Shown here: positions 1 through 64,000 of the stretch, one piece after another
Layout of the letters: each line of letters starts with the position of its first letter
Position numbering within the stretch: the first letter of the stretch is position 1
Origin: Flavobacterium franklandianum
GTDB taxonomy: Bacteria > Bacteroidota > Bacteroidia > Flavobacteriales > Flavobacteriaceae
DNA length: 64,000 nucleotides
NCBI RefSeq assembly: GCF_007097365.1
Contig: NZ_VJZR01000002.1
Location: forward strand, 391,464 to 455,463
Direction: 5' to 3'
Program-made: the position numbers and the translations under genes
The notes under the pieces: generated by a model
What the model saw: the letters and a program-made list of their open reading frames with translations, nothing else
What the model was told of the DNA's origin: nothing
Database searches by the model: none

Positions 1-2520
1 ATTGAATGTGTTTGTCAAAAAACGTTCATTATTGAGATCAGGCCGATTCAAATAACCTAGAGAAACTCCATCTCCGGCTATCACTATTTCTCCTACTTGT
101 CCTTCATTTACAGGCTTTCTATTTGCATCTAATAAATAAACATTTGTATTTGCAATGGGCGTGCCAATGGTTATTGGATTATCATTTATTGTTATTTGAG
201 TAAGAAAGGAGCATACTGTAGTTTCTGTTGGTCCATAAATGTTCCACAATTCGTTACATCTTGAAAGTAATTCTTTAGCCAAAGGAATTGGTACAGGTTC
301 TCCGCCAATCAAAGCCTTTATATTCAACGGTTCTTTCCAACCCGAATCTATTAGAATGTGCCATATACTCGAGGTTCCCCACATCATTGTGATTTTATCC
401 TTAGCAGCTTTTTCTAACAATAAATTTCCATCCCTTCTAGTTTCCTCATCAACAAGAACTACGCAAGCTCCGTGAAGTAGAGGTAAGAAAATTTCCATCA
501 CCATTGCGTCAAATGAGATGGTAGTTATCGAAAATATTTTATCAGTTGCAGATATACCTGGTTCTTTGGCCATCGAATACACAAGGTTGATAACATTGCA
601 ATGTGCAACTTGAACACCTTTTGGCTTTCCGGTAGATCCCGATGTGTATATGATATAAGCAGCAGATTCAGTAGGAACCATAAGATTTATGGGTGCTACA
701 GGTAAATCGACCATTGATTCCAAAATAGTACCAATAGAGAGAGAAACCGCTTTATTTGGAAAGTTTCTTTTTGAGTTTAAACCTATGTAAAATGCAGCAT
801 CTGAATCTTCAATCATTATATTGAGTCGCGCATCTGGATAATTAGTGTCTATAGGTACATAAGATGCACCACATTGTAATACAGCAAAAAGAGAGGTAAT
901 TAATTCGGGAGTTCTTTCTAAAGAAATAGCTACAATTTGACCAGGTCGTAAACCTTGTGACCAAAGATAATTCGCCATTTGATTTATCATTGTACTTAAA
1001 TCGCCATAAGTAATTTGCTTATCTTCAAATTCAAGTGCTATTGAATTAGGATATATTTCAGCTTGTTTAGCAAAAAGTTCATGTAATGTGCTCTTTGGAT
1101 AAGACATTTTTGGCCCGCTTATTTCGAATTTTTTGCTTGTATAATCTTGAAATGTAATTTGTTCCAATGTTTTTGATGGGTCTTCAACTATCTTTTGTAA
1201 TACTTGTTCAAAAGACACCATCATTTTCTTGATAGTTTCTGGTTTAAAAAGAACCTTGTTAAAAGACCATTCTAAAACAAGATTTTTTTCGCTACCGCTC
1301 GCATTAAGAAAAATTTCGAAAGTTTCGAAAGATCTCGTTGTATTTATTAATTTAAAATTAAGATTTGAAAAGGCAACGTCATCAGTTAAGTCTAAACCCA
1401 TATTAAACGCTACAGGAACTAATGGTATTCTTGACGGATCGCGAGCAACATTAAGTTTTTGTAAAAGCTGTCCGAAGCTTAGTTGTTGGTTATCGTAAGC
1501 ATCAAATAGTTCTATTTTACGTTGATTTAGATAGTCAATAAAACTAATATTTGGCTCAGGAGTACTTCTTAAAGGAAGTAAATTTACACAATGACCAACT
1601 AACTCATTCATACCAGTTACAGGCTGTCCCGCTGCAGGAACCCCAACGGCGATATCGTTTTGACCAGTTAATTGACACAAATAAACCTCGAAACTAGCTA
1701 AAATAGTTGTAATCAAACTAGTGCCAGCAATCAAACCTATTTTTTTTAATGAAGCCACGAGTTGTGCGTCTAATGAAAAATCTAAACGCTCGCTTTCATA
1801 AGTACGAATCGATGGTCTCGGATTATCAGTTGGAAGATTTACTACAGGAATAGATTGCTCATACAATGAGAACCAATACTTTTCTATTTCTTTGTATTCA
1901 TTACTATTTATAAATAATTGTTCCTCCTCTGCATATTCACTAAAAGCAATCGAAACGGGTAATAGCGGTGTTTTATTTTCAATTAGCGCGGAATAAATTA
2001 TCCCTAATTCTTCCAATATAACACCTATAGACCAACCGTCACAAATAATATGATGGATGTTTATTATTAAACTATGCTTTACATCAGAAATCTTAATTAA
2101 ACTAACTCTTAATAGAGGACCATTAACAAGGTCAAAAACATAATGGGCTTCCTCGTTTAGACAATGGTCAAATTTGTCAATTTGTGACTTTTTTTCAAAA
2201 TTTGATAGATCAAGATTGGTGATAGCAATCGGTAGATTTTTGAAAATGGACATTTGAATACCATCATTGCTAAAAGTTGCACGGAGTGACTCGTGACGAT
2301 TAACCAAAGTTTGAAATGCTATTTTCATCACTTTACTATCCAATAAGCCATCAAAATCTAATGCATACAATAGGTTAAAGGCTCTGTTTGCATCATTTCC
2401 ACCGAAATAACAAGAAGTCCATATTTCAGACTGCGATTTTGTAGTATAGATTACGGTTTCAATATCACCAGAAAGTGGAATTAGTTGATTTTTATTATGA
2501 GTATTTGATTGATCATTCAT
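1..2520 (-). CDS. NRPS module, condensation-adenylation (C-A), partial at left edge
   Basis: Reading frame open from an ATG at 2518-2520 on the minus strand to the window edge (840 codons, no stop), so the C-terminus is missing. Residues about 20-450 are a condensation domain with the HHxxxDG active site read as HHIICDG near residues 156-162, so peptide bond formation should work. From about 480 an adenylation domain starts; its A3 loop TSGSTGKPKG lies near residue 625 and A5 reads YGPTETT. The window ends before the A7-A10 cores and any carrier domain. My manual alignment to GrsA gives specificity residues D-A-M-W-L-G-I-V-C(-K assumed); I cannot assign a substrate. The N-terminal 450 residues closely resemble those of the neighbouring NRPS at 2725-5886. 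It lies about 200 bp downstream of that gene, same strand, so it is probably the third protein of the assembly line. A thioesterase, if present, is beyond the window. Confidence 0.93.
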   Translation of the reverse strand, partial: MNDQSNTHNKNQLIPLSGDIETVIYTTKSQSEIWTSCYFGGNDANRAFNLLYALDFDGLLDSKVMKIAFQTLVNRHESLRATFSNDGIQMSIFKNLPIAITNLDLSNFEKKSQIDKFDHCLNEEAHYVFDLVNGPLLRVSLIKISDVKHSLIINIHHIICDGWSIGVILEELGIIYSALIENKTPLLPVSIAFSEYAEEEQLFINSNEYKEIEKYWFSLYEQSIPVVNLPTDNPRPSIRTYESERLDFSLDAQLVASLKKIGLIAGTSLITTILASFEVYLCQLTGQNDIAVGVPAAGQPVTGMNELVGHCVNLLPLRSTPEPNISFIDYLNQRKIELFDAYDNQQLSFGQLLQKLNVARDPSRIPLVPVAFNMGLDLTDDVAFSNLNFKLINTTRSFETFEIFLNASGSEKNLVLEWSFNKVLFKPETIKKMMVSFEQVLQKIVEDPSKTLEQITFQDYTSKKFEISGPKMSYPKSTLHELFAKQAEIYPNSIALEFEDKQITYGDLSTMINQMANYLWSQGLRPGQIVAISLERTPELITSLFAVLQCGASYVPIDTNYPDARLNIMIEDSDAAFYIGLNSKRNFPNKAVSLSIGTILESMVDLPVAPINLMVPTESAAYIIYTSGSTGKPKGVQVAHCNVINLVYSMAKEPGISATDKIFSITTISFDAMVMEIFLPLLHGACVVLVDEETRRDGNLLLEKAAKDKITMMWGTSSIWHILIDSGWKEPLNIKALIGGEPVPIPLAKELLSRCNELWNIYGPTETTVCSFLTQITINDNPITIGTPIANTNVYLLDANRKPVNEGQVGEIVIAGDGVSLGYLNRPDLNNERFLTNTFN

Positions 2521-2724
2521 TGTGATGTCTAAATGTGGTTAAGTACTTATTTTGAGGCCTAAATGTATGTATATAATTTATATTTATAGGTATCTAAAAT
2601 GTTCGCTTGATAACTAAAAGTTATGTTCAATTTTTTTTATCTCTCTATTGGAAACAAAATTATTTTATTTCTTGAAATTATAGATTTTAAAAATTTAGAT
2701 GTATTAGGTTTGCCCTTAGTTATA

Positions 2725-5700
2725 TTAAATTTTGTTTTCTTTGATTAATAATTTGGCGAATTTTTCAATAGTTGAATGTTTAAATACAGCAGAAAGAGGA
2801 ATTCGGATACCAGTTTTTTTCTGAATTTTAACGACTATGGTTACTGCAATAATAGAATGCCCTCCTATTTCAAAAAAGTTACTAAAAATATCAATACGTT
2901 CTTTTTTTAGATTTTCTTCCCAAATTTCCGCTACTAACTTTTCTTCATTTGTTCGAGGCGCAGTATATTCTTGGTTGCTTTCCGAATTGGATTTATATTC
3001 TAATAAAGCTGTTCGATCTACTTTATCATTAAGTGTAGTTGGCATTTTTTCTAAAATATGAAATTCGTGTGGCACCATAAATGCTGGTAATTGTGAGGCC
3101 AATTCATTTCGCCATAATCGAATCTCATCTAATTCGTTTTCTATTTCAGAATTTGTAATAATAAATGCAATAAGAATATCGGTTTTAGCTACAACAATAG
3201 CCAATTTAATACCGTCAATTGCCATTAAAGCAAGTTCTATTTCCCCAATTTCAATTCGATGACCTCTCACTTTAACTTGATGATCTATACGCCCAAGACA
3301 CACAACTTCATTGCTTGGGAGTAGTTTTCCTATGTCGCCTGAAAGATACATTATGTCACCTTTTTTATTTGTAAACTTATTCGGAATATATTTTTCGGAT
3401 GTTAACTCAGGTCTTCCTAAATACCCTTTTCCAACTCCAAGTCCACCAATAGCAATTTCTCCCACGGTGTTCGGCGGCAGCAGATTTAACTGGTCATCGA
3501 CTATATAATATTGCATGTTTGCAATAGGGGCTCCAACGGAAATCAATGTTTCTTCGGATTTTATATGTTTGCAAGAAGAAAAAATAGTGACTTCTGTTGG
3601 GCCATACAAATTCCAAAGTTCATCGCCTCTTTTTAATAGTTCCTTAGCAACCGGTACAGGAAGCGGCTCTCCACAACACCATATCTTTATAGGTAATTTT
3701 TTTGACCAACCAGCATCACAAAGCATCTGATAGGTGGTAGTCGTACCAACCATTAATGAAATTTTTTCCTTTTCTAGCATCTCATACAACAGGGTTCCAT
3801 CTTTCGATGTTTCGTGGTCAGGTAAAACTAAAGTAGCTCCTTTGAATAGAGGAAAAAATAATTCAAAACTCGCAATATCAAAAGAAATTGTTGAGATAAA
3901 TGGAACTCTATCAGTTTCTTTTATGCCAGGTTCATTTTCTAATGCAAAAAGTAGATTGACTACGTTTCTATTGGATATTTTAGCTCCTTTTGGTTTGCCA
4001 GTAGAACCGGATGTATACAAAAGGTATAATATATTTTCTGGGTTTACCTCGGTTGGAAGTTTTGTTGAAGGGTATTGCTCTAATGATGCCATAGCATCAT
4101 CTATTAATAAAGTATTGGAGCATTTAGGCAAGGTCAAAGACAGCGCTTTACTGGTTAGCAAAAATTTTGCTTCTGAGTCTTCTAACATATATTCAACTCG
4201 CTTTGCTGGATATTCGTGATCTAGAGGTAGATATGCTGCTCCACATTGGATAATTGCTAAAATGGAATATACTAATTCTGGACTACGTGGATAAGAAACT
4301 GCGATATAATCTCCAGATTGAACTCCTTGGGCAGATAAGAAATGCGCAAACTGATTCACTCTAATATGCAAATCGTGGTATGATATTTTTGTGTTATTGT
4401 ATTCAAGAGCAACATTATTAGGAGATATCTCGGCTTGTTTACACAGCAATTCTGACAATGAAATGTTAGGATATAACGTTTCTGTGTCATTCAATTTGTT
4501 ATAAATGTTTGTATAATCCTGAAAAATAATCTCTTGTAATGACTGAGCGGGGTTTTCGACTACTTTTTGTAATATCTGCTCAAATGCTCTCATCATTTTT
4601 TTGATGGTTTCGGGATTGAAAAGATTTTTATTATATGACCATTCAAATACAAGATTTTTATCTTTACCTGTTACGTTTAGAAAAATTTCGAAAGTTTCGA
4701 AAGATTTAGGATTGTTTTTCAACTCAAAGTTAAGATTTGAAAAAGAAACGCCATCTGTTATCCCAAGATCAACATTAAAAGTGATAGGCACGAGAGGTAT
4801 TCGTGAGGAATCACGGGGTACATTGAGTTTTTGTAAAAGATGACCAAAGCTTAGATGTTTATGATCGTCAGCGTCAAAAAGTTCTGTTTTTCGTTTTTTT
4901 AGATAGTCTATAAAACTGATATCCGGAGTGGGATTACTTCTTAAGGGTAATAAATTCACACAATGACCTATTAAATTATCCATCCCATTTGTAGGCTGTG
5001 CAGCTGATGGAACACCAACAACCAAATCATTCTGACCCGTTAATTGATATAATAGCACCTCAAAACCTGCCAATAAAGTTGTGACAAAACTAGCACCAAC
5101 GCTCAATCCTGTCTTTTTTAATGATGCCGATAGCTCAGAATCTAATGTAAAGTCTACACGAGCGCCATAATAAGTTCGTGGAGATGGTCTCGGATTATCT
5201 GTAGGAAGATTAACTTCAGGAATAGATTCCTTATATAAATTGATCCAATACTGTTCTATTTCTTTGTATTCATTACTATTAGAAAATAATATTTCATCAT
5301 TTGCAAAAGCACTAAAAGCGGTCGATTCTTCTAGTGTTGGTGTTTTATTTTCAACTAAAGCGGAATAAATTATCCCTAATTCTTGCAAAATAATACCTAT
5401 CGACCAACCGTCGCATATAATATGGTGTACTGTTAATATCAAACTATTTTTAACATCAGAAAATGCAATCAGACCAACTTTAATCAAAGGGCCATTAACA
5501 AGGTCAAAAATATAATGGGCTTCTTCATTTTTATAATGCTCAAATGCATCAATTTGAGACTTTTCATCCAAACTGGATAGATTGAGTTTGCTAATAGTTA
5601 TAGATAGTTGTTTGAAAATAGACATATAAACACCATCTATGCTAAAAGCAGCACGAAGTGACTCGTGGCGATTAACCAAAGTTTGAATTGCAAGTTCAAT

Positions 5701-5886
5701 TGCTGGAGTATCCAATGAGCCATCAAAATCTAGTGTGAACGACAGGTTATAGGCTCTGTTTGCATCATTTTCTCCGAAATAACAAGAAGTCCATATTTCA
5801 GATTGTGATTTTGTAGTATAAATGACCTTTTCTATTTCTGGACCTGCAAATGGATTAAATTGTGGGTTTTCTTCTAACTTGTTCAT
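2725..5886 (-). CDS. NRPS module C-A-PCP
   Basis: A complete 1053-residue single-module nonribosomal peptide synthetase. Residues about 20-450 form a condensation domain with HHIICDG at 154-160. Residues about 470-960 form an adenylation domain with A3 TSGSTGKPKG, A5 YGPTEVT, A8 around GRIDHQVKVRGHRIE and a degenerate A10 (LNDKVDR instead of NGKVDR, but the catalytic Lys is kept). Residues about 970-1053 are the carrier domain with the phosphopantetheine serine in IGGHS (Ser 1011). No epimerase, methyltransferase or thioesterase is present. A manual specificity code is D-I-F-V-W-C-L-I-F-K, which I do not recognise. It should accept the aminoacyl-ketide from the upstream PKS protein and pass a longer chain to the next module. 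The gene sits just downstream of an IS982 element that separates it from the loading gene, so its present promoter is unclear. Confidence 0.96.
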   Translation of the reverse strand: MNKLEENPQFNPFAGPEIEKVIYTTKSQSEIWTSCYFGENDANRAYNLSFTLDFDGSLDTPAIELAIQTLVNRHESLRAAFSIDGVYMSIFKQLSITISKLNLSSLDEKSQIDAFEHYKNEEAHYIFDLVNGPLIKVGLIAFSDVKNSLILTVHHIICDGWSIGIILQELGIIYSALVENKTPTLEESTAFSAFANDEILFSNSNEYKEIEQYWINLYKESIPEVNLPTDNPRPSPRTYYGARVDFTLDSELSASLKKTGLSVGASFVTTLLAGFEVLLYQLTGQNDLVVGVPSAAQPTNGMDNLIGHCVNLLPLRSNPTPDISFIDYLKKRKTELFDADDHKHLSFGHLLQKLNVPRDSSRIPLVPITFNVDLGITDGVSFSNLNFELKNNPKSFETFEIFLNVTGKDKNLVFEWSYNKNLFNPETIKKMMRAFEQILQKVVENPAQSLQEIIFQDYTNIYNKLNDTETLYPNISLSELLCKQAEISPNNVALEYNNTKISYHDLHIRVNQFAHFLSAQGVQSGDYIAVSYPRSPELVYSILAIIQCGAAYLPLDHEYPAKRVEYMLEDSEAKFLLTSKALSLTLPKCSNTLLIDDAMASLEQYPSTKLPTEVNPENILYLLYTSGSTGKPKGAKISNRNVVNLLFALENEPGIKETDRVPFISTISFDIASFELFFPLFKGATLVLPDHETSKDGTLLYEMLEKEKISLMVGTTTTYQMLCDAGWSKKLPIKIWCCGEPLPVPVAKELLKRGDELWNLYGPTEVTIFSSCKHIKSEETLISVGAPIANMQYYIVDDQLNLLPPNTVGEIAIGGLGVGKGYLGRPELTSEKYIPNKFTNKKGDIMYLSGDIGKLLPSNEVVCLGRIDHQVKVRGHRIEIGEIELALMAIDGIKLAIVVAKTDILIAFIITNSEIENELDEIRLWRNELASQLPAFMVPHEFHILEKMPTTLNDKVDRTALLEYKSNSESNQEYTAPRTNEEKLVAEIWEENLKKERIDIFSNFFEIGGHSIIAVTIVVKIQKKTGIRIPLSAVFKHSTIEKFAKLLIKENKI

Positions 5887-6015
5887 TGGTTTTTTTATTT
5901 TTTATTATAGGTATTTAAAAGTCATAAACTATTGTGATTTTTTAAACAACTTTTATTATTATTTGCTTTCTTCTGCTTTTTTCTTCAAATAGATATAAAT
6001 TCTTTTATAATTAAT

Positions 6016-7042
6016 GCGAATCAAGGGTTAAAATATTAAGTTTATAAAAGCGGAAGCGATTTTGCCAAAGATATGAATCAACAGTCCTTTGGCAGACCTC
6101 ACTTTACTAGCTCTTTGAATATCTGTTTTTTGAATTAGCCAATTAAATAATGACTCAATAGGTTGTCTAACTCTTGATACTGCTGTCGAAAACAAGTCAT
6201 TTGCAGCTTTGTCTCTATTTTTAATTTCTTGACACTGCCCTTTGATACCCTTGACTGGTGTCATCATAATTGAGTTTTTTTCTTGCTCTAATTCAGAAAA
6301 AAAATCTTGTTTATTATATATTTTATCTCCAAAGAAATTTCTGTTAGTTTTCTCAGACCAAGCTTCTTTGAAAACAGTTAAATCATTTACTGAGGCAGGA
6401 GTTATTTGAATTTCCTCAGGAAAAGGGATTTTATTTAAACGTCTAAAAGCCAATGCGTGTAATTTCACACCATAATAATACAGGTTTTTAGTAGAACAAT
6501 ATCCTTTGTCGGTTAGTTCTTTAGCCACTTTTGCATTACGCTTTCCTGAACAAGTGATTATTGGCATTGAATCCAGTAAACTTTGATCAGCAAAACAGTC
6601 AGAGGGTATAAAATCTTCAAACAACGAAGATGTAAAACGTCTAAAAGCTTCCGACAATTGGTTAAGCCGATTAGAAAAAGCAGTATATGAACCGAGTTTT
6701 GGAAACCAATCACGCAAATAATCACAAGCATAATTGTGAATTTGTTTGATGCTAAAGCGTTGTTCTTCTTGAACTGCAAATAGATAAATGGTCATAATTT
6801 CTTGGTCTGTTAAATCTTGCTTATCGTTGTTGCTAAAACGTTCGCAAGTATATTTTAAATCTTTTTCAAATCTGTCGCAGATTATTGAGTAGATTTTTAT
6901 TAATTTTAGGCCTTTAGGCTGATTAATCATATATTTAAATGTGCGTTAGATACACTATAAATATACTGATTATCAGCTTATTAAACTAATTATTTGAAAG
7001 ATATTTCTTTCCTTTTTATGCTTTTTTCAACCCTTGATTCGC
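6016..7042 (-). mobile_element. IS982-family insertion sequence, complete
   Basis: About 1.03 kb element with one transposase gene. Inverted ends are visible: gcgaatcaagggtt from 6016 on the left and its complement aacccttgattcgc ending at 7042 on the right. Outside them, ataatta occurs on the left (6007-6013) and on the right (7043-7049), which fits a target duplication of about 7-8 bp with some ambiguity in the exact ends. Size, single ORF and ends fit the IS982 family. It lies in the short intergenic space between two NRPS genes and is read in the same direction as them. The intact ORF and matching ends suggest a fairly recent insertion. Confidence 0.85.
6028..6930 (-). CDS. IS982-family transposase
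   Basis: A 300-residue protein of the usual length for IS982 transposases. The N-terminal half carries the family-type segment LTDQEIMTIYLF. The likely DDE catalytic residues are in FADQSLLDS (first Asp), FFGDKIYN (second Asp) and RQPIESLFNWL (Glu); the family-typical YYGVKLH follows the first Asp region. The frame is intact from ATG to stop, so it may be active. It lies wholly inside the element 6016-7042. Assignment is by family resemblance recognised by eye. Confidence 0.9.
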   Translation of the reverse strand: MINQPKGLKLIKIYSIICDRFEKDLKYTCERFSNNDKQDLTDQEIMTIYLFAVQEEQRFSIKQIHNYACDYLRDWFPKLGSYTAFSNRLNQLSEAFRRFTSSLFEDFIPSDCFADQSLLDSMPIITCSGKRNAKVAKELTDKGYCSTKNLYYYGVKLHALAFRRLNKIPFPEEIQITPASVNDLTVFKEAWSEKTNRNFFGDKIYNKQDFFSELEQEKNSIMMTPVKGIKGQCQEIKNRDKAANDLFSTAVSRVRQPIESLFNWLIQKTDIQRASKVRSAKGLLIHIFGKIASAFINLIF

Positions 7043-7150
7043 ATAATTATCTAAAGTTTATTGAAATTCTTGTTTTTTATATGTTCCAAATATAATATTC
7101 CTTAAAGTGAAAATTAGGATAAACGCAACTTTTGGAACGAATCGGTTAAA

Positions 7151-8443
7151 GGTGGGTTCTAAAAATTGATTTTTTTGATTTTTATATAAAACAAACCCCA
7201 TTTGTTTTATAGAAACTATTTTTTATCAGGCAAACCTAAATATATTTTTAATTTTCCGCCTCTAAAACCTAGTTATTTGGATAATTATCTATTTGATTGT
7301 TAGTTTTTTATATTTAAAATGTTTAGTCTAACTACTTGTTCATATCGGAATAAATTGTAGGTTAAATTGATTAATCCAATTATTCCAGTTGCTCTTACGA
7401 TTCCTATTGATTTCAATTTTAGACCATTCATACTTTGCTCCATAAAACCAAAAACGTGTTCTACTCTGGCTCGTGTTCTTGATTTTTCGGTGTTGCTTTT
7501 CTTTTGTACATCGGTTAACGGATTATTTCTGTACCCTTTTTCGTGAACTTTATTTATCATTTTATATTTCGTAATTGTTGCTTCTTGATTTTCGCCTGTA
7601 TATGCACTGTCAGCATACAATTCTTGACCTTCATCGTTTTGGTCTAACAAGTCATCGGTAGCTTGAGAATCGTGAACCGAAGCACTCGTTACAACAAAAG
7701 TGTTGATGAATTTACTTTTTGTATCCACTTTAGCGTGGTTTTTATAACCATAAAAATTCTCGTTGTTTTTCTTTGTCCAACGAGCATCAATGTCTTTGTG
7801 TGATTTTTTGTGGGGTTTGTCATTCCATAAGTCATCGCCTTCTCCCTTTTTTATCTTATCATTTTCCTCACGAGTATTGCGTTGGCGTGGTGCAATTGTA
7901 AAACTGGCATCTATCATTTGACCCTCGTTTAATATCAACTCTTTGGTTTCTAAAAAACTTTTAAATTGTGTAAACAAATCTTCTATAAGTCCTGATTTTG
8001 TTAGGTTTTCTCTAAAAGCCCATACTGTTTTCTCATCTGGAATTTTGTCTCCTGTATCTAATCCTAAAAAGTTTTTAAAACTTGTTCTGTCCAATATTTG
8101 GTATTCTACTTGCTTATCTCCAAGTCCGTAATATCGTTGTAAAATTAAGATTTTGAACATCAGAACTACATCAAACGGTTTTGCTCCGGCATTATTTTTC
8201 TTGGTTGTGTTTAGAAGTTTACTTTCTAATAACAATCTAAACATCTCAAAATCAATAATATTACTAATTTTATCTAACGGATTACCAATTTCCGACAATT
8301 TTTCAGCAGAAAATTGCTCGTCAAACAATGATTTCTTTCCTGTCGATTTGTATATTTGTTTACTCATACTTTTATCTGTCTTTTAAGTAATGAATATACG
8401 TATAATTACTTGAAAATCATATTTTTAATTTATAGAACTCCCC
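7151..8443 (-). mobile_element. IS5-family insertion sequence, complete
   Basis: About 1.29 kb element. Imperfect inverted ends: 7151-7169 begins ggtgggttct and the complement of 8425-8443 begins ggggagttct; about 15 of 19 positions match. The 4-bp sequence taaa flanks both sides (7147-7150 and 8444-8447), as expected for the 4-bp target duplications of many IS5 elements. It carries one intact transposase gene. The right end lies only 12 bp past the stop codon of the NRPS-PKS gene at 8456, so it just misses that coding sequence. Confidence 0.8.
7300..8367 (-). CDS. IS5-family transposase
   Basis: A 355-residue DDE transposase. The N-terminal region (residues about 50-125, with FDVVLMFKILILQRYYGLGD) is the DUF772-like part found in IS5 and related groups. 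Catalytic residues appear in GQMIDASF (Asp), ELYADSAYTG (Asp) and RARVEHVFGFMEQ (Glu). The frame is intact. It is encoded on the same strand as the flanking NRPS genes. It is unrelated in sequence to the IS982 transposase next door, so two independent insertions hit the same short intergenic space. Confidence 0.92.
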   Translation of the reverse strand: MSKQIYKSTGKKSLFDEQFSAEKLSEIGNPLDKISNIIDFEMFRLLLESKLLNTTKKNNAGAKPFDVVLMFKILILQRYYGLGDKQVEYQILDRTSFKNFLGLDTGDKIPDEKTVWAFRENLTKSGLIEDLFTQFKSFLETKELILNEGQMIDASFTIAPRQRNTREENDKIKKGEGDDLWNDKPHKKSHKDIDARWTKKNNENFYGYKNHAKVDTKSKFINTFVVTSASVHDSQATDDLLDQNDEGQELYADSAYTGENQEATITKYKMINKVHEKGYRNNPLTDVQKKSNTEKSRTRARVEHVFGFMEQSMNGLKLKSIGIVRATGIIGLINLTYNLFRYEQVVRLNILNIKN

Positions 8444-8455
8444 TAAAGTACTTTT

Positions 8456-11400
8456 TTATAAATTAATTTTAATATATCCTCCATTTTTACTAGAATCTTC
8501 GATAAACCAAGCTGGGTTTCCATCTTCATCTCGTCCCAATCTTGCGCCGGGAACTGGCGATTCATCTGCTATTATTTTTTGTTTTTTTTCTTGTTTAACA
8601 ACTCCATTTTTTTCAATTTGATTTTCATTCTTTAATTCAATTGAAACTTGAGGTTCTGTTTTTAAACCTGAAATTGAAAAAGTTTCATTTGTCGAATTGT
8701 TTTGATTGGTTTGTAATAAATCTATTTTTTGACTCAAAAGTTGAATTTGTTGAACAATTTGTTCTAATGAGATTTGATTTTGATTTGACGATAATGGAAT
8801 GTTATTTTTTAAAGAAAAAGACTCATTATTTTTGTCTAAAATCATTTCTTCCTCTTTGGTATGATTAGAGAGTCCTTCTTCAGGTGTGTTAGTGACGATA
8901 TAATCGGACAATAGCAAGGGTGAACTAAATGCTTCATTAAGCTGTCTAAATGTGATGGGTAAATCAAACTCTTTTTTAAATCTACCTGCTAATTGAGTTA
9001 GCGCTAATGAATCTAAACCTAGTTCTAGAAAAGTAGTAGAAACTGTATCAAACTCATAAATGATACCAGATACATTTTTTATGGTTTCTGAAATCTTAAG
9101 AAGTATTACATCTTTTCTCGAATCTTTTGTTTTGACACTATTGTTGTCAATACTTGCTGAGACTTCTGGTACATCAGAAACTGGTGATAGGTTTAAAACT
9201 TTAGGGTTTTTAACTACATTTATAGGATCTATCCAACAAAGTTTACGATCAAAAACATAACTTGGTAAATCGATTTTAAGCCTTTGTTGTTGATGATAAA
9301 AGGCATTCCAATCGGGGTCAATTCCTCTAAGCCACAGCTCACCTAAAGTACCGAGTAAGGAATGGTATTCGGTTTCTTGATTTTTAGGTAAGAGTAAACT
9401 TGTAAAGGCAGGAATTATTTTACCAGTTCCTTGTTGTTTTGTCAAAGTAGTTAACGTTTGTCCTGGCCCCACTTCTAAAAACATAATGTCTTCTAATTTT
9501 AATAATGTGTTCGCAGCATCAGAAAATCTTACAGTTTTGCGTAAATGGTTAGTCCAGTATTTTGGATCGATGGCTTCTTCTTCCAAGAGCCATGTCCCTG
9601 TAACAGTCGAAACTATTGGTAAAAATGGCTTGTTTAAATGTATTTTTTTTACCTCTTTTTCAAATGAATCCAAAATTGGGTCCATCATTTTTGAGTGAAA
9701 TGCATGACTTGTAAATAACAACTTGTTTGCAATCTCCATCTGTTCTAATGATTTTGCAAATTCATTAACCTTTTCATCTTCACCAGAAACAACGCATATA
9801 GCATTAGAATTTATGGCCGCTATCGACAGGGTGTCTGGAAGAATATTTTTTAATTTATCTTCAGCTAGCCTTACGGATAACATGCTTCCCCCGGGAAGCT
9901 CACTTACCAATCGACCTCTTGTGGCTATTAAATGCAATGCATCTTGTAAATTAAATATTCCAGCTAAGTGGGCTGCTACAAATTCACCAATACTGTGGCC
10001 GCAGAATGCAGTAGGCTTAATTCCCCAACTTAACCAAAGTTGCGATAAAGCATATTCAGTGACAAATAAAGCAGGCTGTGTGAAACGAGTATCTTTCAAT
10101 TTTGCCTCGGCTTCGGGTGTAACTATTTCTGGGTATAAAATTTCACGAATGTCTAATTTTAGTTCGTCCAATAAAAACTCAGCACAAATATCTACTGCTT
10201 CTTTAAATATAATTTCATTTTTGTAAAGGTTTATTCCCATTTGAGAAAATTGAGATCCTTGTCCTGGGAATAAAAATACAAGTTCGTTTGGAGCTACTTT
10301 TAATATGGAAGTTTTTATAGTATTCTTTTCATTAGAAAGCATTTCTTGGCTTGCATCAACGCAGTTGCTTGATAATAGAAAGTTTCTATGAATAAAAGTG
10401 TCACGGGTTTTATTCAGTGAATAGCCAACGTCTGCCAATAATGAATCGGGTTTTGATTGAAGAAATTTACCTAATTCAGTTGCATACCCTTTTAAGCTAT
10501 TTTCAGATTTGGCGGACCACATCAGTAATTGGAGTGGTCGACTTGAACTTGAAACTTTTTGCTCAGTAGGATATTCTTCAACAATAAGATGTACATTAGT
10601 TCCGCCAACTCCAAACGAACTTACACCGGCTCTTAGAGGTGCATCGGAATCCCAATTGCGTAATTTAGCATTTACAAAAAACGGACTGTTTTCAAAATCT
10701 ATAGCAGGATTGGGTTTTTCAAAACCTAGTGAGGCGGGTATAAGTTTGTTGTTCATGGCCAAGATTGTTTTAATCAATCCTGCTACACCAGCTGCTGCAG
10801 TAAGATGACCCATATTAGTTTTTATAGATCCTATTGCGCAATAACCATTTTTAGATTGTTTGCCATATGCTATTTTTAGACCTTCAATTTCTATAGGATC
10901 ACCAATAGGAGTTGCAGTTCCGTGTGTTTCTACATAACTTATAGAATCTGGTGTAACTTTTGCATCAAAGAGCGCCTCACTAATTGCAGCAGCTTGTCCT
11001 TCGGCACTTGGAGCGGTAAAACTTCCTTTGTTGCCTCCGTCATTCGAAATCCCTATCCCTTTGATTATCCCATATATTTTGTCACCATCATTGATAGCAC
11101 TTTCCAGACTTTTTAGGAGCACAACTCCAGCTCCGTCACTAAATACAGTTCCTTTACCTGCTGCGTCAAAAGCGCGACAATGACCATCGGCGCTTAACAT
11201 TGAACCTTCTTCATACAAATGGCCACTAAAAATTGGCGCTGTTACACTTGATGCCCCAGCTAGTGCAATGTCACACTGCCCATTTCTAATGGCTTGTACA
11301 GCTTGTGCAATAGCAAGTAGAGAAGTGGAACAAGCGGAATGAATACTAACAGCTGGACCTTTTATATTCAAGTGATAAGCAGTTCTTGTAGCAATATAAT

Positions 11401-13699
11401 CTTTGTCGTTAACAGTTTCTGCTTGGAAATACCCTATTTGATCTAAAATTTCATTGTCAGGAAGTATATTTTTCTTGTAATATGTATTCGTTCCGGTACC
11501 AGCATAGACACCTATGCGCCCATTATAATGTTTTGGTAAATATCCCTTTTGCTCAAGAGCCTCCCACGAAATTTCCAAAAATAATCGCTGTTGTGGATCC
11601 ATTACTTCGGCTAACTTGGGGTTGATTCCAAAAAAAGCAGCATCGAATGTATTTGCATTTTGTATAATTCCTCGAGCACCTACATAAAGGGGATTATTTC
11701 TTATTGATTCTGGAATACTTACATCAATTTCTTCAGATTTAAAAAAGGAAATCGTTTCTTTTCCTTCTTTTAAAATGTCCCAAAGTTCTCCAACGGATGC
11801 TGCTCCTGGGAATCTTCCAGCCATACCAATAATGGCAACATCACTTGAAGATTTTTCATCTTCCCTTTTCGAGTAATCAATTACGTTTTGCGACTTATTT
11901 TGAACGGCTAAATATTCAGATAATGTTGCAATGGTTGGGTATCGATATAAATTTGAAACGGATATATTTTCACTAAGGCATTTTCTCAGTATAGTTACTA
12001 TTCGTTGTGTTAAGATCGATGTTCCTCCCATTTCAAAAAAATTATCGTCTATACCAACAACTGGCAGCTTAAGTTCTTCAATCCAAACTTTTGCAATTTC
12101 TTTTTCAATTGCTGTTCGTGGTTTTCTTAAAAGTGGTGCTGAATCTGGTCGAACATATTCTGGAAGAGGTAAGTTTTTTTTGTCAATTTTACCATTTGGA
12201 GTTATCGGAAATTCATCTATCCAAATATATCTAGAGGGTAATAAAATTTCAGGTAAAATTTTTGAAAGTGCATTATGAATTTGCTTTTCATCCTTTGATA
12301 GTTCACTAGATTTCAAATACGCAATAATTTTAGCTTCATTTCCTAAATAATCACTCACAATTACTGCAGATTGTATTATACCATCAATACTATTAAGTGT
12401 AGCTTCTATTTCACCTAATTCTATACGATGACCTCTAATTTTTACTTGATGATCTATACGACCTAAACATTGCAATTCACCATTTGGTAATAGCTTCCCT
12501 AAGTCTCCAGTACGATACATAATAGAATTAGGCTCAGTCGAAAATTGATTTGGAATGAATTTTTCAGCGGTAAGTTCAGCGCGTTTCCAATAGCCTTGTG
12601 CGACCCCATCTCCACCAATTACTATTTCTCCAATTGATCCTGAGGCAACTGCCTGTCCTACTTCGTCTAATAAATAGATTTGAGTGTTTGCGATAGGAAA
12701 TCCAATTGTAATTAATTCATCATCTGCTTGAATTTGTTTTACAGCCGACCAAATTGTTGTTTCTGTTGGACCATACATATTCCAAAGTGAATCACATCTT
12801 GAAATTAGCTTTCGTGCAAGATTCAATGGCATCGCTTCGCCACCACAAAGAGCTTTTAACGTTAGTGGGTTTTCCCAGCCTGAATCAAGAAGTAATTGCC
12901 AGGTTGTTGGTGTGGCTTGAAGGATTGTAATTCCTTTATTTTGTATAAAATCTAATAAGAGCTGGCCATCACGCGTAGTTTCGTAATCAACAAAAACCAC
13001 TGTCGCTCCTTCTAGTAGTGGAAGAAATAATTCTAAACCCGAAATGTCAAATGAAATAGTCGTAATTGATGCTAATTTGTCATTCCTATTGATCCCAGGT
13101 TCAGCGCTCATGCTACTAAGAAAGTTAACTAAATTTTTATGAGTTACGGTAACTCCTTTGGGTTTACCCGTGGAGCCTGAAGTATAAATGATGTAAATAA
13201 CAGCTTCGTTCGAAACGGCAACAGAAATAGGTAGGGAAGAATATTGGTCTAGTTCCGATAATAGGTCCTCGATCCATATCATTTTTGAATGATTCGGTAG
13301 TGAAGTTGAAATTGATTTTGAAGTTAGCAAAAAATTAGCTTCAGAATCTTCGAGCATAAATTCTAAACGTGTTGTCGGAAATTTTGAATCTAAAGGTAAA
13401 TAGGCAGCTCCACATTTTAAAATAGCAAATAATGAAGCGGTTAATTCCGGTGTTCTATCTAAAGAAACCGCTACGATTTGGCCTGGTCGCAAACCCTGAG
13501 ACCAAAAATAATTTGCCATTTGGTTTGCTATTGTATTTAATTCGGCATAACTAACTTGCTTATCTTCAAATTCAAGTGCTATTGAATTTGGATGTATTTC
13601 TGACTGCTCTGTAAAAAGATCATGTATAGTACTATTTGGATACGCCATTTGGGGTCCTCTTATTTCATTTTCAATAGGATTGTTATCTGGGCTTTTCAT
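8456..13699 (-). CDS. Hybrid NRPS-PKS loading protein A-PCP-KS-AT-ACP
   Basis: A 1747-residue megasynthase. Adenylation domain about 20-515 (A3 TSGSTGKPKG near 173, A5 YGPTETT, A10 PNGKIDKK); carrier domain with Ser 561 in MGGTS; ketosynthase about 620-1045 with active Cys 790 in SACSTSL and the two His in HGTAT and NMGHLTAAAG; acyltransferase about 1140-1440 with Ser 1236 in GHSIGE and HAFHS at 1332-1336, the malonyl-type signature; acyl carrier with Ser 1564 in GLDSL. No KR, DH or ER is present, so a beta-keto group should be kept. The protein lacks a condensation domain and begins in the linker that normally precedes an A domain, which marks it as the chain-starting unit. The manual specificity code D-I-L-Q-L-G-M-I-W-K resembles the remembered glycine code. 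The C-terminal tail with GRDEDGNPAWFIED resembles linkers after carrier domains in other hybrid synthases. It is the first gene of the locus in transcription order. Confidence 0.96.
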   Translation of the reverse strand: MKSPDNNPIENEIRGPQMAYPNSTIHDLFTEQSEIHPNSIALEFEDKQVSYAELNTIANQMANYFWSQGLRPGQIVAVSLDRTPELTASLFAILKCGAAYLPLDSKFPTTRLEFMLEDSEANFLLTSKSISTSLPNHSKMIWIEDLLSELDQYSSLPISVAVSNEAVIYIIYTSGSTGKPKGVTVTHKNLVNFLSSMSAEPGINRNDKLASITTISFDISGLELFLPLLEGATVVFVDYETTRDGQLLLDFIQNKGITILQATPTTWQLLLDSGWENPLTLKALCGGEAMPLNLARKLISRCDSLWNMYGPTETTIWSAVKQIQADDELITIGFPIANTQIYLLDEVGQAVASGSIGEIVIGGDGVAQGYWKRAELTAEKFIPNQFSTEPNSIMYRTGDLGKLLPNGELQCLGRIDHQVKIRGHRIELGEIEATLNSIDGIIQSAVIVSDYLGNEAKIIAYLKSSELSKDEKQIHNALSKILPEILLPSRYIWIDEFPITPNGKIDKKNLPLPEYVRPDSAPLLRKPRTAIEKEIAKVWIEELKLPVVGIDDNFFEMGGTSILTQRIVTILRKCLSENISVSNLYRYPTIATLSEYLAVQNKSQNVIDYSKREDEKSSSDVAIIGMAGRFPGAASVGELWDILKEGKETISFFKSEEIDVSIPESIRNNPLYVGARGIIQNANTFDAAFFGINPKLAEVMDPQQRLFLEISWEALEQKGYLPKHYNGRIGVYAGTGTNTYYKKNILPDNEILDQIGYFQAETVNDKDYIATRTAYHLNIKGPAVSIHSACSTSLLAIAQAVQAIRNGQCDIALAGASSVTAPIFSGHLYEEGSMLSADGHCRAFDAAGKGTVFSDGAGVVLLKSLESAINDGDKIYGIIKGIGISNDGGNKGSFTAPSAEGQAAAISEALFDAKVTPDSISYVETHGTATPIGDPIEIEGLKIAYGKQSKNGYCAIGSIKTNMGHLTAAAGVAGLIKTILAMNNKLIPASLGFEKPNPAIDFENSPFFVNAKLRNWDSDAPLRAGVSSFGVGGTNVHLIVEEYPTEQKVSSSSRPLQLLMWSAKSENSLKGYATELGKFLQSKPDSLLADVGYSLNKTRDTFIHRNFLLSSNCVDASQEMLSNEKNTIKTSILKVAPNELVFLFPGQGSQFSQMGINLYKNEIIFKEAVDICAEFLLDELKLDIREILYPEIVTPEAEAKLKDTRFTQPALFVTEYALSQLWLSWGIKPTAFCGHSIGEFVAAHLAGIFNLQDALHLIATRGRLVSELPGGSMLSVRLAEDKLKNILPDTLSIAAINSNAICVVSGEDEKVNEFAKSLEQMEIANKLLFTSHAFHSKMMDPILDSFEKEVKKIHLNKPFLPIVSTVTGTWLLEEEAIDPKYWTNHLRKTVRFSDAANTLLKLEDIMFLEVGPGQTLTTLTKQQGTGKIIPAFTSLLLPKNQETEYHSLLGTLGELWLRGIDPDWNAFYHQQQRLKIDLPSYVFDRKLCWIDPINVVKNPKVLNLSPVSDVPEVSASIDNNSVKTKDSRKDVILLKISETIKNVSGIIYEFDTVSTTFLELGLDSLALTQLAGRFKKEFDLPITFRQLNEAFSSPLLLSDYIVTNTPEEGLSNHTKEEEMILDKNNESFSLKNNIPLSSNQNQISLEQIVQQIQLLSQKIDLLQTNQNNSTNETFSISGLKTEPQVSIELKNENQIEKNGVVKQEKKQKIIADESPVPGARLGRDEDGNPAWFIEDSSKNGGYIKINL

Positions 13700-14560
13700 T
13701 TTAAGTACATTAAAATTAAATTTATTTACTGTTTTTTAATAAGTTAATAATAGGCTACTTATCATGGTAAATCAACACAAAAAAAAGAAAAATATTTCAC
13801 TAATACTTGCATTTTCTATATAAAGCTATAAAAATCGTTGAATAGCATATTTTTATATTAGGTCTATTTTTTTTTATAATTGACAATAAACTTTTGAAGT
13901 TAATTATTTGGGGTAATTTTTTTAAGCAACTACTAAATTTTTTACAGATGAATATTTTGTTTGATTTATCCTTAATGGTTTATTTTTTTTCCTTCGGATC
14001 AGACCAGTTTTCTAATCCGTTTTGTGTTTTGAAAATTAAAATTCAACTTTTGTTACAATTATATCTTTCTCAAAAAAAATATGTTCAATTGTGGAAATAT
14101 TTCTAGATAAAGGTTTTTTCTTGTTTTTTGCATAAATAGTTTAAAGCCAGCATAGTACTTGTTAATTAAAATATGAAATATCTAATTAAACGCCCTAATT
14201 ATTATGGAATAAAAACAATATTCACATATATTTTAAAATTTAAATAAAAAGAGTTTGCCAGTACAATTATTTAAATAAAACAACGTTATTTTGTAAATAT
14301 TAAGTAGTTCATCGAAGATATATGATTATCATCCTGATTTTTTTTTAAAACATAAGTAATGTCTTATAATGTTTTTTTTAAAAGGAAACTATTAACATTA
14401 TCATTGTGTTTCCCGTATTGCTTAACGTAAGTAAAATATCATTAATAATACTATTTTAGTGTATTTAATCGGATATATTAGAATTTTGTCGGTTTTATTT
14501 TTTTAATTAAATAATTTTGTATTAGAAATAAATGCAAATTAATTAAAGCCCCCAAAAATC
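13700..14560. other. Divergent intergenic region, 861 bp, no gene seen
   Basis: This AT-rich stretch separates the minus-strand NRPS-PKS locus from the plus-strand secreted-protein operon and must hold the promoters of both. On the plus side a TAnnTTTG-like box lies at 14512-14519. On the minus side I find no clear flavobacterial promoter upstream of 13699. A short open frame at 13894-14106 has no credible protein features and low-complexity composition. Confidence 0.6.
14486..14519 (+). promoter_or_regulatory. Candidate flavobacterial promoter for the secreted-protein operon
   Basis: TTTG at 14485-14488 and TAATTTTG at 14512-14519 are separated by 23 bp, within the spacing described for flavobacterial TTG / TAnnTTTG promoters but at its upper end. 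The start codon at 14561 would follow a leader of about 35 nt. Confidence 0.4.
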
Positions 14561-15091
14561 GTGAAATCTTTAAATTTAAATATTACAAACCTACTTGTAA
14601 TAATGATGTTGCTTTTTTCTTTTAAAGGTATTAGTCAAACTACTCAAGCAAATGCTAATGATACTATGGAAACCTTTAATGCATCTGGTGACGATGCAAC
14701 TGGTAGTTCTGGTTCAGTTACTTATTCAATCGGGCAAGTATTCTATACTTATATTGGAGAATCTGTTTACGATGTAGCCCAAGGAATTCAACAAGAAGAA
14801 TTAAGTCAAACTTTAGATACTCCAGAAAATAGTGTTGAGCCCAAAGCAGAAATAGTCATTTTCCCAAATCCAACAACAGATTTTGTTACTGTAAATATGG
14901 AAGGAATTGAGTTTAAAAGTGGACTGCAATCATACCAACTATATGACTTACAAGGTAGGCTTTTAAAACAAAACACAATTGATCAAGCTGATACTCGGAT
15001 TGATTTAAATGATCTTAGTTCCTCTATTTATATACTCCAAGTATATGTTGATAACAAAATTTTGAAAACGTTTAAAATATTAAAAAAATAA
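14561..15091 (+). CDS. Small exported protein with T9SS type A sorting tail
   Basis: A 176-residue protein starting at GTG 14561. An N-terminal hydrophobic segment followed by FKGISQTTQ looks like a Sec signal peptide with cleavage near residue 25-28. The middle (SGSVTYSIGQVFYTY...VAQGIQQ) matches a short module common in flavobacterial surface proteins. Residues about 100-176 form the Por-secretion tail: IFPNPTTDFVTV, then YDLQGRLL, then a final hydrophobic and basic end (ILQVYVDNKILKTFKILKK). It should cross the outer membrane through the type IX system. The next gene starts 4 bp after its stop, so they are one operon. No enzymatic domain is visible, and its function is unknown. Confidence 0.85.
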   Translation: MKSLNLNITNLLVIMMLLFSFKGISQTTQANANDTMETFNASGDDATGSSGSVTYSIGQVFYTYIGESVYDVAQGIQQEELSQTLDTPENSVEPKAEIVIFPNPTTDFVTVNMEGIEFKSGLQSYQLYDLQGRLLKQNTIDQADTRIDLNDLSSSIYILQVYVDNKILKTFKILKK

Positions 15092-15095
15092 AATT

Positions 15096-15830
15096 ATGAA
15101 ACTTATACTTACCATACTATTATTTGTGACTGTTACGCTTAATGTTTTTGCACAGGCACCAGAAAAATTGAGTTATCAAGCAATTATTCGATCACAAACC
15201 AATAGCTTGGTAAAAAATTCGGATATAAGTCTGAAAGTTATTGTGCATCAAGGTGCTACAACAGGAACTAAAGTTTATGAAGAGACTCATTTAGTTAAAA
15301 CAAATAACAACGGTCTAGTTTCTCTTGAAATTGGAACAGGAAATATTGCATCAGGCACTTTTAGTGCCATAGCTTGGGAAAAAGGACCCTATTTTATAGA
15401 AACACAAGTGGATGCTACTGGTGGGACAAATTATAACATTATTGGGATTACACAACTTTTGAGTGTACCTTATGCGTTACATGCAAAAACTGCCGAAAGA
15501 TTAGTAGGTGCAACTGGAACAAATACTTCTAAAGCAGTAGTTATACCATTTACTTCCTCCAGAAGTATTGCTGCTTCTGACATAAACAATATTATTGAAT
15601 GTACAACATCATCAATATTAACATTAACTTCTGACTTTGGAAGCATGTTAGTAGGTGATACTATTAATTTAGAAGCTCATAATGGAGCTGTTTTAACAAT
15701 ACAAGCATCCTCAGGCGTAACAATTAACTATTCGAATCTTAGTGCGCTGTTTACTAGTACAACTGGGAACGTAAAATTTGGGTTGCTAAGAAAATCAGGT
15801 GTAAATGCTTATATAATATCGGGACAATGA
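15096..15830 (+). CDS. Exported protein of unknown function with fibre-like C-terminal part
   Basis: A 244-residue protein with a signal peptide (cleavage about after VFAQ, residue 20). Residues about 22-140 follow a pattern widespread in Bacteroidota exported proteins: LSYQAIIRSQ, then a beta-rich stretch, then LLSVPYALHAKTAE. The C-terminal 100 residues are rich in Thr, Ser, Ile and Asn with patterns like DTINLEAHNGAVLTIQ, recalling tail-fibre-like beta structure. It has no T9SS tail, so it may stay periplasmic or bind a partner that is secreted. The stop overlaps the start of the next gene by 4 bp (ATGA), suggesting translational coupling with the beta-helix protein. Function is not known; an adhesin or scaffold role would be inference only. 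Confidence 0.8.
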   Translation: MKLILTILLFVTVTLNVFAQAPEKLSYQAIIRSQTNSLVKNSDISLKVIVHQGATTGTKVYEETHLVKTNNNGLVSLEIGTGNIASGTFSAIAWEKGPYFIETQVDATGGTNYNIIGITQLLSVPYALHAKTAERLVGATGTNTSKAVVIPFTSSRSIAASDINNIIECTTSSILTLTSDFGSMLVGDTINLEAHNGAVLTIQASSGVTINYSNLSALFTSTTGNVKFGLLRKSGVNAYIISGQ

Positions 15831-18016
15831 AACATCTAATCTATTTTTTACTCTTTTCAAGTGTAGTTTTTTCGCAGAACTACAACTATGGTATTGATGA
15901 GCCTCAAAAACAAGTACTTCCGGTATTGCCAATAGTAAATAACCAACTAGAAGAAATTGAATATTTTAAGGCTTATTTATTACCTATAACTAAAAAAGCC
16001 ACTTTGCAAGTTGCTTTAGATACTTATGGTTCAGTACGATTAGAAAAAGGGGATTACTCAGGAGTCAATATTGTTATGCGAAGTAATCAAAGGTTGTATG
16101 GACATCCTTCCATAACAAAAGTTTCTACGATAACTGTTGCTGCAGGAAGTACCAAAGTATATTTAGAAAGTTTAACTCCTACTAATATTCTACTTCAATC
16201 TGGCAGTGTTATTTCAGGTTGCACTTTCAAATCTATTAAATACAGTAATTTGATTGGCGCAAATGTAATGTTTGAAAATAATTTGCTGATAAATTTTCTT
16301 TCTGCAATAAAAATAGATTGTAGTGGTTCAGGTTATTTTAGAAATAATAAAATAATAAGACATCAAGTTCATGGTAATTCTCCACAACTTGTTATGAAAG
16401 GAAATAGCACAACTCCTAGTTATGGAAATGTTCATTTACATACAAATTTTTTAACACCAGCTGGTGAAACGACTGATATAGATAATCTACAATCAGCAAC
16501 TTTTGTGGGTTTGGATAGTGAAGCTTGGAATCTAAATGGTTTAGGTACTAAACCAATGTTTTATGCTAAAAATATGGGCGATGTAAAAATCGCAGATTTT
16601 GGTGGTGCAAATAGTTATTCTTCTGTTCAAACACCTACATTTGATATAGATGCTAATAATTTATTATTTTTTCATAAATATATTAAAGGTGAGGGTAAAA
16701 GTGGCTCGCCAACTATTTCTTCAAAAACTAATGTCCTATACTACCAAGGAAGACATGATGATTATGTAAGAAAAGCAGGAACAATTATAGGATACGATTT
16801 TAAAGCTTATTTTATTGATGACCTTCCATATAATGGTATTGCAGATAACGATATTACTTACAATGGAATTGTTCAAAAATCAATTGTTCAAAATTCAACT
16901 CAGTTAACAAATCATATTATAGGAACGCAACATACACCTTGGGTAAGACCAACTTGGGAAACTTTACCAGACCCACTTGGTGCAAATTGGAGAACTCAAA
17001 GAGCAGGAAAACCTGATAGTAGAGCGTACATCCAAAATTTAATTGATACAAATGGTATTGCTGAGCTTCCAGAAGGCGTTTTTTATATTGGTTCTACCTT
17101 AAATCTAATAGTCGATGGATTAAAAGGAATAAAAGGTTCAGGAACAGGAAAAACAGTGATATGTGGTTTAACAGATGATTTTCCTTTAATTACACTTTTT
17201 GAATCACCGACAGGAGATAATAATTTTAAATTAGATTTTTTAACTTTGCAGGGAGGCAGTGTTGGGTTATATTCACCAGATGAGATAAGACAACTTGCTT
17301 TTTTAAATTCTAATTATGTTGTTTTTAGAAATCAAAATTATGGTATTCATTTGTATTGGAATTTTGGGCTTGACAATGTTTTTTTAAATAATATAAGTTT
17401 TGTAAATTGTAATATAGGATTTTTTCAAGAACCTAAACCTACATATGATTTTGAAAACGCAGGTTATGTAGATAAAGCTGTTTTTTATAACGGACAGTTT
17501 ATAAATTGTAATACAGCAATTTCAATGAGAGCTACTAGAGCAAATAATTTAAATGCTTGGATAAACTGTAAGTTTGACAATAATGATTTGGCATTTGATA
17601 TTTATAGTCACAATTTTTCATTTGCTGCTAATTGTGATTTTACCAATCATAAAGGTTCAAATATTATACGTGATAGCCCTTTATCATTGTATAATTGTAA
17701 TTTTTATAATAACAATACAACAGATGCTATAATCAGAAGTTGGGGAAGTTTTATTGAAGGATGTAATTTTAGTGATAATATTCCTTTATTTTCATTAACT
17801 ACTACACATTATAATAACCAGAATTATATACTTAACTCAATAATAGCAGGAAATGTTACAAGAACTTACGGAAAGACACAAGCTGTTTACGTAAATAGTA
17901 ATTTCTTATCAAATCCTACTTTGAGTAAGTTGTTAGTAAATATTAATGATAATATTCCAACCGTAATTATTAACTCTAAGCCAAATCCATACCCTCAATT
18001 CTTAGTGACGCAATAA
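15827..18016 (+). CDS. Large exported protein with two right-handed beta-helix regions
   Basis: A 729-residue protein with a signal peptide (cleavage about after VVFSQ, residue 17). Two segments start in the way of pectate-lyase-3-type beta-helices: LQVALDTYGSVRLEKGDYSG near residue 60 and IQNLIDTNGIAELPEGVFYI near 400. Each is followed by short repeated beta strands. The second ends in repeated Asn/Cys-rich coils (INCNTAIS, INCKFDNN, AANCDFTN, LYNCNFYNN, IEGCNFSDN) that stack Asn and Cys at the same turn. Such proteins usually bind or cleave polysaccharide. No lyase catalytic set could be identified by eye. It is coupled to the gene before it and next to an exopolysaccharide locus, so action on a surface glycan is a plausible inference. 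The operon ends at a strong terminator just after. Confidence 0.8.
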   Translation: MKHLIYFLLFSSVVFSQNYNYGIDEPQKQVLPVLPIVNNQLEEIEYFKAYLLPITKKATLQVALDTYGSVRLEKGDYSGVNIVMRSNQRLYGHPSITKVSTITVAAGSTKVYLESLTPTNILLQSGSVISGCTFKSIKYSNLIGANVMFENNLLINFLSAIKIDCSGSGYFRNNKIIRHQVHGNSPQLVMKGNSTTPSYGNVHLHTNFLTPAGETTDIDNLQSATFVGLDSEAWNLNGLGTKPMFYAKNMGDVKIADFGGANSYSSVQTPTFDIDANNLLFFHKYIKGEGKSGSPTISSKTNVLYYQGRHDDYVRKAGTIIGYDFKAYFIDDLPYNGIADNDITYNGIVQKSIVQNSTQLTNHIIGTQHTPWVRPTWETLPDPLGANWRTQRAGKPDSRAYIQNLIDTNGIAELPEGVFYIGSTLNLIVDGLKGIKGSGTGKTVICGLTDDFPLITLFESPTGDNNFKLDFLTLQGGSVGLYSPDEIRQLAFLNSNYVVFRNQNYGIHLYWNFGLDNVFLNNISFVNCNIGFFQEPKPTYDFENAGYVDKAVFYNGQFINCNTAISMRATRANNLNAWINCKFDNNDLAFDIYSHNFSFAANCDFTNHKGSNIIRDSPLSLYNCNFYNNNTTDAIIRSWGSFIEGCNFSDNIPLFSLTTTHYNNQNYILNSIIAGNVTRTYGKTQAVYVNSNFLSNPTLSKLLVNINDNIPTVIINSKPNPYPQFLVTQ

Positions 18017-18712
18017 AAAAAACAACCCAAAATTATAAAATTTTAGAGGTTCAGATTAACAACAATTAATCGGAACCTCATTTTTTTTAAATGAACTAGA
18101 TCTCTTACTATATTTGTCAAAATGCTGAACTTCGAAAGCGCTAAAAGTGACAAAAAACAATCAAACTTTTATAGAATTCTAATTGGTGTTAATAAAAAAC
18201 GAAATTTTTCCACTACTTTTCAATTTTAACACCAACTTTTGATTTAGAGATAATAGGCATCTTCTTCTTTGTTTTATAAAGCCGAAATCGATTGAACTGT
18301 ATTTTATCGATTTTTAAAATCCTTTGAACAGATTTATTATTGTAGTAAGAAAATCTTATATATTTTTGAAAATGATAATAGATAAAGAAGCAAAAATGAG
18401 GATATTTTGTGTTTTGTAAACACGCAGCACTAATTGAAACAATAATAAGAAATTATTTTTGTTCCATTTTTGAATAAATTAGTGTGCAAAACGCGACTTA
18501 GCCTTGATTTGAATAACCCTTTTATCCATTCAAAATATTATTTATCTAATTATCAATAATTTTCAAGAGTAATTGGATAGTTTATATGGGACTGTCGTTG
18601 GGGTACCCTTATTCAATTCTTAAAAAATGCTTACAATTTTAAGAAATTAATTTACCAATCAATTGAATTATAATGCACCAAATATACCTAATTAATGTAA
18701 AAAACTAGAAAG
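18017..18712. other. Intergenic region, about 700 bp, terminator plus unexplained sequence
   Basis: The first 70 bp contain the terminator of the secreted-protein operon. The remaining 600 bp hold no credible gene. A 10-bp perfect inverted repeat, ttggtgttaa at 18183-18192 and ttaacaccaa at 18226-18235, lies 33 bp apart; its role is unknown. No convincing promoter box for the following gene was found. Confidence 0.6.
18046..18088 (+). terminator. Rho-independent terminator of the secreted-protein operon
   Basis: The arms gaggttc (18046-18052) and gaacctc (18073-18079) enclose a second paired block gattaa / ttaatc and a six-base loop. A run of T follows at 18081-18088. It lies 30 bp after the stop of the beta-helix gene. 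Confidence 0.88.
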
Positions 18713-19138
18713 ATGAAAACAGGAATAACCTTTAGTGCCTTCGATTTGTTACACGCAGGGCATGTAAAAATGCTTGAAGAAGCAAAACTTCATTGTGATT
18801 ATTTAATTGTGGGCTTACAGACTGATCCTACTTTGGACCGTCCAACAAAAAATAAACCTACACAAACTGTAGTCGAACGTTACATTCAATTGAAAGCCTG
18901 CAAGTTTGTGGATGAAGTGGTTCCTTATGCTACTGAGCAAGACTTGGAAGACATCTTGAAGTCATTCACCATTGATGTCCGCATTGTGGGTGATGAATAC
19001 AAGAACACAGATTTCACTGGCAGAACGTATTGTGAGGACAAGGGAATCGAACTTTTTTTTAATACTAGAGACCATCGTTTTTCAAGTACAATTCTTCGTC
19101 AAGAAGTGTATAAAAAAGAACTTTCAAACATATACTAA
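18713..19138 (+). CDS. Cytidylyltransferase-like nucleotidyltransferase (TagD/GCT type)
   Basis: A 141-residue member of the small nucleotidyltransferase family that activates phospho-alcohols such as glycerol-3-phosphate with CTP. The signature HAGH is at residues 14-17 and the C-terminal motif is RFSSTILR, a variant of the R-x-x-G-I-S-T-T class motif. Length matches the 130-140 residues of the family. As first gene of the exopolysaccharide region it could make a CDP-activated group for decoration of the polymer. However, the altered C-terminal motif makes the exact substrate uncertain and an adenylyl or other cytidylyl transfer is possible. Confidence 0.85.
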   Translation: MKTGITFSAFDLLHAGHVKMLEEAKLHCDYLIVGLQTDPTLDRPTKNKPTQTVVERYIQLKACKFVDEVVPYATEQDLEDILKSFTIDVRIVGDEYKNTDFTGRTYCEDKGIELFFNTRDHRFSSTILRQEVYKKELSNIY

Positions 19139-19298
19139 TGAACACTAGATAATGCATTTGTATTTGAGCTCTATGGTAATGTCTAATTTGATTATTATTC
19201 AGAAAGATCAAAATTGGATAGAGAATATTTTATCCTTTTGCATTAAAGGGAGTATAGTATTAAATATATAAATATATTTGAAGAAAAATTAATATACA

Positions 19299-20711
19299 AT
19301 GAAAATAAAAAATATCTGTTGTCTTGGCGCTGGTTATGTTGGTGGTCCAACGATGTCGGTTATCGCGTTAAAGTGTCCTGAAATTAAAGTGACTGTGGTC
19401 GATTTAAATGAAGCACGAATTGCTGCTTGGAATGATGAAAATTTAGATAATTTACCAGTCTATGAACCCAGATTGGCCGAAGTTGTTGGTGAAGCCAGAG
19501 GGCGTAATCTTTTTTTCTCTACAGATGTTGATGCTGCAATTGATGCTGCAGATATGATTTTTATCGCAGTAAATACGCCAACTAAAACTTACGGAGAAGG
19601 GAAAGGCATGGCTGCAGACCTTAAATTTGTAGAATTGTGTGCTAGACAAATAGCCCGAATAGCAAAAAACGATAAAATTATTGTCGAAAAATCAACATTA
19701 CCTGTTCGTACAGCCGAAACCCTCCAAACCATTCTGGACAGTACGGGAAATGGTGTACATTTCGAGGTGTTATCTAATCCAGAATTTTTGGCTGAAGGAA
19801 CTGCTATTGAAGATTTATTTAATGCCGATAGGGTACTAATAGGGGGGAAACAAACTCCTAAAGGCAAAGAAGCAATTCAAGCTCTGGTTGATGTGTATGC
19901 ACATTGGTTGACACCAAAGCAAATATTAACCACTAATGTTTGGTCTTCTGAATTGTCTAAATTGACAGCAAATGCTTTTTTGGCACAACGCATATCTTCT
20001 ATTAATGCACTTTCGGCTTTGTGTGAAGTTACAGAGGCTGATGTCGACGAGGTGGCCAATGCCATTGGAACGGATAGCCGTATAGGACCTAAATTTTTGA
20101 AAGCCTCGGTAGGATTTGGAGGTTCATGTTTTCAGAAAGATATCTTAAATTTGGTTTATTTGTGTCGCTTTTTTAATTTACCAGAAGTTGCCCATTATTG
20201 GGAGCAAGTAATTATATTGAACGATTACCAAAAATCGCGTTTTGCCAAAAAAATTATCAGTTCGTTATTTAATACCGTAAGCGACAAAAAAATTACTTTT
20301 TTGGGTTGGGCGTTCAAGAAAGATACGAATGACACCCGAGAGTCTGCAGCCATTTATGTAGCGGAACATCTAATCGAGGATGGTGCTCAAATACATGTTT
20401 ATGACCCTAAAGTTTCTGAGGCAAAAATTAAAGCCGATATGAGCTATTTATGGGAATTAAATGGGCTTACAGAGCAAAAAATAGCATTAAAATTGAAACA
20501 AATTTTTGTTTATAAAACTCCTATGGAGGCTTTGAATCAGGCTCACGCTGTTGCGGTAATGACCGAGTGGGACGAATTTAAAACCTACGATTGGGAAGGT
20601 ATTTATACCAAGATGTATAAACCCGCTTTTGTATTTGATGGTCGTAACATTCTTGATGTAGAAAAATTAATAGCAATTGGTTTTCAGGTCAAAGGAATTG
20701 GGAAAGGGTAA
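19299..20711 (+). CDS. ugd: UDP-glucose 6-dehydrogenase
   Basis: A 470-residue cytosolic NAD-dependent enzyme oxidising UDP-glucose to UDP-glucuronate. The N-terminal Rossmann motif is GAGYVGGPT (residues 10-18). The catalytic cysteine is Cys 277 in [10 protein letters not shown], and the C-terminal UDP-binding domain has [18 protein letters not shown]. Length and the segments around [12 protein letters not shown] and [11 protein letters not shown] resemble the longer, animal-like branch of the family (which has Cys 276) rather than the roughly 390-residue E. coli Ugd. It supplies UDP-GlcA for the exopolysaccharide and for the UDP-glucuronate decarboxylase encoded at 33869. Confidence 0.95.
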
Positions 20712-20758
20712 CCTTCTTAATTAAAAAAAAATTATTTTTAACGATTTAATTCCATCAC

Positions 20759-22051
20759 TTGAAAAATATTTTAATAAAATTAAAACGACATCCTAAGTAC
20801 AATACAATCGTTAGTTGGGGAAAGTTAATTTCGATAACTGGCGGTGCTCAAATTATTGTGCAGGCTGTGGGGTTTGCCTCAGGTATTTTAATTATTCGTT
20901 TATTACCAGTTCAGGAATATGCCTATTATACTCTGGCAAATACCATGTTGGGAACAATGGCAATACTCACGGATGGCGGTATCAGTACTAGTGTATTGGC
21001 TCAAGGAGGAAAAGTATGGCAGAATAATGAAAAAATGGGAATTGTTTTGGCTACCGGTTTAGATTTAATGCGGAAATTTGGAATTGTGAGCCTATTAGTA
21101 TCTGTGCCAATTTTATTTTATCTTTTAGTACATAATGGAGCTAGTTGGTTAACATCCTTACTCATTGCATTAGCTTTAATTCCAGCTTTTTACGCTGCTT
21201 TGTCAGACTCTGTGCTTGAAATTATACCTAAATTGCATCAAGCTATACTTCCTTTGCAAAAAAATCAAGTTGAAGTTGGTTTGGGCAGGTTATTATTAAC
21301 AGCTTTGACATTGTTTCTATTTCCTTGGGCATTTGTGGGTATTTTAGCTTCTGGCATTCCTCGAATTTGGGGTAATTTTCAATTGAGCAAGATGGGTTAT
21401 GAATATGCAGACAAGAATCAACAACCCGATAGAGAAATACGTCTCGAAATTTTAGCTTTAGTTAAGAAAATTATGCCAACTTCTATTTACTTTTGTGTGT
21501 CTGGTCAAATTACTATTTGGCTAATTTCAATTTTTGGAAATACAACTTCTCTAGCACAGCTGGGTGCTTTAGGCAGAATTAGTATACTATTATCTGTTTT
21601 GGGCACAATAATTGGAACATTAATAATTCCTCGTTTTGCAAAATTGGCATTGGAAAAAAAAATACTATTACAACGTTTTATTCAAATCATGTTGATACTA
21701 ATTGTATCGTCAAGCTTGATAGTTTTGTTCGTTTACTTTTTTCCAATTCCAATACTTTGGATTCTTGGTAAAGACTATAAGAGTTTAAATTACGAACTTG
21801 TGTTAAGTTTTGTTGGCAGTTGTATTGGTTTGATATCTGGAATTGCATTTTCTTTGTATAGTAGTAGAGGTTGGGCATTGCCACCAGTTGTGTTAATTAC
21901 TATTAATTTGTTGGCAATAATTATCTTTGCTAGCTTATTAGATTTAAGTAGTTTAAAAGGAGTTTTGTATTTAAATATAGCTTTGGGTTTAGTCGCATTA
22001 TTGCAAACTACTTTGTTCAGTGTATTCAAAATCATACAAATAAAAAAATAA
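20759..22051 (+). CDS. Polysaccharide flippase, Wzx-like (MATE/MOP superfamily)
   Basis: A 430-residue integral membrane protein with about ten to twelve hydrophobic segments, starting at a TTG (20759-20761), which is the first start that keeps the usual N-terminal region before helix 1. The opening ISITGGAQIIVQAVGFASGILIIRLLP is typical of lipid-linked oligosaccharide flippases. It should move the undecaprenyl-linked repeat unit across the inner membrane. It lies 47 bp after ugd and 5 bp before the next gene, so it is within the same transcript. Assignment to Wzx is by topology and context. Confidence 0.85.
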   Translation: MKNILIKLKRHPKYNTIVSWGKLISITGGAQIIVQAVGFASGILIIRLLPVQEYAYYTLANTMLGTMAILTDGGISTSVLAQGGKVWQNNEKMGIVLATGLDLMRKFGIVSLLVSVPILFYLLVHNGASWLTSLLIALALIPAFYAALSDSVLEIIPKLHQAILPLQKNQVEVGLGRLLLTALTLFLFPWAFVGILASGIPRIWGNFQLSKMGYEYADKNQQPDREIRLEILALVKKIMPTSIYFCVSGQITIWLISIFGNTTSLAQLGALGRISILLSVLGTIIGTLIIPRFAKLALEKKILLQRFIQIMLILIVSSSLIVLFVYFFPIPILWILGKDYKSLNYELVLSFVGSCIGLISGIAFSLYSSRGWALPPVVLITINLLAIIIFASLLDLSSLKGVLYLNIALGLVALLQTTLFSVFKIIQIKK

Positions 22052-22056
22052 TAGCT

Positions 22057-22617
22057 ATGAAACGACCAAACATAGTCGCTTTAATAAATATTAAAGTTCG
22101 TAACTTTGTTCAAAATATTTCTCTTATTTTATTTAAAGTAAGAGGTATGCAGGCGGGTAGTGGTACCCAAATTGGGAAAATGAGGTGTGATTGGCCGAAC
22201 AAATTAATTTTAGGTAGCTATTGTGAGATACAAGATGATGTTGATTTTAGATTATGGCACCCCTTTAATGATAGTTCATATATTAAATTAGGGGATAAAG
22301 TGTTTATTGGTCACGCTTGTGAGTTTGTTTGTAATACTAAGATTGTTATTGGTAGTAACTGCTTAATTGCTAGTAAATGTACAATTAATGATACAGGACA
22401 TGAGTTTAATCGTAATGCAAATATTAATTTGCAACCAATAACAAGTAAAGAAATTATTATTGAAGATGATGTATGGATTGGTACATCGTGTGTTATATTG
22501 CAGGGAGTTACTATTGGTAAGGGAAGTATTATTGCAGCAGGATCAGTAGTAAACAAATCAGTTCCATCATACGAAATTTGGGCTGGTGTACCTGCGCGTT
22601 TCATTAAAAAAAGATAA
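22057..22617 (+). CDS. Hexapeptide-repeat acyltransferase
   Basis: A 186-residue left-handed beta-helix acyltransferase. Repeats such as IKLGDKVFIG, IVIGSNCLIA, IIIEDDVWIG and VTIGKGSIIA show the hexapeptide pattern. The catalytic His is probably in DTGHEFN. The C-terminus (VPSYEIWAGVPARFIKKR) is standard for O-acetyltransferases of the LacA/WcaF/NodL type. It is expected to acetylate a sugar of the repeat unit in the cytoplasm. It follows the flippase gene at 5 bp. Which sugar is modified cannot be read from the sequence. Confidence 0.88.
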   Translation: MKRPNIVALINIKVRNFVQNISLILFKVRGMQAGSGTQIGKMRCDWPNKLILGSYCEIQDDVDFRLWHPFNDSSYIKLGDKVFIGHACEFVCNTKIVIGSNCLIASKCTINDTGHEFNRNANINLQPITSKEIIIEDDVWIGTSCVILQGVTIGKGSIIAAGSVVNKSVPSYEIWAGVPARFIKKR

Positions 22618-22706
22618 TATAATATTTTTAAAATGAATTTTTTAAAATGAGTTATAATTTTTAAAAATATTAATTAAAATTTCTAATAATTAAAAAAATA
22701 TAAAAT

Positions 22707-23513
22707 ATGTTTCTATCAGTAATAATACCCACATACAATAGATATGATTTATTGAGAAAATGTTTGGATAATTTAATGCCTGATGTTCAGACTATTGATT
22801 CAACAAAATTTGAGATAATTGTAAGCGATGATAGCAAACAAAACGAAGAAATTAAAAATTTAAAAAGCGAATATCCTTTTGTTCATTTTATTTCTGGACC
22901 TCAAAAAGGGCCTGCATCAAATAGAAATAATGGAGCAAAACAAGCAAAAGGAGATTGGCTTGTTTTTATTGATGATGATTGTCTTCCAGATCATGACATC
23001 TTATTGTCATATTTAAATGAAATTAATAAAGGAGTTTATAGAGGTATTGAAGGGTATATAAATGCAGATAGACATAGAGAAAGATTTGATGAACAATGCC
23101 CTATGAATTTAACTGGAGGTTGTTTTTGGACTTGTAATATCGCAGTTGAAAAAGAAGTTTTTAATAAATTAGGAGGTTTTGATGAAGGTTTTCCATTTGC
23201 AGCTCTTGAAGATACTGATTTTTATGAAAGACTAAAAGCGGTTGTAAATACTACTTTTATTGCAAGTGCAAAGGTAATACATCCGTGGCGTAGAGCTGAT
23301 AAATGGGCCAATTATAAAAAATGGATAAAATCTCATCAATATGCAATTAAAAAAGCAAATACTCCAAAGAATTTTAAATATCGTGTGAAAAGAATAAATT
23401 TGTTTGTTGGATCTTTTTTTAAAAATGGTAAGAATTTGTTAGAATATAAATTTAAAGGATTTTATTTTTATCTTGAGATTTCTTATTGTCATTTTTTATT
23501 GATTTTTTATTAG
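22707..23513 (+). CDS. Glycosyltransferase family 2
   Basis: A 268-residue GT-A fold glycosyltransferase. The N-terminus is FLSVIIPTYNRYDLL and the nucleotide/metal motif is VFIDDDCLPD around residue 90. A later acidic motif is ALEDTDFYERL, the usual catalytic region, followed by basic helices and a hydrophobic C-terminus. It should add one sugar to the lipid-linked exopolysaccharide unit on the inner face of the membrane. The base composition here is more AT-rich than in ugd, as in the next two genes. Confidence 0.9.
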   Translation: MFLSVIIPTYNRYDLLRKCLDNLMPDVQTIDSTKFEIIVSDDSKQNEEIKNLKSEYPFVHFISGPQKGPASNRNNGAKQAKGDWLVFIDDDCLPDHDILLSYLNEINKGVYRGIEGYINADRHRERFDEQCPMNLTGGCFWTCNIAVEKEVFNKLGGFDEGFPFAALEDTDFYERLKAVVNTTFIASAKVIHPWRRADKWANYKKWIKSHQYAIKKANTPKNFKYRVKRINLFVGSFFKNGKNLLEYKFKGFYFYLEISYCHFLLIFY

Positions 23514-23963
23514 ATTTTATTTTCTAATATAAATGTAACAATCATTTACAACAGTCCAAATTAGAAATGAAAATTAGGAAGACAACTTTTAAAATTACGA
23601 TACTATTTGGCAAATTTTAAAAAGTTTTAAAAATAATTTTAATTAATTTACATTATTTTTGAATTTGATATTTTAAAACAATTTGACTGTTTATAATTTT
23701 AATTTTTTTTGAAATGCATTTTTTTTGATAAAATAGAAATTAAATTTTTCAATTTTCTTGCAATTAGAAAAAGTAAATTAGTTATTTTTTTTAACACAAC
23801 CAGAAAAAAATAATTTAATATAATATTGAATCAACGGATTTTGAATTAATTTTTGTTAAATTGAATGATTTTTTAAAAAATTATCCTCTAAAATATTTAA
23901 GAAGCTTTTTGATATAATAAAAATACAAACCTTTTTTAGAACATTAAACAAGTTACATAAAAA
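23514..23963. other. Very AT-rich intergenic gap, 450 bp, no gene seen
   Basis: Long runs of A and T dominate, with no open frame of interest, no clear terminator hairpin and no TAnnTTTG promoter with correct spacing that I could confirm. It is an unusually long gap inside an otherwise tight locus and may be the scar of a lost gene or a recombination junction. Confidence 0.55.
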
Positions 23964-24914
23964 ATGAACAAAATTAGTCTTATAATTCCTACATATAAAA
24001 GAATAATTGATTTTCAAAGAACACTTATATCAGTATATAAACAAATTAATGACATTGATGAAGTCATAATTGTAATTGGACCAAATGATATTGAAAGTTT
24101 CAATTTAGCAATACAATATAAAGGTCTTAATGACAATTTTAAAGTTATTCAAATTCAAAAAGCAAGTGTGGTAAATGCTTTAAATTGTGGTTTACTTAAA
24201 AGTACTAAAGATATTATTTGTTTGACAGATGATGATATTGTACTTCCCGAAGGATGGGCAAAAAGAATTAAAGAAGGATTTTTAAATGACCCTAAAATGG
24301 GAGCTTTTGGAGGCCCTGATAAACTAACTGATAAAAACCTTGATTCTAAATATGGATATAATCCTGTAAAAGAAGTTGGTGTATTTAAATGGAATACTAT
24401 GGTAGGGAATCATCATCTTGGAATTATTAAATCACCATCAGAAGTTGATGTTTTGAAAGGAGTAAACTTATCTTTTAAAAGAGAAGCATTAAAAAGCATG
24501 TGTATTGATAGTTTTTTAGAATTTAAGGGAGCTGAGCAATGTTGGGAGATAGATTTAGCTCAAAGAATCCAAGCAAATGGGTTTAAAATTATATATGATA
24601 ATGATAATTTTTTATACCATTTTATTAGTCAACGTGAATCCTATGATAAAAGAGGGGATATCTTTTCTGAATTGAATTACAACAAAACACTCAATATAAA
24701 TTATGTTTATGCAAAATTTAGACCTTTATATGAGATATTTTTTTTAATTTTTAAACAATTTTTTATAGGATCCAAAATTCAGCCTGGTATTATAAGAGCA
24801 TTTTTTATGATTAAAAAGAACGGTTTAAAAGTCGTTTATTTGCCATTTAAAAATTGTATCCCTATTTATTTAGGACTATTTGGAGGTTTTAAAAAAAGAT
24901 TCAAAAAGAAATAA
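23964..24914 (+). CDS. Glycosyltransferase family 2
   Basis: A 316-residue GT-A enzyme. N-terminal ISLIIPTYKRIIDFQRTL and the metal-binding ICLTDDDIVLPEGW near residue 90 mark GT2. A second acidic motif is in GAEQCWEIDLAQRI near 190-205. The C-terminal 70 residues are hydrophobic and basic (FFLIFKQFFIG...FMIKKNGLKVV) and probably attach to the membrane. It acts in exopolysaccharide repeat-unit assembly; sugar specificity is unknown. Confidence 0.9.
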   Translation: MNKISLIIPTYKRIIDFQRTLISVYKQINDIDEVIIVIGPNDIESFNLAIQYKGLNDNFKVIQIQKASVVNALNCGLLKSTKDIICLTDDDIVLPEGWAKRIKEGFLNDPKMGAFGGPDKLTDKNLDSKYGYNPVKEVGVFKWNTMVGNHHLGIIKSPSEVDVLKGVNLSFKREALKSMCIDSFLEFKGAEQCWEIDLAQRIQANGFKIIYDNDNFLYHFISQRESYDKRGDIFSELNYNKTLNINYVYAKFRPLYEIFFLIFKQFFIGSKIQPGIIRAFFMIKKNGLKVVYLPFKNCIPIYLGLFGGFKKRFKKK

Positions 24915-24969
24915 AATTATGGAATAAAATAAGATATAATTTTTTTAGTTAATTATAAATTTAATTTTT

Positions 24970-25560
24970 ATGGCCAGTCTTAATTATTTATGGATAAATC
25001 GTTCAAAATATAAATTTTTTAGTAAAGTATTTTTTATTTGTTGGGTAAAAAGAATTTTTACTTTACAAGATGTTATTTTATTTAATTTTCGAAGAAGAAA
25101 ACTTGTCAGAAAAGGTGCTAAAATATCTGATACTGCTGAAATGGGGATAGCCAAAATTGGAGGAAATAAAAGAAATTTAACGGTTGGAGAATTTTCTTTT
25201 ATTGGTAGAGTTGAGATTGCCTTGCATGATAAAGTAACTATAGGAAAATATGTTTGCATCAATGATGGTGTAGTTATCTTAAGTGCCTCACATGATGTTT
25301 TGGATTCGTTCTGGCGTCATAAAAAAGCTCCAATTTTTATAGACGATTATGCTTGGATAGCTACGAATGCAATTATTTTGCCGGGTGTACGAATTGGAAA
25401 AGGGGCAGTTGTGGGAGCTGGTGCTGTAGTAAGTAAAAATGTAAACGACTATGCTATTGTAATAGGTAATCCAGCAAAAGAAATAGAAAAAAAGAGAATA
25501 GAAGTTTTGAATTATAATCCTTGTGAATTTCTTGCCACAAATAACGCTTGGTTAAAATGA
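24970..25560 (+). CDS. Hexapeptide-repeat acyltransferase
   Basis: A 196-residue left-handed beta-helix transferase. Repeats include VTIGKYVCIN, IFIDDYAWIA and VRIGKGAVVG. The catalytic His is in LSASHDVLDS, a layout like the WcaF/colanic-acid acetyltransferases. The C-terminal VIGNPAKEIEKKR is standard. Its stop overlaps the ATG of the following glycosyltransferase gene by 4 bp, so translation is coupled. Confidence 0.88.
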   Translation: MASLNYLWINRSKYKFFSKVFFICWVKRIFTLQDVILFNFRRRKLVRKGAKISDTAEMGIAKIGGNKRNLTVGEFSFIGRVEIALHDKVTIGKYVCINDGVVILSASHDVLDSFWRHKKAPIFIDDYAWIATNAIILPGVRIGKGAVVGAGAVVSKNVNDYAIVIGNPAKEIEKKRIEVLNYNPCEFLATNNAWLK

Positions 25561-26798
25561 TATTGTTTTCTCATCCCACATTAAACGCAAATGCAAAAGC
25601 CTTAATAAATGGTTTACACAAAAAAAATTTTTTATTTAAATTATATACTTGTGTTGCTATTTTTCAAGGTCAATTATTATTCAAATTAGGTGAACAATCT
25701 AAATTAAAAGATTTAAAAAGAAGAAGTTTAGATAAATCGTGGCAGCCTTACACAAAATCAAAATCTTTTTATGAGTTTGGTCGTTTATTGGCTTCAAAAT
25801 TACATTTAGACTTTTTATTGTCCCACGAAAAAGGTTTTTTTTGCATTGATAAGGTGTACCAAAAACACGATAAATGGGTGGCAAATAGTTTAGTTGCGGC
25901 CAAAAAAGAAGGAATTACAGGGGTATATGCCTATGAAGATGGGGCTTTAGCCACTTTTGCTAAAGCAAAAAAATTGGATATAAATTGTATTTATGATTTA
26001 CCTATTGGTTATTGGAAAAGTGCTCGTTTGTTAATGCAAAATGAATTTGACTCCAATCCAAATTGGTCTGAAACACTCACAGGGTTTAATGATTCTCAAA
26101 CCAAGTTACATAAAAAAGACCAAGAACTATCTTTAGCTGATATTGTTTTTGTAGCAAGCAGTTTTACCAAAAAAACATTAGAAGAGTATCCTGGAAATTT
26201 ACCAGAAATAAAAGTTATACCTTATGGTTTTCCAGAAGTTAGTCAAAAAAAAAAATATCTATCCCTAGTTAATCGTAAACTAAAAATTTTATTTGTTGGT
26301 GGTTTATCGCAACGAAAAGGACTTTCGTATTTATTTGAAGCTGTAGAAGGATTACAAAATAAAGTGGAGTTAACTATTATAGGAAATAAAGCTGTTCCTA
26401 ACTGCAACGCATTAAACATCGCTTTAGAACAACATCATTGGATACCATCATTGTCTCATGATCAAGTGTTATCTTGTATGCGCGAACATGATGTTTTTGT
26501 TTTTCCTTCTCTTTTTGAAGGTTTTGGTTTGGTGATTACAGAGGCAATGTCGCAAGGGGTTCCCGTTATTACAACAGATCGTACAGCAGGGCCGGACGTA
26601 ATCAAGGATGGCGTGGATGGATGGATTGTGCCAGCAGGCTCTTCTGAGGCAATCAAAGAAGTCTTCACTAAAATACTTGAAACACCAGAAATTGTAGAAC
26701 AATTCGGACTTGCTGCTCAACAAAAAGCTCAAACTAGACCATGGGCGGTTTATGGTCAAGAGATGGCAGATGCACTTTCATCGTTAAAGCAGGTATAA
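25557..26798 (+). CDS. Glycosyltransferase family 4 (GT-B fold)
   Basis: A 413-residue GT-B enzyme. I choose the ATG at 25557, which overlaps the preceding stop as ATGA, rather than the TTG nine bases upstream. The C-terminal domain has ILFVGGLSQRKGLSYLFEA and the E-x7-E type motif in FPSLFEGFGLVITEAMSQG, then GVPVITTDRTAGPDVI, which bind the sugar nucleotide. The retaining mechanism is known for GT4. It builds the exopolysaccharide unit. Confidence 0.92.
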   Translation: MILFSHPTLNANAKALINGLHKKNFLFKLYTCVAIFQGQLLFKLGEQSKLKDLKRRSLDKSWQPYTKSKSFYEFGRLLASKLHLDFLLSHEKGFFCIDKVYQKHDKWVANSLVAAKKEGITGVYAYEDGALATFAKAKKLDINCIYDLPIGYWKSARLLMQNEFDSNPNWSETLTGFNDSQTKLHKKDQELSLADIVFVASSFTKKTLEEYPGNLPEIKVIPYGFPEVSQKKKYLSLVNRKLKILFVGGLSQRKGLSYLFEAVEGLQNKVELTIIGNKAVPNCNALNIALEQHHWIPSLSHDQVLSCMREHDVFVFPSLFEGFGLVITEAMSQGVPVITTDRTAGPDVIKDGVDGWIVPAGSSEAIKEVFTKILETPEIVEQFGLAAQQKAQTRPWAVYGQEMADALSSLKQV

Positions 26799-26808
26799 AA
26801 AAAGAGTG

Positions 26809-28131
26809 ATGAATACAGTTTCAGATCAAGCGGTAATTCCGAATTATAATGCAATAAAAATAGCCATTTGGTTGTATTTTTTACTTTGGATTTTTGAAGG
26901 AGCATTAAGAAAATGGATTTTACCTAGCTTAGCTACCCCTTTGTTGATTGTTCGTGATCCAATTGCAGTTTATATTATAATTAAGGCTTTAAATTTGAAT
27001 GTAAAATTTTTAAATCCTTATGTAGTTTTAAGTGCAATTTTTACATTATTAGGATTGGTAGTAACACTAACTTTTGGTCATGGGAATCTATTTGTAGGGC
27101 TGTATGGAGCAAGGATTATGATGCTACATTTTCCTTTGGTTTTTATCATTGGTTCTGTTTTTTCAAAAGAGGATGTGCTAAAATTAGGTCGTGCGATGTT
27201 GGTTGTCAACATCTTGGTAACATTAATTGTTTATTTTCAATTTACAAGTCCACAATCCGCTTTTATTAATATCGGAATTGGAGGGGAGGGAAGTGCCGGT
27301 TTTTCGGGGGCAATGGGCTATTTTAGACCTTCTGGTACTTTTTCATTTACCTCAGGGTTGTCTATTTTTTATTCTGCAGTGTCAGTATTTATATTTTATT
27401 TTTGGTTGTCCAAAGAACCTTGTCCCAAAATCTTACTTTATGCAAGTACTACAACATTAGTTATAGCCCTACCGCTTACCATTAGCCGAGGTGCAGTTGT
27501 TAGTGTACTCATAGTTGGTTTGTTTGCCATAATGGCTTCGGTTACCAGTGCCAAAATGATGTTTAAAATAATAATAGTAGGTGTTGTATTATATTGTGTA
27601 ATACTTATTTTACAGCAATATTCAACTTTATTTAACTTAAGTTCAAAAGTATTTATGCATCGTGTTGATGCTGCTAATAAAAGCACTAGTGGAGGTGGTT
27701 TAACAGACTCAATTTTGTTAAGAATGTTAAATGATTTTATGCAGCCAATTGTTGATTTATTCAATCAACCGTTGTTTGCGGGTAATTTGGGTATGGGTAC
27801 CAATGCTGGAGCAAAAATGTTATCTGGTAAAGTGGATTTCTTAATTGCAGAAACAGAGTTTAGTCGTTTGGCGGGAGAACAAGGAATTATTTTTGGAGGG
27901 GGACTAATTATTCTACGTCTATTTTTTGCAGCCAATATTGCTATTCAATCATGGAATTTACCAAAAGAAGAAAAATTACTCCCCTTTATTATTTGCGGAG
28001 CCGCTTGTGCTGCAATTGCACAGGGTCAATGGGCGCAACCTAGTATTTTAGGATATGGTGTCAGTATGGCAGGCTTAGTAATGGCTAGTTTGAAAAAAAA
28101 TGAAACTCCTTCAGAAAAAAATATTTTATGA
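26809..28131 (+). CDS. O-antigen/exopolysaccharide polymerase-like membrane protein (Wzy type)
   Basis: A 440-residue polytopic membrane protein with roughly ten or more hydrophobic segments and a large loop between about 270 and 330, as in Wzy and ligase proteins. The early segment WIFEGALRKWILP recurs in Bacteroidota proteins of this type. A GTG directly precedes the chosen ATG at 26809; either start changes only one residue. In context, with one flippase and one exporter, it is the best candidate for the polymerase that joins repeat units in the periplasm. Its stop overlaps the next start by 4 bp. Confidence 0.8.
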   Translation: MNTVSDQAVIPNYNAIKIAIWLYFLLWIFEGALRKWILPSLATPLLIVRDPIAVYIIIKALNLNVKFLNPYVVLSAIFTLLGLVVTLTFGHGNLFVGLYGARIMMLHFPLVFIIGSVFSKEDVLKLGRAMLVVNILVTLIVYFQFTSPQSAFINIGIGGEGSAGFSGAMGYFRPSGTFSFTSGLSIFYSAVSVFIFYFWLSKEPCPKILLYASTTTLVIALPLTISRGAVVSVLIVGLFAIMASVTSAKMMFKIIIVGVVLYCVILILQQYSTLFNLSSKVFMHRVDAANKSTSGGGLTDSILLRMLNDFMQPIVDLFNQPLFAGNLGMGTNAGAKMLSGKVDFLIAETEFSRLAGEQGIIFGGGLIILRLFFAANIAIQSWNLPKEEKLLPFIICGAACAAIAQGQWAQPSILGYGVSMAGLVMASLKKNETPSEKNIL

Positions 28132-29267
28132 TTAAAGAAATAATTTTAATAGGAAATTATAAGCCTGACAACCAGTTCAGTATGAGAATTTTCGAGGAAT
28201 TAATGGCTGAGGGATATGCAAAATCAAAACTCCAAGCGCGTGTCATTCGTCCTTATAAAATATTTAGAAATTTAGGCTTCAAAAGTCCTATTTTGCAAAA
28301 ATGGTTTGGATATGTTGACAAATTCCTTGTATTCCCCTTTCAACTTTATTATATTCGTAGTTTAAATTTTATTTTATCCAAGCGAGTTGGCTATCACATT
28401 TGCGATCATTCTAATGCCTTTTACCTCTATTTTTTACCTAAAAATAAAACTATAATAACCTGTCACGATGTTTTAGCAATTAGAGCTGGATTGGGGTTTA
28501 CTGACACCTATTGCTCAGCAACAAAATCAGGTAAAGTGTTGCAAAAAATTATTTTAAAAGCCATATCTAGAGCCAAGAAATTAGCAGCAGTATCTGAATT
28601 TACATTGAATCAATTAACGGAGATTGATACACTACCTCGTCTAAATAAAAAGTGGATTTGCATACACAATGCTATTTCTAAAAATTTTGAAGCTATGGAA
28701 GTGAACCAAGTACAGGAGATACTTAGTAAATATCAACTTCAAAATGATAAACCTTTACTATTGCATGTTGGTTCTGATTTGGTACGAAAAAATAGAAAAT
28801 TATTGATACATTTGATTGATGAATTGCAAGACGATTGGGATGGTCTTTTGGTTTTAGCGGGAGAGCCATTAAATATTGAACTACTTAATTTAATTGAAAA
28901 ATTGAAAGTTAGCGATAGGATAGTGCAATTAGATCGTCCTACAGATATAGAAATTATTGCCTTATACTCGATTTGTCAAGCTATGGTTTTCCCATCTTAT
29001 TCCGAAGGTTTCGGATGGCCTATTATTGAAGCGCAGGCTTGTGGAGCACCAGTTATTACTAGTAATAAAGCACCAATGATGGATGAGGTGGGAGGTAATG
29101 CAGCCTTGTATGCTAATCCTGATGATGTGATTTCATTTGCAGATCAATTAAGGAAATTGAATAGTGAACCATTCAGAAAAAAAGTAATTCGTTTGGGGTA
29201 TATCAATACTAAACGGTTTGATTTTGAAAATACAATACGGCAGTATATAGAATTAATAAATGATTAA
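28128..29267 (+). CDS. Glycosyltransferase family 4 (GT-B fold)
   Basis: A 379-residue GT-B glycosyltransferase. The donor-binding half has LLLHVGSDLVRKNRKLLI, then FPSYSEGFGWPIIEAQACG with the paired Glu residues, then GAPVITSNKAPMMDEVGG, a pattern typical of mannosyl- and related GT4 transferases. The N-terminal half carries the acceptor site (ICDHSNAFYLYFL, ITCHDVLAIRA). It is translationally coupled to the polymerase gene before it and followed by an acyltransferase after 2 bp. Confidence 0.92.
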   Translation: MIKEIILIGNYKPDNQFSMRIFEELMAEGYAKSKLQARVIRPYKIFRNLGFKSPILQKWFGYVDKFLVFPFQLYYIRSLNFILSKRVGYHICDHSNAFYLYFLPKNKTIITCHDVLAIRAGLGFTDTYCSATKSGKVLQKIILKAISRAKKLAAVSEFTLNQLTEIDTLPRLNKKWICIHNAISKNFEAMEVNQVQEILSKYQLQNDKPLLLHVGSDLVRKNRKLLIHLIDELQDDWDGLLVLAGEPLNIELLNLIEKLKVSDRIVQLDRPTDIEIIALYSICQAMVFPSYSEGFGWPIIEAQACGAPVITSNKAPMMDEVGGNAALYANPDDVISFADQLRKLNSEPFRKKVIRLGYINTKRFDFENTIRQYIELIND

Positions 29268-29269
29268 TT

Positions 29270-29935
29270 ATGTTTTTACTAAAAATAATAACTGTTTTAT
29301 TGCCTTGGTCGTTAAAACGATTGATGTTGGTTCGTTTTTTTAGATACGAAATTCACCCATCTGCTAGAATAGGACTTTCCTGGATTTATCCAAAAAAATT
29401 AGTAATGGATAAGAATTCTAAAATTGGACATTTCAATGTTGCTTTACATTTAGATTTAATTTTTATTGAAAAATATTCCAGCATTGCACGTGGAAATTGG
29501 ATTACAGGATTTCCTACTAATACTAATTCTAAACATTTTTTGCATCAAGAAGACCGTAAATCAAATTTAATTATTGGTCAACATTCTGCTATTACTAAAA
29601 ATCACCATATCGATTGTACCAATGAAATTAAAATTGGTCGTTTTGTAACGATTGCCGGGTATTCTAGCCAATTATTGACGCATTCCATTAATTTAGAATT
29701 GAATATTCAAGACAGCCATCCTATAACAATAGGAGATTATTGTTTTGTTGGAACTGCATCAACTATTTTGGGTGGAGCATCTTTACCAGCCTACAGTGTA
29801 CTCGGAGCAAACTCATTATTAAATAAATCTTTTACAAACACTTATCGACTGTATGGAGGGAATCCAGCGAAAGAGATTAAAGAATTATCTAAAGAATTTA
29901 AATATTTTAATAGAGAAGTAGGATTTGTTTATTAG
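29270..29935 (+). CDS. Hexapeptide-repeat acyltransferase
   Basis: A 221-residue left-handed beta-helix protein. Repeats are seen in KIGHFNVALH, IKIGRFVTIA, ITIGDYCFVG and ASLPAYSVLG, with catalytic His candidates in KNHHIDCTNE and LLTHSINLEL. The C-terminal LYGGNPAKEIKEL is standard. The repeats are more diverged than in the three other acyltransferases of this locus. A role in O-acetylating the exopolysaccharide is inferred from the neighbours. Confidence 0.85.
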   Translation: MFLLKIITVLLPWSLKRLMLVRFFRYEIHPSARIGLSWIYPKKLVMDKNSKIGHFNVALHLDLIFIEKYSSIARGNWITGFPTNTNSKHFLHQEDRKSNLIIGQHSAITKNHHIDCTNEIKIGRFVTIAGYSSQLLTHSINLELNIQDSHPITIGDYCFVGTASTILGGASLPAYSVLGANSLLNKSFTNTYRLYGGNPAKEIKELSKEFKYFNREVGFVY

Positions 29936-29974
29936 TAACAAAATCTTAGATTCCATAAAACTTAAAATTGAACA

Positions 29975-31054
29975 ATGAAAGTAATCCATTTTATTGCTGG
30001 TATAGATAAAAATAAAGGAGGTACTACGGAATACATCCGATTAGTAACTTCTGAGTTAAAAAATTATCTTGAAATAATAATTGCCACTGGAATCTCACCC
30101 GATCCAATAGCAATCAATGGAGTTAAAATTAAATTTTTTGACACCAATATCATTAGGTGGTTTTTGATGTTGAAAGAGTTTCGTCAATTTTTAGTTGACG
30201 AAAAACCAGATATAGTCCATATCAATGGTATTTGGAGTCCTGAAAATTATGGTTTTCAGAAGCAAGCTCAAAAATTGGGAATTAAAGTAATTGTATCCCC
30301 TCACGGTATGTTGGAACCCTGGATACTTGCGAACAATCCTATTAAAAAAAAGATAGGCCTGTTTTTTTACCAAAAAAAAATCATTCAAAGTGCTTTACGA
30401 ATCCACGCTACTGCTCAGATGGAAGCAGTTAATATTCAAGCTCTGGGTTTCAGTAATCCGATTAGTATCGTTCCAAATGGGATTGATTTAAGCGAAATAA
30501 AAAAGGCTAAGGAACAGTATGGGACCAAAAAAATAGTTTATTTATCTCGTATTCATCCTAAGAAAGGTATTGAATTACTTCTAAAAGCTTGGCGTAACAG
30601 TGATACAAAAGGTTGGACTCTGGAAATTGCGGGGAGTGGAAAGTCATGGTATTTAAAATCGCTTGTCCAGAGTTCAAAAGACCTCGACAATGTTAGGTTT
30701 GTTGGAGCCTTATATGGTGAAGATAAATGGGATTTTTTACGGTCCGCCGATCTTATGATTCTACCTTCATACAGCGAAAATTTTGGAATTGTAGTTGCTG
30801 AAGCTTTAGCCGTTGGTGTTCCTGTGATTACTACCCGAAAAACTCCTTGGGAAGATTTAGAAATACATCAATGTGGCTGGTGGATTGATTTATCAGTTAA
30901 CAATTTAGAAAACACTTTAAAAAAAGTATTTAATACCTCTACTGAAATTTTAGAGACAATGGGAAATAATGGACGAAAACTCGTAGCAGAAAAATATGAC
31001 ATCAAAACGGTGGCTTATTTATTATGCGATTTATACAAAAAAATGCTGGATTAA
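29975..31054 (+). CDS. Glycosyltransferase family 4, first of a tandem pair
   Basis: A 359-residue GT-B enzyme. Signature segments are VSPHGMLEPWIL (acceptor half), IVPNGIDLSEI, VYLSRIHPKKGIELLL and LPSYSENFGIVVAEALAVG with the E-x7-E motif, followed by GVPVITTRKTPWEDLE. This protein and the one at 31268 have the same length and share nearly all motifs, so they arose by duplication. N-terminal acceptor parts differ most. It builds the exopolysaccharide unit. Confidence 0.93.
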   Translation: MKVIHFIAGIDKNKGGTTEYIRLVTSELKNYLEIIIATGISPDPIAINGVKIKFFDTNIIRWFLMLKEFRQFLVDEKPDIVHINGIWSPENYGFQKQAQKLGIKVIVSPHGMLEPWILANNPIKKKIGLFFYQKKIIQSALRIHATAQMEAVNIQALGFSNPISIVPNGIDLSEIKKAKEQYGTKKIVYLSRIHPKKGIELLLKAWRNSDTKGWTLEIAGSGKSWYLKSLVQSSKDLDNVRFVGALYGEDKWDFLRSADLMILPSYSENFGIVVAEALAVGVPVITTRKTPWEDLEIHQCGWWIDLSVNNLENTLKKVFNTSTEILETMGNNGRKLVAEKYDIKTVAYLLCDLYKKMLD

Positions 31055-31267
31055 ATTACTTAATATTACAGAAGGCATTTCAGGTAAAAAGGGAAAGTAT
31101 TTGAAACACTTTTCTATAAAAATAGAAGATTTTTTATATTTGTAATGATGGTGATTTTATTTAGAATTCAATTTAAAATTTATGGTACAACCGCACCATA
31201 TTTGCAACAATTTATTTTTTTATAGGTAAAATATATTTTTTACTAGTTATAACAAAAACAAAAATTT

Positions 31268-32347
31268 ATGAAAGTAGTACATATAGTTAATTCAATTGAT
31301 AAAAGCTCTGGAGGTCCAGCCCGATCGGTACCTCAAACTTGTGTCGAATTGGCAGAGCTCGACACAACTATCGAATTGATAACACAGGAGAGTTCTGATA
31401 TGGTAAAAGTGGCAGATAGAGCAAGTTTAACTGTTCGCTTTTATTCTATTTGGAAACTCTTTCTTTATGGTTCCAGATTATCTCCTAAGGATGTAGACAT
31501 AATTCACCTCCAACATATTTGGAATCCCTACATTCAAGTGATGGCTTTTTGGGCTTATCAAAAAAAAATACCCTATATAATAACTACAAGAGGCATGCTA
31601 GAACCTTGGATTATGGCTCGTAACTCTTGGAAGAAAAAAATCGGTATGTTTTTATATCAAAAGAAGGCTATCCAAAGAGCATCATACATTCACGCCACCG
31701 CTCTTATGGAAGCCAATCATATCAAAGAATTGGGGTTTAACAATCCCATTTGCATTATTCCAAACGGTATTGATTTGAGCGTTATAAAAGAAAAAAAACA
31801 AAACTATGGTACTAAAAAAATGGTATTTTTGTCGCGCATTCATTCCAAAAAGGGGATTGAACTTTTGTTAGCAGCTTGGTGCAATAGTCAGACTAAAGGC
31901 TGGTCTTTAGAAATCGGAGGTGAGGGAGATCCAGATTATATGAAAAAATTAATAAGTAGCGTTAAGGAATATAAAAACGTACATTTTGTAGGGGCAAAAT
32001 ACGACAAAGATAAATGGGACTTTTTGCGATCTGCAGATGTATTGGTTCTTCCCACCTACAGTGAAAATTTTGGAAATGTTGTAGCTGAAGCTTTAGTAAT
32101 TGGAGTTCCAGTTATAACCACTACAGGAACTCCCTGGGAAGATTTAGAGACCTATAAATGTGGGTGGTGGATTGATTTGTCGGTGGAAAATTTAAAAAAT
32201 ACTTTAGAAAAAGTCTTTTCTACACCACCTGAAATTTTAGAAGTTATGGGAAATCAAGGACGAAAACTCGTAGCGGAAAAATATGACTTAAAGGAAGTGT
32301 CAAAAAAGATAGTTGATTTATATAAAAAGGTTCTCAATGAAAAATAA
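31268..32347 (+). CDS. Glycosyltransferase family 4, second of a tandem pair
   Basis: A 359-residue GT-B enzyme, paralog of its upstream neighbour. It shows TTRGMLEPWIM, IIPNGIDLSVI, VFLSRIHSKKGIELLL and LPTYSENFGNVVAEALVIG, then GVPVITTTGTPWEDLE. The first 110 residues differ clearly from the paralog, which suggests different acceptors and similar donors. The 213-bp gap before it contains no gene. The downstream acyltransferase begins inside its last codons. Confidence 0.93.
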   Translation: MKVVHIVNSIDKSSGGPARSVPQTCVELAELDTTIELITQESSDMVKVADRASLTVRFYSIWKLFLYGSRLSPKDVDIIHLQHIWNPYIQVMAFWAYQKKIPYIITTRGMLEPWIMARNSWKKKIGMFLYQKKAIQRASYIHATALMEANHIKELGFNNPICIIPNGIDLSVIKEKKQNYGTKKMVFLSRIHSKKGIELLLAAWCNSQTKGWSLEIGGEGDPDYMKKLISSVKEYKNVHFVGAKYDKDKWDFLRSADVLVLPTYSENFGNVVAEALVIGVPVITTTGTPWEDLETYKCGWWIDLSVENLKNTLEKVFSTPPEILEVMGNQGRKLVAEKYDLKEVSKKIVDLYKKVLNEK

Positions 32348-32891
32348 TACATTGGATTTATCTACTTACAGTCATTCTTTTAGTTTAAAGAATAAAATTT
32401 CGAGATTGGTTTGGAACTTAGTTTGTATAATTTTGTTTCGAACTTTTGCTTCTAGGTTATTTAAAAAATGGAGAGTTTTGGTACTAAAATGTTTTGGTGC
32501 TAAAATAGATTGGTCCTCCCATATTTATGCCTCAGTGAAAATATGGGCACCTTGGAATTTAGAAATGGGAGCAAATTCTAGTTTAGGACCCAATGTGGAT
32601 TGTTATAATCAAGGAAAAATTAGTATTGGTGTTAATACGGTAATTTCACAAAAGACCTATTTGTGTGCTTCTACGCATGATTATGCAAAAAACGATTTCC
32701 CTTTGATACTAAAACCAATCAAAATTGGAAATGGAGTATGGATTGCTGCGGATGCTTTTATAGGTCCCGGAGTACGTATTGAAGATAATGCGATTATTGC
32801 AGCTAGATCTGTTGTAAACAAAAGTGTAATTGAAAATACTATTGTAGGAGGTAATCCTGCGAAACTAATTAAATTTAGAACAAATGAATAA
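32337..32891 (+). CDS. WcaF-like hexapeptide acetyltransferase
   Basis: A 184-residue protein. I choose ATG 32337, overlapping the end of the preceding gene by 11 bp, over a TTG 24 bases upstream. The N-terminal part with RLVWNLVCIILFRTFASRLF and the block KIWAPWNLEMGANSSLGPNVDCYN are the WcaF/colanic-acid acetyltransferase layout. The catalytic His is in CASTHDYAKNDF. Hexapeptide repeats IKIGNGVWIA and VRIEDNAIIA follow. It should O-acetylate a sugar of the repeat unit. Confidence 0.9.
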   Translation: MKNNTLDLSTYSHSFSLKNKISRLVWNLVCIILFRTFASRLFKKWRVLVLKCFGAKIDWSSHIYASVKIWAPWNLEMGANSSLGPNVDCYNQGKISIGVNTVISQKTYLCASTHDYAKNDFPLILKPIKIGNGVWIAADAFIGPGVRIEDNAIIAARSVVNKSVIENTIVGGNPAKLIKFRTNE

Positions 32892-32910
32892 TTGTATTTC
32901 AAAAAATTAG

Positions 32911-33759
32911 TTGTTTAATAAAAAAGATATAAATAATTTGGAAAATAAATTTAGCATAGTCATATTAACTCATAACGAAGAAGGCACATTATTAGATTGT
33001 TTAGATTCTATAAAATGGTGCGATGATGTTGTTATTATAGATAGTTACAGTAGTGATAAAACTTTTGAAATTGCAAAAAAAAATGGATTAAGAGTTTTTC
33101 AAAATAAATTTACAGACTTTGCTCAACAGCGTAATTTTGCAAATGATACTATAGATTTTAAATATGAATGGGTGTTTCATTTGGATGCAGATGAACATTT
33201 TACAAAAGAGTTAAGAATAGAATGTAATAAAGTTATTGATATTTATCAATTTGGTGCATTTTTGGTACCGGCAAAAGAAATACTTTGGGGTACTTGGTTG
33301 AAATACTCAGCGGGAACAGTCTATCAAATGCGATTTCATAAACTTACAGATGCTCGATTTGAACAATATGGACACGGGCAAAGAGAATGTAATCTTAAAA
33401 AAGGTTTAGGAAAATTAGAAAATGCTTACGAGCATTTTTTTTTCAGTAAGGGGGTTAATCAATGGGTCATTAAACATTTAAAATATGCCTCTGAGGAGGC
33501 TGAAAATGAGCAAAAGGTGAACTTGAAAAAAATATCTTTTGGTAAATTAATCTATGGAGAGTCACACGAAAAAAGAAGAGTACTTAAAGCATTGAGTTAC
33601 AAAATGCCCTTTCGGCCGTTATTTAAGTTTTTTTATATGTACATACTTAAATTAGGTTTTTTGGATGGTAAAGTAGGATTTAGATTTTGTGTTATGAAAA
33701 GTATTTATGAGCAATTTATTATTTTAAAAAAAGTAGAATCTAAGTCAAATCAATTATAA
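32911..33759 (+). CDS. Glycosyltransferase family 2 (WaaE/KdtX-like)
   Basis: A 282-residue GT2 protein. The start shown is TTG 32911; a TTG at 32938 is also possible, since the conserved part begins at FSIVILTHNEEGTLLDCL. The metal motif is FHLDADEHFT and the layout (TDFAQQRNFA, then LWGTWLKYSAG) matches the LPS core glucosyltransferase WaaE/KdtX group. In this context it more likely contributes to the exopolysaccharide or its branch. Sugar unknown. Confidence 0.88.
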   Translation: MFNKKDINNLENKFSIVILTHNEEGTLLDCLDSIKWCDDVVIIDSYSSDKTFEIAKKNGLRVFQNKFTDFAQQRNFANDTIDFKYEWVFHLDADEHFTKELRIECNKVIDIYQFGAFLVPAKEILWGTWLKYSAGTVYQMRFHKLTDARFEQYGHGQRECNLKKGLGKLENAYEHFFFSKGVNQWVIKHLKYASEEAENEQKVNLKKISFGKLIYGESHEKRRVLKALSYKMPFRPLFKFFYMYILKLGFLDGKVGFRFCVMKSIYEQFIILKKVESKSNQL

Positions 33760-33868
33760 TAATAGTTCTTTTTTGGGAGCTTGGCAAATGAGAAAATCAA
33801 ATTTTATAATATTTATTTTTAGAATTAATATTAACAATTAAATTCAGAAAAATATAAAACAAACTAAT

Positions 33869-34813
33869 ATGAAAAAAATATTAATAACTGGAGGAGCTGG
33901 ATTTGTTGGTTCCCATTTGTGCAAAAGATTATTAAATGAAGGAAATGAAGTGATTTGTCTTGACAATTACTTTACAGGAGCCAAATCGAATATAATTGAT
34001 TTGTTAGACTATCCTTATTTTGAAATGGTACGCCACGACATTACAGAGCCTTATTATGCTGAGGTCGATGAAATATACAATCTAGCTTGTCCTGCATCGC
34101 CTGTTCATTACCAATACAATCCTATAAAAACGATAAAAACTTCTGTAATGGGAGCTATTAATGTATTGGGACTAGCAAAACGCGTCAAGGCAACAGTGCT
34201 GCAAGCCAGTACAAGTGAAGTGTATGGTGATCCTCTTGTACATCCCCAACCCGAAAGTTACTGGGGGCACGTAAACCCAATAGGTATTCGTTCTTGTTAT
34301 GATGAAGGCAAACGCTGTGCCGAGACTTTATTTATGGATTATCACAATCAAAATAATGTTGCCATCAAAATCATACGTATTTTTAATACCTATGGACCAA
34401 ATATGAATCCAGCTGATGGGCGAGTAGTGTCCAATTTTATTGTTCAAGCCTTACAAGGAAAAGATATTACCATTTTTGGAGATGGTTTGCAAACCCGCTC
34501 GTTTCAATATGTAGATGATTTGGTAGAAGGTATGATTAGGATGATGGGTTCAGATCCTGCCTTTTTGGGACCTGTAAATTTGGGAAATCCAAATGAATTT
34601 ACGATGCTCGAATTGGCTCAGGCAATTATAGAATTGACGAATTCCAAATCAAAAATCATTCATCTCGATTTACCTCAAGATGATCCCAAACAGAGACAAC
34701 CCGATATTACTTTAGCTAAAGATAAACTAGAAGGGTGGGAGCCTAAAATACAATTGCGTGAAGGGTTGGTTACAACCATCAGCTATTTTGACAAGCTATT
34801 GTTAAAATTGTAG
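33869..34813 (+). CDS. UDP-glucuronate decarboxylase (UDP-xylose synthase)
   Basis: A 314-residue extended SDR enzyme. The cofactor loop is GGAGFVG (8-14), the catalytic pair is Tyr 144 and Lys 148 in [11 protein letters not shown], and the segments [12 protein letters not shown] and [18 protein letters not shown] are diagnostic for UXS. It converts UDP-GlcA to UDP-xylose in the cytosol. With ugd at the start of the locus it gives a complete UDP-Glc to UDP-Xyl path, so the polymer probably contains xylose, GlcA or both. A long hairpin terminator follows, so the first long transcript likely ends here. Confidence 0.95.
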
Positions 34814-35182
34814 TCTGTTTTTTTATTGAAACCACGATTTATTTACAATATGTTTTACTCTATTAGAAAATAGCTGTTACATTTATTAATGTTTTAGTTT
34901 TACTATTGGTTCAATAAATAAAATATATAATATGCTCTAGTTGAAATAAATATACTAGTGAAATGATTAATTAGAAATTAAAAAGGGTAGTTCAGTTTGA
35001 ACTGCCCTTTTTTAATTTCTAATTAAAGGCGCATTTCTATGCCTTTTGAATGTTAAAGATAGTTTTTTTGTGTTTTTAACGAGTATTGCTGTGTTTCATC
35101 GAAAACATTTTTTAGTAGAATACCTTTGATATAATTTTGATTTCGAAAAGGAGAAAGATTTTTACTTCAATAAATATTTATT
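34814..35182. other. Intergenic region, 369 bp, terminator and possible promoter
   Basis: Contains the long hairpin at 34967-35026. Past it, two TAnnTTTG-like boxes occur (TACCTTTG at 35121-35128 and TAATTTTG at 35132-35139) upstream of the next glycosyltransferase, but neither has a TTG at the usual distance. No gene is seen. Confidence 0.55.
34967..35026 (+). terminator. Long hairpin terminator, probably bidirectional
   Basis: A nearly perfect stem of about 28 bp with a 3-nt loop: the arm containing agggtagttca (34984-34994) pairs with tgaactgccct (34998-35008), one G-T pair and one bulged T. The outer stem (ttaattagaaatt side) is AT-rich with T runs on both strands. Confidence 0.85.
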
Positions 35183-35932
35183 ATGAGAATTACAATTATC
35201 ACAGTATGTTACAATCGTAAAGCGACTATTGGAAAAGCTATCAAAAGTGTATTGAAACAAAATTATCATGATGTCGAATATATTATAATTGATGGTAATT
35301 CTACAGATGGAACAAAAGAAATTATTGAGTCTTATGGAGATAGGATAAGTCAATATGTTTCAGAACCTGATAAAGGGATGTATGACGCTATTAACAAGGG
35401 AGTTAAATTGGCAACTGGCGATGTTATCGGCTTGATGCATTCTGATGATGAATTTTATGACGAAAACGCTATCAGAAGAATTGCAGCTCGTTTTGAATAT
35501 GAACCAAATTTAGATGGAGTTTACGGGGATGGAGTTTATGTTTCAAATGATAAAGAAGAGCGATTGATTCGTGACAGAATAGGAGGTATTTTTAGTCTTA
35601 AAAAAGTCAAATCGGGATGGTTGCCTTTGCATCCTACCGTTTATTTAAAAAAATCGATAATCGACAAACATGGTTTGTACAACCTTGATTTTAAAATAGC
35701 TTCTGATACAGAATTCTTACTTCGTTATATTTACAAGCATAAAATTAATATGGGTTATATTAATGCATATATTGTCAAAATGAGAATGGGCGGAATGAGT
35801 ACTAGCATAAAACGAGCTTTCGAAGTTTTGTATGAAGACTATAAAATTTACAGATTTCACGGTTTAGCGGCATTTGCAGTTGTCTTTCTTAAAAAAACTA
35901 TTGCTTTAAGGCAGTACTTAGTTCAACTATAA
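35183..35932 (+). CDS. Glycosyltransferase family 2
   Basis: A 249-residue GT2 enzyme of the short, WcaA-like type. The N-terminus ITIITVCYNRKATIGKAI, the DGxSTDGT block IIIDGNSTDGTKEII, and the metal motif GLMHSDDEFYD near residue 90 are clear. SEPDKGMYDAINKG is typical of this subgroup. It stands between two terminators and so is probably transcribed alone. It likely adds a sugar to the same polymer. Confidence 0.92.
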   Translation: MRITIITVCYNRKATIGKAIKSVLKQNYHDVEYIIIDGNSTDGTKEIIESYGDRISQYVSEPDKGMYDAINKGVKLATGDVIGLMHSDDEFYDENAIRRIAARFEYEPNLDGVYGDGVYVSNDKEERLIRDRIGGIFSLKKVKSGWLPLHPTVYLKKSIIDKHGLYNLDFKIASDTEFLLRYIYKHKINMGYINAYIVKMRMGGMSTSIKRAFEVLYEDYKIYRFHGLAAFAVVFLKKTIALRQYLVQL

Positions 35933-35945
35933 AATCTGTATTTCT

Positions 35946-35979
35946 AATCCTTTTTTTTGTTTTTAAAAAAGGATTTTTT
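35946..35979 (+). terminator. Rho-independent terminator after GT2 gene
   Basis: Arms aatcctttttt (from 35946) and aaaaaaggatt (ending 35975) form an 11-bp stem, followed by T residues. It lies 14 bp after the stop codon at 35932. Confidence 0.78.
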
Positions 35980-36045
35980 ATTACTGAATATTCTTTATTT
36001 TTGTTATTATAAAATAAAAATTAATAATACTAACTTTTAATCACT

Positions 36046-36813
36046 ATGAAAAAAATCCTACTAACAATTGTCATATTGTTTTTATTGATGCTACAGTCTT
36101 GCACCACCAAGAAACAGATGTTGTATTTACAAGATTTAGATAAGTATTCTAATTCGACTTTAAATTATGCAGCAACAAAAATTCAACCCAATGATATCTT
36201 AAAAATAGACATAAGTGATCTCAATCCTTTAGTAGCAGCACCTTTTAATCTTCCTGTATCTACTAGTGCAAATGGTTCAGTTGACTTAATGAAACTATCA
36301 GGATACTTAGTTACCCCTCAAGGAAATGTTACTTTGCCTATTTTGAATGAAGTTAGTGTGGCCGGTATGACTCCGACTATGACTGAAAAAAAAATTAAAG
36401 AACGTCTTATAAATGAAGGGTATTTGGTAAATCCTACTGTATTTGTTAGAGTCCTAAATAACAAATTCACGATTTTGGGAGAGGTAAATTCACCAGGTGT
36501 AATTCCTTTTACAGAAGAGTCTATTAGCCTTTTAGATGCAATTGGATTGGCAAGAGATCTTACTTACTCGGCAATTAGAAAAGATGTAAAACTTATTAGA
36601 GAGTTAAACGGAAAACGTCTAGTTTACCATATTGATTTAACTACGGCTTCGTGGATGTCAAATCCTGATTATCGCATCAGACAAAATGATGTTATTGTCG
36701 TAACACCTAATAAGCTTAAAGTTAATAGTGGTGGTCTTATCAAAGATCCAATACAATTGTTGGGAATAACAGCATCTCTTTTATCACTCTTCTTGTTATT
36801 TAAACTGCAATAA
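36046..36813 (+). CDS. Polysaccharide export outer-membrane lipoprotein (Wza-like)
   Basis: A 255-residue lipoprotein. The signal peptide ends in LLMLQSC, giving lipidation at Cys 19. The Poly_export domain follows (IQPNDILKIDISDLNP) and then a SLBB-type region (FTILGEVNSPGVIPFTEE). The C-terminus has a hydrophobic segment (IQLLGITASLLSLFLLF), as in many Bacteroidota versions. It forms the outer-membrane export channel or its periplasmic part for the polymer and works with the Wzc-like kinase encoded next. Confidence 0.93.
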   Translation: MKKILLTIVILFLLMLQSCTTKKQMLYLQDLDKYSNSTLNYAATKIQPNDILKIDISDLNPLVAAPFNLPVSTSANGSVDLMKLSGYLVTPQGNVTLPILNEVSVAGMTPTMTEKKIKERLINEGYLVNPTVFVRVLNNKFTILGEVNSPGVIPFTEESISLLDAIGLARDLTYSAIRKDVKLIRELNGKRLVYHIDLTTASWMSNPDYRIRQNDVIVVTPNKLKVNSGGLIKDPIQLLGITASLLSLFLLFKLQ

Positions 36814-37001
36814 TACGGATTTAAAAAAAATAAATAAATTTCAAAAATGGCTTTAATTAAGTAATTTGATTGAAATTATATCGTAATTTTAATAAAAAAC
36901 TTGTCGTTATTGAGGGTTTGATGATATGAAATATGATAAAATATCTTTCCTCTTACTAATGCTAATTTTTTTAGAAATTTCTACAAATTAATTAAAATAA
37001 T

Positions 37002-39332
37002 ATGGATTTTAAAAGTGAATTTTTCAAATATTTCTTGCATTGGAAATGGTTTGTTCTTAGTTTGATTTTGTGTTTGGGTATCGCTTTTTATTTTATTGTA
37101 ACAATTACGCCAACATACCAAACTTCGGCCTTACTCTTTATTGATAAAAAGCAAGATGAAAAAACGAAAATAATTTCGAATAGTTCTAATAGTTCCGAAG
37201 AAACCAGTAAAGAAGATAATTTAGAAGAAGAAATCAGGCTAGTTACATCGAATGATTTTTTGATGAAAGTGGTTAAGGTTATGAATTTAAATATTAGTTA
37301 TTTTGAAATGGTGTATAAAGTACAAAGTAAATTTGTAAATGAAGTTCCTTTTATTGTAAGGCCAACCATCGATAATGATATATTACCTCAAATTACTTAC
37401 ACGATAAAAATAAATAAACAAGGTTTTACTTTGACCGACCCCAATACGGAAAAAAGTTTTGTTGTAAATGGATATAAAGGAACCCAACTTGTAGATGGTT
37501 TGCCATTTAGAATTTTATTGTCTCCAAAAGCGATGAAAAACCCTTCGGATTATTTTGATAGTGAATATTTGGTGAGTTTAGAACCAAACGATGTAGCTCA
37601 AAAGAAATTGAAGAAAGCGCTTATTGTAGTGTCTGAAGAAGACTCGAAAGGAACTATAGAAATAAATCATATAGGATCAAGCCCAGATCGTTCAAGAAAA
37701 ATTTTAAATGAGATTATAGTTTTGTTGGATGAAAATATTGTTATGAATAAGCAAAAACTATACGTAAATACAGTTTCTTATTTAAATCAAAGGATAAAAA
37801 GTTTTACCAAAGAAAAAGATTCTATTGAGAGTGTGAAAGAAAAGTTTTTACAAAATAATGACATCTTAGTGATGGACAATTATATTGTAGAAAAAACGGC
37901 AGATAGAAGTCAAAAAAATGAAAACTTTAACCTTAATGAAAGACAAATATCATTAACTAATTATGCAATTAATGACATCAGAAATTCTAATGGTTTAAAG
38001 CCTTTGGGGACAGATTATAAGTTAGAAGCTACATCAATAAATCAAATGCTTTTGAATTATAACACAAAACTTATGGAGAGTGAATTAATATTACAAAGAG
38101 CACAAAAAAACAATCCTACCTACATAGCTTTAATGACACAACTAAAATCTCAAAGACTAGAAATTTTGAATACTTTAGAAAGTTATTTAAATAGTTTAAA
38201 ACAAACTAATAGAGCAAATAAAACAGAACAAAATGTTGCCAACTCTAAAGCGAAAAGCATCCCGACAAATGATAAAATTTTGGGAAACATCAACAGTAAT
38301 TTAAATACGAAGGAGGAAACATATACAGCATTATTACAGAAAAGGGAAGAAGCTATTTTGAATGGCGCGATTTTAGAGTCTAATTTAAAGACTTTAAATT
38401 CACCGGTAACAAATTATACACCCATTTTTCCGCAGCCCAAGTCATTTTTGTTAGGTGCTTTTTTATTAGGTCTACTACTTCCTTTTGGAATTATTTATCT
38501 CAATTTACAATTAGACTCCAAAGTGCATAATGAGGATGATATTCATAAAGTAAATGCAAATATACCTTTTTTAGGATTTATCCCTAAAGCAAACCCTAAT
38601 GATAAGTTAGACAATACAGCAAATTCTCGTTCTCTTATAGCAGAGGCTTCACGAACTTTAGTTTCTAATATATTTTATTTATTACCAGGAAAAAATGAAA
38701 ATATAGGGAAAGTAATACTGTTCACTTCTTCTATTCAAGGAGAAGGAAAATCTTTTTGCGCCTTTCATAATGCTATAACATTAAGTAATCAAAATAAAAA
38801 AGTTTTGCTAATTGGTGCCGATTTAAGGAATCCGCAACAGCATGAATATTTTAATTTAAATAAAAATGAAATTGGTCTAGTAAATTACTTGTTTGATAAT
38901 AGTATTGATTGGAAAAGTTCATTAAAAAAAGACACTAATTTTTCTAGCAATCTCGACATCCTTATAGCAGGAGAAATTCCCCCTAATCCAACTCAGTTAT
39001 TAACCAATTCTAATTTTGAAACATTAATTGAAGAGGCAAAGAGCCTTTATGATTTCATTATTCTAGATACTGCTCCTGTGCAAATGGTGTCTGATACGCT
39101 CAATTTTAGTCATTTAGCAGATGTAACAGTATATGTATCGAAATTCAATTATACAGATAAGAGATCATTAGTTCAGTTAAATAAATTTATTAAAAAAGAA
39201 CAATTGAAAAATGTTGGTATTCTTATTAACGAAGTCAATTTAAAAAGTTCATACGGTTATAGTTATGGGATCAACTATGGGTATGAATATCAAGAAAAAA
39301 AAGTAAAAAAGTCTTGGTTCAAAAAAGCCTAA
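37002..39332 (+). CDS. Wzc-like polysaccharide copolymerase and BY-type tyrosine kinase
   Basis: A 776-residue inner-membrane protein. N-terminal Wzz domain with a first TM helix at about 15-32, a large periplasmic part with coiled-coil (about 260-420) and a second TM near 480-500. The cytoplasmic kinase has a Walker A in QGEGKS (about residue 583), Walker A' in VLLIGADLRNP and Walker B in FIILDTAP (about 686). The last 25 residues are a tyrosine cluster (YGYSYGINYGYEYQ) that is the expected autophosphorylation site. It controls chain length and couples polymerisation to export. The kinase and copolymerase are fused in one chain, as in Proteobacteria. Confidence 0.95.
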   Translation: MDFKSEFFKYFLHWKWFVLSLILCLGIAFYFIVTITPTYQTSALLFIDKKQDEKTKIISNSSNSSEETSKEDNLEEEIRLVTSNDFLMKVVKVMNLNISYFEMVYKVQSKFVNEVPFIVRPTIDNDILPQITYTIKINKQGFTLTDPNTEKSFVVNGYKGTQLVDGLPFRILLSPKAMKNPSDYFDSEYLVSLEPNDVAQKKLKKALIVVSEEDSKGTIEINHIGSSPDRSRKILNEIIVLLDENIVMNKQKLYVNTVSYLNQRIKSFTKEKDSIESVKEKFLQNNDILVMDNYIVEKTADRSQKNENFNLNERQISLTNYAINDIRNSNGLKPLGTDYKLEATSINQMLLNYNTKLMESELILQRAQKNNPTYIALMTQLKSQRLEILNTLESYLNSLKQTNRANKTEQNVANSKAKSIPTNDKILGNINSNLNTKEETYTALLQKREEAILNGAILESNLKTLNSPVTNYTPIFPQPKSFLLGAFLLGLLLPFGIIYLNLQLDSKVHNEDDIHKVNANIPFLGFIPKANPNDKLDNTANSRSLIAEASRTLVSNIFYLLPGKNENIGKVILFTSSIQGEGKSFCAFHNAITLSNQNKKVLLIGADLRNPQQHEYFNLNKNEIGLVNYLFDNSIDWKSSLKKDTNFSSNLDILIAGEIPPNPTQLLTNSNFETLIEEAKSLYDFIILDTAPVQMVSDTLNFSHLADVTVYVSKFNYTDKRSLVQLNKFIKKEQLKNVGILINEVNLKSSYGYSYGINYGYEYQEKKVKKSWFKKA

Positions 39333-39406
39333 TTTTCTTTTTTCATGTATGAATTATAAATTATGCAATAGATAAGGCTAAATAATTAAATTCATATAAG
39401 AATAAA

Positions 39407-39811
39407 ATGTCAAAAAAAAGAGTTCTTTTAATTTTTGTTTTTGTTATTGCTGCGGTTTTTTATTTTTCATGGTTGCCAGATCCAAGTTTTAAAGACGAAA
39501 CCTATTTGCCTAGATGGCTTTTGAAATGGAGTGATCATTATTACAATTTGCGTACTGCAATTCCTTTTTTAGCTGTAGGTTTCTTATTAGAAACTTATTC
39601 GCAGCAAAAAAGTTCAAACGAAATAAATTACAGTAAAAATTTGAATTTTATTCAAAACTTAGGAATAGCAACAATTATAGTTTGTATAGCCGAAGGCGGA
39701 CAATTTTTAATTCGAAAAAGGAATCCAGATTTAATGGATGTTTTTTATGGAATTCTAGGAAGTTTAATTGGAGCATTTCTATTCAATTTATATGTCAGAT
39801 TAAAAGATTAA
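39407..39811 (+). CDS. VanZ-family small membrane protein
   Basis: A 134-residue protein with about four hydrophobic segments. The end segment (NPDLMDVFYGILGSLIGAFLF) matches the VanZ pattern, in which a conserved D-x-x-D/N motif precedes the last helix. The biochemical role of VanZ-family proteins outside glycopeptide resistance is unknown; here it sits in the exopolysaccharide operon between the kinase and the initiating transferase, which recurs in Bacteroidota. It starts 74 bp after the kinase gene and ends 17 bp before the next gene. Confidence 0.82.
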   Translation: MSKKRVLLIFVFVIAAVFYFSWLPDPSFKDETYLPRWLLKWSDHYYNLRTAIPFLAVGFLLETYSQQKSSNEINYSKNLNFIQNLGIATIIVCIAEGGQFLIRKRNPDLMDVFYGILGSLIGAFLFNLYVRLKD

Positions 39812-39828
39812 CAATAAAAGATTAACAA

Positions 39829-41229
39829 ATGCGAAATAGACATAAATTTACCTTCATAATTTGCTGTGCTGTCATTGATATGATAGCCATGATATTTGGT
39901 ACTATGCTATTTTTGAAAATAGCCGCAGTTGAAAAAGTTGGTTTGAATGTTTTGTTTCTCGATAAAATGATTCCTATTACAATCTTAAGTTGGTTGTTTT
40001 CAGTTACTTACTTTAAATTGTATCGAGTGGATGTTCTTTTTAGTTTAGAAGAATTTTTCGGCAATAGTTGGCGTGCTTTCTTTACACAAAGAATCTTATG
40101 GTATATTTATATTTATCTTTTTCAAGATAACATTCTATACTTTTTCGGAAGTAGAGCCAATTTATTTCAATTAAGTTTTTTGCTGTTCTATTTTTTGATA
40201 TCCAGAATTTTGTTTGCACTAATAACAGGAAATATAAAAAGATGGGTTGTAAAGCGTTATACAGTAGCGATTTGGGGATTTAATAAAACGAGTATTGAAT
40301 TAGCGTCTCATTTGGAGACCCATTCGTATTTTATCCATTTTATGGGTATTCTTAATGAAAATTCGTCTGAGAATTATACAACAAATGAAGAATTTAGTTT
40401 AGCACTTTCCGATGCTATTATTAATGCATCAGAGAACAATGTCAATGAACTATACATTGTATCTAAACCCGATTTAATTTCTGATTTAAATTATTTCTTT
40501 GAACTTGGTGATAAGCATTGTATGCGTTTGAAATTTGTTCCTGATTTTTCACTAATCTCAAAAAAACATTTTAGTTCCAGCCATTTAGATAATTTTCATG
40601 TTATAAAGCCTCGATTTGAGCCACTTCAGAACGCCTATAATCGTTTAGTTAAGAGAATATTCGATCTTGTTTTTAGTAGTTTGGTCATTGTTTTAATCTT
40701 GTCGTGGCTCTATCCTTTATTAGCCTTCCTTATCAAAAGACAAAGTAAGGGGCCAGTTTTATTCAAACAAATGCGAACAGGTAAAAAAAACGAACCCTTT
40801 TGTTGTTATAAATTTCGGAGCATGTATATAAATGTCGGTGATGAAAGTCAACAAGCTAAAAAAGGAGATGATCGTGTAACCCCAATTGGCAAATTCCTCC
40901 GTCGAACTAGTTTGGATGAATTCCCGCAATTTTTTAATGTATTTATGGGAAATATGAGTGTTGTTGGGCCACGCCCTCATATGATAAAACATACCTCTGA
41001 CTATAATGACCATATTAATAATTTTATGGTTCGTCATTTTGTCAAGCCAGGGATCACAGGTTTAGCACAAGTCTCGGGTCTTCGAGGCGAAACTAAAACT
41101 GTAAATGATATGATCCGACGGGTTAATAAAGATATCGAATATGTACAGCGTTGGAGTTTAATCGCTGACATTAAAATTTGTTTTTGGACAGTTATTGTAA
41201 CTTTAAAAGGAGATAAAAATGCTTTTTAA
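39829..41229 (+). CDS. Initiating polyprenyl-phosphate sugar-1-phosphate transferase (WcaJ-like)
   Basis: A 466-residue polyisoprenyl-phosphate hexose-1-phosphate transferase. About four N-terminal helices and a CoA-binding-like middle region precede the catalytic domain from about residue 275: KRIFDLVFSSLVIV (membrane re-entrant helix), GPVLFKQMRTGKKNEPFCCYKFRSM, RTSLDEFPQFFNVFMGNMSVVGPRP, and HFVKPGITGLAQVSGLRGE. It moves the first sugar phosphate (commonly glucose) onto undecaprenyl phosphate. It is the last gene of the locus. Confidence 0.95.
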   Translation: MRNRHKFTFIICCAVIDMIAMIFGTMLFLKIAAVEKVGLNVLFLDKMIPITILSWLFSVTYFKLYRVDVLFSLEEFFGNSWRAFFTQRILWYIYIYLFQDNILYFFGSRANLFQLSFLLFYFLISRILFALITGNIKRWVVKRYTVAIWGFNKTSIELASHLETHSYFIHFMGILNENSSENYTTNEEFSLALSDAIINASENNVNELYIVSKPDLISDLNYFFELGDKHCMRLKFVPDFSLISKKHFSSSHLDNFHVIKPRFEPLQNAYNRLVKRIFDLVFSSLVIVLILSWLYPLLAFLIKRQSKGPVLFKQMRTGKKNEPFCCYKFRSMYINVGDESQQAKKGDDRVTPIGKFLRRTSLDEFPQFFNVFMGNMSVVGPRPHMIKHTSDYNDHINNFMVRHFVKPGITGLAQVSGLRGETKTVNDMIRRVNKDIEYVQRWSLIADIKICFWTVIVTLKGDKNAF

Positions 41230-41753
41230 ACTTAAATAATAAAATTTATGGGCATATAGCTTTCAATTTTATTGGTTTACTTACAGGTATTTATGTAACT
41301 ATCTTTTTTATTGGTAAAGAATTGTATAAATAGTATACAAAACGCACTATTCTGCAAAAACAATTGAATCGATTTTTGAAATTGTATGATGAAATTAAAA
41401 AAAATCAATAATTTGGATTCTATTGAAAACCAAAGCTTAAACGCAAGCATATAAGTTTTTTTAATTTGTATTTTTCACAACTTATCACGTGGATTATTAA
41501 GAATCCAAATGCAAATATGGGGTTTTTAAAAATTAGTATGTAGATCCTGAAGTTTATTATGGGATTAAAAAGTTCATTATAAATTAAAATATTTGATTTA
41601 CTCTCTAAAAGTATAAATGAAAACAGCATTTCATTTGTACCTTTTTCCTTTTAAAGGGTATTGATATTTAATGTCCGATTTATAAAATTCTTCACTTGGG
41701 TTTTTTACTAAAAATATTTAAAGTCTATATTTTAAATCTTAATTTCAATAAAA
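41230..41753. other. Intergenic region, about 520 bp, no gene seen
   Basis: AT-rich sequence between the end of the exopolysaccharide locus and the tRNA terminator. A 69-codon open frame at 41420-41629 on the minus strand has low-complexity composition, no start context and no recognisable domain. No terminator for the exopolysaccharide operon was found here. Confidence 0.55.
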
Positions 41754-41784
41754 AAACCCTTAAACAATTGATGTTTAAGGGTTT
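41754..41784 (-). terminator. Terminator of the tRNA gene
   Basis: A perfect 12-bp inverted repeat, aaacccttaaac (41754-41765) and gtttaagggttt (41773-41784), followed on the minus strand by a T run. It lies 8 bp past the tRNA 3' end. Confidence 0.85.
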
Positions 41785-41791
41785 GTTTTAG

Positions 41792-41865
41792 TAGCGAGAC
41801 CGAGATTTGAACTCGGGACCTCAGGGTTATGAATCCTGCGCTCTAACCGACTGAGCTATCTCGCC
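41792..41865 (-). tRNA. tRNA-Met (anticodon CAT)
   Basis: The minus strand folds as a 74-nt tRNA: acceptor GGCGAGA with TCTCGCT, D arm GCTC/GAGC, anticodon arm with loop TTCATAA (anticodon CAT), and T arm CCGAG/CTCGG with loop TTCAAAT. The encoded sequence ends before CCA. CAT could also mean tRNA-Ile2 after lysidine modification; similarity to flavobacterial elongator Met tRNAs favours Met. The first acceptor pair is G-U, which is unlike the C-A mismatch of initiator tRNAs. Confidence 0.92.
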
Positions 41866-41901
41866 ATATTTCCAGATGAAAACCATCTTTCAATGCGGGT
41901 G

Positions 41902-41931
41902 CAAATATAAAAATTAAATTAGAGGTTACAA
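41902..41931 (-). promoter_or_regulatory. Flavobacterial promoter of the tRNA gene
   Basis: On the minus strand, TTG (complement of 41929-41931) and TATATTTG (complement of 41902-41909) are separated by 19 bp. This fits the Bacteroidota TTG / TAnnTTTG consensus well. It lies 37 bp before the tRNA. Confidence 0.75.
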
Positions 41932-42019
41932 GCATATATTCAATAAAAAAAAATATTTTTAAAAAAGCTTTTTTATTGGCTTTATATTCTATAAATTTCC
42001 AAAAAATTAATACTGCCTA

Positions 42020-42412
42020 ATGGATTCAAAAATACGATACGAAATAGAATTCCCAATAAACTCATCTCCCCAATTGTTGTACCAATATATTTCGACTCCA
42101 TCGGGTTTGTCAGAGTGGTTTGCCGACAACGTTAATTCTCGTGGAGAGTTTTTTACTTTCATTTGGAATGATTCAGAAGAGAAAGCTAGGCTTTGTTCCA
42201 AAAAATCAGGAGAAAAAGTGAGGTTTAAATGGGTTGATGACAACAACAAAGACACTGAATTTTATTTTGAGCTTCATATTTTAGTAGACGAAATTACAAA
42301 AGATGTTTCTTTGACAGTTATTGATTTTGCGGATTTAGACGAAGTAAATGAAGCTAAGCTTTTGTGGGAAAATCAGATATCCGATCTCAAACACGTAATT
42401 GGTTCGGTTTAG
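42020..42412 (+). CDS. START-like (SRPBCC) domain protein
   Basis: A 130-residue single-domain protein of the flavobacterial START-like family. The N-terminal strand YEIEFPINSSPQLLYQYISTPSGLSEWFADNV is the typical helix-grip opening related to AHSA1. It would bind a small hydrophobic ligand, but none is known. The gene is followed by a strong terminator 28 bp after the stop, so it is a separate unit. Confidence 0.85.
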   Translation: MDSKIRYEIEFPINSSPQLLYQYISTPSGLSEWFADNVNSRGEFFTFIWNDSEEKARLCSKKSGEKVRFKWVDDNNKDTEFYFELHILVDEITKDVSLTVIDFADLDEVNEAKLLWENQISDLKHVIGSV

Positions 42413-42439
42413 TAATATTGTTATTTATAGCTTATATTT

Positions 42440-42469
42440 GTCCCGCTTTAATCGCGGGACTTTTTTTTT
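42440..42469 (+). terminator. Rho-independent terminator
   Basis: The GC-rich arms gtcccgc (42440-42446) and gcgggac (42454-42460) are followed directly by nine T. It ends the START-like gene and lies just 8 bp before the next ATG, which also rules out earlier starts for the aminotransferase. Confidence 0.92.
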
Positions 42470-42476
42470 GAATAAT

Positions 42477-43313
42477 ATGATAAATTTTAATGGTTCTATT
42501 CTCTCTAAAGATACTAATTTGTTGACTCACAATCGTGCTTTTTTATATGGAGATGCCGTTTTTGAAACAGTTAAAATAGTGAATTCTAAAATTCTTTTTT
42601 TAGAAGATCACTATTTTAGGTTAATGTCTTCAATGCGAATTGTCCGTATGGAAATTCCAATGAATTTCACAATGGAGTTTTTGGAAGAACAAATCCTTAC
42701 TTTGGCTAAAGCCAAAAAAATAGAAAATTCTGCACGTGCTAGAATTACTGTGTATCGTAATGATGGCGGATACTATTTGCCACAAAACAATACTATTTCT
42801 TATTTGATTACTATAGAAAGTCTTGAGAATACGCCCTATTCAATTTTTCAAAAAGAATATATTGTAGATTTATATACTGATTTTTATGTGGCAAAACAAT
42901 TGCTTTCATCAATAAAAACGACAAATAAATTACTAAATATTACGGCAAGTATTTATGCTTCTGAAAATGATTTGGATAATTGTTTGCTATTGAATGACAG
43001 CAAGAATGTAATTGAAGCCTTGCAAGGAAATTTATTTATGCTCAAAGGGAACACCCTATCCACACCACCAGTTTCTGAGGGTTGTTTGAATGGGGTTATG
43101 CGCAAACAAATATTGAGTCTGGCTCGAACTATAGAAAATTTAGAAGTTATTGAAGAAGTAATTTCTCCATTCGACCTGCAAAAAGCCGATGAATTGTTTA
43201 TTACAAATGTGATTAAAGGAATTCAGCCCATTACGAAATACCGCAAAAAAGAGTTTACGATTGATTTTTCGAAGCTAATTGTTCAAAAATTGAATAATAC
43301 GATAGAATGGTGA
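42477..43313 (+). CDS. Class IV aminotransferase / aminodeoxychorismate lyase-like
   Basis: A 278-residue PLP enzyme of fold type IV. Start set at ATG 42477, because longer frames would read through the terminator at 42440-42469. HNRAFLYGDAVFETVK near the N-terminus, the catalytic Lys probably in SSIKTTNKLL, and the cofactor phosphate region IEALQGNLFML followed by PPVSEGCLNGVMR fit the IlvE/PabC superfamily. The length fits PabC, so 4-amino-4-deoxychorismate lyase in folate synthesis is one option; branched-chain transamination is another. Its stop is directly adjacent to the stop of the convergent yqgE gene. Confidence 0.88.
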   Translation: MINFNGSILSKDTNLLTHNRAFLYGDAVFETVKIVNSKILFLEDHYFRLMSSMRIVRMEIPMNFTMEFLEEQILTLAKAKKIENSARARITVYRNDGGYYLPQNNTISYLITIESLENTPYSIFQKEYIVDLYTDFYVAKQLLSSIKTTNKLLNITASIYASENDLDNCLLLNDSKNVIEALQGNLFMLKGNTLSTPPVSEGCLNGVMRKQILSLARTIENLEVIEEVISPFDLQKADELFITNVIKGIQPITKYRKKEFTIDFSKLIVQKLNNTIEW

Positions 43314-43874
43314 TTAATTGAATGTTGGATTTTCAGGAGCATTGACCCAAACTAGATATTCTCCGCCTAACTCCATAATTTGTTTTTTCCAAAAGTGGCA
43401 GGCTGATTTTCCAATTATTTTATTTTCGTAGTTGTTTTGGGTGATAATCCAAGAGCTTTCTGCCATTTCAGTTTCTAACTGGTCTACATCCCATCCTGTA
43501 TATCCTAAAAAAAATCGAATGTTATTCTTGTTTATTTTACCGTTATTGATTAACTCCTTTGTAATTTCATATTCACCTCCCCAATAGATGCCATTCGATA
43601 TTTCTATGCTATTCGGAATTAGATTGGGTACATTATGTATAAAATATAGGTTATCCTGTTCGACAGGGCCACCGTTGTAGATTTTGAAAGATGCTTTAAT
43701 GTCGGGAACCAAATCATTTATGGTGTATTTTAAAGGTTTATTAATGATAAAACCTACCGAACCTTTATTGTTGTGATCCGCCAATAAAATTACAGACCTA
43801 TTGAAAGACAAATCTCCAATTATAGAAGGCTCTGCAATAAGTAGTTTTCCTTTTTTTAATTTTTCTGAAATCAT
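43314..43874 (-). CDS. YqgE/AlgH family protein
   Basis: A 186-residue cytosolic protein of unknown biochemical role. Clear family marks are GKLLIAEPSIIGDLSFNRSVILL at the N-terminus, GSVGFIINKPL and YNGGPVEQDNLYFIH, then FLGYTGWDVDQLETEM. Length matches the family. Gene ends tail to tail with the aminotransferase, with no spacer, and shares no visible terminator with it. Confidence 0.95.
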   Translation of the reverse strand: MISEKLKKGKLLIAEPSIIGDLSFNRSVILLADHNNKGSVGFIINKPLKYTINDLVPDIKASFKIYNGGPVEQDNLYFIHNVPNLIPNSIEISNGIYWGGEYEITKELINNGKINKNNIRFFLGYTGWDVDQLETEMAESSWIITQNNYENKIIGKSACHFWKKQIMELGGEYLVWVNAPENPTFN

Positions 43875-43943
43875 AGGTTATATTTTAATTAAAACTAAGA
43901 AAAAAAGATAATTCAAACAAAATTTAATCGATAAAAAGTATAA

Positions 43944-43968
43944 AAAAACCTTCCATAGGAAGGTTTTT
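43944..43968. terminator. Hairpin terminator between yqgE and HU gene
   Basis: Inverted repeat ccttcc (43949-43954) and ggaagg (43958-43963) with three-base loop, extended by five A on the left and five T on the right. It can end transcription from the HU gene on the minus strand. Confidence 0.8.
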
Positions 43969-43990
43969 ATTATATTTAAGAAAGCTTAAA

Positions 43991-44263
43991 TTAGTTTACA
44001 GCTCCTTCTAATTCAGCTCCAGCTTTAAATTTTACTACATTTTTTGCAGCAATTTGTATTGTTTTTCCTGTTTGAGGATTTCTACCATCTCTTGCAGCTC
44101 TTGCAGAAACTGACCATGATCCGAAACCTACTAAAGATACTCTTCCACCTTTTTTCAAAGTACTACCTACGTTTCCTAAAAATGATTCTAAAGCTAGTTT
44201 TGCAGCAGCTTTTGTAATTCCTGCATCAGCAGCGATAGCGTCGATTAATTCTGATTTGTTCAT
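43991..44263 (-). CDS. HU family DNA-binding protein
   Basis: A 90-residue histone-like protein that bends and compacts DNA as a dimer. The family opening MNKSELIDAIAADAGITKAAAK, the core GRVSLVGFGSWSV, and the beta-arm tip RAARDGRNPQTGKTIQI are all present; RNPQTG intercalates in DNA. Length is exact for HU. The gene has its own well-formed promoter and terminator, as expected for an abundant protein. Confidence 0.97.
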   Translation of the reverse strand: MNKSELIDAIAADAGITKAAAKLALESFLGNVGSTLKKGGRVSLVGFGSWSVSARAARDGRNPQTGKTIQIAAKNVVKFKAGAELEGAVN

Positions 44264-44310
44264 AATGTTTAGTTATTAAATGTTGGTTAAAAAAACTTTG
44301 TTAATAATAA

Positions 44311-44340
44311 CAAAATTAGTAGGAATATGTTCCCTTACAA
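44311..44340 (-). promoter_or_regulatory. Flavobacterial promoter of the HU gene
   Basis: On the minus strand, TTG (complement of 44338-44340) and TAATTTTG (complement of 44311-44318) are separated by 19 bp, a full match to TTG-N19-TAnnTTTG. It lies 48 bp before the start codon. Confidence 0.75.
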
Positions 44341-44434
44341 GCGTTTTGATTAATTTTAACTTGTTTTGTTGATAACTTGTTTTTTTTGTTCATAAACCAA
44401 TGTAAATTCTTCCTAAACACCCGTTTTATTGGTA

Positions 44435-45382
44435 TTAATACGCCTTTGCATTTTCGGAAAAAGCTATTCCGTTCAATAATTCTCTTACATTCATCTTCTT
44501 TTTTCCGGGAAATTGTATACTATTCACCTCAATAAACCCATCTTTCACTGCAATTTTCATTTCTTTTTTACTGCAAATCAAACTGCCAACTGCCATAGAA
44601 TGCCTTTCAAAAGTCATTTTTGCTTCGTGAATTTTTACATTCCATTCTTCGTTTTTGTCCTGAAAAAAACACCAAGCCGATGGATATGGACTCAAACCAC
44701 GAATTGAATTATGGATTTCCTGTGCCGATTTTGTCCAATCAATTTTGCAATTTTCTTTATTTAATTTATAAGCCGTTTTTATTTCTAAATTATCTTTCTG
44801 AATAGTTGTTGTAATATTTCCTTTTTCAATCAATGCTAAAGTCTCTAAAACGGTCACGCTTCCCAATTGCATTAATCTATCATGCAAATGTCCTGCATTT
44901 TCGTCAGCAGCAATTTCAATTTCGGAACTTAAAATCATTGCTCCAGTATCAATCTTATCATCGATAAAGAAAGTGGTCACTCCAGTTTTGATGTCTCCAT
45001 TTATTATAGCCCAATTTATTGGGGCGGCTCCGCGATAATTAGGTAATAAAGAGGAGTGAAGGTTGAATGTGCCTAATTCGGGCATTCTCCAGACCACTTC
45101 GGGTAACATTCTAAAAGCAACGACAATTTGTAAATTGGCATTTAAAGCTTTCAATTGGGCTAAAAAGCCTTCGTCTTTCAAATTATTGGGTTGCAATAAA
45201 GTAAGGTTGTTGGCCAAAGCATATTCTTTTACATCCGAATATTTTATTTTTTGACCACGACCTGCGGGTTTATCTGCTGCGGTTATAACGCCTACAACAT
45301 TATAATTGTTCTTAATTATGGTGTCCAAAATGCCAACTGCAAATTCGGGCGTTCCCATAAATACGATTCTTAATTTTTCCAT
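44435..45382 (-). CDS. fmt: Methionyl-tRNA formyltransferase
   Basis: A 315-residue enzyme that formylates initiator Met-tRNA using 10-formyl-THF. N-terminal RIVFMGTPEFAV, the catalytic region FNLHSSLLPNYRGAAPINWAI with Asn, His and the SLLPxYRG signature, and the following TTFFIDDKIDTGAMI are characteristic. C-terminal OB-like domain has KINxxQFPGKKKM-type sequence (VNSIQFPGKKKMNVRELL). Length matches E. coli Fmt (315). It is followed by HU and preceded by recQ on the same strand. Confidence 0.97.
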   Translation of the reverse strand: MEKLRIVFMGTPEFAVGILDTIIKNNYNVVGVITAADKPAGRGQKIKYSDVKEYALANNLTLLQPNNLKDEGFLAQLKALNANLQIVVAFRMLPEVVWRMPELGTFNLHSSLLPNYRGAAPINWAIINGDIKTGVTTFFIDDKIDTGAMILSSEIEIAADENAGHLHDRLMQLGSVTVLETLALIEKGNITTTIQKDNLEIKTAYKLNKENCKIDWTKSAQEIHNSIRGLSPYPSAWCFFQDKNEEWNVKIHEAKMTFERHSMAVGSLICSKKEMKIAVKDGFIEVNSIQFPGKKKMNVRELLNGIAFSENAKAY

Positions 45383-45443
45383 AATGATTATTTTTAGTCC
45401 AGAAATTAAGATTGTAATAAATGACTTCTGTTTTTTTTAGTTC

Positions 45444-47369
45444 CTACTCCCTCTCCTTTATGGAGGTTTGGGGTGGGGATTTAAGTGAATATTTATTATT
45501 GGGTTTAATAGCGATTTTATTGTTTTCCAATAAGTTTTGCAAAGCAAAGATAACTTCGTCTTCGCTATTTTTTGTTAGTTTTTGAATTTCTCTTGAATTC
45601 AATGCTTGTATTTTTAATAATGCAATGATTTTTTCTGAAACCACAGAACCATCGTTAGATTTCTTTTTTTTGGAAATGCAATACGAACAAATTCCACAAT
45701 CAGTTTCGGTTTTTTCGCCAAAATATTCCAGAATCAACTTGCTTTTACACACTTTCTTCTCATTGATGTATTTCAAAATCGATTCGAATTGGGCTACTTT
45801 TTGTTTGTTTTGGGTTTCTAGATATTTCGAAACTCGATTTATCGTTCTTTCGTCTTCGCGAACTTCGTTGAAAATAATGGTGGCATCATTACTTTTTTTG
45901 TGATAATCAATGATTTCAAGATTTTTCAATTTTTCAAAAACAGAAAGGATTAACGCTTCATCGCAACTAGATTTTTTGGCTATTAACGATAAATTAATGG
46001 GAGTTTGCGATTCATAAATTCCCGGATACGTTCGAAGTAAGGACAAAATAACAGGTTCTTCATTAGAATTCAAACTCATATAGCGAATGACTTCTTTGGA
46101 TTCGATAATAAATTGCATCGTGATTCTCTCGGAATATTCTTGTGACATACTCAAAATGCCTTGACGGTCTAAAAACTGAATGGCATTGAAAGTTTTCAAG
46201 GTTGGAAAGCCATATTTTTGGCAAAAATGATTCAAATTGAATGAAAATTGTTCGTTGATTCCTTCGCCATAAGCAATTCGGAAATAGGTGCATAATTTGA
46301 TATAAATCTGGGTAAGAATTATTTTATCCGGCAATACATTAATGAATTGATTTTGCGCTTGAATTTTGTCAGATGGGCTGGTGAGAATAATGGCAAATGC
46401 TTTTTGATCATCTCTTCCGGCGCGACCAGCTTCTTGATAATAACTTTCGATACTTTCGGGAAGGTGAATATGAATGACCGTTTTTACATTCGATTTGTCA
46501 ATTCCCATTCCAAAAGCATTGGTGGCAACAATAATTTGAGCTTCTTCATTCATCCAAAGGCTCATATTTTTCTCTTTCTCCTTAACGGATAATCCGCCGT
46601 GATAAAAAGTAGCTTTGAACCCTAAAGATTGCAATTGCGAGGCAGTATCCGAGCACGATTTCCTATTTCGGACATATATTATAGAAGGTTGTGGATTCTT
46701 CTTTAATATTTGCTCCATTCTATACAGTTTGTCTTCGACTTCAAAAACCATATAGGCAATGTTTTTTCTTGCAAATGATTTGGTGAAAATCGCTGAATTT
46801 TCTAATCCTAATTGAAGAATGACATCATCGAGAACTGTTTTTGTTGCCGAAGCGGTGAGTGCCAGAAATGGAACTTTTGGAAAATGAGTTTTTAAGTTGG
46901 AAATTTTTAAATAAGCAGGACGAAAATCGTGTCCCCATTGGGATACACAATGTGCTTCATCGATAGCAATCAAATTGATAGGTAGGTTTTTGATGCGTTC
47001 CAAAATCCAATCTGATTGTAATCTTTCTGGCGATAAATACAAGAATTTATAATTTCCAAATTCGCAATTGTCCAAAAGAGTAATCATTTCGTCCGATTGA
47101 ATTCCGCCAGTTAATGCAATAGCTTTGATGTTGAGGTTTTGCAAACGTTGCACTTGGTCTTTCATCAAGGCTACCAAGGGCGAAATGACCAAACAAATTC
47201 CGTCTTTCATTAAGGCTGGAACTTGAAAACAAATTGATTTTCCGCCACCTGTTGGCATCAGCCCAAAAGTATCTTTACCATCCAAAACGGAATTGATAAT
47301 TTCGTCTTGTGGTGACCTAAATTTGTCGTGTTTCCAATATTTTTGAAGAATTGCTAATGCTTCAGCCAT
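45444..47369 (-). CDS. recQ: ATP-dependent DNA helicase RecQ
   Basis: A 641-residue superfamily 2 helicase. Walker A is PTGGGKS (39-45), DEAH box at 137-140 followed by the aromatic loop CVSQWGHDFRPAY that is typical of RecQ, and motif VI is in QEAGRAGRDDQ. The zinc-binding domain has four Cys, in KKVCKS and TDCGICSYC (about 537-570). After it comes a short winged-helix-like end. No HRDC domain is evident, so this is the shorter form; flavobacteria often have another RecQ. Role in recombination repair of stalled forks. Confidence 0.95.
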   Translation of the reverse strand: MAEALAILQKYWKHDKFRSPQDEIINSVLDGKDTFGLMPTGGGKSICFQVPALMKDGICLVISPLVALMKDQVQRLQNLNIKAIALTGGIQSDEMITLLDNCEFGNYKFLYLSPERLQSDWILERIKNLPINLIAIDEAHCVSQWGHDFRPAYLKISNLKTHFPKVPFLALTASATKTVLDDVILQLGLENSAIFTKSFARKNIAYMVFEVEDKLYRMEQILKKNPQPSIIYVRNRKSCSDTASQLQSLGFKATFYHGGLSVKEKEKNMSLWMNEEAQIIVATNAFGMGIDKSNVKTVIHIHLPESIESYYQEAGRAGRDDQKAFAIILTSPSDKIQAQNQFINVLPDKIILTQIYIKLCTYFRIAYGEGINEQFSFNLNHFCQKYGFPTLKTFNAIQFLDRQGILSMSQEYSERITMQFIIESKEVIRYMSLNSNEEPVILSLLRTYPGIYESQTPINLSLIAKKSSCDEALILSVFEKLKNLEIIDYHKKSNDATIIFNEVREDERTINRVSKYLETQNKQKVAQFESILKYINEKKVCKSKLILEYFGEKTETDCGICSYCISKKKKSNDGSVVSEKIIALLKIQALNSREIQKLTKNSEDEVIFALQNLLENNKIAIKPNNKYSLKSPPQTSIKERE

Positions 47370-47428
47370 TAAAAAAAGTTGTTGATTAGCTTTAAAAAAT
47401 TAAAAACTCAGCAATTAAAACTCCTAAA

Positions 47429-47968
47429 CTATTTAGAAATTTCATCTAAGATAAATAAAATTCTGTTATTAAGACTGTCTTTTGGAACTTCTATGAGTTC
47501 GTAACCATAATTTTGATAGGTTTCTGAAAGATGGTTGTGAATGAGTTTTGCTTGTTCAAAGTTTTCGTAACGCGCTTCGTCGCTCACATATATTTCCTCC
47601 CAAGGTGGAAGAATAAAGATTTTTGTGTATAAATTTTCACGACAAGCCAAGTCAAAATGAGTGGGATAACTGTCGCCAATATAGTGCATATAGGCTAGAA
47701 CATCAGGAATTCCTCGGTCAATAAAAACAATTTTGTGGGTTTCTTCTATAGCGCTTTTGAATTGGTTTTTTCTGCCTTCTAATAACAATTCACTGAAAAG
47801 TAAAGGATTTTCAAGAAACAACTGTTCGATGCCTTGTTTTTTTGCTTCTAAAGTTACTTGTCTAGAAATTTCGGGATAACAGCAAAAACCTTTTTCTATC
47901 AATCCATCGATGATGGTGCTTTTTCCAGTTCCAGGGCCACCTATGATAACTATAATTTCTTTGCTCAC
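47429..47968 (-). CDS. AAA_28-type ATPase / kinase-like protein
   Basis: A P-loop protein of about 179 residues. Walker A is GGPGTGKST at the N-terminus. VFIDRGIPDVLAYMHYIG has the DRG-type motif of the AAA_28/NadR-kinase-like group and the C-terminal half carries IFILPPWEEIY. The frame could start at TTG 47977 or GTG 47968; I prefer GTG since only six residues precede the P-loop strand in related proteins. Function unknown; a nucleoside or small-molecule kinase is possible. Confidence 0.82.
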   Translation of the reverse strand: MSKEIIVIIGGPGTGKSTIIDGLIEKGFCCYPEISRQVTLEAKKQGIEQLFLENPLLFSELLLEGRKNQFKSAIEETHKIVFIDRGIPDVLAYMHYIGDSYPTHFDLACRENLYTKIFILPPWEEIYVSDEARYENFEQAKLIHNHLSETYQNYGYELIEVPKDSLNNRILFILDEISK

Positions 47969-47977
47969 GTTTTTCAA

Positions 47978-48360
47978 ATAAGGTGCAAATTTACCTAAAG
48001 TTATCGGAATTTCGAAACATTATTTTTTAGTAATAAATGGAGTTCAATAAATAATTTTTACCACATAGAAGTTTATCAAAGAGTACTATTTATAAAGTTT
48101 TTCATAGGTATTTTATTTACTCATAGCTATGAACTCTATGTTGAGCAACTGCCCATTTTTATTAAGAAAAAAGATTGTTTTTCTATGCGGTTTTAACTTT
48201 TTGATAAGAATTAAGTTCAGTGCTTGAGTTTCTTTCTTTTTGAAAATAATTCAATCTAAATTTATTTTTTAATTTTCTAAACTCGGTATTCTAAAATCTG
48301 CAATCTAAAATCCAAAATGTAATTTCAAAACTGTATATTTGCCTTTATTTTAATTTTAGA
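47978..48360. other. Divergent intergenic region, 383 bp, promoter-like box
   Basis: No gene is seen between the ATPase and DUF493 genes. A TATATTTG box at 48334-48341, 19 bp before the ATG at 48361, fits the flavobacterial -7 element, but no TTG is seen at the usual distance upstream, so this is a weak call. Confidence 0.5.
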
Positions 48361-48657
48361 ATGGAATCAGAAAAAGAAAAAGAAGTCAGAGAGTTTTATG
48401 AACGATTAAAAGCAGAGTTGGATTTGAGTTCAACTTGGCCGTCAATATATTTGTATAAATTTATTGTGCCTTCTGAAAAGGAAAATGTTCTTCGTGTGCA
48501 AGAAGCTTTTGATTGTATGGGAGCAGTAATAAAAACTACAAAATCCAAAACCGGTAAATTCACAAGTATTTCTGTCGATGTTATGATGAAAGATTCTCAA
48601 GAAATAATTGATAAATACATTGAAGTTTCTACTATAAAAGGTATTATTTCCCTATAA
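48361..48657 (+). CDS. DUF493 (YbeD-like) protein
   Basis: A 98-residue protein of the DUF493/YbeD family, with an ACT-like ferredoxin fold. YLYKFIVPSEKENVLRVQEAF and TKSKTGKFTSISVDVMMKDSQEIIDKY are the family core. The function is unknown in most bacteria; a regulatory small-molecule-binding role is inferred from the fold. It starts an operon with the DUF4290 gene, 2 bp away. Confidence 0.9.
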   Translation: MESEKEKEVREFYERLKAELDLSSTWPSIYLYKFIVPSEKENVLRVQEAFDCMGAVIKTTKSKTGKFTSISVDVMMKDSQEIIDKYIEVSTIKGIISL

Positions 48658-48659
48658 AT

Positions 48660-49385
48660 ATGAATACAAAATACGTAAAAGAAGTTGCAAACGATGTCGT
48701 TCATCATTTGGAGTATAATGCAGAGCGATCTCATTTGATTATTCCAGAATATGGTCGTCATTTGCAAAAATTGATAGATCAAGCGACTGTCCTCGAAGAT
48801 AAGGAAGAGCGCAACAAAGCGGCAAAATACATCATACAAGTGATGGGGAGTTTGAATCCCCATTTGCGTGATGTTCCTGATTTTCAGCACAAATTATGGG
48901 ATCAAATTTTCATAATGTCCGATTTTAAATTGAATGTTGATTCGCCATATCCAGTTCCTACCCGTGAAGTATTACAGTTGAAACCAGATGTGCTACAATA
49001 CCCACAAAACTTTCCAAAATACCGATATTATGGTAATAATATTAAGTATATGATTGATGTTGCCAACAAATGGGAGGAAGGCGAAATGAAAAATGCTTTG
49101 GTAAAAGTAATTGCCAATCATATGAAAAAATCGTACTTGAGTTGGAATAAAGACACCGTAAAAGACGATGTCATTTTCGAACATTTATTTGAATTGTCTG
49201 GTGGAAAATTGAATATGCTACAAAGCACCGAAGAACTTTTGACTACTACTGATTTATTGCGAACCAACAAACGAGTTTCCAATAAAATTACTCCTGCAGG
49301 ACCACCAAAAATTCAAAGCAACAAGAATAGCAAGACAGGAAAGCCAAATCCTACGCATAAAAATCAAAATAGAAAACCTTTGTAA
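48660..49385 (+). CDS. DUF4290 protein
   Basis: A 241-residue protein of a family confined mainly to Bacteroidota. It is mostly helical to about residue 190 (YNAERSHLIIPEYGRHLQKLIDQA at the start is typical). The C-terminal 40 residues are basic and disordered (KIQSNKNSKTGKPNPTHKNQNRK), which suggests nucleic-acid or ribosome binding, as an inference. It sits between DUF493 and murA as in other flavobacteria. Function unknown. Confidence 0.88.
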   Translation: MNTKYVKEVANDVVHHLEYNAERSHLIIPEYGRHLQKLIDQATVLEDKEERNKAAKYIIQVMGSLNPHLRDVPDFQHKLWDQIFIMSDFKLNVDSPYPVPTREVLQLKPDVLQYPQNFPKYRYYGNNIKYMIDVANKWEEGEMKNALVKVIANHMKKSYLSWNKDTVKDDVIFEHLFELSGGKLNMLQSTEELLTTTDLLRTNKRVSNKITPAGPPKIQSNKNSKTGKPNPTHKNQNRKPL

Positions 49386-49464
49386 AACTGTTATGTGTTA
49401 TAAGTTATGAGTCGGTCCGTGGACAACTTCTAGCTTCTAACTTCTAACTTCTAACCTAAAAAAT

Positions 49465-50775
49465 ATGGGAATTTTCAAAATAGAAGGCGGCGTTACCTTG
49501 AAAGGTGAAATCACGCCACAAGGAGCCAAAAACGAAGCATTGCAAATATTATGTGCTATATTATTGACTCCAGAAAAGGTGACCATCAATAATATTCCAG
49601 ATATAATAGACATTAACAAACTGATTACCCTTTTGGGAAATTTAGGGGTCAAAATCCAAAAAAATGGAGCGGGTTCTTATACTTTTCAAGCCGATGATGT
49701 AAATGTAAATTATCTCGAAACGGATGCTTTCAAGAAAGAAGGCGGAGCACTTCGAGGTTCTATTATGATTGTAGGGCCACTTTTGGCTCGTTTCGGAAAA
49801 GGATATATCCCAAAACCAGGAGGAGATAAAATTGGACGAAGAAGATTAGACACCCATTTCGAAGGATTCATCAATCTTGGAGCTAAATTTCGTTACAACA
49901 AAGAAGAACATTTTTATGGAGTAGAAGCTCCTGAAGGTTTAATTGGAGCTGATATGTTGCTCGACGAAGCATCGGTAACGGGAACTGCTAACATTGTTAT
50001 GGCAGCTGTTTTGGCCAAAGGAACCACAACTATTTATAATGCAGCTTGCGAACCTTATTTGCAACAATTGTGTAAAATGATGAATGCTATGGGGGCCAAC
50101 GTTTCTGGAATTGGATCGAATTTATTGACTATTGAAGGTGTAGAAAATCTTGGCGGTTGTACACATAGAATCCTTCCAGATATGATTGAAATTGGAAGTT
50201 GGATAGGATTGGCAGCAATGACCAGAAGCGAAATCACCATTAAAGATGTAAGTTGGGAAAACTTGGGATTGATTCCAAATGTTTTTAGAAAACTGGGAAT
50301 CACCTTAGAAAAAAGAGGGGATGACATCTACATTCCAGCTCATACAGACGGATATCAAGTAAAAACCGATATTGATGGTTCTATTCTTACCATTTCAGAT
50401 GCACCTTGGCCAGGATTTACACCCGATTTGTTGAGTATTGTTATTGTTGTTGCAACACAATGTAAAGGTGATGTTTTGATTCATCAAAAAATGTTCGAAA
50501 GTCGTTTGTTTTTCGTTGATAAATTGATTGATATGGGAGCCAAAATCATTTTGTGTGATCCGCACAGAGCTGTTGTAATTGGTCACGATTTCAAATCAAG
50601 ACTGAAAGCTACCACAATGTCTTCACCTGATATTAGAGCAGGAATTTCGTTGTTGATTGCTGCACTTTCGGCCAATGGAACAAGTACTATTCAAAATATT
50701 GAACAAATTGATAGAGGTTACGAACGCATCGACGAACGATTGAGAGCTATTGGCGCCAAGATAGTTAGAGCTTAA
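49465..50775 (+). CDS. murA: UDP-N-acetylglucosamine 1-carboxyvinyltransferase (MurA), Asp-type
   Basis: A 436-residue enzyme for the first step of peptidoglycan synthesis, adding enolpyruvate from PEP to UDP-GlcNAc. KNEALQILCA at 22-31 has the UDP-sugar Lys-Asn, and GPLLARFGKGYIPKPGGDKIGRRRLD holds the active loop. In E. coli the loop reads PGGCTIGARPVD with Cys 115; here it is PGGDKIGRRRLD with Asp 121. Cys-to-Asp MurA enzymes, known from Mycobacterium and Chlamydia, stay active but are not alkylated by fosfomycin. A terminator with a perfect 15-bp inverted repeat follows. Confidence 0.96.
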   Translation: MGIFKIEGGVTLKGEITPQGAKNEALQILCAILLTPEKVTINNIPDIIDINKLITLLGNLGVKIQKNGAGSYTFQADDVNVNYLETDAFKKEGGALRGSIMIVGPLLARFGKGYIPKPGGDKIGRRRLDTHFEGFINLGAKFRYNKEEHFYGVEAPEGLIGADMLLDEASVTGTANIVMAAVLAKGTTTIYNAACEPYLQQLCKMMNAMGANVSGIGSNLLTIEGVENLGGCTHRILPDMIEIGSWIGLAAMTRSEITIKDVSWENLGLIPNVFRKLGITLEKRGDDIYIPAHTDGYQVKTDIDGSILTISDAPWPGFTPDLLSIVIVVATQCKGDVLIHQKMFESRLFFVDKLIDMGAKIILCDPHRAVVIGHDFKSRLKATTMSSPDIRAGISLLIAALSANGTSTIQNIEQIDRGYERIDERLRAIGAKIVRA

Positions 50776-50797
50776 TTTTATTCAATATAAAAACGCT

Positions 50798-50836
50798 AAA
50801 CCTCAAAGGTTTTTTTCAAACCTTTGAGGTTTATTA
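50798..50836 (+). terminator. Terminator of murA
   Basis: A perfect 15-bp inverted repeat (aaacctcaaaggttt at 50798-50812 and its complement at 50818-50832), then attattt. The right arm carries a TTG that could have been taken as start of the next gene. Confidence 0.8.
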
Positions 50837-50847
50837 TTTTAACTAAA

Positions 50848-51720
50848 ATGACAAACGAACAAACTGCGGTAAAAGCCACTTACTTTAGTATTGTAAGCAA
50901 TACTTTATTGGCTTTGATTAAAGGATTGGCTGGTTTTTTTGGGCATTCGTATGCTTTGACTGCAGATGCAATCGAATCTACAACAGACATTTTTTCTTCT
51001 TTTTTAGTTTTATTTGGAATCAAATATTCGAACAAACCTGCTGATGCAAATCATCCTTACGGCCACGGTCGAGCCGAACCATTAATTACTTTTTTAGTGG
51101 TTGGTTTCCTGATTACTTCCGCAACCATTATTGCTCACGAAAGTATTACCAATATTGGAGTTCCACACAAATTGCCTGAATCTTGGACGCTAATTGTTCT
51201 TGGAGTCATCATTTTATGGAAAGAATATTCATTTCGTTTGGTAATGAGACGAAGCAAAGAAGCCAATAGTTCTTCGTTGAGAGCTGATGCTTGGCACCAT
51301 CGAAGCGATGCAATAACATCGGTGGCGGCATTTATAGGAATATCAATTGCCTTATTTTTTGGAAAAGGCTACGAATCGGCTGATGATTTGGCGGCACTTT
51401 TTGCCTCAGGATTTATTTTCTATAACAGTTATAAAATTTTCAGACCCGCTTTAGGAGAAATAATGGACGAAAATTTATACGACGATTTAATTGTCGAAAT
51501 CAGGAAAGTTTCTCTTAAAGTCAATGGGGTTGAAAGTACCGAAAAATGTTTCATACGAAAAGCAGGAATGAAATACCACGTCGATTTGCACGCCATTGTC
51601 AACGCCGATATCACGGTGAGAGAAGGTCACGACATCTCGCATTTATTAAAAGATACTTTACGCAGTGAAATTCCAGAATTAGGACATGTTTTGATTCATA
51701 TTGAGCCTTCTTATTCTTAA
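50848..51720 (+). CDS. Cation diffusion facilitator (CDF) metal transporter
   Basis: A 290-residue membrane transporter, likely exporting Zn2+ or similar ions in exchange for protons. Start is ATG 50848; the longer frame starts inside the terminator. The TM2 metal motif is in AGFFGHSYALTADAIESTTD and TM5 in LRADAWHHRSDAITS (HxxxD), the site-A ligands. A cytosolic C-terminal domain has GVESTEKCFIRKAGMKYHVDLHA and ends with HVLIHIEP, the family's ferredoxin-like metal-sensing part. Metal specificity is not read here. Confidence 0.93.
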   Translation: MTNEQTAVKATYFSIVSNTLLALIKGLAGFFGHSYALTADAIESTTDIFSSFLVLFGIKYSNKPADANHPYGHGRAEPLITFLVVGFLITSATIIAHESITNIGVPHKLPESWTLIVLGVIILWKEYSFRLVMRRSKEANSSSLRADAWHHRSDAITSVAAFIGISIALFFGKGYESADDLAALFASGFIFYNSYKIFRPALGEIMDENLYDDLIVEIRKVSLKVNGVESTEKCFIRKAGMKYHVDLHAIVNADITVREGHDISHLLKDTLRSEIPELGHVLIHIEPSYS

Positions 51721-51729
51721 AAATTTATA

Positions 51730-52623
51730 TTATTTCTTCTTTAGTTTCTCTTTAAAAAAATGAATGGTTCGTGTCCAAGATAAAGTAGCTGATTTTTCGT
51801 CATATCGTGGAGTTGTATTGTTGTGGAAACCGTGATTGACACCCTCATAGAAATAGGCAGTGTGCTCTACTTTATTTTTCTTGAGAATAGCTTCAAATGC
51901 AGGCCACCCTTCGTTTACTCTGGTGTCTAAACTGGCATACTGTAATAATAGCGGTGTAGTTATCTTTTCGGCATCTTCAGCTGTGGGTTGTCCACCGTAA
52001 TAGGGAACGGCAGCAGCCAATGTTGGGATTTTTACCGCCATCATATTGGCAATCCAACCGCCAAAACAAAATCCAACCACGCCAACATAACCATTACAAT
52101 CTTTATGTGATCTTAGGAATTCGTAGGCGGCAATAAAGTCTTCTAGCATTTCTTCGCGAGTCCGTTTTTTTTGCAATTCTCTTCCTGCATCATCATTTCC
52201 GGGATAACCGCCCAATGGCGACAAGGCGTCCGGAGCCAAGGTAATAAATCCTTCGACAGCCGTTCTTCTTCCTACGTCTTCAATGTAGGGATTCAGACCT
52301 CGGTTTTCGTGTACAACAATAATTCCAGGCAGTTTTTTCTTGGCTCCTGTTGGTTGAGATAAAAGTCCTTTGATGTTTCCTCCGCCTTTTGGAGATTCGT
52401 AAGTGATGAATTCAGATTTCAGTCTTGGGTCATCCGATTTTACAGTAATCGAATCGATATAATTCGGCGTCATAAAACTAAGAAGCGAGGGTAGTGTTAT
52501 GCTTCCTACGGCAAAAACGGACAATTTTTCGATAAACTGTCTTCTTTCGATTTTATTGTGAGCATAGTCATCATACAAATCAAATACTTCTTGACTAATC
52601 TCCGCTTTGGTCAATTTTTTCAT
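51730..52623 (-). CDS. Dienelactone hydrolase family protein
   Basis: A 297-residue alpha/beta hydrolase. The nucleophile is Cys in VGFCFGGW, with Asp in ASLDTRVN and His in GVNHGFHN; this Cys-Asp-His triad is that of dienelactone hydrolases. The first 60 residues include RRQFIEKLSVFAVGSITLPSLLSF, a hydrophobic stretch after a double Arg that could be a Tat-like signal or anchor. The true substrate is unknown; members act on lactones and esters. It is convergent with the CDF gene, 9 bp away. Confidence 0.92.
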   Translation of the reverse strand: MKKLTKAEISQEVFDLYDDYAHNKIERRQFIEKLSVFAVGSITLPSLLSFMTPNYIDSITVKSDDPRLKSEFITYESPKGGGNIKGLLSQPTGAKKKLPGIIVVHENRGLNPYIEDVGRRTAVEGFITLAPDALSPLGGYPGNDDAGRELQKKRTREEMLEDFIAAYEFLRSHKDCNGYVGVVGFCFGGWIANMMAVKIPTLAAAVPYYGGQPTAEDAEKITTPLLLQYASLDTRVNEGWPAFEAILKKNKVEHTAYFYEGVNHGFHNNTTPRYDEKSATLSWTRTIHFFKEKLKKK

Positions 52624-52724
52624 AATACAGGTTTTGGAAGAACCAATTTAGAAAATAAAATGATTATCACAACATTATTATCGATTTCGCTTAAAGAATA
52701 TAAATTATTTTTTGGGGTACTTCT

Positions 52725-53333
52725 TTAAGCAATATCCTCTAATTCTCCCGGAAAGGGTCTGTAAGCATAATATTGCAATACTTCTTCAATAGCCATTTTC
52801 AAAGCATCGTTTATTGGAAGTAAAGTGGTTCCCATTCGGTAATCAATTTGTGCCAATTGCATATAATAATCGGTAAAAATGGGTACATAAAGTCCTTTAC
52901 TAATGGCTTCTTCGGTGTTGTTGTAGCTTTCTAGTTGGTCTTCTTTTATGATTTTGCAGGTTGCCAATCGCAATTCACCATATTTATCTCTGTTGGCGGC
53001 ATAGCCAAAAAGGCGACAAATTAATCCGCGATAACGATAGTTGCTACAGCTTCCGTTGTATTCTTCTAAAAGTGCTAAAGGTCTGTATATGTGGCAAGTT
53101 GTGATAGAGGAGTTGTCTAGTTCTAATAAAACTTCTTCGGCTTTTCCATTCAAAAACAGATGAAATGCCCAAGGCAGAAATTCCAATGGAGACGCATCAA
53201 TATCCGGTTTAGAACAGCATTTGCCACAGCCTACAAGACAATGCAAACTAGTTTCGGATTTAAAAACAGAAATTTCTTTTTCAAGACCTAAAAATAATTC
53301 TTCTACCAGCCGAACTTTTTGTTCAATCGCCAT
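52725..53333 (-). CDS. YkgJ-family cysteine cluster protein
   Basis: A 202-residue protein with a Cys-rich metal-binding cluster: CLVGCGKCC near residue 30-38, SCSNYRYRGLICRLFG at about 95-110 and CKII near 130. The pattern belongs to the YkgJ/Fe-S or Zn cluster family (CxxCxxCC with later Cys). Function unknown; proposed metal binding. It follows the dienelactone hydrolase gene on the same strand with about 100 bp between. Confidence 0.85.
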   Translation of the reverse strand: MAIEQKVRLVEELFLGLEKEISVFKSETSLHCLVGCGKCCSKPDIDASPLEFLPWAFHLFLNGKAEEVLLELDNSSITTCHIYRPLALLEEYNGSCSNYRYRGLICRLFGYAANRDKYGELRLATCKIIKEDQLESYNNTEEAISKGLYVPIFTDYYMQLAQIDYRMGTTLLPINDALKMAIEEVLQYYAYRPFPGELEDIA

Positions 53334-53404
53334 TTTTTTGGAAAGGTAGGCTATTATAAATAGCTAGGAGTAGAATAAAGTTTTATCTGTATTATTTGTT
53401 GATT

Positions 53405-53644
53405 TTATTTTTGTTTGAAATATTTAAATAGTCCAAAAGCGGAGACTATAGTCCAACATCCTTCCAAGATTATAAAAGGTAAATATTTCATTAAAACGGA
53501 GGCAAAACAAGCTAATCCTGCACCTATAAAATTCATTTGCAAATAGACAAAACTGTCTTTTTCGAGTTTGTTATTTAAATTTAAAAAATAAGCTATCAAT
53601 AATATTGTAACGCCTAAAAATCCGATTGTATCTGTTGTTGTCAT
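53405..53644 (-). CDS. Small membrane protein, CBU_0592-like
   Basis: A 79-residue protein with two or three hydrophobic segments: IGFLGVTILLIAYFLNL, FIGAGLACFASVLMKYLPFIILEG and CWTIVSAFGLFKYF. The order fits the CBU_0592-like membrane family with a short cytosolic end. The function is unknown. Confidence 0.78.
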   Translation of the reverse strand: MTTTDTIGFLGVTILLIAYFLNLNNKLEKDSFVYLQMNFIGAGLACFASVLMKYLPFIILEGCWTIVSAFGLFKYFKQK

Positions 53645-53821
53645 TTTTTTATTTTTATTTTGAACTAAAGTTTCAAATGTAAGCCTATTTTTTTGTTTCA
53701 GATTTACATATTTATTAGATTGAAATATAACTTGTAAATTATTGTAATCTCATTAAATAGATGCAATTTGGGGCATTTATTTATCTTGTTTGTCCTTATA
53801 TTTGATGTAAATAAATGTGTT

Positions 53822-55900
53822 ATGACAAAATTATCTTTTTTTAAGTTTAAAATAGTTTCTGGAATATTTTTATTGGTTGCGTTAATTTTTTCTCAAGTTG
53901 TTAGTTCGCAGACTTTCACTGACAGTAATTTGCCAATTGTTATTATTACTACGGATTTAGATAACAATAATCAACCACTGCCAATACTTGATGAACCAAA
54001 AATTTTGGCAAGTATGAAGATTATCAAACATCCCGATGGAAATAGAAATTTTCTTTCGGATGCTAATACAGCTACTTTTTTAAATTATAATGGTAGAATT
54101 GGCATAGAAATTAGAGGTTCGTCCTCGCAGGAATTACCCAAAAAAGGCTATGGTTTAACTACTTTAAAAACGGATAATACCAACAATAATAATGTTAGCT
54201 TACTGGGAATGCCAAGCGAAAATGATTGGATTTTGAATGGATTAGCCTTTGATCCTTCACTTATAAGAGATTATTTGTCTTATAATTTGTCCAGACAAAT
54301 AGGCGAATATGCAACACGAACTGCTTATTGTGAACTTGTGATTAATGGGGAATATCGAGGATTGTATCTCTTACAAGAAAAAATAAAAGCGGGTACAGGT
54401 CGGGTGAATGTGTTAAAAATTGCTGCTGCAGATACTGCTTCGCCAAATGTAACAGGCGGCTACATCACAAAATCCGACAAAACTACTGGTGGAGACCCAA
54501 TTGCTTGGACTATGAATTCCTATGCAGGCTGGACTGATTTTATACACGAATTACCAAAACCTGCGGCAGTTACCACCGAGCAAAACTCTTATATATACAA
54601 TCAGTTTTTGAAATTAGAAACGACATCACAAACTAATAATGTTGATTTAATTTCAGGTTATCCTTCTGTGATTGACATTCCTTCATTTGTCGATTTTATG
54701 CTTGTCAATGAGTTGGCTTCGAATGCAGATGGGTATCAATACAGTACTTATTTTCACAAAGATAGAGCTGGAAAATTAAGAGCTGGACCTATTTGGGATT
54801 TCAATTTAACATACGGTAACGATTTGTTTCTTTGGGGATACGACAGGAGTCATTCTACTATTTGGCAATTTGCAAACGGAGATAATGAAGGAGCCAAATT
54901 CTGGAAAGATTTATTCAATAATCCCACATATAAATGTTATTTGTCTAAAAGATGGAACGAATTGACCAAGACCGGACAACCCTTGAATTATTATAGTTTG
55001 ACACAATATATTGACGAAACAGTTGCTTTAATTAGTGAAGCTAAAGTCAGAGAAGAACAAAAATGGGCTACCGATGTTTATCCAGCAGTTCATTATTCGC
55101 CAACTGAAATTAGTAATTTAAAAACTTGGTTGTCGAATAGAATTTCCTGGATGACAAGTAATTTGGGGTCTTTTGCAAATTGCAGTACAGTTTCAATTCC
55201 GCAGCTAGTTATTACCAAAATTAACTATAACCCAAAGGGTGCAACAAGTACCGAAAGTGATTCTCAAGAATTTGTCGAGATTAAAAACACAAGCAATACA
55301 TCTGTTAATTTAACTGGAATTTATTTTAAAGAATTAGGACTGAGTTATCAGTTTCCTGCAAATTCATTGGTGGTTGCTGGTGGTAGTATTTATTTGGCTA
55401 GTAATTCATTGTCTTTTCAGGCCAAATATGGAATTGCTGCTTTTGGACAATTTACCAGAAATTTATCCAATAGTTCTCAAAAGATAGTATTAGCCGATGG
55501 TTTTGGAAATACAATTGATTCTGTAGAATATTTCGATGCAATGCCTTGGCCAATCGCTGCAGATGGAACAGGAAACTATTTGCAATTAATTAGTACCGAA
55601 ATGGATAATAATTTGGCTTCAAGCTGGATGTCTTCAAATAATAGCTTGGCGACAACTTCGTTTGATGAAACTACAACAATAACTATTTATCCAAATCCTG
55701 GAACTCATTTTTTAAATATCCATGCAACAAAACCAATGAACGGTATTAAAATTTTTGATGTTTCTGGCAAATTAATTTATGATTTAAAACTAAAATCGGA
55801 CTCTTTAAATATGGATTGGAGCGAGTATTCTAAAGGGGTATATTTTATTTCGATTTATGATGACAAAGGATCCATCACCAAAAAAGTTATCAAGCAATAA
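53822..55900 (+). CDS. Secreted CotH-like protein with lamin-tail and T9SS domains
   Basis: A 692-residue exported protein. Start is ATG 53822; the longer frame from TTG lacks a start context and pushes the signal peptide inwards. Residues about 1-32 are a signal peptide ending in VVSSQ. The CotH region (about 60-440) has IGIEIRGSSSQELPKKGYG, WILNGLAFDPSLIRDYL, GEYRGLYLLQEKIK and GPIWDFNLTYGND, which resemble the atypical protein-kinase fold of spore-coat CotH. Residues about 458-575 form a lamin-tail domain (SDSQEFVEIKNTS). The end (about 618-692) is a T9SS sorting domain (TIYPNPGTHFLNI... VKKVIKQ type). It may phosphorylate secreted proteins, but the activity is not shown. The gene is alone. 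Confidence 0.88.
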   Translation: MTKLSFFKFKIVSGIFLLVALIFSQVVSSQTFTDSNLPIVIITTDLDNNNQPLPILDEPKILASMKIIKHPDGNRNFLSDANTATFLNYNGRIGIEIRGSSSQELPKKGYGLTTLKTDNTNNNNVSLLGMPSENDWILNGLAFDPSLIRDYLSYNLSRQIGEYATRTAYCELVINGEYRGLYLLQEKIKAGTGRVNVLKIAAADTASPNVTGGYITKSDKTTGGDPIAWTMNSYAGWTDFIHELPKPAAVTTEQNSYIYNQFLKLETTSQTNNVDLISGYPSVIDIPSFVDFMLVNELASNADGYQYSTYFHKDRAGKLRAGPIWDFNLTYGNDLFLWGYDRSHSTIWQFANGDNEGAKFWKDLFNNPTYKCYLSKRWNELTKTGQPLNYYSLTQYIDETVALISEAKVREEQKWATDVYPAVHYSPTEISNLKTWLSNRISWMTSNLGSFANCSTVSIPQLVITKINYNPKGATSTESDSQEFVEIKNTSNTSVNLTGIYFKELGLSYQFPANSLVVAGGSIYLASNSLSFQAKYGIAAFGQFTRNLSNSSQKIVLADGFGNTIDSVEYFDAMPWPIAADGTGNYLQLISTEMDNNLASSWMSSNNSLATTSFDETTTITIYPNPGTHFLNIHATKPMNGIKIFDVSGKLIYDLKLKSDSLNMDWSEYSKGVYFISIYDDKGSITKKVIKQ

Positions 55901-55933
55901 TTATTTATCCGAACTTAAAATTATATTTTTTTT

Positions 55934-55970
55934 TACATTGTTAAAATATTTTTATACATTTGTTTAATAA
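55934..55970 (+). promoter_or_regulatory. Possible CarH operator/promoter upstream of carH
   Basis: Two copies of a TACATT(T)G-TT(T)AA motif begin at 55934 and 55955, 21 bp apart, and TACATTTG at 55955-55962 also fits the -7 element. Related copies occur before crtI. CarH operators are direct repeats in other bacteria, so autoregulation is a reasonable inference. No -33 TTG is seen at the standard distance. Confidence 0.45.
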
Positions 55971-55980
55971 ATATTTGAAA

Positions 55981-56889
55981 ATGATAAACAACGTGTATAA
56001 TGTCAAGACTGTTTTTAGTATTAAAGATCTTGAAAACTTATCAGGAATAAAAGCTCATACTATTCGAATTTGGGAAAAAAGATATAATGTCCTTCAGCCA
56101 ATGCGTTCTGATACCAACATTAGGAATTATGATTTGCAGAGTTTGCAAAAATTACTAAATGTAGTTTTGTTAAATGATTATGGTTATAAAATATCAAGAA
56201 TTGCGGAGCATTCAACAGAAAAAATTGAGCTTCTAGTTAGGGAAATTATTTCTGAAAAAAGCACAAAAAACCATGCTATAAACGCTTTTAAAATGGCTAT
56301 GATTAATTTTGATCAGGCTTTATTTTTTAACACCTATAATAGGTTACTTTCTGAAAAAAGCTTTCGTGATGTTTTTTATGAGATTGTAATTCCTTTGATG
56401 CAAGAAATTGGTTTACTATGGCAAGCTGGTACTATTACTCCTGCTCAAGAGCATTTTATAACTTTTTTGATCAAGCAAAAACTACTGTTAAATACAGAAA
56501 AACTCCAAATTCTTGAACCAACAAAAACCGATAAAGTATATGTCCTTTACCTTCCTGAAAACGAAATTCATGAACTAGGTTTAATGTATTTGAATTATGA
56601 GATTTTATTAAATGGGTACAAAACAATTTATCTTGGTGAAAGTGTGCCTATAGAAAGTTTGAAGGATATGAAAAAATACTTCGACACTATTGTTTATGTT
56701 TCCTATTTGACGGTTGAGCCAACAAAAGACGCAATAAATAACTATATTGAAGAAATTACCACTAATATAATTGACTCAAATTCACGTGTTTGCTTCCTTG
56801 GTAGAATGATTGAATTTATTGATACAAATAATATTTCAGACAAAATATCAGTTTATAATTCTATTTCGGATTTAGTTGAAGAATTATAA
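55981..56889 (+). CDS. carH: CarH-type B12-dependent photoreceptor and repressor
   Basis: A 302-residue MerR-family regulator. Start at ATG 55981, since a longer frame would begin inside a promoter-like box. N-terminal MerR winged helix (FSIKDLENLSGIKAHTIRIWEKRY, residues about 12-36); helical middle with W-x9-EH at Trp 147, Glu 157 and His 158; then the cobalamin domain with E-x-H-x-x-G (His 197 as axial ligand), S-x-L in VSYLTVEP. W-x9-EH is the exact spacing of the light-sensing CarH of Thermus. Dark tetramers bind adenosylcobalamin and repress; light breaks the complex. It stands before crtI in the same direction. Confidence 0.9.
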   Translation: MINNVYNVKTVFSIKDLENLSGIKAHTIRIWEKRYNVLQPMRSDTNIRNYDLQSLQKLLNVVLLNDYGYKISRIAEHSTEKIELLVREIISEKSTKNHAINAFKMAMINFDQALFFNTYNRLLSEKSFRDVFYEIVIPLMQEIGLLWQAGTITPAQEHFITFLIKQKLLLNTEKLQILEPTKTDKVYVLYLPENEIHELGLMYLNYEILLNGYKTIYLGESVPIESLKDMKKYFDTIVYVSYLTVEPTKDAINNYIEEITTNIIDSNSRVCFLGRMIEFIDTNNISDKISVYNSISDLVEEL

Positions 56890-56892
56890 TTT

Positions 56893-56943
56893 ATTGTTAA
56901 CTGTGTTATTTTTGTTTAATTTATTATTACATTTGCTAAACAA
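56893..56943 (+). promoter_or_regulatory. Candidate light-regulated crt promoter with repeated motif
   Basis: TACATTTG at 56928-56935 fits the -7 element. ATTGTTAA at 56893, TTTGTTTAAT at 56911 and TTTGCTAAAC at 56932 form loosely repeated sites with G spacing 18 and 21. ATTTG-CTAAA-CAAAT (56931-56945) is a small palindrome just before the ATG at 56944. The arrangement suggests a CarH operator, as at carH. Confidence 0.45.
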
Positions 56944-58419
56944 ATGAAGAAATCAATCACAATTATCGGTTCTGGATTTTCGTCACTAGCAGCTTCGTGT
57001 TATTTGGCGAAAGAGGGTTTTGATGTTACAATTCTCGAAAAAAACAGTACTGTAGGAGGTAGAGCAAGACAACTTATAAAGGATGGATTTACATTTGATA
57101 TTGGTCCTACTTGGTATTGGATGCCCGATGTTTTTGAAAAATTCTTTGATGATTTTGGTAAGGAACCATCAGATTACTACCATCTTGATAAATTAAATCC
57201 TGCTTATGTCGTGTATTTCGATAAGTTAGATACTATTCAAATTCCTGATAATTTAAATGATATATTCGATATTTTTGAAATTCAGGAAAAAGGAAGTTCC
57301 AAACATTTAGAATCATTTTTGAATAATGCCAAGCATAATTATGATGTGGCCATCAAAGATTTAGTTTACAGACCGGGTATTTCGATTACGGAATTAATTA
57401 CACCAGTTACAATAAAAAAAGCCAATCAGTTTTTTAGTACAATTAGAACTTCTGTTCGAAAAAATATTAAAAATAATCGTTTGCAACAAATAATGGAGTT
57501 TCCTGTGTTGTTTTTAGGAGCAAAACCTTCGAATACACCTTCTTTTTATAGCTTTATGAATTATGCAGATTTTGGTTTAGGAACTTGGCATCCCAAAGGT
57601 GGCATGTACGAAGTAGTAAAAGCAATGTACCTTCTAGCGTTAGAATTGGGTGTTAAAATCAAAACAAATCAGAATGTAGAAAAAATAAATGTTGAAAAAG
57701 GTGTGGTGAAAAGTGTAGTTTCAAATGGAGAAATACTATATTCCGATGTGGTTTTAAGCGGAGCTGATTACCATCATACCGAAACTTTATTAGATGAAAA
57801 ATACCGAGGATATTCCGAAAAGTATTGGGATTCAAAAATATTTGCTCCATCTTCACTTTTGTTTTATGTTGCTTTTGATAAAAAAATAAAAGATGTTTCG
57901 CATCATACTTTGTTTTTTGATACCGAGTTTGATGTTCACGCCAAAGACATTTATGATGATCCCAAATGGCCTGAAAAACCATTATTTTATGCTAGTTTTC
58001 CAAGTAAAACTGATGACAGTGTTGCTCCAGAGGGACAGGAAGCTGGTATATTCCTAATTCCAATTGCCCCAGGAATTGAAGATTCTCCTGAAATAAGAGA
58101 AAAATATTTCAAAAATATAATAGAAAGATTTGAAACCTTGACAGACCAAAAAGTAATAGAAAGTATTCTCTTTAAAGAAAGTTTTTGTGTGAAGGATTTT
58201 ATTAATGATTATAATTCATACAAAGGAAACGCTTATGGATTGGCTAACATTTTGACTCAAACTGCTTTTTTGCGACCAAAGATTATCAGTAAAAAAGTAA
58301 AAAATTTATTTTTCACTGGACAATTAACTGTTCCTGGCCCAGGTGTTCCACCATCAATAATTTCGGGAAAAATAGTTTCCGACTTGATTAAAAAAAGTTT
58401 TGATAAAACGAGTCTATAA
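56944..58419 (+). CDS. crtI: Phytoene desaturase
   Basis: A 491-residue FAD enzyme that turns phytoene into lycopene. The N-terminal dinucleotide fold is IIGSGFSSLAASCYLAKEGFDV (residues 6-27) with GGRARQLIKDGFTFDIGPTWYWMPDVF. The C-terminal signature is FFTGQLTVPGPGVPPSIISGKIV. Length matches the bacterial CrtI group. It is the first gene after carH and starts the crt operon. Light and B12 control through CarH is inferred. Confidence 0.96.
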   Translation: MKKSITIIGSGFSSLAASCYLAKEGFDVTILEKNSTVGGRARQLIKDGFTFDIGPTWYWMPDVFEKFFDDFGKEPSDYYHLDKLNPAYVVYFDKLDTIQIPDNLNDIFDIFEIQEKGSSKHLESFLNNAKHNYDVAIKDLVYRPGISITELITPVTIKKANQFFSTIRTSVRKNIKNNRLQQIMEFPVLFLGAKPSNTPSFYSFMNYADFGLGTWHPKGGMYEVVKAMYLLALELGVKIKTNQNVEKINVEKGVVKSVVSNGEILYSDVVLSGADYHHTETLLDEKYRGYSEKYWDSKIFAPSSLLFYVAFDKKIKDVSHHTLFFDTEFDVHAKDIYDDPKWPEKPLFYASFPSKTDDSVAPEGQEAGIFLIPIAPGIEDSPEIREKYFKNIIERFETLTDQKVIESILFKESFCVKDFINDYNSYKGNAYGLANILTQTAFLRPKIISKKVKNLFFTGQLTVPGPGVPPSIISGKIVSDLIKKSFDKTSL

Positions 58420-58519
58420 TAAGTTGGTTTTTTAATTTTGAATAGGAAGCTTAATTTTTGAACTTATTTTGCCTAAAAGAATTCCTTTTGTGTAACAATT
58501 GATAAATAGTATATATTAA

Positions 58520-59359
58520 ATGAAAAAATTATTTGATGATGTTTCTTTTAAATGTAGTGTCTTAGTGACTAAAAACTATAGCACTTCGTTTTCTATGGCA
58601 GTTCACATCTTAGCACCAAGTATTAGAGATGGTATCTATAGTATTTACGGTTTCGTTCGCTTTGCCGATGAAATTGTAGACTCCTTTCATGGTTTCGACA
58701 AACAAACTTTGATAGATGATTTTGAGAAAGATTATTATAAAGCACAAAAATTTGGGATAAGTTTAAATCCGATCTTAAATTCTTTTCTACAAACGGTAAA
58801 TAAATATAACATTTCGGATGATATGATTCAATCATTTTTGAAGAGTATGAAAATGGATTTGATAAAATCTGATTATCACAGCAAGGAAGAATATGATGAA
58901 TATATTTATGGTTCTGCTGATGTAGTAGGTTTAATGTGTTTGAAAGTTTTTGTAAACGGTGATAATGATAAATATGAACTGTTGAAAGATGAGGCAATGC
59001 GATTGGGTTCAGCTTTTCAAAAAGTTAATTTTTTGCGAGATTTGAAAGACGACAATTTGGTTTTGAATCGAAATTATTTCCCAGGTGTCGATTTAAAGTC
59101 CTTTGATGAAAATTCTAAAGCTATGATTATCAAAGAAATTGAAGAAGATTTCAGAGTGGCATTACAAGGAATCAAAAAATTACCTTTAGAAGCAAAATTT
59201 GGTGTTTATACGGCCTACGTATATTATAAAAAATTATTAAAAAAATTAGAAAATACACCTTGCGTAGAAATTAGGAATTCAAGAATTAGAATTTCTAACT
59301 ATACTAAGGGACTCTTATTTGCTAATTCTTTTGTAACTTACAAATTGAAATTAGTTTAA
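58520..59359 (+). CDS. crtB: Phytoene synthase
   Basis: A 279-residue prenyl synthase that joins two GGPP to phytoene. The two Asp-rich motifs are DEIVD in FVRFADEIVDSFH (near residue 53) and RDLKDD in NFLRDLKDDNL (near 180), which bind Mg-diphosphate. YSTSF near the N-terminus is typical. It follows crtI by 100 bp and is followed by crtZ at 38 bp. Confidence 0.96.
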   Translation: MKKLFDDVSFKCSVLVTKNYSTSFSMAVHILAPSIRDGIYSIYGFVRFADEIVDSFHGFDKQTLIDDFEKDYYKAQKFGISLNPILNSFLQTVNKYNISDDMIQSFLKSMKMDLIKSDYHSKEEYDEYIYGSADVVGLMCLKVFVNGDNDKYELLKDEAMRLGSAFQKVNFLRDLKDDNLVLNRNYFPGVDLKSFDENSKAMIIKEIEEDFRVALQGIKKLPLEAKFGVYTAYVYYKKLLKKLENTPCVEIRNSRIRISNYTKGLLFANSFVTYKLKLV

Positions 59360-59397
59360 CTTTTATACCTTTATAACAACTATAAAACGTTCTCAGG

Positions 59398-59838
59398 ATG
59401 ATATCTTTTTTAATTTTTTTGGCTACTTATTTAATAATGGAATGTATAACTTGGTGTACTCATAAATTTGTAATGCATGGTTTTTTATGGTATTTACACG
59501 CGGATCATCATCAACCTAAATACGCTCACATTTTTGAACGAAATGATTTGTTTTTCGTAATTTTTGCTATTCCAAGTATTCTTTTATTTTACTTTGGAGC
59601 ATCCGCAGGTTTTGATTATAGATTTTTCATAGGTCTAGGTATTTTTGCTTATGGTTTAAGCTATTTTATTGTTCATGACATTTTTATCCATCAACGATTT
59701 AAGCTGTTCAAGAATACCAAAAACAAGTATTTAATAGCGCTTCGCAAAGGTCACAAAGTGCACCACAAACACTTAGGAAAAGAATATGGAGAATGTTTTG
59801 GGATGCTTTTCGTGCCTTTCAAATATTTTAAAATTTAA
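59398..59838 (+). CDS. crtZ: Beta-carotene hydroxylase
   Basis: A 146-residue membrane di-iron hydroxylase. His clusters HKFVMH, HADHH, HDIFIHQRF and HKVHHKH supply the metal ligands of the sterol-desaturase-like CrtZ family. It adds OH at C3 and C3' of beta-carotene, giving zeaxanthin. The lycopene cyclase gene starts 2 bp downstream of its stop. Length is typical for short bacterial CrtZ. Confidence 0.95.
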   Translation: MISFLIFLATYLIMECITWCTHKFVMHGFLWYLHADHHQPKYAHIFERNDLFFVIFAIPSILLFYFGASAGFDYRFFIGLGIFAYGLSYFIVHDIFIHQRFKLFKNTKNKYLIALRKGHKVHHKHLGKEYGECFGMLFVPFKYFKI

Positions 59839-59839
59839 A

Positions 59840-60517
59840 ATGTCTTTATATCTTTTTCTAAATATAGCCTCCTTTCTGGTGCCCTTTCTGTATAGTTTTG
59901 AAAACAGAATGAAGTATATAAAACGTTGGAAGGCCGTTTTTTCTGCTATAATTATAACTGCAATATTCTTCATTATTTGGGACATCATTTTTACCAAAAT
60001 GGGGGTTTGGAGTTTCAATCCACGCTACCATTCAGGAATTGATTTTTTTGATTTACCCATAGAAGAATGGTTGTTTTTCATCTGTATTCCTTATGCGAGT
60101 ATCTTTATTCATTTTGCCTTTCACTATTTTTATCCAAGAGTTTCTCTTTCGGACAAAACAGTGAGAATCATATATTGGATTTTAATGGCGATTCTTTTGC
60201 CAACCATTTTTGCTAATTACGATAAATTATACACTGCTGTCAATTACACAGTTTGGGTGCTATTATTAACGTACACCGTTTTTAAAGTTCCTCACATTTT
60301 GAACACCTTTTTTATTAGCTTCCTGATTGTTTTATTTCCATTTTCTATAGTCAACGGAATACTAACCGGAAGTTTTATTGACGAACCTGTAGTGTTTTAT
60401 AATAATGCCGAAAACTTAGGAATTCGTTTAGGAACAATCCCAATAGAAGATATTGGATATGCCTTTTCGATGTTGTTGATGAGTTTGGTTTTGATAAAAA
60501 AAATAGAAAAAAAGTAA
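59840..60517 (+). CDS. Lycopene beta-cyclase, fused CrtYcd type
   Basis: A 225-residue membrane protein. I choose ATG 59840, since the 54-nt longer frame would overlap crtZ out of its frame. It has about six to seven hydrophobic segments. The catalytic-like motif PIEEWLFFICIPYASIF at about 71-87 and the second-half motif IPIEDIGYAF show the duplicated layout of the fused CrtYc-CrtYd cyclases, as in Bacteroidota. It forms beta-ionone rings from lycopene. Placed between crtZ and the SRPBCC gene. Confidence 0.92.
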   Translation: MSLYLFLNIASFLVPFLYSFENRMKYIKRWKAVFSAIIITAIFFIIWDIIFTKMGVWSFNPRYHSGIDFFDLPIEEWLFFICIPYASIFIHFAFHYFYPRVSLSDKTVRIIYWILMAILLPTIFANYDKLYTAVNYTVWVLLLTYTVFKVPHILNTFFISFLIVLFPFSIVNGILTGSFIDEPVVFYNNAENLGIRLGTIPIEDIGYAFSMLLMSLVLIKKIEKK

Positions 60518-60518
60518 T

Positions 60519-60983
60519 ATGAAAGTATACACAAAAGAAACGGTTCAACACGTAAATGCAAGTGTCGAAGAATGTTGGACTTTTTTTTCAAGTCCAAGAA
60601 ACTTGCAAAAAATCACCCCCAAAGATATGGGTTTTCAAATCACGGATTTTGATAATAAACCAATGTATGCCGGACAAATTATTCAATACAAAGTTTCCCC
60701 GCTTTTAGGTTTGAAATTGAGTTGGATGACGGTAATCACTTACGTGAAAGAGAATAGCTATTTCGTCGACGAACAGCGCTTTGGTCCCTATGCTTTATGG
60801 CATCACAAACATTTTTTTGAAGCTACTGAAAACGGTACAAAAATGACAGATTTAGTTCATTATGCTTTGCCTTTGGGTTTTCTTGGTCGCATAATGAATT
60901 CATTGTTGGTGAAAAATAAATTGAAAGAAATTTTTGATTATCGATGTGTAAAAGTGGATGAAATGTTTAATTCTAAAAAATGA
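60519..60983 (+). CDS. SRPBCC-family protein in crt operon
   Basis: A 154-residue START/Bet-v1-like protein. Opening VYTKETVQHVNASVEECWTFFSSPRNLQKITP is characteristic of the polyketide_cyc2-like SRPBCC family; later, FGPYALWHHKHFFEATENGTKMTDLVHYALP is typical. A ligand-binding cavity is expected, possibly for carotenoid or another hydrophobic compound, by inference from the operon. It starts one base after the cyclase stop and its own stop overlaps the photolyase start by 4 bp (ATGA). Confidence 0.88.
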   Translation: MKVYTKETVQHVNASVEECWTFFSSPRNLQKITPKDMGFQITDFDNKPMYAGQIIQYKVSPLLGLKLSWMTVITYVKENSYFVDEQRFGPYALWHHKHFFEATENGTKMTDLVHYALPLGFLGRIMNSLLVKNKLKEIFDYRCVKVDEMFNSKK

Positions 60984-62287
60984 GTAAACCAGAAATAACC
61001 TTTTTTTGGTTCCGTAGAGATTTGCGTTTAGAGGATAATATTGGTTTGTTTCACGCATTACAATCTCAATTTCCAGTAATTCCTTTGTTTATTTTCGATG
61101 AGGCAATTCTAGATAGTTTACCCAAAAATGACGCTAGAGTTGGTTTTATTCACGATTCACTTTCTAAAATTAATGTAAAACTTCAAGCGTTTGGAAGTTT
61201 CCTTTTGGTCAAAAAAGGAAAAACTCACGAAGTTTGGCAACAGCTTATTCAAGAATTTGACATCAAAGAAGTCTTCTTCAATAAAGATTACGAAGCTTAT
61301 GCGATCAAAAGAGATTGGGCTATTTGTGAATTATTGACAAGTAATAAAATAAATTCTTTCTCCTTCAAAGACCAAGTGATATTTGAGGAAAAAGAAATCA
61401 CAAAATCCGATGGTTTATCTTATACAATTTACACACCTTATAAAAATAAATGGTTAGAAAAATACAATTCAATGGCTCCGGTTCAAGAATATGATGCTTC
61501 TGATAAATTTTCTAATTTCTATAGAGACGCGATGAATCCCTTCTTTACTTTTCCAACATTGGAGCAAATAGGATTTGAACAAAGTACTATAAAAGTCATT
61601 CCTCATAATCTCAAAAATGTAACTAATTACCACGAAACTCGTGATTTCCCGGCTTTGGATGCTACTTCACATTTGTCGCCACATTTGCGTTTTGGAACAG
61701 TCAGCATTCGGAAATTAGTGAATTGGGCAGCGAAAAAAAACGATGTTTTTTTGAGCGAATTGATTTGGAGAGAATTCTTTATGCAAATTTTATTCAGCTT
61801 TCCAAAAGTGGTTTCACACAATTTCAAATCATCTTACGACGGCATTCAATGGCGGAATGACGAAGAAGATTTCAAACACTGGTGTTCTGGCACAACAGGT
61901 TATCCAATGGTCGATGCCGGAATGCGTGAACTCAACGAAACCGGTTATATGCACAACAGGGTTCGAATGGTGGTGGCGAGTTTTCTTTGCAAGCATTTAT
62001 TAATCAATTGGCAATGGGGCGAAGCTTATTTTGCTCAAAAGTTGTTGGATTTTGAATTGTCTTCCAATGTTGGAAACTGGCAATGGGCTGCTGGAACGGG
62101 TTGTGATGCTGCGCCTTATTTTAGGGTTTTCAATCCAGAAATTCAACTTAAGAAATTTGACGAAAAAGAAATATACATCCGAAAATGGATTCCCGAATTC
62201 GATTTGGGTTACTGTAAGCCAATGGTTGAACACGCATTTGCTAGAGATCGCGCTATCGCTACTTACAAAGCAGGAATTTTGAAGTGA
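60980..62287 (+). CDS. Cryptochrome/photolyase family protein
   Basis: A 435-residue flavoprotein. N-terminal photolyase alpha/beta domain (FFWFRRDLRLEDNIGLFHAL) and a C-terminal FAD-binding helical domain with LSPHLRFGTVSIRKL, LIWREFFMQILF, and WQWAAGTGCDAAPYFRVFNP, which is the FAD and DNA lesion site. It should repair pyrimidine dimers with blue light; a signalling cryptochrome is possible. Coupled by overlap to the SRPBCC gene and thus part of the carotenoid operon. The length is slightly shorter than E. coli PhrB (472). Confidence 0.93.
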   Translation: MSKPEITFFWFRRDLRLEDNIGLFHALQSQFPVIPLFIFDEAILDSLPKNDARVGFIHDSLSKINVKLQAFGSFLLVKKGKTHEVWQQLIQEFDIKEVFFNKDYEAYAIKRDWAICELLTSNKINSFSFKDQVIFEEKEITKSDGLSYTIYTPYKNKWLEKYNSMAPVQEYDASDKFSNFYRDAMNPFFTFPTLEQIGFEQSTIKVIPHNLKNVTNYHETRDFPALDATSHLSPHLRFGTVSIRKLVNWAAKKNDVFLSELIWREFFMQILFSFPKVVSHNFKSSYDGIQWRNDEEDFKHWCSGTTGYPMVDAGMRELNETGYMHNRVRMVVASFLCKHLLINWQWGEAYFAQKLLDFELSSNVGNWQWAAGTGCDAAPYFRVFNPEIQLKKFDEKEIYIRKWIPEFDLGYCKPMVEHAFARDRAIATYKAGILK

Positions 62288-62401
62288 TTTTTTTAAACCA
62301 TAAAGAATATTAAAAAATCAAAGTTTTTATTTCTCAATGAACCTTAAATGTCTTAATGGTTTTACTTTTTTTTACTTTAAAAAATTATATATTTTTACAG
62401 T

Positions 62402-63820
62402 TTATTTGATTAATTTATTCAACATACCTTGAAATATAAATCCGTGAAAGGGTAGGACTGAATACCAATAGAGGTGTCCTAAAAATCCATCGGGTTTGAA
62501 TGTTGCCGATTGATATAAGGTGTTATTAATGATTTTGAACTCTAGCCAAGCTTCGCCAGGTAGTTTCATTTCAGCATATAAAACTAATTTGCCTTCTTCT
62601 TTATTGGCATACAAAACCCGCCAAAAATCTAAAGCATCTCCCGAATGAATTTCGTGTTTGTTGGTTCTTCCTCTTCTGGAACCCACACCACCACAGAGCT
62701 GGTCGATGAATCCACGTAAATTCCACAACCAATCGCCATAATACCAACCCGTTTCTCCTCCAATAGACCAAATTCTATCGATGGTAAAGGCTCTGTTTTC
62801 TATTTCTTTTTTGCGTCTGTCGATAAAGCAATCTTTTTTGGGAACTTTTAAAAATTTTGAAATATTACTATTAAAACGGCCACTGACTAATGAATCTTTC
62901 CAACTAGAAGCCACTTTGTCTTCATCTACTTTTATTAAAGCTCTAGACAAAGCTTTTTCATAGGACATAGGTTTTACTCCTAATAAATCATTGATTTTAT
63001 TGTCCCTGCAAATCACTTCTACTTTCATACTACTGACTAAAGCCGAGGCAAGTCTATAGGAAGTCGAAGTGACAAAATACAACCAATAGGAAGATAATTT
63101 GGGTGTCATTATAGGAACAGTATAAATCCATCTTTTTAGGTTTTTGGCTTTGGCAAAACCCAACAACATTTCTTTATAAGTCAGAATATCTGGGCCGCCA
63201 ATGTCAAAACTCTTTCCGTAAGTAACGTGATTCAATAATGATTTTGATAAAAACTCTAAAACATCAGGAATCGCAATAGGCTGACATTTAGTATTCAACC
63301 ATCTTGGAGTTATCATTATTGGAAGTTTATTAACTAAATCTCGTATAATTTCGAATGAAGCACTGCCTGAACCTACTATAATTCCAGCTCTGAGTGTTGT
63401 GGTAGCAAAATTTCCTGTATTCAAAACATCCTCAACCTTTTTTCTGGAGGATAAATGCTTAGAAAGTGATTTGTCATTTACGATTCCGCTCAAATAAATA
63501 ACTTGTTTTACCCGAGTTTGATTTAATCTTTGAACAAAATTTTCAGCAGAAATCCTTTCAAATTCATCAAAATTAACTGCGGAACTGGACATCGAATGAA
63601 TTAAATAATAGGCTCCATCAATATCTTCTGGAATGGCATCCAATGTTTCTGTTTTCAGAAAATCAACTTCGATAATATTAATTTTATTTATAAACTCTTT
63701 CGGAGTATAAAACCTATTTTTGTCTCTTACACAACAAATGACCTCGTGGCCTTGACTTACTAAAATAGGTAGAAGTCGCTTGCCAATATATCCTGTTGCA
63801 CCTGTTAAGAGAATTTTCAT
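62402..63820 (-). CDS. SDR-family NAD(P)-binding protein with DUF2867
   Basis: A 472-residue protein. The N-terminal Rossmann domain opens with ILLTGATGYIGKRLLPIL and has YLSGIVND and LRAGIIVGSGSASFEI, typical of atypical SDRs close to NmrA/complex-I subunit type. From about residue 330 the DUF2867 domain includes RIWSIGGETGWYYGDWLWNLRGFID, and ends near FKPDGFLGHLYWYSVLPFH. Substrate unknown. It is convergent with the photolyase gene and same strand as folE beyond it; such pairs recur near photolyases in bacteria. Confidence 0.9.
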   Translation of the reverse strand: MKILLTGATGYIGKRLLPILVSQGHEVICCVRDKNRFYTPKEFINKINIIEVDFLKTETLDAIPEDIDGAYYLIHSMSSSAVNFDEFERISAENFVQRLNQTRVKQVIYLSGIVNDKSLSKHLSSRKKVEDVLNTGNFATTTLRAGIIVGSGSASFEIIRDLVNKLPIMITPRWLNTKCQPIAIPDVLEFLSKSLLNHVTYGKSFDIGGPDILTYKEMLLGFAKAKNLKRWIYTVPIMTPKLSSYWLYFVTSTSYRLASALVSSMKVEVICRDNKINDLLGVKPMSYEKALSRALIKVDEDKVASSWKDSLVSGRFNSNISKFLKVPKKDCFIDRRKKEIENRAFTIDRIWSIGGETGWYYGDWLWNLRGFIDQLCGGVGSRRGRTNKHEIHSGDALDFWRVLYANKEEGKLVLYAEMKLPGEAWLEFKIINNTLYQSATFKPDGFLGHLYWYSVLPFHGFIFQGMLNKLIK

Positions 63821-63848
63821 TTTTTTTTTCTATTTTAACTCTCTAAAG

Positions 63849-64000
63849 TTAACTCAATTTATTAGATACCAAGCTAATAAATTCTTTTCTTGTTTTGTTT
63901 TTTTCGAATGCTCCGTTAAACGATGAAGTTGTGGTCACCGAATTTTGTTTTTGAATGCCACGCATGCACATACACATATGTTGGGCTTCAATCACAACGG
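63849..64000 (-). CDS. folE: GTP cyclohydrolase I, C-terminal part (cut by window edge)
   Basis: The minus strand reads [22 protein letters not shown] and onward to SNKLS and a stop at 63849, which matches the C-terminus of GTP cyclohydrolase I: the HMCMxMRG block has one zinc-binding Cys and QNSVTTTS is conserved. Only about 50 residues are in the window. The enzyme makes dihydroneopterin triphosphate for folate. Its place beside a photolyase, which uses folate as antenna in many cases, may be meaningful. Confidence 0.9.

Follow-up and report, generated by a model that had tools for sequence, protein, structure and literature searches.

Two insertion sequences, one of the IS5 and one of the IS982 family, were inserted by two independent transposition events into the junction between the first and second protein genes (p4 and p1) of an NRPS/PKS operon in the window, by which we mean the whole stretch of 64,000 nucleotides that was analyzed, part of a 3.8-Mb draft genome of 38 contigs (Table 1). 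Both transposase genes are open and have the same orientation as the operon (minus strand). We favor, with a probability of about 0.5, a reading in which transcription continues through both elements into the late modules, probably with the help of an outward promoter in the IS5 element, an effect on expression that we infer from sequence. The sequence-only reading had placed two elements between p4 and p1, with intact transposases, paired ends and candidate target duplications, and both proved to be real: each has a transposase encoded by a single open ORF, paired ends and a target duplication (TAAA for IS5, AATTA for IS982). Only 12 bp separate the p4 stop codon from the IS5 end. The spacer between the elements is 106 bp rather than the 108 bp given before, as the bounds of one element had to be corrected. 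Beyond p3 lie an A-T-TE gene (866 aa) and then a phosphopantetheinyl transferase gene.

Table 1 Features of the p4-p1 junction and its neighbors, listed in operon direction
Feature	Positions	Strand
Upstream gene p4: hybrid A-T-KS-AT-T, 1747 aa, open	8456-13699	-
TAAA target duplication of IS5, copy 1	8444-8447	
IS5-family element, 1293 bp	7151-8443	-
IS5 transposase ORF, 355 aa	7300-8367	-
TAGGTTTG, match to TAnnTTTG (flavobacterial -7 box), oriented toward the downstream NRPS genes, IS5 tip 80 bp away	7231-7238	-
TAAA target duplication of IS5, copy 2	7147-7150	
Non-IS spacer, 106 bp (duplication copies make up its first 5 and last 4 bp)	7045-7150	
AATTA target duplication of IS982, copy 1	7045-7049	
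IS982-family element, 1031 bp	6014-7044	-
IS982 transposase ORF, 300 aa	6028-6930	-
AATTA target duplication of IS982, copy 2	6009-6013	
Additional non-IS DNA, with nothing corresponding to it in the gap of the nearest relative	5953-6008	
Original intergenic DNA 5' of p1, aligning with the 81-bp gap of L025	5887-5952	
Downstream gene p1: C-A-T module, 1053 aa, open	2725-5886	-
Start of p3: C-A-T-TE, 1327 aa, extending past the window edge (domains from domain search)	1-2520	-

The IS5 transposase scored 277.1 bits against NF033581 (curated cut-off 140), which places it in the IS5 family, and contains the motifs IDASF, ADSAY, and RVEHVFG, which we take to be the IS5 catalytic motifs. The short inverted ends GGTGGGTTC / GGGGAGTTC, together with the short TAAA duplication, fit the family. 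The bounds 7151-8443 were kept unchanged, given TAAA on both sides and a copy with 85% identity that aligns over query positions 1-1293. This full-length copy comes from another genome of the genus (G180), and its flanks show no matching 4-bp duplication. Matches to the IS5 element were found in 38 of the 299 genus genomes (own included), most of them short; three other genus genomes have longer partial matches (67-71% identity), and the own genome holds this one copy.

For the IS982 transposase, the best NCBIfam model was IS982 (NF033520; 123.5 bits, 6.5 below the curated cut-off of 130), and the Pfam models DDE_Tnp_1 and DDE_Tnp_1_3 were above their cut-offs. The protein contains the motifs LDSMP, GDKIY, and QPIESLF, presumably the IS982 catalytic motifs. 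Because AT precedes GCGAATCAAGGG in 28 of 29 end matches (three internal matches excluded; L092 is a repeat of L004), we set the bounds to 6014-7044; the element proposed earlier at 6016-7042 stands, with each end moved outward by 2 bp. The 20-nt inverted ends then lie at 6014-6033 and 7025-7044, and the 5-bp duplication AATTA is perfect. A second copy in the same genome (G000:C32), itself without a perfect duplication, differs at 6 of 1031 bases, so the element boundaries are not due to chance. Nine full-length copies, from 10 loci, carry a 5-bp duplication in six cases, a 6-bp duplication in one, and none in two, and the identical flanks of L088 and L089 may represent one event. Matches at E <= 0.001 occur in 41 of the 299 genus genomes (own included), many of them short. 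The best plasmid matches to the transposase are 44% identical and annotated merely as transposase; among the matches listed, plasmid relatives annotated as IS982 are ~30% identical. G002, a relative with a 2.4-Mb genome, has seven IS982 pieces 94-98% identical to the window copy (C34, C14, C37, C28, C16, C65, and C4), two of which begin at the first base of a contig; the IS982 of the window and of G002 is likely a recent shared element. IS982 elements are also among those reported in F. columnare and F. psychrophilum (PMC5395568).

To compare the junction with that of relatives, we used 37 loci encoding a homologue of the p4 C-terminus, from genome collections with one genome per species. The 18 close loci (L025-L042, 46-70%) comprise 16 titled Flavobacterium, one Flavobacteriaceae bacterium, and one Klebsiella pneumoniae. 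In these 18 and in G015 (= L024), i.e., in 19 of 19 close relatives, a C-domain gene directly follows p4 on the same strand after a gap of 52-85 bp, taking the most upstream start (at most 114 bp with an alternative start). Such gaps are too short for any IS, so every one of these relatives has an empty site, and the IS pair is absent from the p4-p1 junction in all of them. This is the empty site that the sequence-only reading had proposed to look for in related strains, here found by genome comparison, and it agrees with the earlier view that p4 and p1 were probably one operon: adjacency, strand, and spacing together support one ancestral operon, as predicted from sequence. The 19 distant loci have gaps of -95 to 49 bp in 16 cases and of 927 bp in L044, where the gap contains a Cupin_8-type gene (296 aa); two have no gap value.

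The nearest relative is L025 (CALPPA020000082.1), titled a Klebsiella pneumoniae metagenome bin, at 70% in the p4 C-terminus and 83% in the first 384 aa of p1; its gap is 81 bp, and it is probably mislabeled or part of a mixed bin. The gene extends 1.4 kb or more past the match in 18 of the 19 distant loci. The p4 relative in Tamlana (L044, 5612-12205) carries a class-III aminotransferase domain ahead of the same C-terminal tail (GNPAWFIED); p4 of Flavobacterium is without this domain and keeps the tail.

Each element has its own target duplication (TAAA and AATTA, respectively), which indicates two separate insertions, and a single duplication around the whole IS5-IS982 unit is absent. That the two arrived together, or that the pair mobilizes the DNA between them as a composite unit, is very improbable: the short distance (106 bp) and a spacer that is lacking from the gap of the nearest relative would fit this, but the duplications are separate and perfect, the families and tips differ, and IS5 is single-copy in the genome while the second IS982 copy has no IS5 beside it. 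Still less credible is an assembly artefact at a repeat, which the draft state of the genome and the repeated IS982 might suggest; both elements lie inside a 507-kb contig, and an artefact would not be expected to create a duplication at each element. As to the order of events, the gene after p4 in L025 is 82.8% identical to p1 and 67.0% identical to p3 over its first 384 aa, and the C domains of p1 and p3 are 69.0% identical. Since this nearest relative already has a p1-type gene behind an 81-bp gap, the IS insertions came later; p1 and p3 thus probably split first and the elements followed, a dating that uses identities rather than a tree and an L025 contig that ends within the p1-type gene.

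With both elements and one copy of each duplication removed, 236 bp remain, close to the ~250 bp estimated before, compared with ~80 bp in L025. Given the gaps of 52-85 bp in the 19 relatives, ~160 of the 236 bp are extra DNA (7045-7150 and 5953-6008), which is AT-rich. Immediately before p1, ~60 bp can be aligned with the L025 gap (equalled by 1 of 300 shuffles), and the first dozen bp past the p4 stop resemble it; the spacer does not match it (equalled by 210/300). In a comparison of the joined junction with the p1-p3 gap, the whole was equalled by 66 of 300 shuffles, the spacer by 71/300, and the last 75 bp by 14/300. The extra DNA returned only short weak matches in the own genome and no clear homologue in the 299 genus genomes (own included); 286 of the 299 reach E <= 0.1, but the best match outside the window is 39 bases at 90%, in line with AT-rich chance. 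A third element as the source of the ~160 bp was rejected, with no clear homologue in either search.

The full flavobacterial promoter pattern is TTG followed after 17-23 bp by TAnnTTTG. Neither strand of 5887-8455 contains it, but this silence is weak evidence because the same scan is also silent on the operon strand of 13700-14560, the expected site of the operon's own promoter. With one mismatch allowed, three plus-strand sites and none on the operon strand were found in 5887-8455, and sigma-70-type sites numbered 12 against 14.2 expected. The main sigma factor of F. psychrophilum has TAnnTTTG as its -7 consensus (PMC9723704), and this box occurs three times on the minus strand of the region: in the non-coding 3' end of IS5 (7231-7238), in the spacer (7087-7094), and within the IS982 transposase gene (6066-6073). 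This number is within chance (1.7 expected; at least three in 23% of simulations). The non-coding ends of the two elements have no TAnnTTTG box besides that at 7231-7238. Lying 80 bp from the transposase-distal tip, this box would correspond to the -7 box of an IS1168/IS1169-type promoter; no TTG, i.e., no -33 element, lies 17-23 bp upstream. Between box and tip, the IS5 end also has an AT-rich inverted repeat with 15-bp arms (7181-7215), with no T run after it on the minus strand.

The position of the box is shared among IS5 elements with a recognizable tip. TA..TTT followed by G or A sits 79-82 bp from the tip in the window IS5, the Flavobacterium copies of G180 and G236, IS1169, and IS1168, whose aligned interiors are 65-82% identical (gap-tolerant alignment). 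It is the only pattern of its shape common to the five, and 0 of 1000 shuffles share any, a figure uncorrected for common descent; no contiguous 5-mer is common to the five. Among 33 IS5 loci scanned, 18 have no tip match, 11 have a tip with 2-3 mismatches, and four have a tip with 0-1 mismatch. The box is 80-82 bp away in these four (L062, which is the window, L064, L129, and L130) and 79 bp away in L063; the remaining 28 (no tip, or 2-3 mismatches) were left out of the five-element comparison, and one locus with 2-3 tip mismatches (L132, 55% identical) has the box at a different distance.

The IS5 and IS982 families are both named among those with confirmed outward promoters, with IS1168 and IS1169 listed with nim genes and IS1187 with cfiA (PMC9330008). 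On the Bacteroides fragilis plasmid pBFO18_1, the corresponding end of IS1169 points toward nimD, which is encoded on the same strand 175 bp past the transposase stop; the IS1168 record, in which the gene table is incomplete, lists no co-oriented gene past that end. The idea that IS promoters act from the 5' side of the transposase is wrong for IS1169, as nimD lies past its 3' end on the same strand. Of the earlier suggestion that the IS ends may provide new promoters, the IS5 half gains indirect support, from the shared box position and the IS1169-nimD layout, and the IS982 half gains none; its only box is inside the transposase gene. The sequence comparisons lend modest support to the idea of an outward promoter in the IS5 end, which is plausible but has no -33 element.

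In the reading we favor, the two operon-oriented elements were inserted at the junction of the first (A-T-KS-AT-T) and second (C-A-T) protein genes, and transcription of the late modules would continue by reading through both of them. It would probably be assisted by an outward promoter in the IS5 3' end (box 7231-7238), as with IS1168/IS1169 and the nim genes that follow them; a transcript from this promoter would cross the IS982 transposase gene, located in between, before reaching p1. The same promoter might instead make IS5 a mobile promoter, with the NRPS operon divided into two transcription units: the late modules would be driven independently of the loading protein, and the IS982 transposase gene would be part of the new transcript, a reading that we consider unlikely. 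A possible, though also rather unlikely, course is that the elements brought no promoter and are neutral passengers that the long operon transcript simply traverses. Their co-orientation with the operon, a number of terminator-like sites at chance level (one found, 6470-6455 on the operon strand, against 1.0 expected), the lack of a full promoter match, and the open downstream genes would all fit this, but the box position common to the IS5 tips compared and the IS1169-nimD arrangement suggest more than passive DNA.

IS insertions are known to be polar, and an insert of ~2.3 kb that halts transcription would leave the second and later modules unmade and the cluster dead. The sequence-only reading had suggested that the elements may silence the downstream modules, and this polarity, the long insertion separating the first gene of the operon from the later ones, the terminator-like site on the operon strand, and the lack of a full promoter between the elements and p1 speak for it. 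Against it, that one terminator-like site is what chance would give, both elements run in operon direction, and none of p1, p3, the A-T-TE gene, and the phosphopantetheinyl transferase gene shows decay: all are open, and their domain sets are complete, although decay would not yet be visible after a recent insertion. Between p1 and L025, dN/dS is 0.16 over 384 shared codons, a value reflecting the whole divergence and not the time since insertion. On sequence, silencing of the downstream genes is unproven, and we hold it to be improbable.

A literature search listed no report of this locus. The pair of insertions is well documented but of an ordinary type, in known IS families; what the analysis adds is the empty-site comparison, the separate duplications, the insertion after the p1/p3 split, and the box common to IS5 tips. 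At this locus, two IS insertions can be seen cleanly at a single conserved junction of an operon and timed against relatives, and the IS5 end, with its shared -7 box directed at biosynthetic genes and not at a resistance gene, lends itself to testing. Mining of this cluster should allow for an operon that is possibly interrupted or rewired between the first and the second protein.

Gene pairs of A-T-KS-AT-T and C-A-T-TE in Flavobacterium, for instance in F. soyae, F. hibernum, and F. defluvii, have a related first protein and the same junction. They differ from the window in the gene after p4, which has a tail resembling TE: in all 17 loci with a complete gene (L025 and L032, whose genes run off contigs, excluded), it encodes 1319-1336 aa and its tail is 65-69% identical to the TE part of p3, whereas p1 is C-A-T without TE. 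F. aquicola (L027) has two consecutive C-A-T-TE genes after p4. The window differs also in the additional A-T-TE gene after p3 (G000:C22:387338-389938). Read from sequence, the TE-less p1 and the additional A-T-TE gene point to an assembly line that grew by gaining modules. The IS elements were rejected as the cause, as L025, judged by identities, already has the p1-type gene and the 81-bp gap.

With other members of its family, the IS982 element has in common a single DDE transposase ORF, paired ends, and the 5-bp duplication of most full-length copies; it differs in the transposase score just under the curated cut-off. IS1187 of Bacteroides is another member of the IS982 family (PMC9330008). 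The best-scoring named plasmid relatives of the IS5 element are IS1168 and IS1169, with proteins ~55% identical over 96-97% of the query, the tip GAACCCACC/GAACTCACC, and a TAnnTTT[GA] box 82 bp from the transposase-distal tip, compared with 80 bp in the window; in one record, that of IS1169, the box-bearing end likewise points at a co-oriented gene. The DNA identity, however, is only ~69% over 443 bp, IS1169 has a TTG 20 bp before the box whereas the window IS5 has none there, and in the window a second IS separates the IS5 end from the gene.
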